A stretch of 64,000 nucleotides of DNA from Lasiodiplodia sp. COLG20. Its lineage: Eukaryota > Ascomycota > Dothideomycetes > Botryosphaeriales > Botryosphaeriaceae. The translations under genes were made by a program, and so were the position numbers. Location: positions 186,001 to 250,000 of the forward strand of contig VNWV01000004.1 in NCBI GenBank assembly GCA_009801085.1, given 5' to 3'. Below, piece by piece: positions 1-64,000 of this stretch; position 1 is the first letter of the stretch, and every line of letters starts with the position of its first letter. A model generated the notes under the pieces. That model was not told where the DNA came from and did not search any database. It saw nothing but the letters and a program-made list of their open reading frames with translations.

Positions 1-620
1 GGCGCCTTCGTCTCGTACAAGCTCTTAGCCCTTTGCTTTACAAAGCTCCGGTGTTTTAGAATTTATATCATACTATACGCTATAGTGGATTTGTGGATAA
101 GTTAGTTAAGTGGGATATCAAGGCACTGCCCGGTTGGGCGCCCTCTGAGTCCTTGCGCCACTCATTCAGTGAATCCACAATGCGATCAATCATCCACATT
201 GTGCCACAGTTGATAACGATTTACGTAGTTTAACATTGCCGAGCTACGTATAACCCTACGATTGGCTACTTTATCGCATAGCCCCACCTCTTTCCCTGCT
301 GCATAAGCTGAACTGGGCGCTAAGCCACAGTCAAACGTTCGATCGAACCCCCCTTTTCAACGCCTGCCACATACAAACGGACGTTTTCTGTATCTACCAC
401 ATCACTTTCATCGCATCATTTTTTGGCCTCCTCCACTCAAGCCAATTTACTTCGCGATCCATTATTCCGCACAGAGACCCTGACTCCTGAGGATCTCTCA
501 GGCCTCCTATTTTGCCGTGCACGAGTCTCCCAGTGGGTTTCGAGTGCTGCCTGCTTGCCAATCACTTTCGCACGCTCGTTTGTCTTATAAGGAGCTCCCG
601 ACCTTTCCATTCTGGTAGGA
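1..620. other. Upstream region of the first HET gene; no gene seen
   Basis: No convincing coding frame. The last 200 bases are pyrimidine-rich, as is common in fungal promoters and leaders, and lead into the ATG at 621. Confidence 0.4.
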
Positions 621-2777
621 ATGGGGGAATGGGCTTATAAGGCGCATCGCACCGTGCGCACTTTCGCTCCAGAAGATCAGATGGCTCCCGTACCTCAGGA
701 TGCGCTCCAAAGTTCGGATCTTGATGAAAGTTCACGGCCTTCTTCTGTCTCGCCGGAGGATAGCTTTCAGGAAACGATTAGCTCCATGCTGCAACGCCAC
801 CGCAACCAAGACCTCGACGATACTACTTGGATCAAATCGAAAGCAGACCTTGACACCTGGTTCACAAAGGGCATAAATGACTGGAGAGATCTCGTAGCAC
901 CCTCTCCATCGGGTGATCTGGACAATTCGAACCTCTGCTCAAGATGTGAGGCTCTTGATCTCGGCACCTTTTTCGACCAGGAGGATGGTCATATTGAACT
1001 CTCTTTCGACATGTCTCGAATGGATCCGGATTGCACTTTCTGCTCATCTATGATGGTGTATCCAGGCGGTTGGCGAGGCTACTGGGTGGCGGATCCTTCT
1101 AAACGAAGCTTTCAAAGAGTCCTCCGAGATCGTCGCTCTGGCTCAGTTTGTGGCTTATACACGATCAAGCACGCTCCTTGCACATTGGGGGAATCCCGGT
1201 GGCCCAAGACGCCTCATGCCATCGACTTTGAGGAATTTAAAAGATATCTTTCTTGTTGCATAAGCGAACATGGCGACCTTTGTAAGACAAGAAAGATAGC
1301 TCCTGCCGACATGCTTCGGGTCTTTAACTGTACTACACGTGAAGTGGAATATGCTCGTACTGGAGTAAAATACGTTGCGTTGAGCTATGTCTGGGGAGGA
1401 GTGACTTGCACCAAGCAGAGACTACCTCGAACGATCGAAGACGCCGCGATTGTTACCATCAAGCTTGGCTACAACTATCTTTGGGTCGATCAACTATGTA
1501 TCGACCAAAACGGTACAACTAAGATAACGGACATACAGCAGATGGACCGCATCTACCATAATGCAGAGGTTACCATAATCGCTGCCGCTGGAGACAACGC
1601 CAACTATGGAATTCCTGGAGTTAGCAGCACACCTCGTGAAGGACAGCGTTGCTTCAAAGTTGGCTGCCATTTACTACTAGAACCCCAGACCGAGGCATTT
1701 TCGAGACTTTCCAAATCGACGTGGAATACAAGAGGGTGGACGTTTCAAGAAAGGTTGCTGTCAAGTCGGCGCCTTGTGTTCACGAACCGAGAAGCATATT
1801 TCTCCTGCGCTTTCAACTCAGACTATTACGGGTCCGAAGGCCAACCAGCCGAAATACACCACCTACAGCGGCAAAACATAAGAGCACACGAGCAAGCTCG
1901 ACGTGTTTCCTTCCCGTTCAGCATCGAGGCTGGATTACCGGAATTGACGTCTCTCATCCGTGAGTATTCGTCTAGAAATCTCACCAAGCCATCTGACGTA
2001 CTCGATGCGTTTTGTGCTATCTTTCAAATGTTTGAGCGAGCAAAGTATCCAATATATCATGTGTGGGGAGTACCAACGCTGAACTCGATTGAAGGTGAGG
2101 ATGTATCTTTTCAAGACACATTTCTCTACGGACTTTCTTGGAGGAAAAGCAAAACGCCATTTAATTCACTTCAGAGAAGACCCGGTTTTCCGAGCTGGTC
2201 CTGGACGGGATGGATCGGTGAAGTCGAGTACCCATCAGGTTGGTATAGTGGTAGAGGTATAAATGTTTCACTCGAAGTTCAGAGTGGTACATTTTTATCT
2301 TTGAAGGATTTCGCAAGGCAGCCATATCTAAGGCAACAGACAGACAGGGTTTCTCAGTTCATCTGTCTTGATGCAAAGACTTTCAACGTGAAACTCCTAT
2401 ATTCCGACGAACCAGCCCCGAGAATTCGCGCCGAGGTGGAGTTGAAGGATGGAACACATGTTTTTTGTGATACGGAACTCATGACCGTCGCAAGTCAGAG
2501 AGCCGACCACGGAAGTTTCGAACAATTCCAAGGCAAATCTTATATCGGAGTTCTTCTGAGCCATTCTGCACACCATTCCCACCCACCAGTTTTGTTAGTT
2601 GAGGAAATGGATACTTGGGCTGAGCGCATTGGGAGCATTAGCCTCAGAGCTGCAGAATCCCTGGACGGAGAATTGATATGGGGTCCCGGGGTTCCTTGCA
2701 TTGATAATAAGGATGGGAGATCTATACCTGCGCACAAACTTCTACGAAAGAGAATGAGGAAAATCCGCCTCCGATGA
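621..2777 (+). CDS. HET-domain (heterokaryon incompatibility) protein, 718 aa, single exon
   Basis: HET proteins trigger or modulate programmed cell death when genetically different fungal strains fuse; the domain is a distant TIR-like fold. The three hallmark blocks are present in order: YVALSYVWGG near residue 251, LWVDQLCIDQN near residue 287, and MDRIYHNAEVTIIAAAG shortly after. The later GWTFQERLLSSRRLVF block is also typical of the family. An N-terminal Cys-containing segment (CSRCEALDLGTFF) is common in the subgroup. No signal peptide or membrane segment is evident. The frame is open from the ATG at 621 with no need for introns. The partner gene, if any, is not recognisable. Two further HET loci lie within 22 kb. 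The HET call is strong; the specific incompatibility role is inferred. Confidence 0.93.
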   Translation: MGEWAYKAHRTVRTFAPEDQMAPVPQDALQSSDLDESSRPSSVSPEDSFQETISSMLQRHRNQDLDDTTWIKSKADLDTWFTKGINDWRDLVAPSPSGDLDNSNLCSRCEALDLGTFFDQEDGHIELSFDMSRMDPDCTFCSSMMVYPGGWRGYWVADPSKRSFQRVLRDRRSGSVCGLYTIKHAPCTLGESRWPKTPHAIDFEEFKRYLSCCISEHGDLCKTRKIAPADMLRVFNCTTREVEYARTGVKYVALSYVWGGVTCTKQRLPRTIEDAAIVTIKLGYNYLWVDQLCIDQNGTTKITDIQQMDRIYHNAEVTIIAAAGDNANYGIPGVSSTPREGQRCFKVGCHLLLEPQTEAFSRLSKSTWNTRGWTFQERLLSSRRLVFTNREAYFSCAFNSDYYGSEGQPAEIHHLQRQNIRAHEQARRVSFPFSIEAGLPELTSLIREYSSRNLTKPSDVLDAFCAIFQMFERAKYPIYHVWGVPTLNSIEGEDVSFQDTFLYGLSWRKSKTPFNSLQRRPGFPSWSWTGWIGEVEYPSGWYSGRGINVSLEVQSGTFLSLKDFARQPYLRQQTDRVSQFICLDAKTFNVKLLYSDEPAPRIRAEVELKDGTHVFCDTELMTVASQRADHGSFEQFQGKSYIGVLLSHSAHHSHPPVLLVEEMDTWAERIGSISLRAAESLDGELIWGPGVPCIDNKDGRSIPAHKLLRKRMRKIRLR

Positions 2778-2799
2778 TAGCTTAATGGCCTTTCTTTTT

Positions 2800-3140
2800 T
2801 CAACGTATTCTTGCGGCGTTTGATGGTGTAGAGTGAGTAAATCCAGCTTAACTACCGGGTTGTATTGTATTATTGCTTTTTTTTTTCTTTGAGTAGATTC
2901 ATTTATTGTTGCCGATGGCCAGCGTGGATTTGTTTCTCTTATAACATAGGCAACTAAAGCTATTATTCGGAAGCGTATGTATAATTTAACTCTACGTTCT
3001 CGTCCGGACGATGACTTCAAATATCTACATATATTACTTTTCTAAGGCACAGCTGGGGTATAGCTATGTTATATTCTAAAACTCTACTATTCTTTACGCT
3101 AGGCATCGGCTGCAGCACTACGCTGTACATGGCCAATACA
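2800..3140 (+). repeat. Dispersed degenerate repeat, copy A
   Basis: Shares blocks with 45830-46090 (same strand) and 63150-63330 (opposite strand). The best block is GGCATCGGCTGCAGCAC near 3103, against GCCATCGGCTGTAGCACC in copy B. A second is GCCGATGGCCAGCGTGG near 2913, against GCCGATGGCTAGCGTGG in copy B. Copy A is the most AT-shifted of the three. Boundaries are approximate. Confidence 0.55.
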
Positions 3141-3561
3141 ATAGAACAAGGTACGATACCAGGGCATTTATGTATTTATCCAAGATTACTGTTAAGACTC
3201 TTACCATGCTTTCACGTCACTCGAGCATGCTTCAACAGGTGCACCATTTTCTTTCTGCTTCGGCCACGGTCTTTGAGACACGGCATCTGAAGGGGCATGC
3301 CAAGGCCGACAATATAAGATGATTCCGCTGAGATCGCCGTCAATAATGGTTGCGTTACTTCCCTTTCCCCGGATTTTCATTGCGTGCTTCAGTGCCATTG
3401 GTGGCTTTCCCCGGGCGCGGGGCTTCAGGGATGTTGCAGATCCGTACATGTACTTGCCCATGCCCCCCACGGCATCCGGTCTTCGGTGCAAATTGAACCG
3501 ATTGGACCTTGTAACTCCCAGAAAAAGTAAATTAAACAAGGTATTGAGTTGAAGAAATGTC

Positions 3562-3569
3562 TATATAAA
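3562..3569 (+). promoter_or_regulatory. TATA box of the GH79 gene
   Basis: TATATAAA, 63 bp upstream of the ATG at 3632. The position and perfect match suit a regulated secreted-enzyme promoter. Confidence 0.55.
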
Positions 3570-3631
3570 GTCAAAAAGCTATACTGTTCGAAAGCACTCC
3601 AATCTCAAGCTTTACTCGAGCAATCGCCAAC

Positions 3632-5349
3632 ATGCCGTCCTCTGCGGCCCTCTTCAGTCTCGTTCTCTCGGTTTCTGCCGCAGTGCTTCCTCGGCAGACC
3701 GAAGATGAGGTCATTACCCTCGAAGCTCCATCTGCTCCGCCCGATGACCACAACGTGGTTGACGCATCCTTTCAATCCTACTCAATTGAGTTCAATTACA
3801 TGCTTGACTATGCTGGGAACAACTCGTAAGCCACCAATTTGAATTTCGAGTAAAACGAATCCACGAAGCTGACAATGACCAGCCACCCAAACGAGTACTC
3901 GATCCAGATGCTCGAGAATCTCGGGACGCTCGCAGGCGCATACCCCTACATCCGAGTCGGGGGCACGACGCAGAACCGCAACGTCTACTACTCCAACCAA
4001 ACGGTCGCGCTGAACCAGACATTCACAAATCCGTGGGACGACCAGCCGAGCCGCCTGTCGACGGGGCCCGACTGGTTCGAGTCGTTCCAGCAGTTTCCAA
4101 AGGGCACCAAATACATCTACGGCCTCAACTTCTACGAGGGCGAATGGGGCCTCAACAACACGGTCGAGCAGGCGATTCCAGCCTGGCTCGCCATGGGCGA
4201 CAGCCTCTACGCCTACGAGATCGGCAACGAAGTGAACGGTAAGTCCACCACCACCTCCCTCCTCCCCGCTCCTCACCCCCCAGCGCCACACCTTCCCTTC
4301 CCCCCTTCTCCCAACCCACCCCCGGCTAACCACCGACCCCAGGCTGGGCCAGCTCCTCCCGCCGCCCGGACAACTGGACCATCTACGACTACATCTCAGA
4401 ATGGACGCAGTACTCCGAAGCCGTCCGCTCCGGCATCCGCGCCTCCACCTCCGACGACTCTGCCACCCCCTACTTCCAAGGCTGCGCGTACGTCGCGCCG
4501 CGCGCCGCCCACCTCGCCAACAGCACGACCTGGAACGTCGCCAACACGATCCGGCTCGGCATGGGTGACTCCCCCATGCTGCGCTCCGTCGCGGACCACG
4601 ACTACATGGGTGCCAACTGCGAGGGCGCCCCCGTGCCGACCCTCGAGGACAACCTGCTCGACCACCACCACATGACATCCCTCGCCTACTGGCACGAGGT
4701 GCTGGGCGCGCAGACGAGCGAGTTGGGGGTGCCGTACGCGCTGGGGGAGACGAACAGCATTTCGTGCCAAGGGACGGCGGGGGTGTCGGATGTGTTCGGT
4801 GCGGCGCTGTGGGCGGTGGATTATGTGTTGTATGTGGCGGGGTTGAAGGGGCTGGGGAGGCTGTATTTTCATGCCGGCAGCGTGTATCGCTATGCGCCGT
4901 GGCAGCCGACGACGATTAATGGCACCGCGCCGTATGCGAAGCCGCTGTATTACGGGAACTTGCTGGCGGCGCAGGCGCTGGGTGGGGACGGGACGGGTGG
5001 CGAGTTGCAGGTTGTCAGTCTCTTGAATGAGACGAGGCAGACGGCGTACGGTGTTTACGAGGCGCAGGAGTTGAAGTCGGTGGTTGCGATTAACCTTGAG
5101 ATGTTCAACTCGACGCAGGAAGAGGATGAGAGGGCGTACACGGTTTTCAGGCTGCCCGAGGATGTTGATTGGGATGGCGCTGAGGTGCGTCGGTTGACTG
5201 CTCCCGGCGTCGAGGTCAAGACGGGCGTTACGTACGCGGGTCGTAGCGTCGATGATGATGGTAAGCTTGCTGGGGAGGAGGAGTTGGAGGCGGTGGAGGA
5301 TGGAGAAGTCCGTGTTGGTGCGGGAGAGGCGGTGTTGGTTACTTTGTGA
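3632..5349 (+). CDS. Secreted glycoside hydrolase family 79 protein (beta-glucuronidase-like), 518 aa, 3 exons
   Basis: Exons 3632-3825, 3883-4238 and 4343-5349. Both introns have GTAAG donors, and the first has a GCTGAC branch site. The first 20 or so residues form a signal peptide ending before LPRQ. GH79 enzymes are retaining (beta/alpha)8-barrel hydrolases that remove beta-glucuronic acid or its 4-O-methyl form from cell-wall glycans. The acid/base is probably Glu181 in EIGNEVN and the nucleophile Glu319 in LGETNS. The C-terminal part matches the beta-sandwich domain of fungal GH79 proteins. Several N-x-S/T sites fit secretion. The start is chosen because the signal peptide begins there and a TATA box lies just upstream. 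Family call is firm; exact substrate is inferred. A long open frame on the opposite strand is a GC shadow. Confidence 0.88.
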
Positions 5350-6269
5350 GAAGGAGAGGTGCTGCGACTTGTCCTGAAGGAGAGTCCTGCTCAGGTCGTG
5401 TGCAATGGCGGTCTCGGACTTGTTGTTTCATTACACGTACTGTCGCTCTTTTAGCTGGAAGTTGTACTTGCAAGAATTGATTTACTCAGAGCTCTGCCTG
5501 AAATGATTTCGTCACGTCATGATTTGATAGTTCAAGAAACTTCTGGGCGCAAGCAAGCACTAAAACCACGAAATCATGCCCAGAGGGTCATATCATACAT
5601 TTAAGGCTGAATAATAATAACAGATGACCTATGCTGATGCTTGCATTCGATGCAAACCTGTAGATGCAGGAACAGTTGCGTTTTCGTGAAGTGACATGCC
5701 CAAGACGCACAGCTCGGTCATTAAGCAACCGAATGCAGTCTATTTCAGGAAACTTGGGCACAGGGGGCTTCCAGGAACAGTGCCATCGCCCATGCGCCAC
5801 GTTCCGTGCGTGCATATGCAGCTTACATTCACCCCAGCTCTCCCCTCCCGATTGCATGTTGCGCTACATCAGCTGCATATGGATCAGCATTCTCCCGCGT
5901 GGCAACAAACGCCGACCCACTCTCGGCCCGCAGTAGTATGCAGACACCGGGAATGTCAGTTGCCGATCAAAGACTTTGCTTACCGATCTGTACTACGTGT
6001 CTTGCTAGTTGCTCGAGAGCGGACAGGCCATGAGGATGACCGAACTTGATGGAAGTGCTCCCGTTCCATTCTCTCGGGAAACGTGTGACGATATCTGAAG
6101 CACTATGGACAGAGACCTCGTTGAATCCAGAGCTCTGCAATCTAGAACTACATATACTACGACCACACCACGCGGATTATTATCCGACCGCCAAAACAGC
6201 GTTCCGCCACCACTTCCGCCACCTCCCCCTTCCTTTCCGACGCGACAACAACCCGACGAACAGACCACC
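5350..6269. other. Convergent intergenic region; no gene seen
   Basis: Lies between the 3' ends of the GH79 and SGNH genes. It should carry both 3' UTRs. Open frames here are short, overlap one another on both strands, and show no conserved motif. Confidence 0.4.
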
Positions 6270-7783
6270 TCACCAACCCACCCCAAACGCCTCCTCCGCC
6301 ACCGCATGCGCCATCGCCTCATACCCCGCCACATTCGGATGCAACTTATCACTACTATACCCCGGCCTCAGCGCCTGCCCCGCCTTCTGCCCTGCCCCCG
6401 CCATCCCTCCACCCTTCCCTCCGCGCAACACCGCATCAAAATCCACCACCGCGTCGAAGCCCGCCTCGTTCTGCCTTATCCACCGGTTGACCCGCTGCCG
6501 CGCCGCCTCCTGCGCGTCGTTCCAGCCCTTCGTCCCGCGGAAGGGCGCGATGGTCGCGATGAAGACGCGCGGCACGTCGTGCGCGCGCGCGCGGTCGAGG
6601 AGCTGCGTGTAGGCGCGGATGAGGGATGTGGCGGTGTTGTTGGTCGTGTTGGGGCCCGGGTCGGTGTCGTCGGTATCCCTCTTGTCGTTGGAGCTGGAAT
6701 CAGATGCCCGGATGTCGTTGATGCCCTCGTAGATGAGCAGCGCGCCGACGCTGGACGATGCGCCGACGTCGCTGCCGAAGCGGTCGAGGGCGCGTGGGCC
6801 GACGCCGTTGCGCAGCACGCGGTTGCCGTCGATGCCGCGGTTGGCGATGGCGACGGTCTTGGTTGAGGGCGAGGATTGGAGGATCGGGAAGAGTTGGTCT
6901 GGCCATCTGTGAGGGTTTAGTGGGGTTGTTTTGCTTTTGGGGAGAGGAGAGAGGTTGTGGCTGACCTGTTGTTTCCGTTTACCGTGCTGCCCTTGCCGTC
7001 TGTGATGCTGTCGCCGATGATGACGAGCGTGGATGCGGAGTAGGGGGCCAGGACGTCGACGGCGGAGAGGTAGAACCTGCAAGGCAGAAGTCAGTGGGAT
7101 GGGTCCTGATACGGGGGAAAGGTTGGGATTCACCAGCTGTTGATGCTTGTTCGGGATTTGTCGGTGAGGTTCTTGGCCTTTACGGCGTTGCCCAGGGTCA
7201 GCCAGGAGGTTGTGTAGCTTGATGAATGCATCGATGGCTCACGCCCCTCCTGGCCCTCCTTGAAGTACATCGACACTGTCAGGTTGGAATCGTTGTCCAC
7301 AGCGAGATCGATGGGGTCAGAGGTTTCTAAGCCGTTGGGTGGAACAGTGACGGACTCGTCCCCGGAAAAAGTCACGGTATGCACCGTGTCGGGTTTAATA
7401 GCAGAACCTCCAATTCTTGAGCCGTCAGGGAGAGCGACTGTGACGGCTGTGATGGATAAATCATTGTCATTGAAGGAATTGGAGATTTTGAGGCGAAGTT
7501 TTGAGCCACCGAGAGAAATGTGCACGTCCTGGCGTAGAGTAGTATTCTTGAATACCCGGCCATCTGTATCCTGCACTTGTTAGGACCGGACTAAGAGCCA
7601 TGTAGAAGATTCACGAACAAACTCTCCCGACGGTACGTGGTCGTCAATGGCATTTTGTTGTGCGGCAGCCCATGACGTCACCCAGTGACTCCGATCTCTT
7701 GCCAAAGGAATGGAAAGCACATGGGCAAATCGAATGCTTAACAAGCAAAGAAAGATGAGAAGGAGTGGGTGAGGCCACATCAT
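6270..7783 (-). CDS. Secreted SGNH/GDSL-type esterase, 449 aa, 4 exons
   Basis: Exons, in transcript order, are 7783-7619, 7570-7134, 7076-6966 and 6906-6270. The first 25 residues form a signal peptide. Residues about 55-200 form a beta-sandwich-like N-terminal region (TLRQDVHISLGGSKLRLKIS), as in two-domain secreted GDSL enzymes. The SGNH blocks follow: Ser224 in GDSITDG, Gly262, Asn301 in EGIND, and Asp424/His427 in DKLHPN. This gives a complete catalytic Ser-Asp-His set with oxyanion residues. It is likely an extracellular acyl-ester hydrolase; the substrate is unknown. A Ser/Asp/Asn/Thr-rich insert follows the Asn block. The first donor (GTTCGT) is the least certain junction; the other donors are GTGAAT and GTCAGC. 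Confidence 0.85.
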
Positions 7784-9425
7784 GTTGGTGGTTCCCCTGC
7801 AAGGTACGCTGTATTACTACAAGGCTGAGGGGCTGATGTCTTATACATTTGTCCTCACGCGAAGAAGAAACCATCATCAAAAACCTAATGCGTCCTCCAT
7901 CAGTGCGCATACAGTTAGAAAATTCGATAGCACTTTTCTTCTATGAATGGGCTATGAGCCCAGGTTTCCGAGGAAACTTGAAACGGAAGTATAGAGTGTG
8001 CTCGGTACAATCATTCACCGGAAGCAGAGTAGGGTTCATTATTGCCGATGTCCGCTTCGGGATCTGTGGTGGGGTTGCCTTGCCCCTTTAGGAAAGTATC
8101 GAGCGCTATTTAGGCGCGGAACGTAACGCTTGCCACGGTGACGGTTGTCCGGAACGTATCGCTTGCGTACTCGGGGAAACGGATGCATCCATAACAAGAT
8201 CTACGATAGTAAATCTCAGCTTCTCGGGGTTTGACGGTCGGCCGAGCCCTCCACAACATAGGCGGCTTTTGTAGAGGTTGCATGCATTGTGCGGCTCCTT
8301 TGCAAAGCCCGATCATGCCGTTATTCCATGAATTACCTACGAATTGCAGTGTTTTTCACAATTTCCACAAAACGGTATTGAGCCGATCTGACGCGTAGAA
8401 GCCAAGCTTTGGGTTGTATTTTTGTGATTATAAATGACGGAAAAGGCAGGGATCTTTAAACTTGGAGCCGTTGTTTTAGGTAGAAAGAACCTTTGAATGA
8501 TAGCGGCCGCACACGGCATGGCCATGCAGTGCAACTGTAAATGGATGGTGAATTGACATCGTTGACCTGACCGACGTAGGTGCATTATACCCAAACCAGA
8601 GATTGCAGAAAGGGCGAAGGAAAAGAAACGCTGTTATAGGAGTCAGTTGGCGAGGCTGATGAAGTCGCCTGCGACTTTAAGGCAGAAGTGGATAGCTTGG
8701 GAACGAATGCTAGGCCTGCAAACGAACGATGAGATTTTATTTATATCTAGATTGAGATTCTATCAGTAAAAGAGGATCAGAAGAAAATTGGATAGGTCTG
8801 GCCGCAGACTCACACAACGGAATCTTAAGCAAGATGAACATCAGTAAGAAAGACTACAGCTTCTCATCTCGGCCTTTTGCAATGGCTAAAGTAAGTATAC
8901 AATTTCAAGGTGTTGATCATATTAGTATCTCTGTTAAATTCGTTGCGTTGAGTAAAATGAAGCCACGCATGTCCTAATCAGGTTCCTGAACGCGCTCCGC
9001 CTCAAACGCAGTATCGACCTACGCGGACGTGGTACCCTAATACAGAGCTTATATATTTACCACCGATGATCTGCCGCAGTTTATGCCTAGCAAAATGCTG
9101 TGAACAATGTCGCGGCCAATCATTGTCGTTCTATCGGAAGACCCCCGATGGCATTACCTATCACGTGTCCAAACCACTTGCCCGTCCGACCACTCTGCGT
9201 AGTACATCTCCCATGAAACCAGCCTCGCCTTGCTCCATTGCACTTTCCCACTTTCTCCCGTTTACAACCTCAAAATCACCAAGCTTAATCCCGAGGAGCA
9301 TCTCACACACAGCGCAAACCCACGTCGTCTATCAATCTCAGTCCGTGGACCCATCAAAGTGCCAAATCCGCGACATAAGCTAGAAATCGCCACCTCCGCA
9401 CGTCCCGACTCATACCGCCGAGCCA
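7784..9425. other. Gene-poor spacer
   Basis: No supported gene over 1.6 kb. Part of the 9.0-9.4 kb segment resembles 10.05-10.45 kb and belongs to the tandem duplication described with the next two genes. Confidence 0.4.
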
Positions 9426-9908
9426 ATGTCATCTCACCTCTGCCCTGGTTGCGGCAGCATGCATTCTCCTTCCGAGCAGAAGCGCATCAAATGCGAGAAA
9501 GAATTTGCGGAGAACACGATGCGCAAGGGCGAAGGCAGCACCAAGGCCATTCTCCACGCCGTCAGCATCAGATACGGGCCCGAAGGCGACACCTCCATCG
9601 CGACCACCCTCTCCACCACCCTCGGCTACATCATCAGCCCGGGCGCCAACGTGCCTGCTCAGCAGCTGCAGCAAACGGGAAGCGCTGACGGCGAGTCATC
9701 CGACCAGGAGGAGCACGATGCGCACCCGCGCAAGTCGGAGATCGTGGAGAAGATGGCGCAGCTGATCGCGCAGGCTAAGGCGCTGGGCGAGATGACGGAG
9801 GTGGCGGGTGAAATGGCGGATATGTTGGAGGAGATGTCGTGGCAGTTGAACGAGACGGCGGCGGAGTTGTTGGAACTGACGAAGCTGCCTGGTGTTTCAG
9901 AGAAATGA
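9426..9908 (+). CDS. Unknown protein with one LHAVSIRY repeat and a C-terminal coiled coil, 160 aa
   Basis: I do not recognise this family. A short N-terminal CPGC element (residues 5-8) precedes one copy of a roughly 35-residue repeat at residues 39-75, beginning KAILHAVSIRYGPEGDTSIA. The last 60 residues are helical with heptad-like spacing (EKMAQLIAQAKALGEMTE, then SWQLNETAAELLELTKL), suggesting a coiled coil and self-association. There is no signal peptide or membrane segment. Downstream at 10458 lies a paralogue with two copies of the repeat and the same C-terminal motif. Similarity is visible at both DNA and protein level, which argues that the frame is real. Function is unknown. Confidence 0.6.
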   Translation: MSSHLCPGCGSMHSPSEQKRIKCEKEFAENTMRKGEGSTKAILHAVSIRYGPEGDTSIATTLSTTLGYIISPGANVPAQQLQQTGSADGESSDQEEHDAHPRKSEIVEKMAQLIAQAKALGEMTEVAGEMADMLEEMSWQLNETAAELLELTKLPGVSEK

Positions 9909-10457
9909 TAGTTAAGAATATACCTTGGTTATGTAAGACAAGATTTGTTTGGGAAGGAAATGCACTTGGATAAATTGCTCTATACTGTGAGAAGCCCTGA
10001 GGGAGCAAGAAAGCACAATGAGCAAACTCTAGGGAAGGAAAAAGAACATATGCCCAATCAGATTCCTGACCACGCCTCGTTGCAAACGCAGTACTGACCT
10101 GCGCGTAGCGGTTGTGTAGACGGTGCGGCGGCGCGGTGTGCCCGGTCCGTTCTGTCCTGGGTGAGGTCCCCGTGGGCTCGCTTGTCACGTGTTTTAGACA
10201 CTTGCCCATCCAGCTGTTCAACATCTTTCCTCTCCCATGCGAGAGGTAAACCTCCGCTCGATCACAATATCTCGCCCAGTCTCAATTCCAAAGTCCTCAA
10301 GGGCAAGCCTGTGGAGTCCGTGGCACACAGCTAAACCCACATCACCCACCAACACGCCCGCGCCTCACTTCGAGCAGCGCGGATAAGTACAGCGCCAATC
10401 ACCGACAGCAGCCAGACACCGCCTCTTCTACAAATCCTATCTCACACCCTTGAGGCC

Positions 10458-11090
10458 ATGGATCTCCTTCGCCCCAGCTACGGCTTCTATCTCGCCTCCA
10501 AGAACACGCGCAACAGGCGCAACAAACCTAGGAAGGAGACGATGATACGCGATAGATCAAACGCCGTACTTCATGCCGTCAGCATCAGATACCAGCTCGG
10601 CGGCGGCGCTACTGTCGCGGCCACCTTCACTACGAACACCTCCTTCCACTACCACCCACGCAAATATGGGCTTGAAGCTGTGCTCAGTTTTGCCGGCATT
10701 CCATACAAGCCCAAAGGTGTTGATTCCCTCACTCCCACCTTACCCAGTACTTACGCCCGCATTTTCAACTCGGACACTGGCGGAGCTGGCACCATACTCC
10801 ATGCCGTTAGCGTCAGATACGAGACCAGTGGTGATGCCACCATTGTGACCACCTTCCTCACTTCTGACGGCCAATTTGTCCACACAGACATCAACTCAGC
10901 TCAGAAGCAGCAGAAAACGACAGAAAATGCCGAGCGGAAGCCAGCCGAACAAAAGCGCCCACACAAGCTGGATGTTGAGGGGAAGATGGCTCAGCTGATT
11001 GAGAAGGCAGATGCGCTCAAGGATCTGGTGGAGAAGCAGTCGGCGCAATTGAACGAGACGACTGCGCAACTGTTGGAGCGGATCAAGTAA
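10458..11090 (+). CDS. Unknown protein with two LHAVS[IV]RY repeats and a C-terminal coiled coil, 210 aa
   Basis: Paralogue of the gene at 9426. Repeat 1 begins NAVLHAVSIRYQLGGGATVA near residue 35. Repeat 2 begins GTILHAVSVRYETSGDATIV near residue 114. Between them is a unique linker (GLEAVLSFAGIPYKPKG). The C-terminus has KMAQLIEKADALKDLVEKQ followed by AQLNETTAQLLERIK, matching the neighbour's coiled coil. The three repeats in the two genes agree on [AT][IV]LHAVS[IV]RY-x4-G-[DG]-[AT]-[TS]-[IV]. The N-terminus differs, with a basic stretch (NRRNKPRKE). It lacks a signal peptide. The conserved repeat suggests a beta-rich binding module, but this is only a guess. Confidence 0.6.
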   Translation: MDLLRPSYGFYLASKNTRNRRNKPRKETMIRDRSNAVLHAVSIRYQLGGGATVAATFTTNTSFHYHPRKYGLEAVLSFAGIPYKPKGVDSLTPTLPSTYARIFNSDTGGAGTILHAVSVRYETSGDATIVTTFLTSDGQFVHTDINSAQKQQKTTENAERKPAEQKRPHKLDVEGKMAQLIEKADALKDLVEKQSAQLNETTAQLLERIK

Positions 11091-11381
11091 GTTGAGATTT
11101 GAGGAGCTCGTCCGCTTCATGAAGGGGTCCGCGGGAATAAGGAAGTACAATACACAAATTCAAGGGAAGGAGACGCTTACATGCGTACTCGCGACAGCAT
11201 TACCTTCTTCCAAGAATGTCAGTTTGTCAGAAATCAGGTAGTTATCGTGATGCAGGATAGATCAACATAAAGAGGACTAGACATTTTCCTTTCATGTAAT
11301 TTTCAACTTCGAAAGCCACCAATGATTTGTATGGCCAACGTACCTGTGGTTACTAGAGTTACTAGTCAACAAAAGCCTTTA

Positions 11382-13645
11382 TCAGAAACTTCTTAAAACT
11401 AAATGTCCAGTTAAGGTCATGCACACTATTGACAAAAACAAGAGCCATGCAGTATTACCTAGGTGGTTCCACTCAATTGAACAAAGGAGTGAGACGGCGA
11501 CAGCTTCCTGGGATTGAAATGAATCAGAGAAGAATTGAATATGGCACGTCTGAAATGATAGGTAGAGATTGTCACGTTGACCATTGATAATCATACTTGA
11601 GAAGAGAACCGCATCTTCCCCCTCTGATCTTTGATTCACACAAAGAGCTCCGAAATCCTCATCAACAACTGTTTTAGTTGGAACCCACACCCCGAAGACC
11701 CGATAGGCGGGAATTCCGTCTTGATATGTCCCCGTCCTCTCGGCCTCGAAGAGCACACTGGTCGTGGCAAGCCACATCGCTATTGTTAAGATTTCTCCCG
11801 AATCGACGCCGCGCTTTAGGTCGACGTCTCTGCGGAAAAGTCCTACTCGCGGACATCGCTGCGGACTTTGATCGGTGGGCCCAGAAAACATGACTCTCAC
11901 ACCTCTTTCCGCACAAAACTCCGTGTTCAGTTGCATCGCATGACAAACTGACTGATAAATCCCCCCATATACGTCATGCAATCTGTACGGCTGGCCACCA
12001 TACCCGTCGGAAATGTTGCATTTGGTCACTAAAGAGTCAAGAAGTCGAACAGTCTTTTCATCCAACGCTGGATCATCCCGGAATACGGAATCTCTGACAG
12101 CACTCCTCGCCTCTTTCAGATATGTGTAATTCCAGTTTGTTGTTACGGATGCAAAGACTCTGGCCAGATTCTGTGCCGAGATGGAGTCTGCTGATAGTGT
12201 TTCCCAAGTCTTCGCCTCAGCTGAGAGGGCTACAGCATTTGATTTCTGGCAGCGAAGCCAGATGACCCGATCTGGCGAGTGTAAAGTGACAGATCCGTGG
12301 CAACATAGCGTACCGTACACATCCAGAACACTCCGAATAGAGCCAGAGGATAGATAGTACGAAGGATGCCAAATTGCAGATTCCGTAGCATTCGTCTCGA
12401 ACAGTCCTTGAGGGGCATAACTAAGCTCTGTATATCCATTCCGGGCCCGAATTCATTTCAGAGTGTCTTGTAATAGATTTCCCACACCTTTTGTCTTGTA
12501 GTCTGAGGTGATGGGATACCCAAGATCGGCGGTGACAGCGATAACGTAATCCCATTCCCTTGTTGCCGCTCGGGGAGGCCCTCCATTCATCCTCAACAGC
12601 ATGAACAAGTTCAGCATGAACTCCATGGTGCCTTGCCTGTGAGGAACTGACCAACTGCTGCCAATGGTCTCTCCCAAGAGAAATCGGTACAGAGCGGATG
12701 ACATTTCGATTCTGTATCTGACGGAGCGTTCTCTTACTGGCCCATCGTCTTGAAAGAGAAACTAGCCTCGCAAGTACTGATTTATAACCGAAAAAGACTC
12801 TCTGATGCACTCTGAGCTACATCTTCTAAGATATGTCAGGGCAAGGGCTTTGTTCCGGCTCTCATTGTCGTAGTAGAAACGTGGGTGAACTGATGGAGAA
12901 GTAGAGCAGCATAGGGCTGTAGGCCATTGGTATCGATGTCTCCTTTGCAAGCTCTATCTGGCACAAAGACACATTTTGCGATTTCTTTTCCGGCCCAGAC
13001 ATAACGAACAAATGGAGAGTAGCTCAACTCTTGGCGGAACCATAGTCTACGAACCCAGGATGAAAGTCGACATGCGTTGAGACAGAATCGTGGGCCGAAC
13101 AAATGTTCCCAAAGAGCGCGCATGAACTCGCCGTTGAACCCGATGATGTAAGCCGACTCGTCTTCCTTGTCGTAATTGAGAGCCATTTGCTCTATCTCCC
13201 TTCGTATCCTCGGTAAGCAGGCACATGGGTGCCCGGGCATGAGAACGACTACTTCAAATGTACGATAGATCAGGGTAAATTTTGCAAATGTCTCCCTAAT
13301 TTCGTCCTCTTTCTGTGGGATGCAAAGCTGATCGATCCAAATCGGGTTCGTATTTGCAACCTCTGCGAGCCGCTCGACGACATCCTAGATGACCCATTCC
13401 TTGCCAAACACCATATGTATGCCTTCTTGACCGTTTCCGGGAGCATGCCCAATAGGCTCTTTCTCGCGATCGAATTCGCCCCAAACGTACGAGATTCCTG
13501 TTGCACTGCCGCGACGCAAGAGAATTTCGGTTTTCTCGACGATGAGATGCCGATATGGTAAAGAGAGGGAACACTTGTCGTTCTCGCATATGCTTAGGGT
13601 TGCGACACGGGCGTTGATTGAGATTTCGTTATCAGATGGGCCCAT
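11382..13645 (-). pseudogene. Degenerate HET-domain gene (pseudogene)
   Basis: Reading down from 13645, HET hallmarks are clear: SATGISYVWGEFDRE, then NPIWIDQLCIPQKEDE, then WVRRLWFRQELSYSPFVRYVW. Further family blocks follow: LALTYLRRCSSE, YRFLLGETIGSSW, EWDYVIAVTADLGYP and YTELSYAPQGLFE. The frame is broken by an in-frame TAG at 13385-13387, a one-base shift near 12905, an in-frame TAG at 12762-12764 and an in-frame TGA at 12453-12455. From memory of related HET proteins, the text on either side of each break is continuous, so introns are a poor explanation. All three stops could arise by C-to-T change (CAG to TAG, CGA to TGA). The C-terminal part, from 12450 to 11382, is still open, so decay looks recent. 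Confidence 0.75.
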
Positions 13646-14359
13646 TGCAGTCGGTGGTGCGCAAGGCTGGATACTTTGAGCTTGAGAGGCGATGAGAATG
13701 CGCTCGATACTTTATTTCCGCATCCGGCCAATGGTATGGGGAGGAAGAGAAAGACTACGTGGAGAAGCGGGCTAGAGCTAATTTGATGACGGGCGCGCGG
13801 CACACGGACTGGTTTGTTCTGAGCGAGGGATTGGGAAAGCCAGGGAGTGCGGGGTATGCAAGTCATATATGTGACCCCCGGACCCAAGGGCAAGCGAAGA
13901 CGAATCACCTATACTTTCCGACCAATAAAGGTAGCGCCTCCGGATACCCCGGATATGTGAGAATTTCATACATTTCGTCTCAGAGATCGCACCAGGATTT
14001 CCTCCACCAAGATAAAGGTTTTGTAGCGGTAGCTCAATGTGCTTGGTAAAGCCTGTCTCATCCGTTATGCTCTCCAAATGTTGTGCAATATCTACTGATT
14101 TTTGGCACAGTTTCCAGTGACGTTAGCCAATAAAGTCAATGGTCCTGACGAAGTATATAGTGGATTCAATGATACTCGCGTCTCTTTCTTTGTCGCTTGC
14201 AGGATGTTAGCAGCATATATATTCTACCCTGGCTTAAGATAGTATTCCATGGATCATTCTGCGCGTTCTTCAGATCTTTTGGGGGAAAACATAGGCACGA
14301 AGGGTAGAAAAGACGGATATTAAATCCTACAGACATCACGCAACACAGGGCAGAGGCTC
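13646..14359. other. Spacer upstream of the GGDEF gene
   Basis: No gene seen. A TATATAT run near 14214, about 145 bp before the ATG at 14360, is a possible core promoter element for the diguanylate cyclase gene. Base composition is like other fungal spacers in the window, with no bacterial-looking flank. Confidence 0.35.
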
Positions 14360-15823
14360 ATGGCCAACGAGAACTTGTACAGGGTCATGGTTCAGAATAT
14401 CCCGCACAGCGCCATCCTCCTGTTCGACCACAACATGCGCTACGAATTAGCCGATGGCAGCGCCATTCAAGAGCTGACAGGGCATGGCAGCAGCTTCTAC
14501 GTAGGCAAGCTGGCGCAAGACGTGACCAGCTTCGCCAACCGCGCACTTATCGAGGAAAACTACCGCGCGGCACTCAAGGGCGAAACACGCGATCAAGACA
14601 TGCGGATCGGCGCGCAGTTTGCGGCCTTGCACACAGCGCCCATCCGCGGCGAGAACGGCGCCATCGAACGCGGAATGGCGTTCTTATACAACATCACGGC
14701 ACGCAAGCAGCTCGAGGCCAAACTGCTGGCGCAAATCGAACATGTCGAGTTACTCTCGCAGGTTGGCGAGGAAGTGAGCAAAGCCAGCACCATGCGCGAA
14801 GCACTCGCCCGCTTGTTGCAATTGCTGGGCCCCCGCTGGAACTACGACGTGGGCCACGTCCTTCTGCATAAGGAGGACGACAAAGCCGGCAGTTTGGTGT
14901 CCTCGGACCTGTGGTGGATGTCGGATGAGGCGCGCTTCGAGCCGTTCAAGCAAGCCATCGAACAGACGGACTTCGCCCCCGGTGAAGGGCTACCCGACCA
15001 CGTCTTCCAAACGCGCAAGCCGTCCAGGTCCGTCGATCTCCAGCAAGACTCCCCACTCCACAGTGCTGCCGAGCAGTGCGGCCTGCGCAGCGCATCGGCC
15101 TTCCCGGTGCTCGTCGGCGACGACGGAGAAGCGCCTGCCGCCGTCATCCAGTTCTTCAGCACCCGCCCTTTGCCCCCCGCCGACCCGCTCCAACAACACC
15201 ACCTGTCGTCGTCACCGCCCCTCGCCGCCATCATGCAAACCATCGGCCCGCAGCTCAGCCGCGTCATCGAGCGCGAACGGCACGCCACCCACATCCACAC
15301 CCTCTCCACCACCGACGACCTCACTCACCTCCACAACCGCCGCGGCTTCCTCACCCTCGCCCACCAACAACTCAAGACCGCCGAGCGCACCCATAAACCG
15401 CTCCTCCTCCTCTTCGCCGACCTGGACGGGCTGAAAGCCGTCAACGACACGTACGGCCACGCAGCGGGCGACGGCCTCATCGCCGAGGCGGGCAGGGTGC
15501 TGCGAGAGGCATTTCGCGAGTCGGACATCGTGGCGAGGCTGGGAGGCGACGAGTTTGTGGTGATGATGCCGGATACGGATATCGATGGGAGCGGCGCGCT
15601 GTTGAGGCGGTTGAGGGCGGGGGTTGAGGAGGCGAACAACAGCAACAACAACGGAGGAGGAGGAGGAGGGGAAAGGAAGTACGGGCTTGAGTTGAGCCTG
15701 GGCCTGACGAGCTTCGATCCCGCGAGGCCGGAGACGCTCGACGGCTTGCTCGACCGTGCTGATGCGTTGATGTACGAACATAAGCAGGCACGGAAGCGCG
15801 GCAGGGATGGCGGAGCGCGCTGA
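14360..15823 (+). CDS. PAS-GAF-GGDEF diguanylate cyclase, bacterial type, 487 aa, no intron
   Basis: GGDEF enzymes condense two GTP into cyclic di-GMP, a bacterial second messenger. Residues 1-120 form a PAS sensor (SAILLFDHNMRYELADGSA, ending at FLYNITARKQLEAK). Residues about 135-300 form a GAF domain (FAPGEGLPDHVFQTRKPS, SASAFPVLVGDDGEAPAAV). Residues about 320-480 form the cyclase: DLDGLKAVNDTYGHAAGD carries the metal- and substrate-binding Asp and Asn, and residues 395-399 are GGDEF. Arg386-Glu-Ser-Asp389 stands exactly five residues before GGDEF and matches the product-inhibition I-site. No EAL or HD-GYP domain, no membrane segment. A Ser/Pro/His-rich linker and an Asn/Gly run (near residues 429-439) look like later insertions. 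Neighbours are fungal HET and acyl-CoA oxidase genes, so this is probably an integrated horizontal acquisition; the ATG context and GC-rich codons fit local genes. Confidence 0.93.
   Translation: MANENLYRVMVQNIPHSAILLFDHNMRYELADGSAIQELTGHGSSFYVGKLAQDVTSFANRALIEENYRAALKGETRDQDMRIGAQFAALHTAPIRGENGAIERGMAFLYNITARKQLEAKLLAQIEHVELLSQVGEEVSKASTMREALARLLQLLGPRWNYDVGHVLLHKEDDKAGSLVSSDLWWMSDEARFEPFKQAIEQTDFAPGEGLPDHVFQTRKPSRSVDLQQDSPLHSAAEQCGLRSASAFPVLVGDDGEAPAAVIQFFSTRPLPPADPLQQHHLSSSPPLAAIMQTIGPQLSRVIERERHATHIHTLSTTDDLTHLHNRRGFLTLAHQQLKTAERTHKPLLLLFADLDGLKAVNDTYGHAAGDGLIAEAGRVLREAFRESDIVARLGGDEFVVMMPDTDIDGSGALLRRLRAGVEEANNSNNNGGGGGGERKYGLELSLGLTSFDPARPETLDGLLDRADALMYEHKQARKRGRDGGAR
15515..15556 (+). 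other. Cyclase signature: I-site RESD plus GGDEF active loop
   Basis: Codons 15515-15526 encode Arg-Glu-Ser-Asp and 15542-15556 encode Gly-Gly-Asp-Glu-Phe. The five-residue spacing is that of feedback-inhibited bacterial diguanylate cyclases. Nothing essential is missing in this stretch. Confidence 0.9.
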
Positions 15824-16003
15824 ACGGATCCTGCTGGTGGCATTGCGCTGCATTAAAGGTGCGGAGTGGACATATCGTCATTTCTTCCGGCAATCGTATA
15901 TCCCGCACAAGGCCCCCCATACGACAGGCGAAATGGCAAATGATACCCAACCGCTTGGCTGGATCATAAAAGTTGCAGGACAGCTTAGCGGCAGGCTGTG
16001 CGC

Positions 16004-16130
16004 AAGTGATCTGTGGCCACGTCCGTTCAAATGTCGAAGTTTGACAGCCAGGCTGTCGATCCGGACCCATCAAAAAAGCAGTTCTCGAAAATCAGCCCAG
16101 CAATGAACTATAATATAGACAGATATGAAG
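16004..16130 (+). repeat. Diverged direct repeat, copy 1
   Basis: Shares TGCGCAAGTGATCTGTGGCC and CACGTCCGTTCAAATGTCGA with copy 2 (TTGCGCAAGTAGCATGTGGC, CACGTCGATTCAAAAGTCGA). Both then have a GACA...GGCTG block and, further on, AATGAACTA. Origin unknown. Confidence 0.45.
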
Positions 16131-16615
16131 AGGAAGATGTTCAAGCTATGATCACTTTCCATGACTCATGTATGAGTTCTATCAAGCTATGATGGGCTCC
16201 CACAGGAATGAATCTTGGCGATGATCATGGTTATAGACGGCAGTCCAATTTTGTGGGCAGTTGAAGGTATTGTCCGGAGATTTCTACATGGTCATTCAGT
16301 CTAAACGAACGTCAGGATATGTGCTCCAACTACTCACTGTTGACACAGCAACTTCCTGAAAGGTCGGCCGACTGGAACTGAACACCTGCTACATTTTCCA
16401 AATCTCGTGCAATATTTTTTCGCTGGAAATTCTTGACCCAGTGTTCAGTGACGTGTTCTGAGGAAGACAGGGGTTGAGTGTCTTAAATCCTACGGTTCCC
16501 ACTGCACTAATATCGCGCAACGAACGACAGAATTTTGACATGACGCGATAGGCGCGACGGCCGGTCACGCTACGCATTAGACCATAAGATGGAAGATATG
16601 GATTGCGATGTTGTA

Positions 16616-16745
16616 AATTGCGCAAGTAGCATGTGGCCACGTCGATTCAAAAGTCGAGGCTGAAGACAGGCTGGCTGCCAGCTCTCACCGATACACCAGT
16701 TTTCCCCTTTTCGGCTAGTCACATAATGAACTAGAAGATGCTCGA
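16616..16745 (+). repeat. Diverged direct repeat, copy 2
   Basis: Partner of 16004-16130, about 610 bp away in the same orientation. Alignment is clear over the first 60 bases and then patchy, with AATGAACTA recovered near the end of both. Confidence 0.45.
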
Positions 16746-17772
16746 AAAAGGCCTAAGGATTTTCGGGCCATGGCGGAGGCGGATCAAAACGCCACTCGCG
16801 ATTGACCGGCTCGGCTCGGGACGGCGATCGCGCGGCCGGCCCGATACGTTGACCTACCAGAGTTCAGGGTTGTTGAACCCTTATTGCAACCGCCGGCTAA
16901 AAATTAAAGAGAATTAACCTTTTCTTATTGACGCATGTCTGGAAGCCAAGTATGACTGCTTCTTGGCTTTGGGGGAACCGTAATTTAGCACTGTCTGGTG
17001 TTTTGATACAACGAGAACGGACGTTGACGTCACTTCCACTACCCATCTGCAGTCTTCTGTAGAAGAGCTATTTTCTCTAGAGACACCTCTATCATATTTC
17101 TTAGCACATTTACATCTAAAATCCACTCGACATCCTTATTTCGTCCCTTGAAAGTGTTGTGGAGCGGCAAGGAGGACTCGCTATGGTCCTGTGATAAAAC
17201 GCAGTAATGGAGCATTCCTCTTGTTGTACAACTTCATAGAAGGGTACGCAGGGAGTGTGTAGAACTTTGCATATCAAGGGCTGATGATGTTAAACAATTT
17301 ACGGGGTTATGGTTCCATTGCGCCGGTTGAGAGCAAAATACACTAGCGACTCATTAGCGGCAATCATTGATGTTTGCTTTCCCAACACCGCCTTGCTTTG
17401 GTCCATGCGTCCCAAAGGTGGCATCTGGCGGCCCTGTGTGATACCGCTAATCTCGTATCAGGGCGCTACATGGCTCATGACGCCCGGTGTTTGTGGCGTT
17501 GATCTTGGTGTTTCTTTATCTTTCAGCTCATGAAAGTACACCGTACAACCGACTGCCCCTTCATGTCCTACACCGCCACGAAGAAAATCAATAGAAGAAG
17601 CTGATCTCTTTGTCCAGTTGACCGCCAGACGCTAAAGCTAGCTTGAAGACATGTGACGATCCCAACAACACTTCGTTCATGTGGCAGGGGCAGCATCAGA
17701 GTACTTAAGAGGTTATGCACTGTGCCATGTAGCGCGTCTTCACTTTCTCCGAAAGCTCTAATTTCTACCACC

Positions 17773-19905
17773 ATGTCGATCGTTGAGCAGTTCCCCCAGT
17801 TGCACCCAGCCCAAATCCCCTTCACGAGGCCACTTCCTCTGAATACTATAGAACCTGCCGCGTTGTCAACCGCCGAGTACCTCCTTCAACTAGAGTCATT
17901 TCAAATCCCGGTCACATCCTTCGCCTCGCCAGAGGAGACCAAGAATGCATACGACCAAGCCCGTCTGCTCTGCAGGCATTTCAGTATGCCTCGCCCGCTC
18001 CCCCAAATAAGACGAATCAATCGCTAAAACCCCCCCACTTCCAGACCTCAGCCTCCACGACATCAAAAACCTGACGCCCCGCTTCTGGTCCTTCCACGCA
18101 GAGCGCATCCACTTCCAAACCTGCGCCGCCTCAACCCTCCTCAGCATCCACTGGAACCTCTGCATCGGCACCCTCGCCCACTACATGGACCGCCGACCGG
18201 ACCTGCACCCGCTCATCTCCCGCCTCCTCCGCTTCGACCAGATCGGCCAATTCCTCCTCACCGAAATGGGCCACGGCCTCGACGCCGCGCACCTCGAGAC
18301 GACCGCCACGCTGCAGCCCGACGGCAGCTTCTCCCTGCACACGCCGCGCATGGCCGCGGCAAAATTCATGCCCCCCACCACCCCCGACGCCGGCATCGCG
18401 GCCGGCGCCGTCGTCTTCGCGCGCCTGATCGTCGATGGCGAGGATCGCGGCGTGCGGCCGTTCTGGGTCGAGCTGCACGACGGCGCGCAAATGGCCGAGG
18501 GCGTCACGTCGATCAAGCTGCCGCGAAGGGCAGGCGCGGCGGCCGTCGACCACGCCGTCACGCTGTTCAACCGCAAGCGGCTGCCGCCCGGCGCGATGCT
18601 GGACAACAGCGACGGAGCAGCGGCGTTCGCGCGGCCGAGCAACCCGAAGAAGCATTTTTTGGGCCTGCTGCACCGCGTCGCCGTCGGCACTATGTCGCTG
18701 ACGATGAAGTACGCTGCGGACCTGCGGCAGGCGGCGTTCGTTGCGGGGAGGTACTCGCAGCGAAGGACGGTGACGGGGCCGCGGGGCCAGAAGGTGCGGA
18801 TTGTCGAGTTCCGTACGCAGCAGCGGCCGATCCTGCATGCGATTGCGCAGGCGGCGGTGTTCGAGGCGGGAGCGAAGTACTGTGCGAAGCTGTTCACGGA
18901 GGCGGAGGATCATCGTGTCAAGCATGGTGTGGCGGCGGCGTTCAAGGCGGGCGTGACTTGCATGGCGCAGGAGTCGCTGGTGCAGTTGGCGGATCGGTGC
19001 GGCGCGCAGGGCTTGTTCGAGCATAATGGGATTGTGAGGGCGCAGATGGATATGCGTGGGAATTCGATTGCCGAGGGCGATGTGCTGGCGTTGAGTATTC
19101 GTAAGTGCTTCCGTCTGACGACACTTCGCCGTTTCTCCACCACCACGAGGGATGGCGTGAGGTGTCAAGCTTTGGTGTCTTGTGGAGAGGATTTCGGGCT
19201 CCTTTTTGGATGGCTAGACCCTGTGTGATCCGGACGCATCTACGTTCGGCCATCGGCTCTCCAACCACCCACACAGCTCACACCCCCCTTGCCTTCCCCA
19301 CAAAAGACTCGTCACTAACCTCCGCTCTCCTCACAGGCCTAACATCCGAGCTCCTCCTCGGCCGCTACGAGCTGCCCCCCTCGCCCCACCCGGACTCCCT
19401 CCCCTCCCTCTACTCCGCCGGTCTCCTCGCCGAAGCCGCCGCCATCGCCGCCGAAATCATGTCTTCCTCCTCACCCTCTGGTGACAGCTCCTCCCACCGC
19501 TCCACCCGCTTCAACGCCTCCATCCTCCCCCTCGCCCAACCCCTCGTCGAAGCCCTGGGCTGGCGCCTCGTCCACGACGGCGCCCTCGCTCACAACGTCG
19601 ACTCCGATCTGCTCGCGCTGTTCGAGGCGGGCGTGGCGGTCAGGGGGGCGAGTTGGTTCGTCGAGAACGGCGTTGAAAGCTGCGGGAGTAGGCGGGAGAT
19701 CATGGCGCGGGAAGAGAGGGCGATTGATCGGCTGGTTGGGCGGCTGGACGGATTGTTGGGGGGGTTGGGGGTGGAGGGGTATTTGAGGGGACGGGTGCCG
19801 ATACTGGGGGAGGGGGAGTGGGAGGGTTTCGTGGCGGGGTTGCCGAGGTTTGAGAGTGGTGGGGGTGTGAGGGAGAGAAGGAGGAGGGGGGAGGCGAGGC
19901 TTTGA
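17773..19905 (+). CDS. Acyl-CoA oxidase-like flavoprotein with C-terminal PTS1, 611 aa, 3 exons
   Basis: Exons 17773-17983, 18045-19100 and 19337-19905. The start has a strong context (CTACCACC before ATG). Acyl-CoA oxidases carry out the first, FAD-dependent step of peroxisomal beta-oxidation and make H2O2. Visible family blocks are LTPRFWSFHAERIHF near the N-terminus, the flavin-side motif FLLTEMGHGLDAAHLETTA, an acyl-CoA dehydrogenase-like middle domain, and a helical C-terminal domain (RGNSIAEGDVLALSIRL, LLLGRYELP). The last three residues are Ala-Arg-Leu, a good peroxisomal targeting signal type 1. Intron 1 has a GTATGC donor and CGCTAAAAC branch; intron 2 (236 nt) has GTAAGT. At 611 aa it is shorter than typical 660-700 aa oxidases. 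Whether it is a true oxidase or another peroxisomal acyl-CoA dehydrogenase-fold enzyme is not settled. Confidence 0.82.
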
Positions 19906-20314
19906 GGGGGGAGGGGGAGGGGGAGGGGGTGATGTTGCTTTTTTGTAGCGTTTGGAGTAGGGAGTTTGGGGTAATTTTTGGCGGATGGAGCCATGATGTG
20001 AGAAGTATACGTAGCTCGCCGACCCATATGTTGCTACGAGTGTTGTGGCCTCTGTGATAGCGTGTAGGTACAGAAATGCTTAATAGGAGAGTTTTGAATA
20101 AGAATCCGACTTTTAATGAGAGACTCTTGAGGAAAAGGATTCCTCTACAGACCACTGAAACCGTCCACAGCATGTCCAACCAGAGACTTGCACAAATGAT
20201 GCTCCGAAGAACTCACTTCAGTGCTATTCAGATCTTCGTAAATTTTCTCTCCGTTTGCAATTGCCTTATGAAAGTGGATGAAGAGCAGAAGAGATAATAC
20301 AAGATGATAGCGAT
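19906..20314. other. Convergent intergenic region
   Basis: G-rich run just after the acyl-CoA oxidase-like stop, then AT-rich sequence leading to the 3' end of the next HET gene. No gene seen. Confidence 0.35.
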
Positions 20315-22364
20315 CTATATGATCGTCACTGTGATGGGTGTCTTCAACTCTCCAGTGCGAAAATGGTTCATATCTCGATCTGTACAGAATATTCCAAGAC
20401 GCACATGGGCCCCATGGACTATTGAAGATCGTCCAAGAACAAGATATATATCGTATCTACCGTCACTTTCCATTAGAAGTAGCTCAATGAAGACATTTTC
20501 CAGCCTTGGCAAGTTGTATGGCGTAAAACCATGTTTCCTGCGTAAAGTTTTCGTGCCATGGAATATCGGTGTTTTGCAATCGCACTCCTCTAGAACAGTA
20601 TCGATCTCGACGAACATGGTGCGGTCAGGATCATCCGACCCCGTCATTGGCCGTAGGCGGTATTGGAAGCTAGTTGAACTGGACCGCAAACGAGCAACAG
20701 TGATACGTCCCAGAAGAGTGATGTATCCGCCTTTCGTTTGGCCAAATGGGTTAAGCCCGGCCGCTCCACACTCACTTCTTAGGACTCTGGCATGAATTAT
20801 TCGACTGATATCAATAGAATCATCCACAGGCAAGAGGCAGCTAGAACGCAGGACCTTTCCGTTGATAGACGCCCAAGACCAGCTCGGTGGCCCTTCGCTA
20901 GCTGAACTAGTAGGCATCGGGGATGGATTACTCACGCACCAACAGAGGGAGGCTGGAAGAACCTCATCCCAATGTCCGGCAAGGTAGGTCCAGCCAGTAG
21001 CTTGGGATACTGCGCTAGCTATTCCACTGAATGCTGGAAGTCTATCTTTATCCTGAGTGAGGTTTCGCGAGGAATAATCGCTGACAAAGTCCATCCATTG
21101 GTTGATCCATGCGATCATTGGTGCAGGGAGGATACGTTCGCATCGTTCATTATCAGAACTCAAGGAGAGAAGCCGATTCAATCTTGGTGCAGGTCCCCCG
21201 TCGGTTCTGGTCCGCATTTGTGGCTTTTTTATATCACGATGAGGATGTATTCCTGACCAGCATTCCCACATCAGACCACAAGCTGAGTAATGAAGGGTCC
21301 GTTTCGACAATGCGGATTCTTGAAAGGCCCATCCACGTCGCGACAGGGCATTCAAATCATTGCTTAGTATGTCCGACCAAGTTGGAATCCTTTCGCAAAA
21401 GATGGTGTCGGGGCCTATGCTGTTTCTGAGGGGCTGGTAATTTGGGTGTGATCGGCCCAGAAAAGGAACAAAAGGGTTCTCGGAAGAGTCTGCAGCGATG
21501 GTGAAGCAGGCTCCTGCATAGTACTGCGCCATTTTCGAGGACTCTATCTCCCAGTCTGTTGATTCAGCTTTCATACCAGAACAACACCCATTGCATCTAG
21601 GTTTAGGTCCCTACCTCTAACATTGTCCTGCACAATACATAGTGCATCAATCCAGACCATCTTGATGCCAAAATGTTGTGAAACCGTCACAACATTCTTG
21701 AAAACGGGAGGAAGGTCCTCCCAGGAGATCCCTGTCTTCATTTTGTCCAAATTGCAAGACAGCGTTCTGAGATTCTTCTCAGGTTCTCCGCCCCAACAAT
21801 AAGAAAGTGCAATGTAGCTTCCAAATTCTCGTTGAGTTTCAATGAGCTTGACGTTGGACGACCCAATGTAAAGCAGGCGGCGAGGCAGCGGTGATAGGCT
21901 CTGACTTTCACAGCTCTCATGCCCGTTTACTCGAGCAGTGCAGTCTGCAAGGCAACTTCGAATGAAGTTGAACGAGTCTTCGTCATTATTCCTTTCCAGA
22001 GCATTATTCAGAGCTCTTGTAGTGGGTATAGATAAATTCCGGGAAGTGGTTTCTGTATGATGAAGTTAATCTGCGACGTTTGATTTGAGGGACAATTCAG
22101 TATACCTGAGGCGGTGTAGATGCAAAAAGACATTTCGATGGCTGGAAGATCCAATAAAAATGGAGAGCCCGCCTTAGGCCGATTGTAGAACAGACAGCCA
22201 TGCAAGGCCTTGTTCCGAGACTGTGCTTTTATCGTGTGACGTAAGAGATCGCATATCTGACAGTCGCCATCCGTTGTGTTCATTAGTAGTCGCAACTCTA
22301 GCACCTCTCGTTCGAAGCTCGGAGGTGGGTTGAGGTTATGACAGACCGGACACTGGCGTGGCAT
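20315..22364 (-). CDS. HET-domain protein, 649 aa, 3 exons
   Basis: Exons, in transcript order, are 22364-22106, 22052-21615 and 21567-20315. The ATG at 22364 gives MPRQCPVCHNLNPP, a Cys-rich start seen in many HET proteins; a longer frame upstream has no ATG. HET blocks are YIALSYCWGG near residue 166, MVWIDALCIVQDN about 60 residues later, and SSKMAQYYAGACFTIAADSS after the second splice junction. RRGWAFQESALSKRTLHYS follows. Both introns are short (53 and 47 nt), and joining them restores the conserved text exactly (for example NVR|AESTDWE). Role by family: allorecognition and cell-death control after hyphal fusion. No accessory effector domain is recognised at either end. Confidence 0.9.
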
Positions 22365-23072
22365 ATCTATGTTTCTACGAATCCCGAAGGGTTCTGTCAG
22401 TTTAGGGGAAGACACATTACATTGTGGTGCTGAGGTTACACGAACTGTGGGGCAGTCAAATCCATGCGACTTGCCACGTGAACTTGATATGTGGCTGCAT
22501 GGGGGTATATCTTGAGCTTAACAGATATTTAACACAAGACTCGTGAGTTTTGAACAGCGATAGCACCCAAATTTTGTCGTCTAAATCTGCCATAAATGTC
22601 CTCATTTTCGTCCAGACGAAGTCACGTGTAGATGGGAGCATCACGTGCCATTACTAACATATCTTCTAAAGAAGCCGTATTCGATCACATTGATCCGCTT
22701 ATAATATTGCTATAGATCCACAAACATGCCAGTTTCCGCAAGAACTGTATATAGTCCGTATCTCTACGGTGCGCCCAGAAAGCGTACAGAAAGTGTTTGT
22801 TTCTTCTTACCAGCGCTCAGGTCTGATTTCTAGAGATCAAAGACCACTAATGCTTCAGCAAAATCAGGGAACTAAAGTTTCTCCCATTGTCCTTGGTAAA
22901 TCTGACATGCGGTTTCTCTCAAATAGGTCCCAGCAACGGTCACAAAACCTCCGATGAAGAGCCTAGCAATTCCAGAAGCAGGGCCACATACAAGAACAGG
23001 CGGGAAAACGATACCGTTCTTGAAGTACCATAATACGGCGTTTTTTTTTTTTTTTTTTTGCTGGATATGAGT
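22365..23072. other. Intergenic region with a 19-base poly-T tract
   Basis: No gene seen. T-only run at 23041-23059, just beyond the 3' end of the Rieske gene. Confidence 0.4.
23041..23059. repeat. Poly-T homopolymer (19 nt)
   Basis: Uninterrupted T run, read as poly-A on the transcribed strand of the Rieske gene, 14 bp past its stop codon. It could be a templated A-tract in the 3' UTR or the scar of an old retrotransposed end. Confidence 0.8.
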
Positions 23073-24433
23073 CTACCAGGCCAACTCCGACCGTGCTACA
23101 CAGCTGTCCGCCTCCAATTTTGAGCAAAATGCCTCTTCTTCCTCTAGCTTACCCGTCTTCATCTGGCCGACAACCTTTGGTGTTGCAGGCCAGATCTCCA
23201 CCCCGCCCTGTTGTTCCTCTTTTCTCCGATGTTCCATGAGCTCCCTTCTTATAGAATCCTGGAAATGCAGTGGACCCTGTTCCCAGAAATACCTGAATTA
23301 GCGGTGAAATCAAGCATTTGAAGACATCACTTCTTACCTTTTCCTTGTCTGGATGAAATTCTCCATTTGTGTAAACTCCCGAGTTCAAGTTCCGTTGGGC
23401 ACCAATGCAGAGCTCCTTGTCTTCTTCCAAAACCTGTTTGTAGAACTCACACAGGTCGTTGAATTCCTTGTCTGTGGCGTTCTTATGGCGGTACACTTCA
23501 TTCTCAATCCTACTTGTTGTGGCTGTAACCGGTATCATCCGCTGTATGTAGAAGAAGTGCTCTCTGGAAAGTACCATTAGTAATCTTCAGTTCTTCACTG
23601 CACGGAAACAGAACTTACGTAACAGTCACCGACGTGCAAGGAGGGAAGAAAGTGATCGACCTCCGAAACCGGTTATCCTCCATATTCTTGTTGATAATCG
23701 TGTGCTCCAAACACCCCCTCGCCGGTTCGACGCGGTACTTGCTCACATCCGACACCCCCGCAATGAGTGGATGCGACGTCGGACAGTGGTAGCACTCGTT
23801 GTAATTCTCAACCAACCCCTTCCAATTCGCATCGAGTTCCATATCCCACACGTGATCGAACTTGAACTCGTCCTCGAAATCAAACTCCTTCAAGATCGGC
23901 TTCTCATCCGCGCCCTTGAACTCCTCCTCCCACTTCACATCCGGCTCGCCCGCCTGCAAATTCACCCACACGAACCCGACCTTGTCAACATGCACGTGTA
24001 TCGGCAGGAGGCCGTGCTGGCTCTTGTCAAACCCCGGCACCGTATCGAACCGCGGCGCCTTCGCCAAGTTCCCACGCAGCCCGTACGACCAGCCGTGGTA
24101 CTTGCAGCTCAGCACGCGCGCCGTGCCCGCCTCGCTCTGCACGATCGGGTACGCGCGGTGGCGACAGACGTTGTGGAAGCCATTCACGTTGCCGTCGCGG
24201 TCGCGCACGACGAAGAACGAGAACCCGGCGTAGGTGAAGGAGACGAAGTCACCGGGTTGCTTGAGTCGGATCGAGTGCGTGAGGAGGATCCATTTGCGCG
24301 AGAAGATGGCGCGGCGCTCGAGCTGGTAAAGGCTGTCGGAGCGGTACCAGGATGCGGGCAGGCCGCGGGATGGTGGTGGCGTTTTGGTGTTTTGCTGGTC
24401 GGCTGAAGACCAGTAGTTGAAGAGGCGCCACAT
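23073..24433 (-). CDS. Rieske [2Fe-2S] non-haem iron oxygenase (choline monooxygenase-like), 414 aa, 3 exons
   Basis: Exons, in transcript order, are 24433-23619, 23563-23338 and 23276-23073. Residues 90-113 hold the Rieske cluster ligands as Cys90-Arg-His92 and Cys110-x2-His113, with exactly 17 residues between. The mononuclear iron site follows as Glu213, His216 and His221 in [10 protein letters not shown]. This is the layout of ring-hydroxylating and choline-monooxygenase-type alpha subunits, which need a separate reductase; none is adjacent. The ATG at 24433 ([10 protein letters not shown]) is the first in frame. Splicing to the third exon restores a family-typical end ([17 protein letters not shown], then VEIWPATP). 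A C-terminal segment of about 40 residues beyond that is unusual. Substrate unknown. Confidence 0.88.
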
Positions 24434-25401
24434 CTGGAACTGGGGCGGTGCTGCGCCAAGTAGGGAACTTCCGAGTTTGGAGGACACCTTGATCGAAAGG
24501 GTGATGGTGTGCAACAAGCTTCTTCATTGAGAATCTTGGTTATAAGCTATGGTGATAAGTTCCGTTATCAAGGGTGGGGTTGCCGTTGTATCGTGGGGTG
24601 TTGTGGATCATTCATATCACTCACTTTATCTATTCGTCTCCACTCTGTCTCCGCATCTCCGCTTGACTCCAGTCAACCCCACCTTAATGTTCGTTTGTCA
24701 GCGATTGAAGGCAAAAGTATCATCATTCGACCTCATGCTCCTCGGAGATATTGGATGAAGCTTGACAAGCTCTCGAAACCCAATCAGGAAGTTCTATCCG
24801 CAGTCACACCAGCTTCCGGACTTGGGAAAATAATAGTTGCCTTCGACTCTCGGCCCCTCAGTGATTCGCACAGGACTTGCTCGCTCATGTTCTGCGGAGG
24901 ATAGTATATTCTATTCACGTAAGAAGCGTCCTATGCAAAATCAGCATTCTACAAGCATGGCTGGATGTGATGGTAGCTTAGTAATATTTTATTGTTGTTT
25001 GAAGCCCTTTTCGGTGATTTTAGTACACTCCCATCAGCTTACACGTCTCTAACCCCACTAAACGACCGTTATTTGATGTTTGATAGTAGCTGAGGATTCC
25101 CATCGGCTGCGAAGCCTCCCAGTAATCTATGAACCCTTCACCTCTCCCTTAATCGAAAGGCCCAGCAACCGAATGAAGCAAGCAATCCCTCTAACCAACT
25201 TTTCGCCCGGGAGTAAGGCTAAGCCAAAATGCCCATTCGTAGTATGCCTCCCAGTCTTTTTTCAAACGCCAACGCCCGAACGCGCATGCTCGGATATCGC
25301 AAATCCCCAGCAAACTCCAAGTTCCCAATCCCAAAGCCAAAGTGCAGGTAAGCAAGAAAGCAGGAAGAAAGAAAAGAATGCAAGCAAGCCAGAGAAACCC
25401 A
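24434..25401. other. Spacer between the Rieske promoter and the remodeller 3' end
   Basis: Promoter of the minus-strand Rieske gene on the left, 3' UTR of the minus-strand remodeller on the right. Open frames here lack any recognisable motif. Confidence 0.4.
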
Positions 25402-28400
25402 TCAAGCACTGGGACCAGCACCGCCAGCCCGTCCCTGCTGCGCCCGCGCCAAGTACCCGCTCAACGCCGCCGCAACCTGAGCATCATCATGTTCTTCAGA
25501 ACTAGGACCCGTACCACCACCCATCGAAGTCGCTGGAGTAGCATACCCATTACTTCGCAGAACCTGCACTGGCGGTGGCGGCGGCTGTGCGTTCGCCCTC
25601 GCGGAAATGGAGTTCATCGCCGCCTGCTGACTCGGCAAGACATGGCTCGGCAAGACATGGCGCTGCTGCTGCTGCTGCGCACCACCACTACTTTCTCCCT
25701 GCCTCTGTTGTCGTTGTCCTTGCTGTCCCTGCTGATTCTGTTGCTGTTGTTGCTGCTGAAACGCAAGCTGCTCCCTATGCACCTGCGTCGCATACTGCGC
25801 CGCCTGCAGCGCCGGGAGGCCCGCGCCCCTGTGCTCCATCTCCGCCTGCTGCTTCTTCTTCTGGACCAGATTGCCCTTGACGCCGCGCAGGTACTTGACG
25901 GCGAGCTCGACGAGGTGGCGCGGTTCGGCGCTGTGTTTGAGCGCCTGCAGCATCTCGCGGACCTGCGTCTCGGAGCCGATGTGCGGGCAGGTGCGCCCGG
26001 CGCCGAAGTGCGCGAGTCCGCACAGGTTGCAGTGCTCGACGCCCGTGAGCTTGAGCGGGCAGGCGCCGACGAGGTGGGTGCGCGTGCAGGCCGGGCAGCG
26101 CCGCACGTGGCCGGCGGGAACCGGCAGGTCCGAAGGGTAGCCCGGCGGGAATTGCGGTTCGGGGACGCGTTGGAACTTTGAGACTGCAAGGAAAAGAAGA
26201 TTGGCTAGTTAGAAAGAAGGACTGGAAGGGAAAAACAAAAAGCGCAGCCGTGCTCGTTGGGTTATTGATGGTACAATTGGAGAAGAGGGCATTGCGGGCA
26301 CTAAGTAAATGACTAGTCTCTTGATTGATTTTTTCGGGTGGGCGTCTGTGTGCGAGGGGACGCCTTCTGCTTTGTGGTTGAGGTGTTTAATGCCGAGGCC
26401 CTTTTCTCAGCAAGTGCTTCGCGAACCGCAGCCTCGAGTTTCTGGTGGAGCTGTGGCGTCAAGGCCACGCCACGCATTCTGACCCGATCACGAGCAGCGG
26501 CCATGGCTTTGTTGAAAGCAGACGAAAAGGCACTATTAGACTCACCAGTGGGGCCGGCGCGTGGCTTGCGTTGTTTTTGAGACGCTGGGCCGGCTACAGC
26601 CAGGCCAGAGACCTTGCCATCAGGAGCTGGCGCAAGCTCGCTAACGTCAACCTGGTCATCTGGGGCAAGACTTTCCTCATCGTCGCTCCCGTCAGCTTGG
26701 AAGTCTGTGTCGCTGTCACTCTCTCCGCGACGTCGAGGACGGCTGCGAGGTTTGGCGGGAGAGCCTTCGGCGGCATCAGCACCATCCTGGCGATCGTTGT
26801 AGTCGACGAGCTAGAAAACGTCAGTATTAACCAGCAAAGGGGAATGGAATACTTACACCGCGAGCACGTTTTCCGCGACCAAGCGCCTGTGCCTTCGCCG
26901 CAGCCTCGGCTGCAGCCGCCTTTTCACGTTCCTGAAGAATTTTGTCCCAAACCGACGGGTCAGGCGGGGCTTCCTGTTCGTCGCCGGTAGGAAGCGTATC
27001 CTCCAAAGAACCGGCGTCGTTGGCCCAAACACGAGCAAAGCTGAACTGCGTCTCTGCTGAGGCGTCCATACCGGTCTTCGTATCCTCGATTTGACTGCGA
27101 TCCAACAGCTGCTCAATGGAGTTGTGGTCATACTTGATGTCATGGTTTTCATTGTCAGAGAACAGCTCGGCAGCACCGTGTCGAAGGACAGACTCGACGT
27201 CCTTATCCTCAATGTCCTCATCATCCAAGGATTCCACCACGACGTGATCCAAAGCCATCTTCTTGCGTCCAATCTGGACAATCTTTTCCTCTGCACTGGA
27301 GCGAGTCATCAGCTGGAAGCACAGGACCTTCTTCTTTTGGCCGATTCGATGGGCACGGGAAAGAGCTTGAATGTCCTGATGAGGGTTGAAGTCAGGGTCT
27401 AGGATGATAACTGTGTCGGCAGTCGCTAAGTTGATACCAACACCACCAGCGCGGGTAGACAGCAGGAATGCGAACAAAGGCGAGTCAGGAGCGTTGAACT
27501 CGTCAATGCGCTTCTGCTTCTCCAGAGAGCCGATAGTGCCGTCAAGTCGGCGGTAGCCCATTTCCAAACCATCCAGGAAATCTTCAATAATGTCGAGCAT
27601 GTCGAGGAACTGACTGAAAATAAGCACGCGGTGTCCCCGCTCTTTGAGCTTAGGAAGCATTAGCTCAAGAAAGTGGAGTTTTGCTGATGCCTCAACCAAG
27701 TTCCGGTGCGAGATTGCAGCAACGTCCGTCCTCTCCTCAATTTCCTGGCTGTAGATGAAGGGATGGCAGAGGCACTTCCGTAGCTGCATCAGGATATTGC
27801 TTAGATTTGACCGCTCGTTCGGCTTAAGTTGGCGATCTGTAGAGAAAAGCGCCTTTAGAAGCTCCGGGTTCTTCGCCAGGATTGACTTGTAAAGTTTCTT
27901 CTGAAGGACACTCATGGAAAGAGGCACGATGATTTGGGCCATCGGAGGCAAGAAGGTAAGCACCTGCGCCTTCGTACGGCGGAGGATGTATGGGCGGATC
28001 AGGTCGTGAAGCTTGATGATCTTTTCTTTCGTCATTTCCTCGTACTCTTCCTCAAGTTGGGCGGCGTCGATATCGTCGTCAAGGAATTGTATGAGGTTGA
28101 AGAGCTCACGGGCATTATTCTGTAGAGGGGTACCGGTAAGTAGAAGACGGAAAGGAATCTTAAGAGCATTTAAGGCGTTGTAGAGTATGCTGTTGTCGTT
28201 CTTCAGGCGTTGGCCCTCGTCAACGATGAGGCCGGCCCAATTGACGCTCTTGAGGAACTTCCGACAACTGTCGTCAGCAGCAGCATCGTAGGAGGTTACG
28301 ACGATGTGGCAACAAAGACTCTTCTTGCCCTCTGGAAACATCTCATACTGGTACGCCATGTTCCGCGCTTGAGATGAGCCGAAATACGTAACAACACGGA

Positions 28401-30911
28401 GTGAAGGGGCCCAGTGCTTGATTTCTCGTCTCCAGTTCGCGCAAGTTGAGTTCGGAACCACAACCAGGAATGGGAAACAGCTGTGATCCTGGATCAAAGT
28501 AGCCAAGAAGGCGATGACTTGGATAGTCTTCCCCAGACCCATCTCATCAGCGAGGATGCCGTTCTTCTTAGAGTACCACTGATAATAAAGCCAGTTAAGA
28601 CCATCGATTTGGTACTTCATTAGTTCCATACCCGACTGGAGGATATCGGGCTGCTTCGACTTCTCAAGCTTGGCGAATGGCTGGGAACGAGCTTTCTCGA
28701 GGCGAACTTGCAGAGGACCTTTCTTTGGAGCGTTGGTGTAGCGACCCAGGACCCAGTCGTTATATGCTGTGACAAAATCGGTCCAGCGGTCACCATCTTC
28801 AGGAACAGGCACTTTCTCCCAGACGGCGTCTTCGTACCCAAGGCCCTTGTATTTGATGAGAGCTTGGTCAACCTCTTTGATACGTGCCTTGTCGATTTCC
28901 TCGCTAAGAATCTCGACGATGCTAGTGTATTTGACGTCCAAGACAATATCGATCCGGAGGTATTCTTCGGGGATTGCGTCTTCCGTCCTCATCTTAGGGC
29001 CGGCGTCCTTCTTATAGAACGCTTTACGCATAGTGACGTTGGTCACCCCCCAGGTCCAAGCTCCTGGCATCCAAGATGCACGGAAGTAGGACAGCTTGTC
29101 CCACTTGACAAGATACGCCTTGTCATCCTCATACACATTCTCGCAGGACGTGCCGGCAATGTAGTTCTCCTCGTCAACCGGCTTCCAGGCAATCAATCCG
29201 GAGACCTTTGCCGGCATCTCTAAGCATTCCTTGCATTGCCAGGTCTGCAAATACTCAGAATACCTACGCTCGGCAGTTTCTTCCTCATCTTCCTCGATAT
29301 CCATGTGATGAGGTGATTTTGGAGGGAGATGATAGAAGTGAAATCCACGCCAGCAGGATGAGCAGCGGAAAAGAATGCTGAACCGGTTGTTGATAAGATT
29401 CGGGCCCACGTCGGTGATCGGATCTTCTCCATCATTCTCCTCGCGCTCGCGTTGTTCTTGCATAGCCGTCTTACGCTGGCGGAAAGCGGTACAAGACTTG
29501 CCCGTCTCTTTGCAGACTTGGCACCTGCCCAGGTCGGGCGCGAGCATGTCCTTCTTGTGGTGAGCGTTGATGCAACGACGGCATTGGAGGACAAAGTTGT
29601 CATCAGCCACTTTTGTCACCAGATGCTCGCGGCCGGTACGATGACCGAGGCAGCCCTTGTGGTATGCCAGTACGCAGCCCTGGCAGTAGATAAGAGGTCC
29701 AACGGTGGTACCATCGCCGCAAGTATCGCACTGCTGGATGTGCCAATTGCGGAAAGGATCATTGCGGGGAAGTTCTTGGAATACCTCACGCGCACCGGTC
29801 GCCTTTGGCGCAGCCGGACGTTTAGGTTCATCGGCGCGGAAAATCTCCAGGTCAATGGCCACCTCTTCCATGTTGTCTTGATGGCGGGTAGCTCGATCTG
29901 AGCGGCGGGTTCCAGTTCGGGGCATCTTGGACGAGAGTTCTGCATCCGAACCACGCTTCCTCTTCCGGCGCGGTAGGACGTCTGACTGTATGAGTGCATA
30001 TGGGTCCGAGTCAGAATCACCCTCGTCGCTTTCATCTTCCGACTCTCGCAGCTGGTACGCTCGTCGAGTGAGCCGGGTTGCCGGGCGAGAGGCTCGCTTT
30101 GGCATCTGGCGGGTGCGCGTGCTCCGCCTCACCCGCGGACCACTATCGTCGCTATCCTCCTCCGTCTCGTCCTCCTCCTCATCCTCGTCGCTGGATGCCA
30201 ATGTAATTGCACTGTTTCTGCGGCTGGTCCGGCGGAAAGGCTTGCTGAACCTCATGCCCCTCTTGCCGCGTCGTTGGCTACGACCTGGTGTGACACTGTC
30301 CTCGACACCTTCGTGGTCAATTGTCAGCATCAATCTCATGTCGCTTGTCAACTCGTCCTCTGAAGTTGATGGATCTGGGTGTTGCTGATAGTGTTCAAGA
30401 GCTGTGGGGCCGTTATCCAATTCCAAGAGTCGTTCAAACGGTATCTGAGGTAGATGATCAGTAGGTGAGAAGAAGAGGAGGTGGAGGAGGAGAGGATTGA
30501 AGATTGGTGTTCAGCAAATAGGATATAGACATTCAGAGCAAGTGCAGCAGCAATTGAACTCCAGTGCGGCAAATTATGCAGGAGCAGTCGATAGGCTCAA
30601 AAATGATCCTGCCACGTGCCGTTATTTTCAATGGGCAAACACTTGATGAACCCACTCACCCTCTCTGTATGTGTGTCCATGAACATTACCGTGTACTCGA
30701 GCGAGTCCACATCTTCATGCTCTTTTAGCACCTTGTAGACCTCGTATGAATCCTCCACATACTCATATTCATCCGCATCGGATATCGGCGACGGTACGAC
30801 TCGAAGCATGTATGCTTTGGGCGCTGGTGTGCTAGCAGATGCGCTTCGTGATCTTGATGGAGAAGATGGGTCTGCAATGGACACAACCTCCGCCTCGGAA
30901 TCGTCCGACAT
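25402..30911 (-). CDS. mit1: Mit1/CHD3-type SNF2 chromatin remodeller with PHD fingers and C-terminal zinc finger, 1628 aa, 4 exons
   Basis: Exons, in transcript order, are 30911-30660, 30444-26857, 26810-26546 and 26183-25402. In fission yeast Mit1 is the ATPase of SHREC, which positions nucleosomes for heterochromatin silencing. Order: acidic, Arg-rich N-terminus; PHD-like zinc region near residues 320-500 (CDTCGDG, CQGC, CRRC, CQVC, CSSC, CKEC); degenerate chromo-like region; SNF2 ATPase with DEMGLGKT near 713 and DEGQ near 822 in place of DEAH; helicase C-lobe (LLSTRAGGVGINL, RAHRIGQ); acidic linker; C-terminal zinc finger from Cys1398 (RRCPACTRTHLVGACPLKL, HCNLCGLAHFG); then a Gln-rich tail. 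The last intron (26184-26545, GTGAGT donor, CTAAC branch) is itself open, so its retention gives an alternative end at 26313. It shares a 429-bp promoter with the gene at 31341. Symbol given by resemblance. Confidence 0.9.
25631..25660 (-). repeat. 15-bp tandem duplication in the remodeller tail
   Basis: Two perfect copies of CTCGGCAAGACATGG, coding for HVLPS twice in the Gln-rich tail. In-frame and likely tolerated length variation. Confidence 0.8.
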
Positions 30912-31340
30912 GGCGGATTATTATAGGCGTCGAGACCGCGCAGTGTTCGTGCGCGTCAAGGACTACTTGGAAGACGTTCTTGACGTGACCGGAGGAACGG
31001 GCGGCGGAACGAGACTCGGAGCGATAGGGCGAGCTAGCTGCGGGTGCCCGGAGTGGTTTGCATGGAGAAGGTGCGCTTCGAGTGGTAAAGGGGGCTGTTG
31101 CGATCGGCTTCTCAATTGGTGTTTGGGTGGTGAGTGAACTCGGGCAGCGAAAGGTTATGGTTAGACGTGGAATTAACGCGGAGTAGGAAGACGCGTCGCG
31201 GCCACGACTTTCACGAAAGCGAGCTATGAGGTCGGCAGATCGCCGCAGCTGCATCATCACCCGCTACATTTTCTCCGACATCTCCGTCGCTCGCTCGTCA
31301 CTTGTCGCACGCTGCACGAAGCGCTTGTACTCCATGCGCA
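30912..31340. promoter_or_regulatory. Bidirectional promoter between the remodeller and mitochondrial rRNA methyltransferase
   Basis: 429 bp between two divergent start codons. No TATA box is evident, which fits housekeeping genes. Confidence 0.5.
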
Positions 31341-32990
31341 ATGCTTTCGCCTGCCTTCCGGAGCTGCCAGGCCGGGTCGCGCGAGCTCCTTCAATGTCTC
31401 CCAACGTCGCAATGCTGCCGCGCAATTTCGACAAATTCCGCAATCGCCCGCGGTTTGCGCGAGACATCTGCCGCTGACCGCCGCTATCCTGGGAACAAAA
31501 GGCGCCCACTGTTCCGGCAGGAACTTGCCGCATATGATAGAAAACATAATAAGGAATTGAAAGCGGAAAGGCAACGGGAAAGGAGGGACTCTCTTGAGAT
31601 GCGCAGCGTCCACGATCGTGAAGCAGAGTTTGAAGAGGCAATAAAGCTGGATGAGCGACAGACGCGCCGATATTCAGGTTGGTACGGTCTTTAGGCGTCC
31701 TGCGCATTTTAGTATTTACTGACATTTGCAAAAGAGCCCCAGGCAGAGAGTCGAGTCGAAAAAGTTCGAAACGAGAAAGGTCCAATATCTGTGCCATACA
31801 CGACGGCCGCGTCCCAATTCATATACGGAGTCTCCGCTGTGCAAGCAGCTCTCATAGCCCGAAGGAGAAAATACTACAAATTATATATCCACGAACGGGC
31901 TATTCGACGAGCGGGGGCTCTCAGACCGGAACGAAATAATACAACAGATGCGAGGATATTGAAGAAAGAAGCCGCCCCGGAGACACTGGATGATCTGGCG
32001 GCGAAGATCCCTAAACTTCAGGTCAAAATGGTGGACGATAGCTTCTTGCCTGTCATGGACAAAATGAGCGACGGCAGACCTCACAACGTACTTTGATATG
32101 CCCTTAAGACCAACGAAGACCTACTAACATGCCAACAGGGCGTAGTTCTCGAAGCATCACCGCTCCCCGCCCTTCCCGTAAAGAACTTACGGCCTTCTAA
32201 TCGAACTCGTCCCTGGTTTGATTTCGACCTCGAACCTCAACGTCGCGAAGAAGCCAGAATCAACGGCACCAAAAACCGCCTTCCCTACAACAGCCACGGG
32301 TGGCGGTACCCTTTCGTCCTCTTCCTCGACGGCATCGTCGACCAGGGAAACCTGGGCGCCATCATCCGGTCCGCGTACTACCTTGGCGTCGACGCCGTGG
32401 CCGTGACGAAGCGCGCCACTGCCCCGCTCGACGCCGTCGCCATCAAAGCATCCTCGGGCGCCGCCGAGGCGATGCCGCTCTTCACCGTCAGCAACCCGCT
32501 GGCCTTCCTGACGCGCAGCACGATCCACGGGTGGCGCGTGTACGCCGCTGATGCGCCGCCGCCGCCCGCCGACAACTTCAACGTCACGTCAGACCACTAC
32601 AGGCGCGCGCTCGACCCCGATAACACGTCGCCGGTCATCACCTACACGCGCCCCAACAGCCTGCAAGTCCTGCACCATAGCCACGCCCCGCTCATCTCCC
32701 ACCCCTCCATCCTTATGCTTGGTGGCGAGAGCGCCGGCTTTCGCCAGAGCATCCGCGCGAAGGCCAATTACCTCGTCGGCGTCCGCGGCACCCGCGGCCT
32801 CGAGGTTGGCGTTGACAGCTTGAACGTCAGCGTTGCCGCCGCCCTGATCATGCTCGAGATGGTGCGGAAGCCGACAAAGTTGGCGACCGATGTGCAGGAC
32901 ATTTTGAAGAAGGAGTTCATGGTGGCGCAGAGAGTGCAGAAGCCGGAAAACTTCGATGACCAGGTGAAGAATGATGAGCTGCTGTTCTAG
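31341..32990 (+). CDS. mrm1: Mitochondrial SpoU-type rRNA 2'-O-ribose methyltransferase (Mrm1-like), 513 aa, 3 exons
   Basis: Exons 31341-31677, 31735-32087 and 32139-32990. Yeast Mrm1 2'-O-methylates a guanosine in the peptidyl-transferase loop of the mitochondrial large rRNA. The N-terminus is a plausible mitochondrial presequence (CRAISTNSAIARGLRE). A substrate-binding domain begins at FIYGVSAVQAALIARRRKY. The three SPOUT motifs are intact: LDGIVDQGNLGAIIRSAYYL, then ILMLGGESAGFRQSI, then LEVGVDSLNVSVAAALIM, which form the knotted SAM-binding site. Both introns are short (57 and 51 nt) with TACTGAC and TACTAAC branch sites. The start at 31341 is the first ATG of the presequence frame. A basic region after the presequence is typical of fungal homologues. 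Confidence 0.9.
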
Positions 32991-33661
32991 AAGATGCGGG
33001 CGGGACGATGAAAGAGAAATCAGACGGCACTTCGTAGAGACAGCTCGTAACTGGCATGAGGTCGGTTTGCATAGTGTTGCAACCAAATCGGCGCAGTTGA
33101 AGCTCTCGTCGGGATTCCTTTGCCTCCAGATGCCATGCATCCATCTCCTAATGGTCACATCAACTCCTCATCATTAGTGTTGTAGTACTAAGCCAACCGA
33201 GTTTGTACTGGAGTATGTATTATTCATCTGTAGAACTGTAAAAGAAAACCTGGACCATGAGAACTTCAGTGTACTACTCTTTGACATTAATTTGGTCACG
33301 AAATCAGGCCTTATCCCTGAATACAATATAGATGACATTGGAGAGCATGCAGATCAAGAGATGGGCTCAATGCTGCCCAGCCTCAAAATCAAACCATGCC
33401 TGATAATAGAAACCGTACAATAAGAGCCCAGCAAATATCCGTGCTGAACGTTAAAACAATAGAGCCCAGAGAGCACGTGCCGTGCATATGAACGCCACCC
33501 TCCAGCCAATTCCGCTGCCTTGGTGCAATAGCACCATATTACCATTACTCGTCTGTATTCGGGTCGTCGTCGTTGCTTAGGTGTTGGATAAGCAGTACAA
33601 AAAAAAGGAAATAAAGAAAACGCCATCGCTATGCAAACGGTCGGATCGCATCAAAGTTCGT
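32991..33661. other. Convergent intergenic region; no gene seen
   Basis: Holds the 3' UTRs of the rRNA methyltransferase and the PLD-like gene. AT-rich in the middle, no coding frame of note. Confidence 0.4.
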
Positions 33662-35161
33662 TCATTCCGTCTTGGGAAAGTGCAGTTTCAGCCTCCCCTG
33701 CAGGTTCCTCCGCACGAGCGCAAACACCTCGGCCGCCAAGTCCGTCGACCAAAACGCGACGCCGAGCTCCTGCGACGTGTACCAGCTGGCTCTGTCCATG
33801 TTGCCGCTGCCGAGCACGACGAACTCCTCATCGACGATGGTGAGCTTCAGGTGCGACTGGACCGGCTCCTGCTCCTGCTTCTCGGCGTCTTTGCGGGGCT
33901 CGTAGTATTCGATGTGCAGGCGGCCGCGGATGTCCGGGTGGCCCGGCGGATCGCGCTCCGTGTCGTAGATGGGCGTCTCGATCGGGAGCTTGCGGTACTT
34001 GCGGACTAGCTTCTTGACCTGCATCGAGGTCGTCGTGCCGGCGGTGCCGAGCTGTTCCAGGATCATGAGGCGCTCGCTGGTGACGATGTCTACGTCGACG
34101 CCGCGGGCGAGGGCGCCAAGGAGGGCGTTGAAGACCCAGGGGCAGGTCAGGTTCGGGGTTTGGATGTAGATGGAGAACTTTGCTCTTTCGAAAAGTTTCA
34201 GGAGGAAAAGGTTCAAAGGGGTGGGCGGCGGCTTGGGTGCGTTGAGGCAAGGGATGGGACGGAACTGCGGGTTGACGTGGTGCGGTGAAGGCAGAAAGAC
34301 TGTTGGTATGGTGTCGCCAATGGTACTGTTCAGGTATGAGAGCCAGGAGGGGAGGTCTTGGACAACGCTCAGACGGCGGTTAAGGGTGGTGACAGGATCC
34401 TCCTTGGTCTGGAAAGGCGGAAGCGGAGGAAGCTCCCCGCTGCCCCGACCCCAAAACTCGTGCCAGAACTTGATGAAGTTGTTGACGACTGGACCAGAGA
34501 GCGAGAGGCAGCCTTCGAACCATTCCTCCCAACTGACATTGCAGCTTGGAAGGAAGACGAGCTGGCGGTCGACGCAGACAAACTTTGGGTGCATGACGCT
34601 AAAGGGCCTGACAAAGACGCTCTTGATCTCCAGGTCTAGGCCGGAAAGCTCCCCCGGGGGAGGGAGCCCGAGCTTTGATACCCATTCCGATGGCGGATAG
34701 ACATAACCATCGAGAGAGCCAGTCTGGAGGAGCTTCTGGAATAGCGAGCGAGAAGAGAAGCCGATGCGAACGCGAATCTTTGGGGCACCAGAATCTCTAG
34801 CGTGGTGAGACTTGCGCGATAGGATCTTTAGCGACTTGGATAGCTTCTCCAAAGAGGGCGAGCGGGCCCAGAAGCAGGTGACGAAGAGGACTTCGGACTG
34901 GGCATTCTCAATGCGTGTCAACGTTTCGGCGAAGATGCTGTCGCCGGTGCCGACCTGGAATGAGTGCACGTGTGACGAGGTCACGAGGCTTTTGGAGTCG
35001 TTGGCGAAATAGTTCGGATCGTCATTGGTGTTTGAAGCGGTGCTTTCGGAAAGCGAATGCGACCAGTCAGCGACAAGGTCAGTGAAGTTGTTGCGCTCGT
35101 TTGCGGCCGACGGGGTCGCATCGTCGGGTCGCGTGAGCGTCTGCAAGCTGTCGTCGTCCAT
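33662..35161 (-). CDS. Phospholipase D-like (HKD) family protein, 499 aa, single exon
   Basis: Two HKD half-sites are visible: MHPKFVCVD near residue 190 and SHLKLTIVDEEFVVLGSGN near residue 437. Each has the H-x-K-x4-D pattern, and the second is followed by NMDRASWYTSQE as in cardiolipin-synthase and PLD-like enzymes. Family members cleave or transfer phosphodiester bonds through a covalent His intermediate. The first HKD lacks the usual GSxN follow-up and has LPSCNVSWEEW instead, a common fungal variant. No signal peptide or clear membrane helix. The start at 35161 (MDDDSLQTL) is supported by the divergent RRP4 gene upstream. Substrate, whether phospholipid or nucleic acid, is not settled. 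Confidence 0.85.
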   Translation of the reverse strand: MDDDSLQTLTRPDDATPSAANERNNFTDLVADWSHSLSESTASNTNDDPNYFANDSKSLVTSSHVHSFQVGTGDSIFAETLTRIENAQSEVLFVTCFWARSPSLEKLSKSLKILSRKSHHARDSGAPKIRVRIGFSSRSLFQKLLQTGSLDGYVYPPSEWVSKLGLPPPGELSGLDLEIKSVFVRPFSVMHPKFVCVDRQLVFLPSCNVSWEEWFEGCLSLSGPVVNNFIKFWHEFWGRGSGELPPLPPFQTKEDPVTTLNRRLSVVQDLPSWLSYLNSTIGDTIPTVFLPSPHHVNPQFRPIPCLNAPKPPPTPLNLFLLKLFERAKFSIYIQTPNLTCPWVFNALLGALARGVDVDIVTSERLMILEQLGTAGTTTSMQVKKLVRKYRKLPIETPIYDTERDPPGHPDIRGRLHIEYYEPRKDAEKQEQEPVQSHLKLTIVDEEFVVLGSGNMDRASWYTSQELGVAFWSTDLAAEVFALVRRNLQGRLKLHFPKTE

Positions 35162-35643
35162 GACGAAAGAGCGAGTGAATGGTAGCGAACGTGGGGGTGA
35201 AGAAGGATGGCTGTTTAGCTAGAGTAGAGGGCCTGGCATATATGAAGCATCAACATAGCCACTTCTGGATACGAAGGAAGTGGGCGGGCTGCGCCCGTGG
35301 AACGGATCCTTAGTACCAAAAATAGCGCCGACCAGCTAGAGCATCTCGCAGCGGTCAGTGTTGCGCAGATCCTGGGGAGCTTGCGTAGTGTTCGCCACGA
35401 GAAATGGTGCTGCCTGGAGAGAGCGAGCGAACAGGAGGCGGGCGGAGAGCTGGAGGTAAGTAAGATGAGACAGCCTATGACGCGACTTGCCGCGTCGCCA
35501 TTCCCGTTTGTCCCAACCCGCAGCTGCAGGCTTGCTCGGCTAAACTGCGGCCGAACTCAAGAATTCCAGCAACACCAGAGCTGCTATCCGCAACTTTCTC
35601 CCCGCCAGCCCCCACCCGCACACCGCTGCGCCCCGCCTGGAAC
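35162..35643. promoter_or_regulatory. Bidirectional promoter between the PLD-like gene and RRP4
   Basis: 482 bp between divergent start codons, GC-rich toward RRP4. No clear TATA element. Confidence 0.45.
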
Positions 35644-36772
35644 ATGCCAATCACGATCCTTCCTCCAGCCGCAGCGGCGCCCGTGTACACGCGACCCGAA
35701 TCTGACGAGGAGAACGAGGCCTTCGACTCCGATGGTGACGTCGACATGGAGGGCGCGACCCGCGCCTCAAAGCGGGCCCGCACTTCGCACAAGAGCATTG
35801 TCACCCCCGGAGAGACGGTGACGGATGATCCTCAGTGGATGCGGTATGCCTAAAATTGGTGGGCGCACAAGCGTCCCCATGCACTTATTTTTGCGCATAT
35901 GCTAACGGCACTGCCACAGAGGTCACGGTACCTACGTCCCTGACGGCAGCACTGAGATCATATCCACGGTCGCTGGCACGGTCCTCAAGACGAACAAGCT
36001 CCTCTCCATCACTCCCCTCCGCGCGCGCTACATACCAGAAATCGGCGACCTCGTCATTGGCCGCATCGTTGAGGTTCAGTCCAGGCGTTGGCGTGTCGAT
36101 ATTTCGGCCCCTCAGCTTGCCGGTCTGCCTCTGTCTGCTATCAACCTGCCCGGTGGTATCCTGCGCAAGAGGACGGCTGTAGACGAGTTGAATATCAGGA
36201 CTTTCTTTACGGAGGGAGACTTGCTTGTAGCGGAGGTTCAGACCATTCACCAAGACGGAGCAGCGTCGCTACACACAAGAAGCTTGAAGTACGGAAAGCT
36301 GCGCAACGGATACTTCTTGTCTGTATCCGGTACGGGCGGTGGTGGCGGTAGACAAGGTGGCGTAGCTCGGTCCAGGCGCCAGGTTTTCACGCTAAGCACA
36401 AGTCGTGGTGGTGAGATTGACATTATTCTGGGTGTCAATGGCTATATTTGGATCTCGAAGCACGTGGAGCCGCCGAATGCGGGCAAGGACGTCAGCATCA
36501 CCCGTATAGAGGAGAGCGTGTCGAAGGAAGTCTACTCCAGCCAGAACGACGATATCGCGGTGGAGACAAGAAGAGAGATTGCCCGTGTCGCCGGAGTGAT
36601 ACGAGCACTGGTTGAATCGGGCGTACGCGTCGATGAAGACACGGTTGTGAAGGGTTACGAGGCCGCCCTGGAGCTGGAGTTTGAGGAAGCCGGTGACGGC
36701 AAACAAGGAGCAGATTACCTTGGAGGTGAACGCGGAAGGAGAGTGGTAGAGATCGCCCTCAGCAACGCTTGA
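35644..36772 (+). CDS. RRP4: Exosome complex component RRP4, 350 aa, 2 exons
   Basis: Exons 35644-35843 and 35920-36772, with a GTATGC donor and a GCTAAC branch site. RRP4 is one of the three S1/KH cap subunits that feed RNA into the nuclear and cytoplasmic exosome for 3'-to-5' processing and decay. After an acidic N-terminus comes the N-terminal beta domain ([19 protein letters not shown]). The S1 domain follows ([20 protein letters not shown], then WRVDI), with the conserved [14 protein letters not shown] and LKYGKLRNG elements, then a KH-type domain ([12 protein letters not shown]). Length is usual for fungal RRP4. A Gly-rich loop in the S1 region ([11 protein letters not shown]) is a local expansion. 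Confidence 0.95.
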
Positions 36773-38748
36773 AGCTGTTGAGGAACAAATTCAAGGAATC
36801 GAATCAGTAAGAGCTGCAGGTAAGAGAGGTATACCCCTGCTCTCAATCAACAAAAAAGAGTTTTGCCGCCCTCAAATTTCATGCACAGTGGAACTACAGC
36901 GATAATTACACCGGTCGGCAAGGTGATGTGTTTCATGCAATGCTCATGGTCCTACGCGGCATCTTGAAATCTCGACCGTACACGTAACAATCTGGATCCC
37001 CAGCAAATCTTGCACGAAAGAAAATACTCCAATCGTCTGGTTTGACCTTGTCTTATGCGACACAACTACTAACCTCCATCCTCATCTTTTCGCTTAATTT
37101 TTCCCGAAGTCCTTTTCTGCCCCCGAGCTAATGCTCAGAGGACGTATCACCAGGGACATATCTTCCGTATTAGATCCTTTTTTTATTTTTTGGGGCAATC
37201 GATCCCGTCCCGAGTTGCCCCGCAAATGTGTTCCTATGTTTCAGTCCGTTATCGTTTTTAAGAAACAGGGGAACACACCTTCTGCAGGCGAAATGAACGT
37301 CGTTGCAGCCTCGAGCAGGGATAATGACCAACCATTGTTAGCCGCGCTGGAGCAGCAAGCTTGCAGCCCACATGGATACACAAAAGCAGCCGGAGTCAGA
37401 ACCGAGGTGGGGTCTGAACAATTGCGCATGTTTAACTATGCTTTCCAACCCCGTGGTCGAGCCAAGGCGGGCCGCGACCCGCGCGAGTTCTGAGTGGTCA
37501 GCATTGTCGCAGAATGTAGCCTGGTGCTATTTCTTGATACTCTTGCAGCCTCTTGCGAAAACCGCCGATCTGTGACCTCATCTGACGATCTCTCTCCACT
37601 TCAGAGCCCGCCGATGTGGTTACAGGAACGAAAATCGGATCTCTTAACATCGTACCAGGTTTGAGTTGGAGTTCATCGGTGCAATTATCCACCCTCTTCC
37701 GATGATACCTTTCAACATATCCTTCAAAATATCGGCATCCGACCCTGCTGCACCAGTCGGAACAGTTGCAGTACTCCGGACCGTCGGGTTGGTGGGGGAT
37801 GAAGCATCCGGCAGCTGATCTCCTGCAGAATGCCAAGTTTGCTGCATCATCGGAGACAACAGAGTTCGCAACCGCCGCGGCGGCAAGGCTCCTGGCCCGA
37901 TCTGACGTATCTCGGGGGTGGGAGCGGCCGCGCTTCCCATTGGCCTACACCCTGTCAATCTCGAGCTACAGAACTCCTGTACGTCCTACACCACGTGGGC
38001 AAGGGCGATGGCCCTAAACGAACCCCCCTGCCACAGTTGGGCTCATCCGGAGAGCCTCTTGCTCCCGCGTTCCCCGGGAGCCTGACAAGGTTGCACAGCA
38101 GGCTCCCCTCGCTCCGCGGGCGCAGTAGGAGTCGTTACCGCCGCAGGCTTGCAGAAGCAAATGCAGATCTGGTTCATCATTGTACGTTCCTTTTTCGCAT
38201 CTCGGTGAATTTCCGTCCTCGCGGTCTGATGGCTCTCGATCTGCGTACCCCTCGCACTGTCGGCCTGAATCCTTGGCGCTGCGGTGAGCCATACGCTCGT
38301 TTGCCTGGTGGCGCCTGATCCGAATCGGGTACTTCAGCCTGCCTCGTCGTCGCCACAGCTCCTTGCTGGGACCCCGAAAAGACTTCCTGTGCCACGACCA
38401 AGCGTTCATCGCGTGCCTGGCAGATGGCTTCGTCCAACCGGATGGCTTGCCCGGGTTCCCCGACTACGATTGTGCTACATGCAATGACTACAACACCAAG
38501 CCACGGCGAAGTACTCAGCAGCCAGCGCACCAGCGCCGGTCGGGAAAAAGAAAAATCAACACCAGGGGCAGCGAGCTATCATCCTACCAGCAGTACGGTT
38601 CTCTCATTGGGCATCCTCGACATGGCCTGTAGCCGCGACGCCCTCAACGGTTTGGCCAAGCGCCTTAAAATATCGCAGAGGAAGTCTTCAGCTGGCGCAA
38701 TGTCAGCCGCCACATCTCAACTCTTCCATTCGAACCACAATCTCAGAC
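36773..38748. other. Gene-poor, GC-rich stretch with a possible decayed Cys-rich coding remnant
   Basis: Two kilobases without a gene I can assemble. Between about 37500 and 38530 several overlapping frames on the minus strand have protein-like, Cys-rich text (for example EYCNCSDWCSRVGCRYFEGY at 37.75 kb and QACGGNDSYCARGARGACC at 38.1 kb). They are split over frames without good splice sites. This may be a dead secreted-protein gene or GC-driven noise. Confidence 0.3.
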
Positions 38749-39232
38749 ATGGAGAGTGAGTCTACCGGTATGTCCAAGGCGCCCCAAGTAGTCTCATATG
38801 CTCCGCTAACAGCCTCCAGATCCAACGTCTCCTCGCAACGGACCGAGTCTCGGCGCCACCATCCTCAGAGACGAAAGCCCGCTGGCGTGCTACCTCCGCA
38901 GCAACTGCTCTTTCGACGGTGCCTACTTCCTCGTCCTCATCCGACGCTCAAGCCAGCCGGCTGGCACGATGCCTACTCCGACGATGGACGACGCACGTTC
39001 TACAACCCGCCGGAACTCGTGGCCCCTCGGGCAGGGGCAATCCCATGCCCCGCGTAATGGCGGCAGCAGCAGTCTGCGGGTATCTGCATCCACTGCGGAT
39101 CTCGACGCCCGTTCCGATTTCATCTCGAACACCACTACAATGGCGAAGAAGAAGGCGATGAAGCTACGGCTTGAGTTGGAGAGGGGGCCGCTCGGGGAGG
39201 AGATAAGGTTTGTTGGAGCTTGGGCGGGGTGA
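38749..39232 (+). CDS. Unknown small protein, 139 aa, 2 exons
   Basis: Not recognised. Exon 1 is only 7 nt (38749-38755, ATGGAGA), followed by a perfect GTGAGT donor, a CGCTAAC branch and a CTCCAG acceptor. Exon 2 is 38820-39232. The spliced protein begins MENPTSPRNGPSLGATI, has a short hydrophobic segment (GAYFLVLIRRSS), a Ser/Thr/Arg-rich middle, and a basic then acidic C-terminus (TTTMAKKKAMKLRLELERGP). The tiny first exon with canonical signals and a frame that stays open for 413 nt is the support. There is no homologue I can name. The unspliced reading (MESESTGMSK) is the alternative. Confidence 0.45.
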
Positions 39233-40195
39233 GGTCACGGCATGTTGATCGTGCATGACGAAGAGAATCTGAGAAGGGTTTGACAGTTGTTGGGGTCGGT
39301 TCGCTTGATATTACGAAAAGTTCGGGTAGCTGAAGCTATTCTTTGGGTATCCTTGCTTCCATATTCATGTGCTTTAAGTGCACGTCATTTGCTGCAAGTC
39401 CGACCGGACCGATTTCGTATGGACAGCGTATCGACGTTTGCTTAAACTTTAAAGTAGAGGCACCTCTTCTCCTCGCGGAAGCCTCGCGGAGCAGCCCGTA
39501 TGAGCAGCCACTCTGATTGGTGCGTTCGGGGCTCTGGCACCGAGCACCGGGTGTTACATAAGCCGAGCCCCGTCTCGCGCTCAGAGTAGCACCGGGAAGC
39601 CGAACTGCGGCCCCGCATGGAACAGCAAAGCTTATACGATATTCCCTCAACTTGGTGTTGGTTGCGAGTAGGCAACGTGATCGCCCGGGACGCGGCGGAC
39701 CGCGATGTGCGATGCCAGTTGTTCCTGCACTAAACCTGTCGCCTCAGCCGGCCAACGCTACGGACCGGACGTGCTTGCCGTCTGCGGAAAGGAAGCGGTA
39801 TTGTTAACTTCCAGCTTTAGCAACAAGTCAGTCATCATATGCAGCCAGATAGGCTGATTATGCCCTGATCTCAGCTTGCAGCGATCCTTTCAGCTCCACA
39901 CGTGGGGTCGGACGCGGGGAGGTCGGCGTCTCGGGAGCGAACTCACGCCCCTCGGCCGATCCCGACTGGGCGCCGCAAACGACCAACAAGCCACTCCCGA
40001 ACTTGTACGAAGCTACGGAGAACCCTGGCGTGCTGACGCCAGCTCAGCTGCAAAGCACATAAATAACCCCCACCCACTTCTTTTCTTTCTTTTCCAAGCA
40101 ATTCAAGCATTTGTGATACCCCAGACCCGCTCAATTCCAACCCTAACCGACCATTTTCGGAATTTGAACCTTTTGCGAATTAGAAAAAAAGAAAC
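39233..40195. other. Intergenic region upstream of cytochrome b5 reductase
   Basis: No gene seen. GTAGCTGAAGCTAT near 39330 matches a block in dispersed repeat copy B (45882). A CATAAATAA element near 40057 may serve as a weak TATA box for the gene at 40196. Confidence 0.4.
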
Positions 40196-41212
40196 ATGGC
40201 TCAGCTCCTCCGCCCTCTACGAGCAAACCTAGGCACCGTCGCCGCCGTCGGCGTCGGCGCCGGCCTCGTCTACGCCTACGCCAAGCCCAAACCTCCTACC
40301 GTTTTTGGCGGCTTCAACCCGCAATACCTGCGCCTCGACAGCGTCGAGCAGGTCAACCACAACACCAAGCGCCTGCGCTTCGCCTTCCCGAACTCCACCG
40401 ACCTCTCCGGCCTGCCATTGACATGTGAGCACCCCTACTTCCCTTCCCGGCCCCCAAAGAAAAGAAACTCCGCCCCACACACCCGGGCGCCGCCCCGCCC
40501 GCCCTCCGCCTACCCAACCACTTTTCCTCCCGCCCCCCACGCACCCCCGCTAACCCGTGCCTCAGCCGCCGTCCTCACCTTCTCCAAACCAGCGGGCCAC
40601 CTCCTCCCCGTCCTCCGCCCCTACACCCCCATCACCCACGCCGACACGCCCGGCCACCTCGACCTGCTCGTCAAACTCTACCCCTCCGGCAAGCAATCCA
40701 CGCACCTACATTCCCTCTCCCCCGGCGATTCCCTCGCCTTCGTCACGGCCATCCCGGGCTACAAGTGGCAGCCAAACCGCTTCCGCCGCATCGCCTGCAT
40801 CGCCGGCGGCGCGGGCGTCACGCCCGTCTGGCAGCTGGTGCAGGGGATCTTGGCGGATCCGGAGGACAGGACGGTAGTGGATGTCGTGTATGGCGCGAAT
40901 AGTGTGGAGGATGTGTTGTTGCGGGAGGAGTGGGGGCGGTTGGTGGAGAAGGCTAGGGGCAGGTTGAGGGTGCACTATACGGTTAGTAGGGGGGGGGAGG
41001 AGGGAGGGGAGTTTAGGAGGGGTTATGTGACGAAGGAGTTGCTGAGGGAGTTGGGGGTGGAGGGGGGGAAGAAGGGGGAGGGGGAGGGGGCGTCGATGGT
41101 GTTTGTGTGTGGGCCGCCGAAGATGGAGGAGGCGTTGGTGGGGAAGGGGAGGGGGGGTAGTGGAATATTGGCGGAGTTGGGGTTTAAGAAGGAGCAGGTT
41201 TATAAGTTTTGA
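40196..41212 (+). CDS. MCR1: Mitochondrial NADH-cytochrome b5 reductase (Mcr1-like), 291 aa, 2 exons
   Basis: Exons 40196-40424 and 40566-41212. The intron has a GTGAGC donor and CGCTAACC branch, and although it is open in frame it interrupts the conserved domain and must be removed. Mcr1 moves electrons from NADH through FAD to cytochrome b5 or other acceptors at the mitochondrial outer membrane and intermembrane space. An N-terminal hydrophobic anchor (LGTVAAVGVGAGLVYAYA) follows a basic start. The FAD-binding RPYTP motif, the NAD-binding IAGGAGVTP and FVCGPPKM motifs, and the family C-terminus LGFKKEQVYKF are intact. The last 250 bp are extremely G-rich, encoding Gly/Glu expansions between conserved blocks, which is unusual for the family. 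Confidence 0.9.
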   Translation: MAQLLRPLRANLGTVAAVGVGAGLVYAYAKPKPPTVFGGFNPQYLRLDSVEQVNHNTKRLRFAFPNSTDLSGLPLTCEHPYFPSRPPKKRNSAPHTRAPPRPPSAYPTTFPPAPHAPPLTRASAAVLTFSKPAGHLLPVLRPYTPITHADTPGHLDLLVKLYPSGKQSTHLHSLSPGDSLAFVTAIPGYKWQPNRFRRIACIAGGAGVTPVWQLVQGILADPEDRTVVDVVYGANSVEDVLLREEWGRLVEKARGRLRVHYTVSRGGEEGGEFRRGYVTKELLRELGVEGGKKGEGEGASMVFVCGPPKMEEALVGKGRGGSGILAELGFKKEQVYKF

Positions 41213-41461
41213 GCGGGGGGAATGCGGCGTTGGTGGTTTGTATAATAGATGCTGCTCGGAAACAGTTATCCACTTAATGAATAAGAATACTCATAAGTAT
41301 TTCTTTTACCGAAATTCGTTAAGAAAGAAAATAGTCCGACCCCAATTTGCCATCATTTGTTGAATTCAGCAACGTCCCTTCACAGCCAAACTTCCATGAT
41401 ATGAAGAAAAATGCTCGAAATCTGTAACTTATATGGGTTGTGTCTCGCGAGCTTTTGTCCC

Positions 41462-43495
41462 TCATGCTCTCATAAACTTCAGGCTTCCACCATCATCCTC
41501 TAGCTTCGCCCTTATGTCCTCTGCCAGTTCATCCATCTCCATCTTGCCATTTGGGTACACATCATCTTTATCAGTTTTCGGCTTCGCCGTAATGAGCCCT
41601 GCTCGTTCATCCGTCTCCGTCTTTTCATCTGGCCCCTCGTCGTTGTTTCCCCGTTTACTAAGGCCGTGGAAAAGAAGTGCAACCAGGCTGTCTTTCCAGT
41701 AGAAAGACTCTCGATTCTTCCAGCTTCTTAAGAGGCTGGTTCCCAGGAAGCAAGCTCCGAGAATGGTGAGAAAGCCGGGGAACAGGAGCCATTGCCGGCT
41801 GATCACGACAAACACTTCCGGATAGAAGGCTTCGCCGTAATGACGCGTTGTGTTTAGTGCTGACGCCATCAAGTATATAGAAAAGGCCTCTGCCATAGTA
41901 TCCATGGCCCCAGGAATGCTCTCGCTACTCATGAGAAGCTGTCCAGAGGCGAAAGCTTTCTCATCAGAACTGACCTGGAATTTGAAGAGATTCAAGAAGT
42001 ATTCTGAAACGCCGGAGGCCTTGCCGCATGCGACATCAAACGAGTAAGACTCTTCCTCGCGTTTTGCACCGAACGTAACATTTCCGGAACCGTTGTAGCA
42101 TCGCTCAAGGGGGTCGTCTTCAATGTCAGGGTAGTCTTTGTGAAATTCTTCCGAGGAGAAGCCTCTCTCTTCCATCGTATATGAATTCAAAATACCATTC
42201 GTCTTCGAATTTTAAAAAGTCAGCGAATGAAACCTGTAACTCATGCGTCCACTTACCAGTTTCAGATTGCTGTAGAACTTTGCACACCAGCTGATTGTGC
42301 ATTCGGTGATGTCTGCTTGTTCGTCATAATTGTCCACTTGGGTATAATTTTCCGGTCGACTAGAGGCATTTCCAATTGCTACAAAAGCAATATCTTGCAA
42401 TTTGGTCATTCCTTCGCGCGTTGCATTACCACTCATAACGATCGCAGATTCAAAAAAGGTCCAATCCGATAATGGCAATGTCATCCCTTTGGGCGTTGTA
42501 TAATTCTTTGTGTTAGGTACGAGATAGGAAATTGGAGTCTTCATATCGTTTACCGAGGTGTCCAGCGTCACGTTTGCACAGGAGCTGCAAACTCCAAGGG
42601 CGTGGAAATCGGGCCAGGAACAGTTACTGGACGAGCAAGTGTACGAGAGTGAAGGAACTGAGCCCAGAAGCCCTTGGAGAACAAGAGATTGACCGCGGGC
42701 TTCTACTCTGAAATCTGCACTTGTCATTATTCTCAACGTCTTCTCACGACGAGGTCGCGGGAGCTTGCCTGGATTCTTATAGGGCTCTTGCAAATATGAA
42801 GTTGTCGTAGCGATCCAAGCACTACCATTACCCTGCCTCATGTGTCGGGTCTGAAAGGAGAGTACTTGCTGAGCAAGAGGCTCCATCGTCAATGAAGAAA
42901 GCATAATGAAGGCTCCGAGGATGGCAGTGATGTCTATCCAGTGGGAGGGACTGAAAAGGATAAACATAAACGCGCCCCAAGGCCCTCGGCTTGCTTCATC
43001 GTACATGTCAAGCTCCGAGATCGGACGCGGGTTGTGGTGGAAGTGCTGCCATTTGAGCTGGCCTAGGCCGCTGGCAACAGCCAACAGCATAGATGTCTTC
43101 GAAACTGTGATAAGAGTCGATATCAAAGTGTTCGGTGCCATCACGAAGTGCCAGCGTTCCAAGGGCTTGTTGTCGATGTACGGGATTATGATCAGTATTG
43201 CGACCATACATCCAATGCTCAGCGCTGCGCCTCCGGCCTCCCACAGCCACCAGCTGTCGTTTACCTTCTTGAGCCTGTATGCGCAGCCTCGCTTTCGCGT
43301 ATTGCCGCTGGTTGATAGCCGCTGACTTTCTAGCTCATGGTTGGGCGGGGTAGTGGGAGTGTCAGGCTGAGCTTCCAAAGCTCGGAACGAAGCTTTATCG
43401 ACCATTTCTATGGAAGTGTTGATGTTAGAATAGGGTGTTGAACCAAGTGTATTTTCTCGAACCCAATACAATGAAGTAGACGTAGGAGACATCAT
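41462..43495 (-). CDS. DUF3176 family multi-pass membrane protein, 659 aa, 2 exons
   Basis: Exons, in transcript order, are 43495-42257 and 42202-41462, with a GTAAGT donor and the sequence continuing as KLTNGILNSY. DUF3176 proteins are fungal membrane proteins of unknown role. Visible helices are near residues 85-105 (GGAALSIGCMVAILIIIPY), 120-140, 180-205 (DITAILGAFIMLSS) and close to the C-terminus (WLLFPGFLTILGACFLGTSL). A long region with N-glycosylation sites and paired cysteines (CSSSNCSWPDFHALGVCSSC) lies between them and is probably extracellular. The tail is charged and cytosolic. The ATG at 43495 is the first in frame; its longer open frame upstream lacks ATG. Confidence 0.8.
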
Positions 43496-44655
43496 ACCGT
43501 CCTCTCGCAAGACGCTCAAGGCGCTTGAGTCCCCTGAAGAGAGTGGTCGTCGGAGGATGCGAGGTGGAGTTCTGATTGGCGGGCTTCTTAATCTCGGAGG
43601 AACTGTGCCAAGAGTAACTGTGGAATCGAGTTGCAGGCTGAATTTTGGGTTTGAAGAATTCGGGGTTGATGTATGTGTGAAAGAATGGTTAAAGACCTAC
43701 TAGGTGAGAGGGCGTCCAGAGTGGAGAGGATTATATCTGGCGAGGCTGTCAGCTCAGATGGTGACACAACGGGCAGCCAGACCCAGGCGGATAATGTGGC
43801 GTAAGGCCTAGACCCTCAGGATCCAACCGGATGTAGCTATCTGTACCGATAATGTAGACTTTTCAGAAACCAATCCTTGTTATTGTTCCCGTTCTTGCTT
43901 CGCTTCAAGATTTCATCGAAGTCATCGCCCAATGCTCCTGAACTAGGGCCTGATGTAAAATGAGAGCCATTTCTCATATTCCTTACGAAGTAGGTGTATT
44001 AACGGACTATTCGTTCAGCTCTACAGCATAATTGTGGAGATTCTGCCAGCCAAGACGACTGTACTACGTCGGGTCTCGGTCCGAATGCATCGCACGAAGG
44101 ACAGTGTAAGCTAATGTGTGATGTACCACCCAAAGTCTTCTGCCTAGCCGCTGTATTCCACTCGTTTATTCAGGTTAGAAAAGATCCCAACATGACATGC
44201 AGAAAGAGATAAGTTTGAAACCGTTACTCGTCTGGACTGATAGTCTTCTTGAGCTCTTGCATCATCACCAGCACGGATCCACGCCCACGGATACTCTTTC
44301 AGCTGGCATCTACACCATAAACGGCAGTCGATTGGCAGTCCTACCACAACGGGTACCAGTAACAGCATGCCACAAATTCCGAGGCTGTCTTTACGCAAGG
44401 CTGAGGCGACCGGTCACAAAGCAAAACGGGAACTTCCGGAAGACGCTGAAGAAGGGGAGCATATTTCTCTTATTGGCTACCTACAACCCCATTTTCATTT
44501 TGCACTAACGCCTTTTACTACTAAACCCCACTCCACAGCTCCAGCTGTGTCAGGGTTTTTGATGCCCGACCAAAGCGTCGACGACGACTAAGCCACACTC
44601 TAGACTGAACTCGCCCCAAAGAAGCCAGCCTTTCCCAGCTGCATACCGAACCGGT
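43496..44655. other. Spacer with remnant of a duplicated DUF1993 3' end
   Basis: No intact gene. The last 80 bases (44590-44676) resemble pieces of the DUF1993 last exon; see the separate entry. The rest shows nothing. Confidence 0.4.
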
Positions 44656-44676
44656 TCACAAACTTGGTGCCTTCGT
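44590..44676 (-). pseudogene. Internally deleted partial duplicate of the DUF1993 last exon
   Basis: Read on the minus strand, this encodes GTKFVNRFGMQLGKAGFF, a shortened version of the neighbouring exon's GTKFLNQFAFP and GVQLGKADFLAGG with the roughly 20 residues between them deleted. Its start overlaps the 3' end of the intact gene and supplies that gene's stop codon in a different frame. Confidence 0.55.
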
Positions 44677-45405
44677 CGCATCAAATGCCCCGCCACCGGC
44701 CAAGAAGTCAGCCTTGCCCAGCTGCACACCCTTCATGCGCAGAATTGCGTACGCCGTCGTGGTATGGAACCAGTAGTTGGGGAAGGCGAACTGGTTCAGG
44801 AACTTGGTGCCGTTCTCGAATGCGAACTCCATGCCAACACCTTCTTGTCCTATTTTCATTGATTCACACACACAAAAGTCAGCCTCGTTTTTACTTCAAA
44901 CTCAAATTGCTCTCGCCCCTCGCTCTTTCCCTTACCGCTAGTCCAAAACGCATACTCCCTCCCCTCCTGCCCGTCTACATCCTCCCTCTTCATCTCCTCG
45001 AGGAACTTCAACACGTCCGCAATTATGGCGTGCAGCTCCTTGAACGTGCGCCCCTGCTCGGGCGGAAACGTCGTCGCCGACGTGAAAACCCAGCCCTTGC
45101 GCAGGGCAGAGTAGCGTGCGATGGCGCAGAGGGCCAGGATCTGGTAGACTAAGTCTCTCATGTCGGGCGCGAGGCGCGCGCCGAGGATCTCATCCTCGGA
45201 CTTGCCATTCTCGTTGGCCCATGCCTCGGCCTGGTGATTGCATGTCAGAGTGACGGAGCCTGCGAGCGAGATATATGTGGCAGGGCTGGACTTGGATGAT
45301 TCTGCGAAGGAAATTTCTTTTACGCACCTTTTGGAGCCAGGCGTCGGTGTTTTTGAGGCTCCGGAGCAGGACCGGGACGGTGATGTCGTAGAGGGAGATG
45401 GACAT
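44656..45405 (-). CDS. DUF1993 domain protein, 188 aa, 3 exons
   Basis: Exons, in transcript order, are 45405-45328, 45230-44936 and 44849-44656. The DUF1993 family is a four-helix DinB-like fold of unknown function, widespread in fungi and bacteria. The start MSISLYDITVPVLLRSLKN is typical, as are LAPDMRDLVYQILALCA, EQGRTFKELHAIIADVLKFL, the FENGTKFLNQFAFPNYWFH block and the GVQLGKADFL end. Junction FWTS|GQEG is clean, although its donor GTAAGG and acceptor AATAG are ordinary. The C-terminal few residues (FDATKAPSL) derive from the fused duplicate fragment, so the original C-terminus may have been replaced. Confidence 0.85.
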
Positions 45406-46767
45406 GGTTGATTGTGGATTGTATATCAGAAGTAATTGAAATTGGTACGCGATAGAAAGAATTGAAGATGATGTGGGAAGATGAGATGGGAATGTTGATG
45501 ATGAGAGGTGAGACCGAGACAGGACGCGCGGGGCAAGGTATTTTTGTAGACGTTGTATCACATTCACTAGGCTGCAACGCGGCATCCCCACATATGGGGC
45601 AGGTTTCATTTTCATGTTAATGGCGGGGCTGACTCCACGGATGCAAGCTGACCGTAAGCAAGGAGAAAGCACAGACTGTTGATACACAGTCGCATTGGCG
45701 GAGTTATGCCGGCATTCGGCAATAAAGTCGAGTTGTTGGGATTTCTCGACTGTAATAGTCGAAGGATTCGTACGCACGGGACTTATTATTGGGAATATCG
45801 GTTTATCGTGTTATTGTTGAAGTACAGTCCCCTCTCACGGCCGATGGCTAGCGTGGGTTTATTTTTCGCTCACGTCAAAGGTAGCTGAAGCTATCGTCCG
45901 GACGTGTATGCCAAAATTTTAATCCCACATTGACATCCGTACGATAGCTTCAAATACCCATACATGTTCTTTTCCGTCGTAAGGGGGAAAAAGGAAGAGC
46001 TGAGGCCTACCTACGGTATGTTCCAAGGCCCTGCCATTCTTCGAGCTAGCCATCGGCTGTAGCACCCCTCTGTACGTTTTTCTCTTTACTCCTCTTTCTC
46101 TCTCTTTAGTAGCTTCTTCTCGCACATAGAACTTAGCCGAATGCAAATTCACTTCGCTGAGTAACATAGATGGTCCTCGGAAGCATCCCACCACCAGTGG
46201 CCATACTCTAACAATAGTGCTGTGTATTTATCGGCGCTGTTGGGCTTTGATAGCTGGATTTCGTCCAATAAACAATTCAATGAAGTTTTTAAGTAATCAT
46301 CAATGCTTGACCAAAACAATATGGCCTCCGAGCATGTGGTGCGCACAGGTCAACCCACAACCTAGTAAAGAACATAAGTGGCAGAAGGCTCTGTGACTAC
46401 GAAAAGCTGGCGGATCCACAATTCCGTGTCGAGCGAGAGCAGCCTCCTGAAGCTCGGCATGCCCGTTATTGTGTTGACTGCTCTGTCAAGGTCGGCATTT
46501 AGGTACAGAATGTTACTATCTCACGCAACTGTGTGCTCGATATCCGGTTTCTTTGTAGGTGCGATAGTTGAGAGATCGTGTACGGCCAAAAGTGTGCCAA
46601 TTTCTTGTCGGTGGAGCGAATATCTGTCTCTATAGTAAGCTTGATGACCTATGATCGAAAAGTACAACGTTCTTCGTACGTTATAGACAACTCAATCGCT
46701 CTGTTCCCTACTGGTAATAACCATTCATGGAGTACTCATCTGGAATTATAGCCTCCTCCAGTTCCCT
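45406..46767. other. Intergenic region with dispersed repeat copy B
   Basis: Promoter of the DUF1993 gene at the left edge, repeat copy B in the middle (45830-46090). No gene seen in the remainder. Confidence 0.45.
45830..46090 (+). repeat. Dispersed degenerate repeat, copy B, with internal palindrome
   Basis: Best preserved copy: GCTAGCCATCGGCTGTAGCA and CCCCTCTGTACG near its right end. It contains an 11-bp perfect inverted repeat, GAAGCTATCGT near 45888 and ACGATAGCTTC near 45942, separated by roughly 40 bases. Related to copies at 2800-3140 and 63150-63330. Confidence 0.6.
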
Positions 46768-48232
46768 CTATAACTCTCTCCACCAACCTTCGTATAGCTT
46801 GGACCGGGACCTGCATGTAGACTCGCCCCACAACTCTTGCGTCCACTCATACGCGAATTTCGCAACGCCCGACGACGCAGCAAAAACCGGATCAACCACC
46901 ACCCCAGAACCATCATCGCCATCAGGTCCATCCAACGCGTCCGCAACCAGCTCCTCACCCAACACCCTCACCAGCGTCTCCCTCACACCACGCATCCTCA
47001 CCCCATCCCCATGCACAACCACCCTGTCCACCCGCCGCCCCTCCGGCACATATTCCACCACCTTCCTCACCGCAGCCTCCAAGCCCCTCCTCCCACCATA
47101 CCGGCTCCGGCCCTCACCACCACCATCCGCCTCTCCCTCTCCCTCCCCCTGCAGCTCCACCACCAGCCTCTCCTCCCACCGCTCAAACACCCCATCCTCC
47201 ACCTCCATCACCGTCACCACCGCCGTCCCCCCCGCCGCCCGCACAACCTCCACAACAACCACCACCCCCGCCCCGTCGCCGCCTACCCCCCACCCCAACG
47301 CATCCAGATCGAGCGTCCCCGCCGCCGCCGGCGTCGCGGCTGAGATCATGTTTTCTGCTGGCTGCGCATGCTCGTCGCGCAGGCCGACGCGGCGCAGGGC
47401 GGCGTGCACGGCGGCGCGGTGGGTCTCGGCGGCGGAGGAGTACGAGTTGCGCGGGCCGGCGATGAGGGCGTGGCAGAGGGGGGAGGAGGAGGAGAGGCCG
47501 AGGTGGAGTTCGGCGGCGCGTTTGAGGAGGGCGAGGAGGGGGGTGAGGGCTGCGATGTCGGCGGGGGCGGGAGGGGAAGTGGAAGGGGGAGAGGGAGAGG
47601 GAGAACGGGGGCAGAGGGCGTGCGCCAAGAAGTGGGCGGGCGGGAAGAGGTTTTTCAAGTGGTGGAAGTAGGCGCAGGGGAATGAGAGGGTGGTGTTGGT
47701 GTTGGTGGTGGGGTAGTAGTAGGAGGGCGGCGAGGGAGGGGGTGAGGGAGGTTCGGTGCCCGGTAGTATTGGCGGGTATTCGTAGGCGGTGTTGTAGGCG
47801 CGTTGCATGAAGGCTTTGTAGGCGGGGCCGCCGTCGATTTTGGCGATGTGGGCGGTTGTGCCGTTGGGGTAGTAGACGGAAGCGGTGCTGGAGTTTGTCA
47901 GCAGGTGGGTATCAAAATTGTTGCGTTATCTGGCCTGTTTGATTGATAGTTCAATCGGGATATGGTAGTCTTGTGGCACTGAAGCAGCTGACGAGAGGTG
48001 AACATCAAAAGAATCTTGACATCGATACCTGGATGAGCACTGCGAATGAATAGACTTACCCATATTCAGTTGTTAAAGCAAAACCGACGCCAGGTACGTT
48101 GGATACAGGATCATTTTCTGTTCCCATAGAGCATTCTGGACAAGCCAAAGAGGATGCGCAGCAAAGGCTGAGCAGAATCAGGAGTGTGAATCTGAATGAG
48201 CCTTTCGAAGACTTTCTGTTGCGGCGATTCAT
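46768..48232 (-). CDS. Hsp70-like fungal protein with signal anchor, 430 aa, 2 exons
   Basis: Exons, in transcript order, are 48232-48060 and 47887-46768; donor GTAAGT, 172-nt intron. A hydrophobic N-terminal segment (FTLLILLSLCCASSLACPEC) after a basic start (MNRRNRKSSKG) is a signal peptide or anchor. The next block, VGFALTTEYGTASVYYPNGT, aligns by pattern with the phosphate-1 loop of Hsp70 (GIDLGTTY...), but the Asp-Leu-Gly-Thr core is altered. Near the C-terminus, VDRVVVHGDGVRMRGVRET and PVFAASSGVAKFA resemble the adenosine-binding motif and final helix of actin/Hsp70 ATPases. A substrate-binding domain is absent. The GC-rich middle makes long antisense frames. I place it with divergent fungal Hsp70-like ATPases with moderate confidence; ATP use is doubtful. 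Confidence 0.6.
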
Positions 48233-49063
48233 ATCGGATAGCCTGCCTTTTTTTTTTTTCCTTTTGATGTTGGGGACAAAGTACAAGTTAAATATCATGA
48301 GACTGTATGTACATTGTTGTTGACTCATACCCTTTGGGGACACGGTAGCCATTACTGATGTGGCGTCGAAGGATCCGAAGCCAGGCCTTGGCGGATCATT
48401 AACAATGGGTCAATTACTGAAACGAACCGTATTTGCTACTAAAACCCCAGTTGTGACCCCGGTGGTCTAAAAGCGACCCTTCCACTAAAACCCACCAAAG
48501 CTATCCTTATCAAGCGCTGTAGAACTTTAATGAAATAGCAATTTAAGCTTCTTTTTACCTCGATAGTCTAGATATATCTACTATAATGATAAACAGATAT
48601 TTTTAAGTGCTTTTAACGCAAAATCTTACTCTTAATAATTCAAGGGTCGCTCTTGGGCGAAGAGGGTCGGAGTTGGGATTTTCGAGGTAAATACCGGCCG
48701 CCTTTTGGTAATTGCCCCAAATAAAAACGATGAGGATGGCCAAGGGTCACACTAAGCTAACAAGGTTTAAGCAGTGCAAATGGTGGCGCAAATACGATAG
48801 ATAGAATGGGCTTAGTCCATAGAGTTTCGCTCTCGTAGGAAATGAACAGGAGAGATGATATGAAGAGCGCCTAATAGATGTTTACAATATTCGTGGGCGA
48901 TGAGCGTAAGGAAAGACTTAACATGTTTGCGAGTCTGCGCCTCCCAATGATCATAGTGTCTGTCATTTCCACAATTAGACTGCATTGTAGATGTAAGGAA
49001 TTTTGAGTAGAACTGTGTAGAATGTATGTACTCCAGCAAAAACCCGCAGGCCATGACAAAAGG
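48233..49063. other. AT-rich spacer with a MITE-like element
   Basis: Left part is the promoter of the Hsp70-like gene. The MITE-like element occupies 48439-48687. The remainder has no coding frame of note. Confidence 0.45.
48439..48687. mobile_element. MITE-like non-autonomous element with imperfect terminal inverted repeats
   Basis: Left end CTAAAACCCCAGTTGTGACC and, 32 bases in, GCGACCCTT. The reverse complement of the right end reads CTCGAAAATCCCAACTCCGA and, at about the same distance, GCGACCCTT. A TA lies immediately outside each end (48437-48438 and 48688-48689), as in TA-target Tc1/mariner-like insertions. The interior is AT-rich and non-coding. About 250 bp long; ends are imperfect, so it is an old copy. 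Confidence 0.55.
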
Positions 49064-52000
49064 TCACGAGAGATCGTTTGGAGCCCATTGCGTTGACCCC
49101 AGGCTGGCGTCCGATATGAACCTGAAACTTTCCATGCAAGGGCCTTCCACCAAATTTTCGACATCCCAGCCATGATCTTTGTGATCCACCTGCTTCAATT
49201 GCCAGTGCTCTTCAATGAGACGATTCGATAGCTTCTCCCTTTGCTGCATGCAACGCTCATGGTTGTAACCTGGTATGACCGATGCCATGTAGTCTTGGCT
49301 GTTTTTCATGGTCGTCATATATTCTTTGACACTCTGTTCCAGGTCCTGCGACCTTGCTGAAGGATAGATGTCTCTGCGTATGCGCTCTGTCCTGATGTAG
49401 TCCATCATCGCGCATCTCCGCGCTAGAGTCTTGACCAGTTGATCTTCCCAAAGACCTTCAAAAAGCACGGGATCCCTTTCAAGTCGTGACCCAAGCTCAC
49501 CTTCTTCAGCATGGATTTCTGCCCAGTCCCTGTGGATACTTTCTAAGTCCCTCTGCCGTTTCCATCTAGGGTCGGCGTCGAATCGTGACTTTTCAGGCCA
49601 TGAGCGGTCATTGGGAGGCCAATACTTAGGCAATTTTTGACATGAAGAATAGCAGCAGGTGTGTGTCAAGCCTATCTCATCACTTCTTTGGAATCTGTCC
49701 AGTTCTGCAATGTATGCAGAAATAATGTCGCCTTTGTTGCATTCTTGGAGTATGATGAAGAACTCAAGGATCCACACGTAATGAATGTGAGTGTCTGTTT
49801 CAAGAGGTAATGCTGGAACAAGCGCTCGCAGCGGGGAGCATCCTTGGGGCGAACAGTAGCACTGGCAGTTGTCTTTTTGTAGTAAGTCACCGCCAGCCTG
49901 GATCAGGACTGTTGCTGTTTCCATCATCTTTTTGGAGGATTCAATATCCGAAATCGGGTACCAAATGGATTTGTCAGAGAAACCAGCTTGTATTGTGCAA
50001 TGCAGAGCAGTTTGCCCCCTGTGATCGGTGTGGTTGATGCGAGCCCCTTTTCTCAGGGTTTCTTGCAACAGTATAGGGTCCAAGAACCAAGAAAATATCA
50101 TCAGAGGGGTGTAGCCTTCATGATTGGACGATTTGTTGATGTCAAGGCCGGGATACTCCAGAAGCCTTCGTGCATGCTGCGAAGATGATGCATAATGAAG
50201 AAGGTTGAAGCCGTCCCTTTCGTAATGATACGGATGCACCTCTGCAGAAGTCGACATCTTTGACAAGAGATAATCCGCCGCTTCCAAATTCCAGGAGTGC
50301 GGATAAGGTGAAGCAAATGCCACAGGTTCGAAGATCTCGGAGGAAACCCGCCAATGTGGGGTCTTGCGTATAAAGCAATTCAGCAGATGAAGGAGTGGTT
50401 TCTCATCTTCAGCTCCTATTGCGTAGGCTAAACTGCTTTCAAGTTTGCCGTCCGCTGGCCATATTGGAGGGAAATCTGCTCCCGCCTCCACAAGGATGGT
50501 TATGGAGTCGAGGAATCCGTACACAAGTGCATAACAAAGTGGAGTAGCACCATGGACATTTAGCGAGTTTATTCCAGATGAGTAACCACTTCTCAGCAGT
50601 AGATCCAGTATCGATGGCCATTGCACTGCAAGGTGGAGCACTGTATGCCCTAGAAAGTTTTCAGACAAGTCTATTTGACTGTGTGTCTTGAGGTATCTCT
50701 CCACCTCGTCCAGCGTGCCAAAGGATACAGCACGATGTAATGGCATGTACTCTCCCATGTCTACATGATATGTTAGCCCATAATAAAAATCATAGATCAC
50801 TACATCTTACCAAGTTCGGACTTGCAAATTTGGGTGAACGCTCGGAGCCACCAACGGTCCGTAGAAACTCGGCGATGTCCGTCTAAATCCGGGTAATCCA
50901 AACCCAGCCCGTAAATGTGGCATAACCGCGGATTGTCAAGTGGCGGTAAGGCTCTTATAAGCTCTAGTTTAAACCCTTCGGGGGACCATAAGCCACGTGC
51001 TAATGAACTTTTCCAGGTTACTCCTTCTTGAGCAAGAAACTTGGCTAGCCGTAATTGCGACTGGTGCCTGTCTCCATCCACGTCGTAGAAACATACTGTC
51101 TGATATGTTGTTAACGTCTGTGAATGCCTAAAAACTCTTTGATTGCAACATACCTCAAGGTATCCATCTTCCCACTTTGTCGAGTCATTGAAATCTATGA
51201 CTCCATTCTGGCGCAGAGTTTTCAGCTCCGCCAGCGCCTTCTCGACAGTTATTGTGCCGGAATAAAGACATTGGCGAAGAACTTCGAATCCTGGATTTTC
51301 ACTGTCGACGATGTTCTGGAATTTCAAAGAGCAGGTGAGTGAGAGACCGGAGGCCCAGCTTGCCCCGAGGCTGAGTTTGACGTATTTCCCCAGAACCGTA
51401 GCGCTTAACACATATCGCTCACCAGAACAACTGCACCCAGCCGATCTGGAAGCTGGCTTCACAAGCCACCCGCGATTTGATATTTTGTGGCAGGCACAAG
51501 TGCAGTCGCCTGAAGCGCAAGATATTCCGTTGCCTCTGCGTCGCTGACTGTGGGAAAGCAAACGAACAGGAAAGTGGTCCTGCGCCGGGGATGGATCTGT
51601 CATTTCGACAGGACGTTTCACTTCGTGTGCCTGTTGTGCTGCGTGCTGCTCCTCGAATAGGAACAGCAGCCTCCTGGTATTCTTCTCCGTCTCGCGACAT
51701 ATATGCAGGAGTATGACCTCTCGGTAGTCGTTCAAGTCTTCGAGTATCGCTTTCACGCGGTGGTCCTTGAAGAACGCCCGGACGGCATGCAACGTCTTGT
51801 TGAACGTGGAGGAGTTCGGGCCTGGCACCAGGGAAGTGACAAGGCTGTCCAGCTCCTCAATACGGAGCTTGCAACCTCCGAGAACCTCATAGAGTAGTGT
51901 CTCCTCTTCTCCCGAATCTTCTCCGGTTCGAGTGGTCTTCTCCAGAGCTTTGATGTTGCTGGAGAACAGCTGCAGCTGTGACCGCAGCCTGATGAATGCG

Positions 52001-52110
52001 GCGTTGCTGCGGTACTCTTTGATGCGGTCGACGAGCTTGTTGCATGCGTCGACTACTTGGATGACTGAAGCGCTGACGCTAAGGACGGCTACGAGCTCGG
52101 CGCCAGACAT
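49064..52110 (-). CDS. Ankyrin-repeat protein with fungal STAND-type N-terminal domain, 980 aa, 3 exons
   Basis: Exons, in transcript order, are 52110-51154, 51099-50811 and 50760-49064. Residues 1-130 (MSGAELVAVLSVSASVIQVV, then DRIKEYRS and RSQLQLFSSNIKAL) match the helical N-terminal domain found on fungal STAND/NLR-like and HeLo-like proteins. A Cys-rich patch follows (CASGDCTCACHKISNRG, CSCSGERY), as in many ankyrin relatives. After the last splice site come ankyrin repeats (MPLHRAVSFGTLDEVERYL, HTVLHLAVQWPSILDLLL, GATPLCYALVYGFLDSITIL, GYTPLMIFSW, GQTALHCTIQAGF). There is no NACHT or NB-ARC nucleotide-binding domain. Role may be in recognition or cell-death signalling, inferred only from the N-terminal domain. 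Intron 1 is 54 nt and in frame, so its removal is less certain. Confidence 0.82.
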
Positions 52111-54275
52111 GGCGAGAGAAGTAGAAAAAGTGATTTCATGAAAAAAAAAAAAAAAAATCTTGCGGAGAAGAGAGATTTGAGAGAGAAGAGTTGCAAGCCT
52201 CAAGGCGGGGAAGCAAGGCTGTGTTGGCGGGGGGCCGAATGGGGAAAGGATCGCAGCCAATCGCCCCATGCCGGCGCCTAGCACAGCCCCGAGATGTTGT
52301 TGACTGGAACATCGTAGAGTTCCACCTTTTCTTTGGGATGAATCTTTGCAGTGATGTGGTTGGTGAGGTTGGTGTCGATGAAACTCAACACCAACTCCGC
52401 TCTAAATAAAGACTTGGCCAAGGAGTCAATAAGACTGGACTTTAGGTGCTCATGTCATTCGGCTACAACACTTCAAACAACCTCTTTGTATGCATAAGAC
52501 TTAGCTAACGCCTATACAAGAAGATATAGTCCAAGATTCTAAGATAGATCAAGAGCAGAACTTCATCCGGAATGGAGAGAGGACAGTTCTTTATAGAACC
52601 AATAGGAGCTCAGAGAAAGTAAGAGCTCGAATCGAGACGATCTGCACGCGCATCGCGACAAAGTGAAAGTGAAAGCCAAGAAATCGACCAGTGGCAGTGA
52701 ATCTTGATAAGACCAGCCCTGAACAACATTGTCAAATCAGGGAGACCGCCACTTCTCACACCTCGCCCCCTCGGTGGCCCAAGCCCCCCATCCTCCCCGC
52801 ACGAAAAGGAGAGAAAAAGAACCTGCGCAATTTCTCCAAATTACCCACAGTCCTCCATGCGCGACGATGTATTTTTACCTACCTACCGTCTGCCCCACAT
52901 TGTTGTACATCGGAACGAGTTGCCCAGGGTCCCTGCGCCACCACACCACACCGCACCACACACACCTCTCTTTCCGCGACCCACGACTCGCGACGCCACA
53001 CCAAACAGCAGGCACAAATATCACCATCTGTCTCCCTCATACCACCACGGCACTGCAGCAAGATTTTTGCATATTGCACCGCCGCCTCTCGCACCACCGT
53101 CGTCCGTACGTGACGCTACTTGCTTACCGAAAGCGGAAAGCATAGTGCGAGGACTCGTCAGACGATCACGCACCGCTGCGCCGACGACCCGACACCCCAC
53201 GTCCAGGCAACCACCATTATTGCGCGTGTGCCCATCACCATGCCAACTCCTGAAGCGCGGGAATCCTGCTCTCACCCCCCCTCCCCTTTCATTTTTCTTT
53301 TCGTCGTAGCAAGCAGTCTGGTCGACACATCGTCGTCGTTCTGCGCGATGCCGAGTAAAAAGGGACAAGTATGGCAATCCGGCAAAAAGTAGCCGAAATG
53401 AGCAAGAATCCGAAACATTGCGGGGCTGCAACCTGTAGCATAGTAGTACAGTAGTGTGTACTGTTAGGCAGAAGACCCTTTTTTCCTTCCCACCGCCGTG
53501 TGACGAACTGTTGCGCAGCTGATCCGTTCCACCCCGTTTAACGTCTGTCCATATCGTATCGTATCTCTCGGCGCACCCGGACCATATCGGCTCGCCGAAT
53601 AGAAATTTGGCGGGAGCGATGGAAAGAAAAAAATGTTCTCGAACGATAGCTCCGGCCCCTCTCTCGGCGCTTCTCGTCTGGGGGTGTCCGCGAGATCCTG
53701 GAACGTGCCGGTTTCGCGCCAGATCGAGTATCGTGTTCCGGACGGTGTTGGTTGGAGGGAAGGTGAAGAACGAAAAGTGTCACGCAGAAGGGGAGAAACG
53801 AGGTAACTTTGTACGACGATGAAAAGTAGTAGTTGGACAAGAAGAAACGCAGATCGCGGGATTTAGATTCGATATCTACTCCCCACAACAAACAGCTACA
53901 ACCGAGACCCAGATTTCTCTTTTTCTTCTTTTGGTAATTCTGAGCCCCTCCCCTCCGCAAATTCGACAAAAAGAAAAAGGAACTTTATATGGATCGCTTT
54001 TCTTGTTTGCCCCTTGTTGGAAGGCGTTCTCTTGTCTCTCTGTTCACACAAACACAAAAAAGTAAAGGCCGAGGTGAAGCGCGGATTATGTAGTAATAAG
54101 TAGGCGGAGGTGAGTAAGGTTGGCTTTTCTTTTCCTTGGACCCAAACGCGGAAGATATCTCTCTTCCAGGGCCGTTTGAGGGGGAGCGAGACAAAAAAAG
54201 GAAGGCATGACATGCTGTTTGAGCACCTCTTCAAATATAGAATACAGGAGGAAGAAGACCATGGACGTACGGCTG
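52111..54275. other. 2.2-kb gene-poor region
   Basis: Begins with the ankyrin gene's leader, which contains a 17-base A run at 52141-52157. The middle (52700-53350) is C-rich with many overlapping low-complexity frames on the plus strand; none has a domain or convincing start. The right end should hold the 3' UTR of ORM1. An unannotated non-coding transcript is possible. Confidence 0.35.
52141..52157. repeat. Poly-A homopolymer in the leader of the ankyrin gene
   Basis: Seventeen A, read as poly-T/U in the transcript leader 30 bp upstream of the ATG. Confidence 0.75.
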
Positions 54276-54920
54276 CTAGCTTTCGTCCGGAGGGTCGGAG
54301 AAAATACCTAGGCGCAGCCGATGTGTCTGCGGGCGAGCGGTTAGAAGTAGCGCGTTTGATTGCGGACATGGGACTCACCGCCGGAAGCTTGGGGATGACG
54401 ACAGCGATGGTGGCCATGAAGTTGATAAGGAAAAAGGTAAGGTCGTAGTGGGTGTAGTGGGTGCTGATGAGGAACAGCACGATGGGAACGCTCAGCAGGA
54501 ACTTCTTGGCCGGGGTGTACTGGTCACCGTTGTCAATCTGCTCCCACATGTTCAAGTTGTCGTATGCGCCCGCGTTGAACTCGAAGGGCACGCCGCGCAC
54601 CCAGTGGAACATGAGGTAGCTGCCGAACATGTAGGATATGTTGGTGAGCGTCCACGACGTCTCTTGCGACACGCCGGGGATGATGTCGTAGAGGATCTTG
54701 AGGCAAACGATGAGGACGAAGTGGATGGCCCAGGCGCCTGCGGTCCGTTAGCAGGCGGCTCTACTCGCGCGCACTCGGAGAGCGTACCCTTGGCGTTGAC
54801 CCATTGCGAGTTGAGGTTGGGCAGGGCGGCCTGGTCGCTGATGTGCTCCAGAGACTCCGGGGGTTCCGTGTACATCAGGCTCGACGAGCGGCGCCGGCGG
54901 CCGGCCTTTTCGGAGCTCAT
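54276..54920 (-). CDS. ORM1: ORM1/ORMDL-family sphingolipid regulator, 180 aa, 3 exons
   Basis: Exons, in transcript order, are 54920-54788, 54737-54379 and 54326-54276. Orm proteins are ER membrane proteins that bind and inhibit serine palmitoyltransferase and so set sphingolipid output. The N-terminus (MSSEKAGRRRRSSSLMYTE) has a basic RRRRSSS stretch; in yeast such N-terminal serines are phosphorylated to relieve inhibition. NLNSQWVNAKGAWAIHFVLI begins the core, then YMFGSYLMFHWVRGVPF, the signature AYDNLNMWEQIDNGDQYTP, and two further membrane segments. The third exon adds ATHRLRLGIFSDPPDES, a normal family end. Introns are 50 and 52 nt. It is divergent from IEC3 over a 490-bp promoter. 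Confidence 0.93.
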
Positions 54921-55410
54921 CCTCTCGGCATGGGCGGTCGTCAAGTGGCCGGGATGCGGATCTACCTGGAAGGAGGTAGTCCGGTTGAGAAGTATGGGCG
55001 ACAGTTTGGCGGTGTTGGAGGCGACGTTGAGACAAAGGGCGTAGGATGCGCGTGGTGACTGGCCGGCAGACGGGTGCGCAGGAGCGGTCGGGGGGTAACG
55101 AGCGGCGGCCAAGGTGTTAGGCGGCGGATGGGGAGTGGTGGACGGGAGAGTGAGGGATTGGAGCCGGGGGGACGGGAAGAGTAGTAGTAGGTCGAGACGC
55201 GGTGGAGGCCCCCCTTCAAGTGCGAGAGAGGGCGAACGTCAGCTTCCACGCCGAGCCTGCAGGGATCACCAGCCCCGGACGCCAGAGCGCAGCTGCAGCG
55301 CGCCGCCTAGCCCCAGCTGCGATCCTCAACCTCACCCAACAACACCCGAGCCCACCACGCCATCGTCCTATCGCGCCCCGTCTCCGTGCCAGCCCGTTGC
55401 GTTCCCCCAC
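54921..55410. promoter_or_regulatory. Bidirectional promoter between ORM1 and IEC3
   Basis: 490 bp between divergent start codons, GC-rich, no TATA box. Confidence 0.5.
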
Positions 55411-56646
55411 ATGGCCTCGCACGACGACATGGCTGCGCACTCGCGCGACGACCACGCTGCTCCCGCCCCGCTGCGCCCAGCACACCACGACGCCATGGAC
55501 GCGCCCGCGAAGCCCTCGATCCGCTCGTGGAGGTCCGTCCCCTAATTCTGCCACCGCCGACCGTGTTGCTGACCTGCAGCAGGAAAAAGTACCGCAAAAT
55601 GCGCGTGCGCTTCGACGAGCGGATGCGCGAAAGCAACACGCTCTTCAGGGAGGAACACAAGGCCATTGCCCTCGCCCGCCGCCTGCAGGAGCAAAATGAG
55701 TACGTCACTCGCTCGCCCGTCGCTGGCCTTGGCTAACAATGACCCCAGCCAGCTCCTCGACCTCTTGCTCGACCTCAATGACCAGCCCAAGATCCCCCAA
55801 GACCTCCGCTTCGACCTCAGCCTTACAGATCCCCGCGAAGCCGACGTGCCGTCCGACCCCGACGCAATCCATCTCAAGCTCCAAGAAGCCCGCGAAGACC
55901 TGCACGCGGGCCGGATATCGCCCGAGGACTTCGCCCGGCGCGAGGCGGCGCTGACGGCGCGCTTCTCGGGGATGGACAACAAGTCGCTGGCGGAGCTGCT
56001 GAAGGTGCCGCACACGCACTTCCCGCCGGAGCACGTGCCCGATGACCTGGCGGGCGACAGCCTGGCCGGCTACCTCAGCCCGAACCACGAGGAAGAATAC
56101 CTCAAGGACCTCGACGCCGCGCTCGCCGACCCGGCCATCTACGACCCCCAAGACACGTCCGGCCGCCCCATCCGCCTGCCCGCTCGCGACGTCCCCAGCG
56201 AGAAAGAGCTGCAGATCCGCAACCCGGACTCCGTCTACAATTGGCTGCGCAAGCACCAGCCCCAGGTCTTCCTGCAGGACAAGGAAAACGACAAGGGTGG
56301 CGCCGGAGGCGAGGGCGGAGAGAAGCCGACGAAGGGCGGAGGCAATGGCCGTGGTGGCGGCAAACGTGGTCAGCAGGCGGCCGCTGCCGCTGCCGCTGCC
56401 GCTGCAACGCCTATCAAAGGCGACCCGGATGATGATGATAGCTTCGTGCCGGAAACAGGCAGCGGAAGAGGGAAGCGGAACAAGGACGATGAGCCGTACA
56501 GGCCAAAGGGTGGTAGTAGCCGCCCGAGTAAGAGGAAGAGGGAGGATGGTGAGGGCGGCGGCGGTAGGGGAGGCCGCAAGAAGGCTGCTAGAGGGGGAGC
56601 TGCTGCCGCAGCCGCCGCCGCCGCCGCTGCTGCATCGGCGTCATAG
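55411..56646 (+). CDS. IEC3: INO80 complex subunit Iec3-like protein, 378 aa, 3 exons
   Basis: Exons 55411-55532, 55583-55699 and 55749-56646. Fission yeast Iec3 is a small subunit of the INO80 nucleosome remodeller. The diagnostic conserved region spans all three exons: SWRKKYRKMRVRFDERMRES, then LFREEHKAIALARRLQEQND, then QLLDLLLDLNDQPKIP. The middle region (YLSPNHEEEYLKDLDAAL) is also conserved in fungi. The C-terminus is basic, with Gly-rich, KRKRE-type and poly-Ala tracts. The first acceptor is a tandem CAGCAG at 55577-55582; the second AG gives SWRKKY as in relatives, while the first would add one residue. Intron 2 has a GTACGT donor and GGCTAAC branch. Confidence 0.88.
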
Positions 56647-57272
56647 AAGTTGCGAGATCGGGTCGTTTATGGCGTTCTGTATGAGTAGTCGTGGCATGGC
56701 ATTACTGGGATGATATGGTTCGTAATGGCTTTTGCATGGAGGGATACCATCGACAACGGGATTTTATCATTGGACGGCGCGTGAATGCCAGAATGCTCAA
56801 GACTTTGTTTTTCTTTTTTTTTTCCGGCACAAACAAAAGGGAGTCATGGATGACGAGAGCGAAATTGAACTGTCAGATAGTTTATTCTTCTTTCCTAGCT
56901 GCATATGCGGTCCGACTACGAATCAATCGCCAAATTCTGCGTACAACCTTCGACCCTGCGTAAAGACGAGTGACCTGCAGGAACGGCTAATCTGTCCCAC
57001 TGCATGCCCAAAAATGATCGACACTAGGCCAATGATCGACGACGGAGACGGAAAAAAGGCGAGCGTTCTCGCGGGCGCGGGGAGGGGCCGTGGGGGTGCA
57101 TGCATGCAATGCCCGCATATGCGTCGTCTAATAATAATGATCAATGCCTGCTAGTGCGCATCCCTCCAACAGCATCAGCATAACTCCACTCTCTATCTCT
57201 CTCTCTCTCTCTCTCTCTACAACACCAAAACATGCTTCACCCGCTTCTTCTCCCCTCACTCCCGCGAAACCA
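56647..57272. other. Intergenic region with a CT microsatellite
   Basis: 3' UTR of IEC3, then spacer, then the leader of the next gene. No other gene seen. Confidence 0.4.
57196..57218. repeat. CT dinucleotide microsatellite
   Basis: About eleven CT units ending 55 bp before the ATG at 57273; pyrimidine tracts of this type are common in fungal leaders. Confidence 0.8.
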
Positions 57273-57677
57273 ATGGATCCCCTAGAAAAAGACGTGCAGC
57301 AAACGGCCCCCACGCCCGGCGACTGGCACGCCGACCCGTACTGGCGCGGCCGCCGCATCTCACCCGCGCAGCTGCTCGTGCACGACATCCGGCTCGACGA
57401 GCAGAGCGGCGGTTATCGGCAGCGTCACGATGCCGCTCCGCTGCTCGAGATTAAAGAAGTGATGACATCGGCCTTCGCGGCGGAAGTGGGCAAGCGCGGG
57501 CGGGACCGTCTGCGGGGGAAGCTCGTCGACGATGCGGAAGGGTTGCTGGCGAAGGCCGGAGTGAGCAATCGGACGGAGTTGTATCGGGTAAAGAACTTGG
57601 TGGCTGAGTATGGGTGGATGGCGGGGTTGAGGAGTTTGCCTGGTGAGGACGACGATAGGATGTGTAGGTGGATGTAG
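57273..57677 (+). CDS. Unknown small protein, 134 aa
   Basis: Not recognised. The frame begins MDPLEKDVQQTAPTPGDWHA, with a good start context (CGAAACCA before ATG), and runs to 57677 without introns. It is mostly charged and helical (RHDAAPLLEIKEVMTSAFAA, AKAGVSNRTELYRVKNLVAE, YGWMAGL). No signal peptide, no membrane segment, no Cys motif. A longer start at 57144 would add a low-complexity stretch made by the CT repeat and is unlikely. Function unknown. Confidence 0.5.
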   Translation: MDPLEKDVQQTAPTPGDWHADPYWRGRRISPAQLLVHDIRLDEQSGGYRQRHDAAPLLEIKEVMTSAFAAEVGKRGRDRLRGKLVDDAEGLLAKAGVSNRTELYRVKNLVAEYGWMAGLRSLPGEDDDRMCRWM

Positions 57678-57930
57678 GGTTCCCTGTTTCCTTTTTGGTT
57701 TACTTTTGTTCCTTCCTCCTGGTCTCTATTGTGTGAGGTCTATGGTTGGTAGGGACGTCGGCTGATGAGGCTGCAGTCATATCTCTAGCAAGTTCTCGGA
57801 TTACTTGGAGGGAGTGCGACTTGCCTACCTGGCTATTTGGATGCTGATGCTGACAAGATTCGTTTAGTGCCTTCTTGCGTTATCAGACTGGAGAGTGAAC
57901 CCTACACGCGTTATCGCCGCATTTCGCAAG

Positions 57931-59495
57931 ATGGAGCTCTGCATTTACCAGAACGAGCGGTTTTCGAAGCATGGGCGATACTTCTCACCCTTTGTGCAGC
58001 GCCTCGTGCCAGAATGGGACCCCGATGATGACAACGAGGACCGGAACTGTCCGATGCTGATCAGCGTGCCATTCTTGGATTGGACGGTCCAGGGAGAGCC
58101 GCCCGCGCTACGCTTTCAGGTCGATCCGAGAGAAGGGTACACGTCGAGCAGGGGATCCTCGCACTTGCTGAGATCGATTCTGCAGTACTTTTACCGCTTG
58201 GAGGATACCAGCGACCGTGAGCACAACCAGGTATTTTCAAAACACAAGCCCTGGATAAACGACCGGGATCTCGACTTGAAAGTCCGTAGCCTGTACGGCC
58301 ACTATCCGTGCGGGCTCAATGTGGACGAACTCTGGATTCTCATCATTGACTCAAGACACATTGTAACTTTCTCAAGCAATCAGAGCTGGAAGTCCCGCTG
58401 GCCACCTCTCCAGATGGCTTCCAGAATTGCCGAGGTTTCGTTTCGGGGTATCCGTAACAGTTTCTTTCGCTCGGAGCAGATCCCGGCTTATACTGCGATG
58501 ACACATACTATAGCCTGTTTGAGCGGAGCTGTTGGAATGCTGCATAGGAGCTTCTGGTCTGATCTAAAACTATGCTTAGTTGACCGCTACGCAGGCTATC
58601 TGGGTCATCTAGTACGTGCATTATAATTGACCTTAGCATCAAAGATCTCTGACTAAGAACAATATTACAGCAATATCGACTACACCGCTCGCCAAGCACA
58701 AGACTTGTCATGGACCTCCTACAAGCACAAGAAGAACTCAACATCATCATCCAGATCACCGAGCAACAGTTCGACATCATTGCACAACTCCAAGACATCC
58801 TCGAAAGCCACGAACCCCTCCCATCCGAACGCATGTCCATCAAAAGCCGCCCCCGCTCGCGCGGCATCTCCGACCGGCACCACCACCACCACCAACAACA
58901 CCACCGCATCAGCATCGCAGCCGACGACACCGACACCAACGACGGCCGCGCCACGCTCCCACCCTTCTTCCGCGCCACATACCGGCAACTTTCCACATCC
59001 GCCCTCGAAGACCCTGCCTCGCAACTCCTCGAGAACCTGCAGCGCGAGGCCGCGGACCTGCGCGATCTGCGCGACAACAGCAACGCGCTGCTCAACCGCA
59101 CGATCCAGCTGGTCAACATACGGCTGGAGGACCACGGCAAGGCCATCCTCGTCTTCACCATCGTCACCGTCGTCTTCCTGCCGCTGTCGTTCGTGACGAG
59201 CTTCTTCGGCATGAACTTTTCCGACATCCGCGACATGGACCAGACGCAGCGTCTGTTTTGGATCGTCGCGGCGTCGGTGACGGTGGGGGTGGTGGGGTTG
59301 GCGAGTTTTCTGGCGTTTTATGGGGGCGATTTGGTGGAGGCGCTGATGGATTGGAGGGAGAGTAGGGCGGCCAGGAGGAGGAGAAGGGCGAGGCCGAGGT
59401 GGAGGGGTGGTGGTGGCGGTGGTGGCGGTGGTGGGACTACATCGGCAAATGCGGCGGGATTTGAGGTCCTGGATGTTTCTGGACCGGGGTGGTGA
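57931..59495 (+). CDS. CorA-like Mg2+ transporter family protein, 501 aa, 2 exons (5' end uncertain)
   Basis: Exons 57931-58611 and 58671-59495; donor GTACGT, acceptor TTACAG. CorA proteins form pentameric channels for Mg2+. The C-terminal part has the defining layout: a long stalk helix (LLNRTIQLVNIRLEDHGKAI), membrane segment 1 (LVFTIVTVVFLPLSFVTSFF) ending in the GMN signature of GMNFSDI, then membrane segment 2 (LFWIVAASVTVGVVGLASFL). The N-terminal cytosolic domain (VDELWILIIDSRHIVTFSSN) resembles fungal CorA-like proteins. Related fungal proteins usually start earlier, so an unplaced first exon is possible. A His-rich loop (HHHHHQQHH) and a Gly/Arg-rich tail are local expansions. Confidence 0.85.
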
Positions 59496-60627
59496 TCGTG
59501 GACCCCTTTGGAAAGCTTCACTCCGGACCCCGGGCGGATGACGACATTCCGGCTTGCTGAATCCAAAGACGAGATGGGCTTTGCTAAATCAGGGCATCGG
59601 TATGCTCGTGGCTTGAAACATCCTCATTGTCTTGATATGCTCAGCGTACGGTAACTTGCAGGAGGATTTGCCTTCCGGTATCTGTGAGGGATACTGAGCG
59701 CCCTGAACGAGCAGTTGAAGTGAGTATTTGGATGCGGCTGCACATTCTGAAGACACGCAGCAACAGTCAGATGTACACTTCAGATTTCTGCAGGAGCTGG
59801 GTGCAATTTCTGTGGTGAATCAAATAGAGGAAAACTTACTTCTTCTGAAACACTTCGCAAGACATGGAGATCATTCGGACGCGGGACAACGTCTCCGATG
59901 GGACCAAACTCACCAGACACACTCTTAAACTTTAGCTTTGTCGAACATAATTCCAGGAAATTCAAACTTGACGAGCAACCGCGAGCTTGATTTCCGGGGA
60001 CACGCGTGCCGAGGGACAAGAAAGCTAATCGCACATACAGTTTTCTTCAGCTCTTGGCATCAAACTGTTATCTCCGGTCCGGGCGAGATCCCTACTGAAT
60101 GAGGTTCAAAAATCCGTTGATCCGGTGCTGAGTTCGTTTGTTGTACAACAGGCTCGGCATGCTATTTGTGTCTCAGACAACTGATCGCTCGTGACCAGCG
60201 CCCCTCCCCGAGCTGCGTACTCCTACAAGCTTCAAACAAAAAGCGCAGCGAAAGTTCTTACTTAGGACGACAAATGATCCACAGCAGCCGTGGACCACTT
60301 TGTATCAAACAGCGGCACAAACCTTCGATGTCTAAGTCTCGCGTTATTGCGCATGTCCCTTTGTCGCCGTACAGCGGCTTCTCGCAGTAGCAACCTGCAG
60401 GAAGTTCGTTTAAGACGTTTGCTCCCCGCTTTCCATCCGACCATCAGTGATTCCACCCTTTCTTCCGCAAAATAAGCACCCCGCGCCGCAAACTCTATGA
60501 TATAAACAGCCGTATTTCTTCTTCCAAGCTCCCACCACTCCTCTCAACAAGCTACGGCATTTATTTTACCTTCTCGAACTGCTCCGTACCTACTACAGCC
60601 TTGCAGTAGCAAACGACGAGAATAAAA
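59496..60627. other. Intergenic region with TATA-containing promoter
   Basis: No gene seen. A GATATAAA element at 60499-60506 lies about 125 bp before the ATG at 60628 and may be its TATA box. Confidence 0.4.
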
Positions 60628-62948
60628 ATGCTCCGCAACACCGGCGCCGCCGCCCTCACTCCGCCGAGCTCTCCGCCGACGTACAAAGCGTACCTGCGCC
60701 CTTACTGGTTCATCCAACGCGACAATGGCGCCTACGTACCCGTCATCCCCGTCGACGAACTGCCGCCGGACATCGACCTTGAGGAAGCGCCGCGATCTCT
60801 GAACATGGACGATGCGCAGGGAATGAAGTTTCTTGGGAGGCTGGCGTTCAGTGGTCAGACGTACAGTCTTGCTGTAAGTGTTGAAGTTATCGCGGAGTGG
60901 GGTTGGGAAAGGCTATTTCCCCCCTTGACGAAGTGGATCGGGATGCTGACGGGTTATTGCAGCAGCAGAAGCAGCAGCAGGTCACACCCGAAGCCGACTG
61001 GCCACTGGACAGCAAGTGGACGCGCCGCTACCCGTTGCAGCACCGGACATGCTCACAGACCGGGCTGCGGCCGTTGATTCTCGGATCGACTATGCTGCCG
61101 AGGGAGGCTCCCGCGGACGATGTGCATGGCAGACCCCGCAGCGATGCCAAAACTCTGGTAAGAACCATCCCTGACAGAGTCCCTTTGCACAGTTGGGGCC
61201 AGAATATTCAATGCTGCTATTTAATGAGTGGTTCAAGCACATGGCCGGGGGTAGATGTGGGTTTTAAAAACTCTACGAATACGTCCGGATAGTGAATTTA
61301 ACTACCGAAGCACGCTTTACTGTGGAGATCTAATGCCATTGTCACCGCTTGTGCCTAAGCCCTCCTCCTCTGCTGTGCATATCGGCTGACACCACTTTCC
61401 CTTTACCAGAAAGCCTTAACCTCATCGAGCCCCGTCTCGACCACCATCACCAGACCCCTTCCCCCGTCAGGCCGCGAGCCCGACCACTCAAAGAAGGAAT
61501 ACTGCACCTACTGGATCCGCACGGGCGAGTGCGACTTCACCCAGCAGGGCTGCCTGTTCAAGCACGAGATGCCGGACCTGAAGACGCTGCGCGAGAAGAT
61601 CGGCATCAGCAGCATTCCGCATTGGTACCAGGTCAAGACTGCAATCCAGAGGCGGAAGGAGATGGATTCCGGTGCCGTTGATGGTGCTGGAAAGGGTGTG
61701 GGAGAGACCCCGCGGTGGTTGAAGGATATAGTGAGGAAGAATGCGCGGGAGCAGGATGCTGTCAGCGATAGTGGGAGCAGTGATGGGGAGGAAGAAGGAG
61801 AAGTGGGAGAGGAGGTGCTCACGCCGCCGTCGTCCAATACCAGTCCCAACAGCGTCACCATGGCGAACAATCCCGTCGCCAATACTGCAACTCGAGTCGC
61901 GTCCACCCCGAGGCTGTTCCGCGCCCCGGACTTCGAGGTCAGGAGGAGGAAGGAACAGATGGCACTCCAGACGTATGAACTGGACCAGGACAACATCTCC
62001 CTCATCGACCTCTCGTCCGCCCCTACTTCCCCAACACCCGTCGCCGGAACGAAGCCATCTCCGTCATCGCTGTCAAACAGACACCAAGTCTTGAAACCCC
62101 TCCCCCGTCCCCCCTCCGCCGCCCGCGCCACCCGCAGCATCAGCGACGCCCAGGCCGACATCGTCAATCTCATGCACCACAGCCGCACGGCGAGCAGCCC
62201 CGGCCTCGAGAACAACAACAAGCACAACAAGCGCCACAGCGACCCCCCTGCTACTACCAGCAGCAGTAGCAAGCAGAACTTCACAACCACCACGACCGCC
62301 ACGAAGCGCAAGTCCTCCGCCCTCCCGCAGATGAAGCGCTACTTCGCGCCCCTCCCCACCGCTACCACCACCTCCCCCACCTCCCCCACCCCGGCGCCAA
62401 CAGCAAAAGAGAAAGAGAAAGAAAAGCCGCAACCCCGCGCCGCAACCCCCGCCGCGATCACCGCGACCACCGCCACCAGCCACCGCGCCACCGGCCTCCG
62501 CGCATCCCGGCACGCGCCACCGCCTCTCCCTCCGCCTCCGCCGCCGCCTCCGTCCGTCAGCAACAGCGTAATCGGCGACGAAGACGAAGACGCCATGCTC
62601 GGTTTCGCCCCGATGGCGTTGTCGTCGGTCTTTGCGGATGATCGGCGCCGCCGCCGCCTCTTGGAGGAGTTGGGCATGCGGGAGGAAGAAAGGAGTGGTG
62701 GTGGGCAGGGGCAGGGACCGGCGGCCCCTGCTGCTGCGTATATTAAGGGGGGAGGGAGGGCGATGAGGAGGGGTGGTGGTGGGGGTGGGGGCATTGGTGG
62801 TGGGAGCATTGGTGTTGGTAGTGGCGGTGCGGCGATGACGAAGGTGCCGGTGAAGGCGGGGGGTGGTGGGGGAGCGTCGGGAGTAGCGGGAGTATCGGCG
62901 GCGGCGGTGAGGGGGAGGAGGGCGAGGGCGAGGCAGGTTGTTGTGTGA
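60628..62948 (+). CDS. CCCH zinc-finger protein with long disordered tail, 659 aa, 3 exons
   Basis: Exons 60628-60873, 60963-61157 and 61410-62948, with GTAAGT and GTAAGA donors. The single C3H1 finger lies near residue 175: EYCTYWIRTGECDFTQQGCL followed by FKHEMPD, spacing Cys-x8-Cys-x6-Cys-x3-His. Such fingers bind RNA or occasionally mediate protein contacts. The N-terminal region (YKAYLRPYWFIQRDNGAYVP) is a conserved start in a fungal family. After SIPHWYQVKTAIQRRKEM the tail is disordered: Ser/Thr/Pro, poly-Pro (near 62540), Gly-rich and basic stretches. Likely nuclear or cytoplasmic RNA regulation; no specific target known. Long antisense frames here reflect the low-complexity GC-rich DNA. 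Confidence 0.85.
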
Positions 62949-63149
62949 AGGGGGTGTAGGGTGGTGCGGTGGGAAGGGGAGGTTGGTGTTTTTGGTGGAA
63001 GTCGGTCTTTGTATAGGCATTTAACGCGTGATGTTGCGGATAGTTCGAACGATTTCGTAGATGTGAATATAGTAATCATGGATTGGATAGTAGCGTTCTT
63101 TTCAGGACAACGGCAAGATCATGTAGAGTTCGAAAATAAATTAAGTGAT

Positions 63150-63330
63150 TAAATTTATTCCAAAATAGAGTTTCAGATTGAGCACACAGAGGGGTGCCGC
63201 AGCCGATGGCTGGGGCGAAAAGTAGCAGGGCTCTAAAACATACCATAATAATGCCCCAGCTCTGCCTCAGAAAAAAAAAACAGAGAGAGTAGTGAGATAT
63301 CCTCCGCACGAGAATGTGGAATTGAAAATT
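63150..63330 (-). repeat. Dispersed degenerate repeat, copy C
   Basis: On the minus strand it reads AGCTGGGGC, GGTATGTT, then GCCATCGGCTGCGGCACC and CCTCTGTG, matching copies A and B in order and spacing. Boundaries approximate. Confidence 0.55.
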
Positions 63331-63638
63331 CTACATACAGGTCCAGAGGATATCTTGCACTACCCTTGACATGAGTAAGAAACAATCTATACGCTAGCTA
63401 TCGACTGCGGAAGGGGACTGTACAATCCAGGCCACTCAATGATCGGACCGATGTTTCCTTTAGGATTCCATCCCACCTTTCTAGCAATTCCGAGCTACCG
63501 ATACGGGATCTCCGCCCGTTTAAATGGGTAGATTGAAGTTCTACCCTAAGTTAACCTCACTGGACGATTGATATTTCCAGACTTCGTAGATTACTTATAA
63601 GTTGCAATCACATTGATGCTGGTGGTTCAGCAGTGGTG

Positions 63639-63890
63639 ATGCCACGAGCTCCCTTGTTGTTCCTGCTCCTTTTCTTCTTAGATACCGTTGTCACGTCAGG
63701 TTCTGCCCTGGCCGGCCTGGTTCCTGAGGTTCCGGTCTTCAGGAAAGTAGAAAAGATTGCATACCGACTAAAGAAGTACACTTCCGACTTAAATACACGA
63801 AACTCCCGTGACTTCCCTTCGAACCGAACAAGTTCCGGCCCGGATCCCGTTGGCCATTACCTCCTCCACCACTCTTCCCCGTTACAGTAG
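63639..63890 (+). CDS. Possible small secreted peptide, 83 aa
   Basis: Starts MPRAPLLFLLLFFLDTVVTS followed by GSALAG, a good signal-peptide shape with an Ala-x-Ala-like cleavage site. The mature part has no cysteines and one N-x-S/T site. No homologue recognised, and there is no sign of introns. This could easily be a chance frame. Confidence 0.22.
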   Translation: MPRAPLLFLLLFFLDTVVTSGSALAGLVPEVPVFRKVEKIAYRLKKYTSDLNTRNSRDFPSNRTSSGPDPVGHYLLHHSSPLQ

Positions 63891-64000
63891 AAGTCAAAAA
63901 TATCATATAGATGCAGCCACCGAACTCCATATGGGAACATGCCTACATGACGTGCAAGATAACAACAGAATAGGAAACCAACAACAATTCAAAGGATTCC

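What the first reader, a model, noticed from the sequence alone, without database searches (positions are those of the whole stretch)
14360..15823. A complete bacterial-type PAS-GAF-GGDEF diguanylate cyclase gene inside a fungal chromosome
Seen: PAS, GAF and GGDEF domains in one open frame, with the catalytic GGDEF at residues 395-399 and the DLDGLKAVND metal/substrate motif. Known: cyclic di-GMP made by GGDEF enzymes is a bacterial messenger, with Dictyostelium DgcA the classic eukaryotic case; I know of no characterised fungal pathway. Inference: an integrated horizontal transfer kept under selection, since 487 codons remain open beside a HET gene that has decayed. It could give this fungus c-di-GMP signalling or another cyclic dinucleotide.
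Basis: partly seen in the sequence, partly recalled or inferred. Interest (0 to 1): 0.93.

Follow-up and report, generated by a model that had tools for sequence, protein, structure and literature searches.

The report
Bacterial c-di-GMP synthase in a fungus
A fungus of the Lasiodiplodia group carries, in its own chromosome, an intact and conserved copy of a bacterial enzyme gene for making the signal molecule cyclic di-GMP, which among eukaryotes has so far been described as made only by a slime mould.

Summary
Window 14360-15823 (+) is an intact, intronless 487-codon frame with PAS_4, GAF_2 and GGDEF domains over Pfam cut-offs, on a 3.22 Mb contig among fungal genes. It is not contamination: five close relatives exist (75-96% identical; two named Lasiodiplodia, three unnamed), and for three of the five the acyl-CoA oxidase next door has its orthologue on a contig of exactly the same length. 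The six proteins form one clade (100/100) apart from bacterial-type PAS-GAF-GGDEF proteins (about 37% identical; donor unresolved). A degenerate local duplication lacking the gene suggests a single-gene insertion of about 1.7 kb. Most likely it is a soluble, sensor-gated diguanylate cyclase making c-di-GMP. Activity, expression, ligand and receptor are untested; the genome showed no EAL, HD_5 (HD-GYP) or PilZ match, so any downstream pathway would be new. My literature searches found no report of a fungal diguanylate cyclase.

The parts
14360..15823 (+). PAS-GAF-GGDEF diguanylate cyclase gene, 487 codons, intronless
14411..14710 (+). PAS_4 domain (residues 18-117)
   Evidence: pLDDT of 10-residue blocks 83-95
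14786..15169 (+). GAF_2 domain (residues 143-270)
   Evidence: the residue range 121-300 is the least conserved part between the window and each of its five relatives
15182..15214 (+). Low-confidence Pro/Ser/His-rich linker between GAF and signalling helix (residues 275-285), variable in the fungal clade
15221..15310 (+). Long helix into the GGDEF domain (residues 288-317)
15308..15796 (+). GGDEF domain (residues 317-479)
15419..15448 (+). DLDGLKAVND: metal ligand D354, K359, guanine contact N362
   Evidence: roles recalled from PleD/WspR work
15470..15472 (+). D371, guanine-specificity position (Ser in 6d9m)
15515..15526 (+). RESD, inhibitory-site motif RxxD (residues 386-389), five residues before GGDEF
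15542..15556 (+). GGDEF active-site motif (residues 395-399)
15653..15670 (+). Glycine-rich low-complexity loop (residues 432-437), length varies among the fungal proteins
14073..14148 (+). 5' flank that matches 16397-16477 of a degenerate local duplication
15922..16116 (+). 3' flank that matches 16546-16739 of the same duplication
16397..16739 (+). Paralogous copy of both flanks without the cyclase gene (candidate 'empty site')
   Evidence: the ORF does not match it beyond chance (277 of 500 shuffles as good)
18011..19228 (+). Exon of an acyl-CoA oxidase gene, the syntenic neighbour
12836..13645 (-). Interrupted HET-domain gene remnant

Best explanation
A bacterial gene for a soluble PAS-GAF-GGDEF diguanylate cyclase entered an ancestor of the Lasiodiplodia lineage by horizontal transfer, was fixed beside an acyl-CoA oxidase gene, and has been inherited and kept under purifying selection (supported by sequence: integration, synteny, monophyly, conserved catalytic domain). 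Inferred: PAS and GAF sense an unknown cytosolic signal; the helix from GAF into GGDEF pairs two subunits; each GGDEF domain binds one GTP through GGDEF, D354, N362 and D371, and the two are condensed to c-di-GMP; the product binds RESD and limits its own synthesis. With no EAL, HD_5 or PilZ match in the genome, the product must act through, and be removed by, proteins not of the usual bacterial kinds, or leave the cell.
Against: No transcript, protein or enzyme data. No DNA of relatives, so no dN/dS. 23 of the 85 conserved columns are not identical to the bacterial residue in all six: 3 in residues 1-120, 13 in 121-300, 7 beyond 300, of which 6 in the GGDEF domain itself, so sensing and perhaps catalysis may have changed. 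The motif DELTGL reads DDLTHL in five and DDLTRL in one of the six, and three of the six lack four residues in the helix before GGDEF. No partner domains found. It reached none of the equivalog cut-offs of named cyclases in NCBIfam. No structure covers the whole model (best TM-score 0.34 by query length among the 50 listed).
Confidence: 0.74

Rival explanations
1. The gene is a genuine transfer but now works as a GTP- or c-di-GMP-binding protein without cyclase activity, or is a slowly decaying relic.
For: Residues 121-300 (GAF and linker) are loosely constrained and low-complexity insertions have appeared; 6 bacterially conserved GGDEF-domain columns differ; no pathway partners found.
Against: The recalled catalytic and specificity residues from D354 to GGDEF are kept in 6 of 6; the GGDEF region is the most conserved part between window and nearest relative. 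All six listed proteins are full length, though the search (0.55-1.75 times query length) would miss heavily broken copies.
Confidence: 0.15
2. The enzyme is active, and its product serves outside the fungus, as a secreted signal to bacteria, to the plant or between hyphae, as c-di-GMP does between Dictyostelium cells.
For: No recognisable intracellular receptor or hydrolase; Dictyostelium precedent of secreted c-di-GMP with no receptor known in 2015 (PMC4686194, passages).
Against: No exporter evidence was sought; sensor domains suggest response to an internal cue. This is a sub-case of the best explanation.
Confidence: 0.2
3. It makes another cyclic dinucleotide, such as 3',3'-cGAMP, like the Hypr GGDEF enzymes.
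For: The fold is the same, and 6d9m is the fifth-nearest solved sequence.
Against: The position that is Ser in 6d9m is Asp (D371) here and in the other four alignments shown; the Asp and N362 are in 6 of 6.
Confidence: 0.05
4. Bacterial contamination or misassembly.
For: Bacterial-type domains and no introns.
Against: 3.22 Mb contig, same neighbour gene in three other assemblies, separate clade. Weak control: a search of the genome with the bacterial SSU model (5 of 977 candidates scored) gave two matches, one a eukaryotic 18S on C67, one on the 72,660-base contig C47, whose DNA beside it is 29-38% GC and whose frames under code 4 read to me as mitochondrial.
Confidence: 0.01

Closest known systems
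Bacterial PAS-GAF-GGDEF proteins; P0007, P0012 (Polyangiaceae), P0026 (Polyangiales), P0030 (Myxococcota)
   Same: Co-linear PAS, GAF, helix, GGDEF; 36-37% identity over 92-100% of the query for these four; same active-site residues
   Different: P0006, P0007 and P0012 have extra N-terminal PAS or GAF regions; the fungal proteins begin at the last PAS and carry low-complexity linkers
Dictyostelium DgcA
   Same: A prokaryote-type diguanylate cyclase in a eukaryote, single gene, ascribed to transfer from bacteria, receptor unknown in 2015 (PMC4686194 and PMC10399225, passages)
   Different: Different eukaryotic kingdom; here a PAS-GAF form. DgcA's sequence was not compared
Lasiodiplodia proteins P0004 and P0005, deposited as (putative) diguanylate cyclase YegE
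   Same: Likely orthologues, 75-76% identical, same neighbour gene
   Different: The label is database naming. YegE/DgcE of E. coli has a MASE1 domain (title of PMC6510439, listing; YegE = DgcE recalled); no MASE1 was found here
PleD / WspR / T. maritima GGDEF (1w25, 3i5c, 4urs)
   Same: GGDEF fold and, for 4urs, aligned active site and RxxD
   Different: Input domains differ (receiver domains in PleD and WspR, recalled)

Membership tests
GGDEF diguanylate cyclase | Match to the GGDEF profile over curated cut-off | tested here: met
   126.4 bits against 23.8; TIGR00254 128.2 against 37.4
GGDEF diguanylate cyclase | GG(D/E)EF motif and metal/phosphate residues | tested here: met
   D354, K359, GGDEF 395-399, K475, R478 in the window; D354-F399 motif in 6 of 6, K475 and R478 in 6 of 6; roles recalled
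GGDEF diguanylate cyclase | Guanine-specific Asn and Asp | tested here: met
   N362, D371; roles recalled
GGDEF diguanylate cyclase | RxxD inhibitory site (common, not universal) | tested here: met
   RESD or RASD at 386-389 in 6 of 6
GGDEF diguanylate cyclase | Makes c-di-GMP from GTP | not testable with these tools
   needs an assay
Hypr GGDEF (cGAMP synthase) | Ser in place of the guanine-specificity Asp (recalled) | tested here: not met
   D371 aligned with Ser of 6d9m
Bacterial c-di-GMP network | EAL, HD-GYP or PilZ partner in the same genome | tested here: not met
   0 matches for PF00563, PF07238, PF13487, each of which rings in bacterial control genomes; six-frame search, blind to introns
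Horizontally acquired, integrated fungal gene | Fungal flanks on one contig, shared neighbour in other isolates | tested here: met
   3 of 5 relatives
Horizontally acquired, integrated fungal gene | Fungal sequences nested among bacteria, donor resolved | tested here: inconclusive
   fungal clade 100/100, but deepest split 34/92 and donor unresolved

The most novel reading that the evidence does not exclude
Lasiodiplodia fungi make c-di-GMP with a sensor-gated cyclase captured from bacteria, and use it in a signalling pathway whose receptor and hydrolase are of a new, eukaryotic kind, or as a secreted signal to bacteria or plants: the first c-di-GMP system in the fungal kingdom.
Probability: 0.5. 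Interest if true: 0.9.

Novelty: new member of a known kind. Interest (0 to 1): 0.74.

Why it matters
c-di-GMP is treated as a bacterial messenger, and a 2023 paper calls Dictyostelium the only eukaryote known to make it (PMC10399225, passages). A conserved, apparently selected cyclase in a genus of woody-plant fungi would be a second case in another kingdom. It gives a way to ask how a captured bacterial second messenger is wired into a eukaryotic cell, and what receives it.

Tried and rejected
Donor by phylogeny: tree of 62 rows, 60 different (61 of the 120 listed hits plus the window; 59 left out for covering under 330 query residues or having no BLAST hit): the fungal clade is firm, its bacterial sister is not. 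The MIT1 search showed no shared contig length (the L. theobromae cluster's longest contig is 26,730 bases), so it served only to place the genus. The contig lengths of P0002 and P0003 (18,371; 26,932) are not among the 120 listed of 400 acyl-CoA oxidase hits, so synteny is shown for 3 of 5. Copies of the 15824-17000 flank elsewhere in the genome: only itself. GC3 (0.805 against 0.825 in the neighbour exon) does not separate the gene from its host. The 1.7 kb 'empty site' rests on matches of 70-72% over 58-88 bases; loss of the gene from a second copy would look the same.

Literature: searches (30 papers, 20 listed; 0; 7; 46, 20 listed; 1,643, 10 listed; 11; 28, 15 listed; 0; 0) and 73 (2) gave no paper on a fungal diguanylate cyclase in what I saw. 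The two papers use the words in other senses (passages). PMC8778642 has no GGDEF or diguanylate. Only open-licence PMC papers are held, so most subscription papers and bioRxiv's own preprints were not searched.

Full report

Where it lies. The window is G000:C34:186001-250000; C34 is 3,224,542 bases long. In the window are HET, GH79-type, GDSL, acyl-CoA oxidase, Rieske oxygenase, MIT1 chromatin remodeller, PLD-like, RRP4 and INO80-Iec3 genes. MIT1 is 95% identical to L. theobromae, 89% to Diplodia seriata and 87% to D. corticola, which places the genome in or beside Lasiodiplodia (inference). A search with the bacterial SSU model gave two matches (5 of 977 candidates scored): C67 is better matched by the eukaryotic model; C47 matches the bacterial model at 612.7 bits. 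C47 is 72,660 bases, 29-38% GC near the gene, and under code 4 has frames that read to me as Nad4 and a ribosomal-protein-like ORF, so I take it as the mitochondrion.

Relatives. Only the 7,996 candidates sharing most words were scored; 6,044 match at E<=0.001 and 120 are listed. The top five are full-length: P0001 96%, P0002 86%, P0003 82% (unnamed assemblies, taken as fungal), P0004 L. hormozganensis 76%, P0005 L. theobromae 75%. The next hit drops from 762 to 295 bits at 37% identity. Of the other 115 listed, 12 bear an organism name, all bacterial: seven Polyangiaceae, Polyangiales or Myxococcota (P0007, P0012, P0026, P0030, P0044, P0055, P0060) and five others (Poribacteria, Gemmatimonadetes twice, Nitrospirae, and one named Cytophagaceae or Gemmatimonadaceae). 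No listed hit is named as Diplodia, Macrophomina or Neofusicoccum, although proteins of these genera are in the database. This suggests gain in the Lasiodiplodia lineage, but unnamed hits, missing annotation or loss cannot be excluded.

Synteny. A search with the neighbouring acyl-CoA oxidase exon (18011-19225) finds its close relatives on contigs of 1,294,035 (L. theobromae), 95,203 (L. hormozganensis) and 60,739 bases (unnamed), exactly the contig lengths of P0005, P0004 and P0001. Three of five relatives thus share the neighbour; for the other two no match was seen among the 120 listed. I read equal length as same contig.

Tree. With 62 rows (61 of 120 hits plus the window), the six proteins form one group with support 100/100, in all of 200 bootstrap trees; the deep bacterial order is weak (34/92), so the donor is not resolved.

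Selection. No DNA of relatives was available, so dN/dS was not computed. Proxies: full-length frames in 6 of 6; between window and P0001 the differences are 1/120 (residues 1-120), 16/180 (121-300), 0/186 (301-487), Fisher p=0.0004; columns conserved in the 24 bacterial-type rows of A2 vary less among the six (17/85 against 144/371, p=0.001), and 62 of these 85 keep the bacterial residue in all six. Of the 23 that do not, 13 lie in residues 121-300 and 6 in the GGDEF domain. The GAF region is the freest part, which may mean a changed signal.

Catalysis. D354, K359, N362, D371, R386xxD389, GGDEF 395-399, K475 and R478 are present; the motif from D354 to F399 is in 6 of 6, as are K475 and R478. 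In the Geobacter protein 6d9m the position of D371 is Ser; I recall this as the mark of GGDEF enzymes that make cGAMP, so the fungal enzyme is predicted to be GTP-specific. Residue roles are recalled from PleD and WspR work. No run of 18 small or hydrophobic residues was seen, so a soluble protein is inferred. In NCBIfam only the general GGDEF domain model reached its cut-off; none of the named cyclase equivalogs did.

Partners. The genome has one GGDEF match, this gene, and none for EAL, PilZ or HD_5 of HD-GYP; all four families ring in bacterial control genomes. The search was by six frames and could miss split exons.

Insertion site. 14073-14148 matches 16397-16477, and 15922-16116 matches 16546-16739, same order and strand. 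BLAST finds the cores of both at 72% over 58 and 70% over 88 columns (E 1e-4 and 6e-9); 0 of 500 shuffles score as well for either flank, whereas the ORF matches the second copy no better than shuffles (277 of 500 as good). The best split puts 14154-15854, 1,701 bases, as extra sequence in the first copy; the next seven splits score within 3.1 of 126.1 and shift the ends to 14137-14171 and 15855-15883. So the gene, with about 200 bases before it and 30-60 after, looks like an insertion into one half of an old duplication; deletion from the second half would look alike.

Literature. PMC10399225 (passages) says D. [quoted passage not shown] PMC4686194 (passages) says there was no information on its receptors. 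Botryosphaeriaceae transfer studies PMC11051394 (section 3.7 and passages; its table was not seen) and PMC13188853 (one section and passages) do not mention a diguanylate cyclase in what I read. GGDEF+Botryosphaeriaceae and two searches on fungal cyclases gave 0 papers; Lasiodiplodia+diguanylate gave two, both unrelated. The Lasiodiplodia proteins bear the database name YegE, so the sequence is public, but I found no discussion of it.

Verdict. Contamination is excluded for practical purposes; the transfer and its conservation are supported by sequence; enzyme activity is likely (about 0.75-0.8, my estimate) and the signalling role plausible but open.

Noticed in passing
window 12836-13645 (-): HET-domain gene interrupted by an in-frame stop, with the same frame broken by many stops down to 11382; introns not modelled.
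   Followed up: partly
window 14073-14148, 15922-16116, 16397-16739: Degenerate local duplication around the cyclase; the second copy lacks the gene and may be a paralogous empty site.
   Followed up: yes
window 49067-52401 (-): SesA-domain frame next to an ankyrin-repeat frame, perhaps one NLR-like incompatibility gene with a frame break or intron.
   Followed up: no
P0003, P0004, P0005 against the window: Four residues are missing in the helix just before GGDEF, which could shift its register and the enzyme's resting activity.
   Followed up: partly
window 18011-19905 (+): Acyl-CoA oxidase whose nearest named relative outside Lasiodiplodia is only 64% identical (Neofusicoccum parvum), perhaps a fast-evolving or lineage-specific copy.
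   Followed up: no
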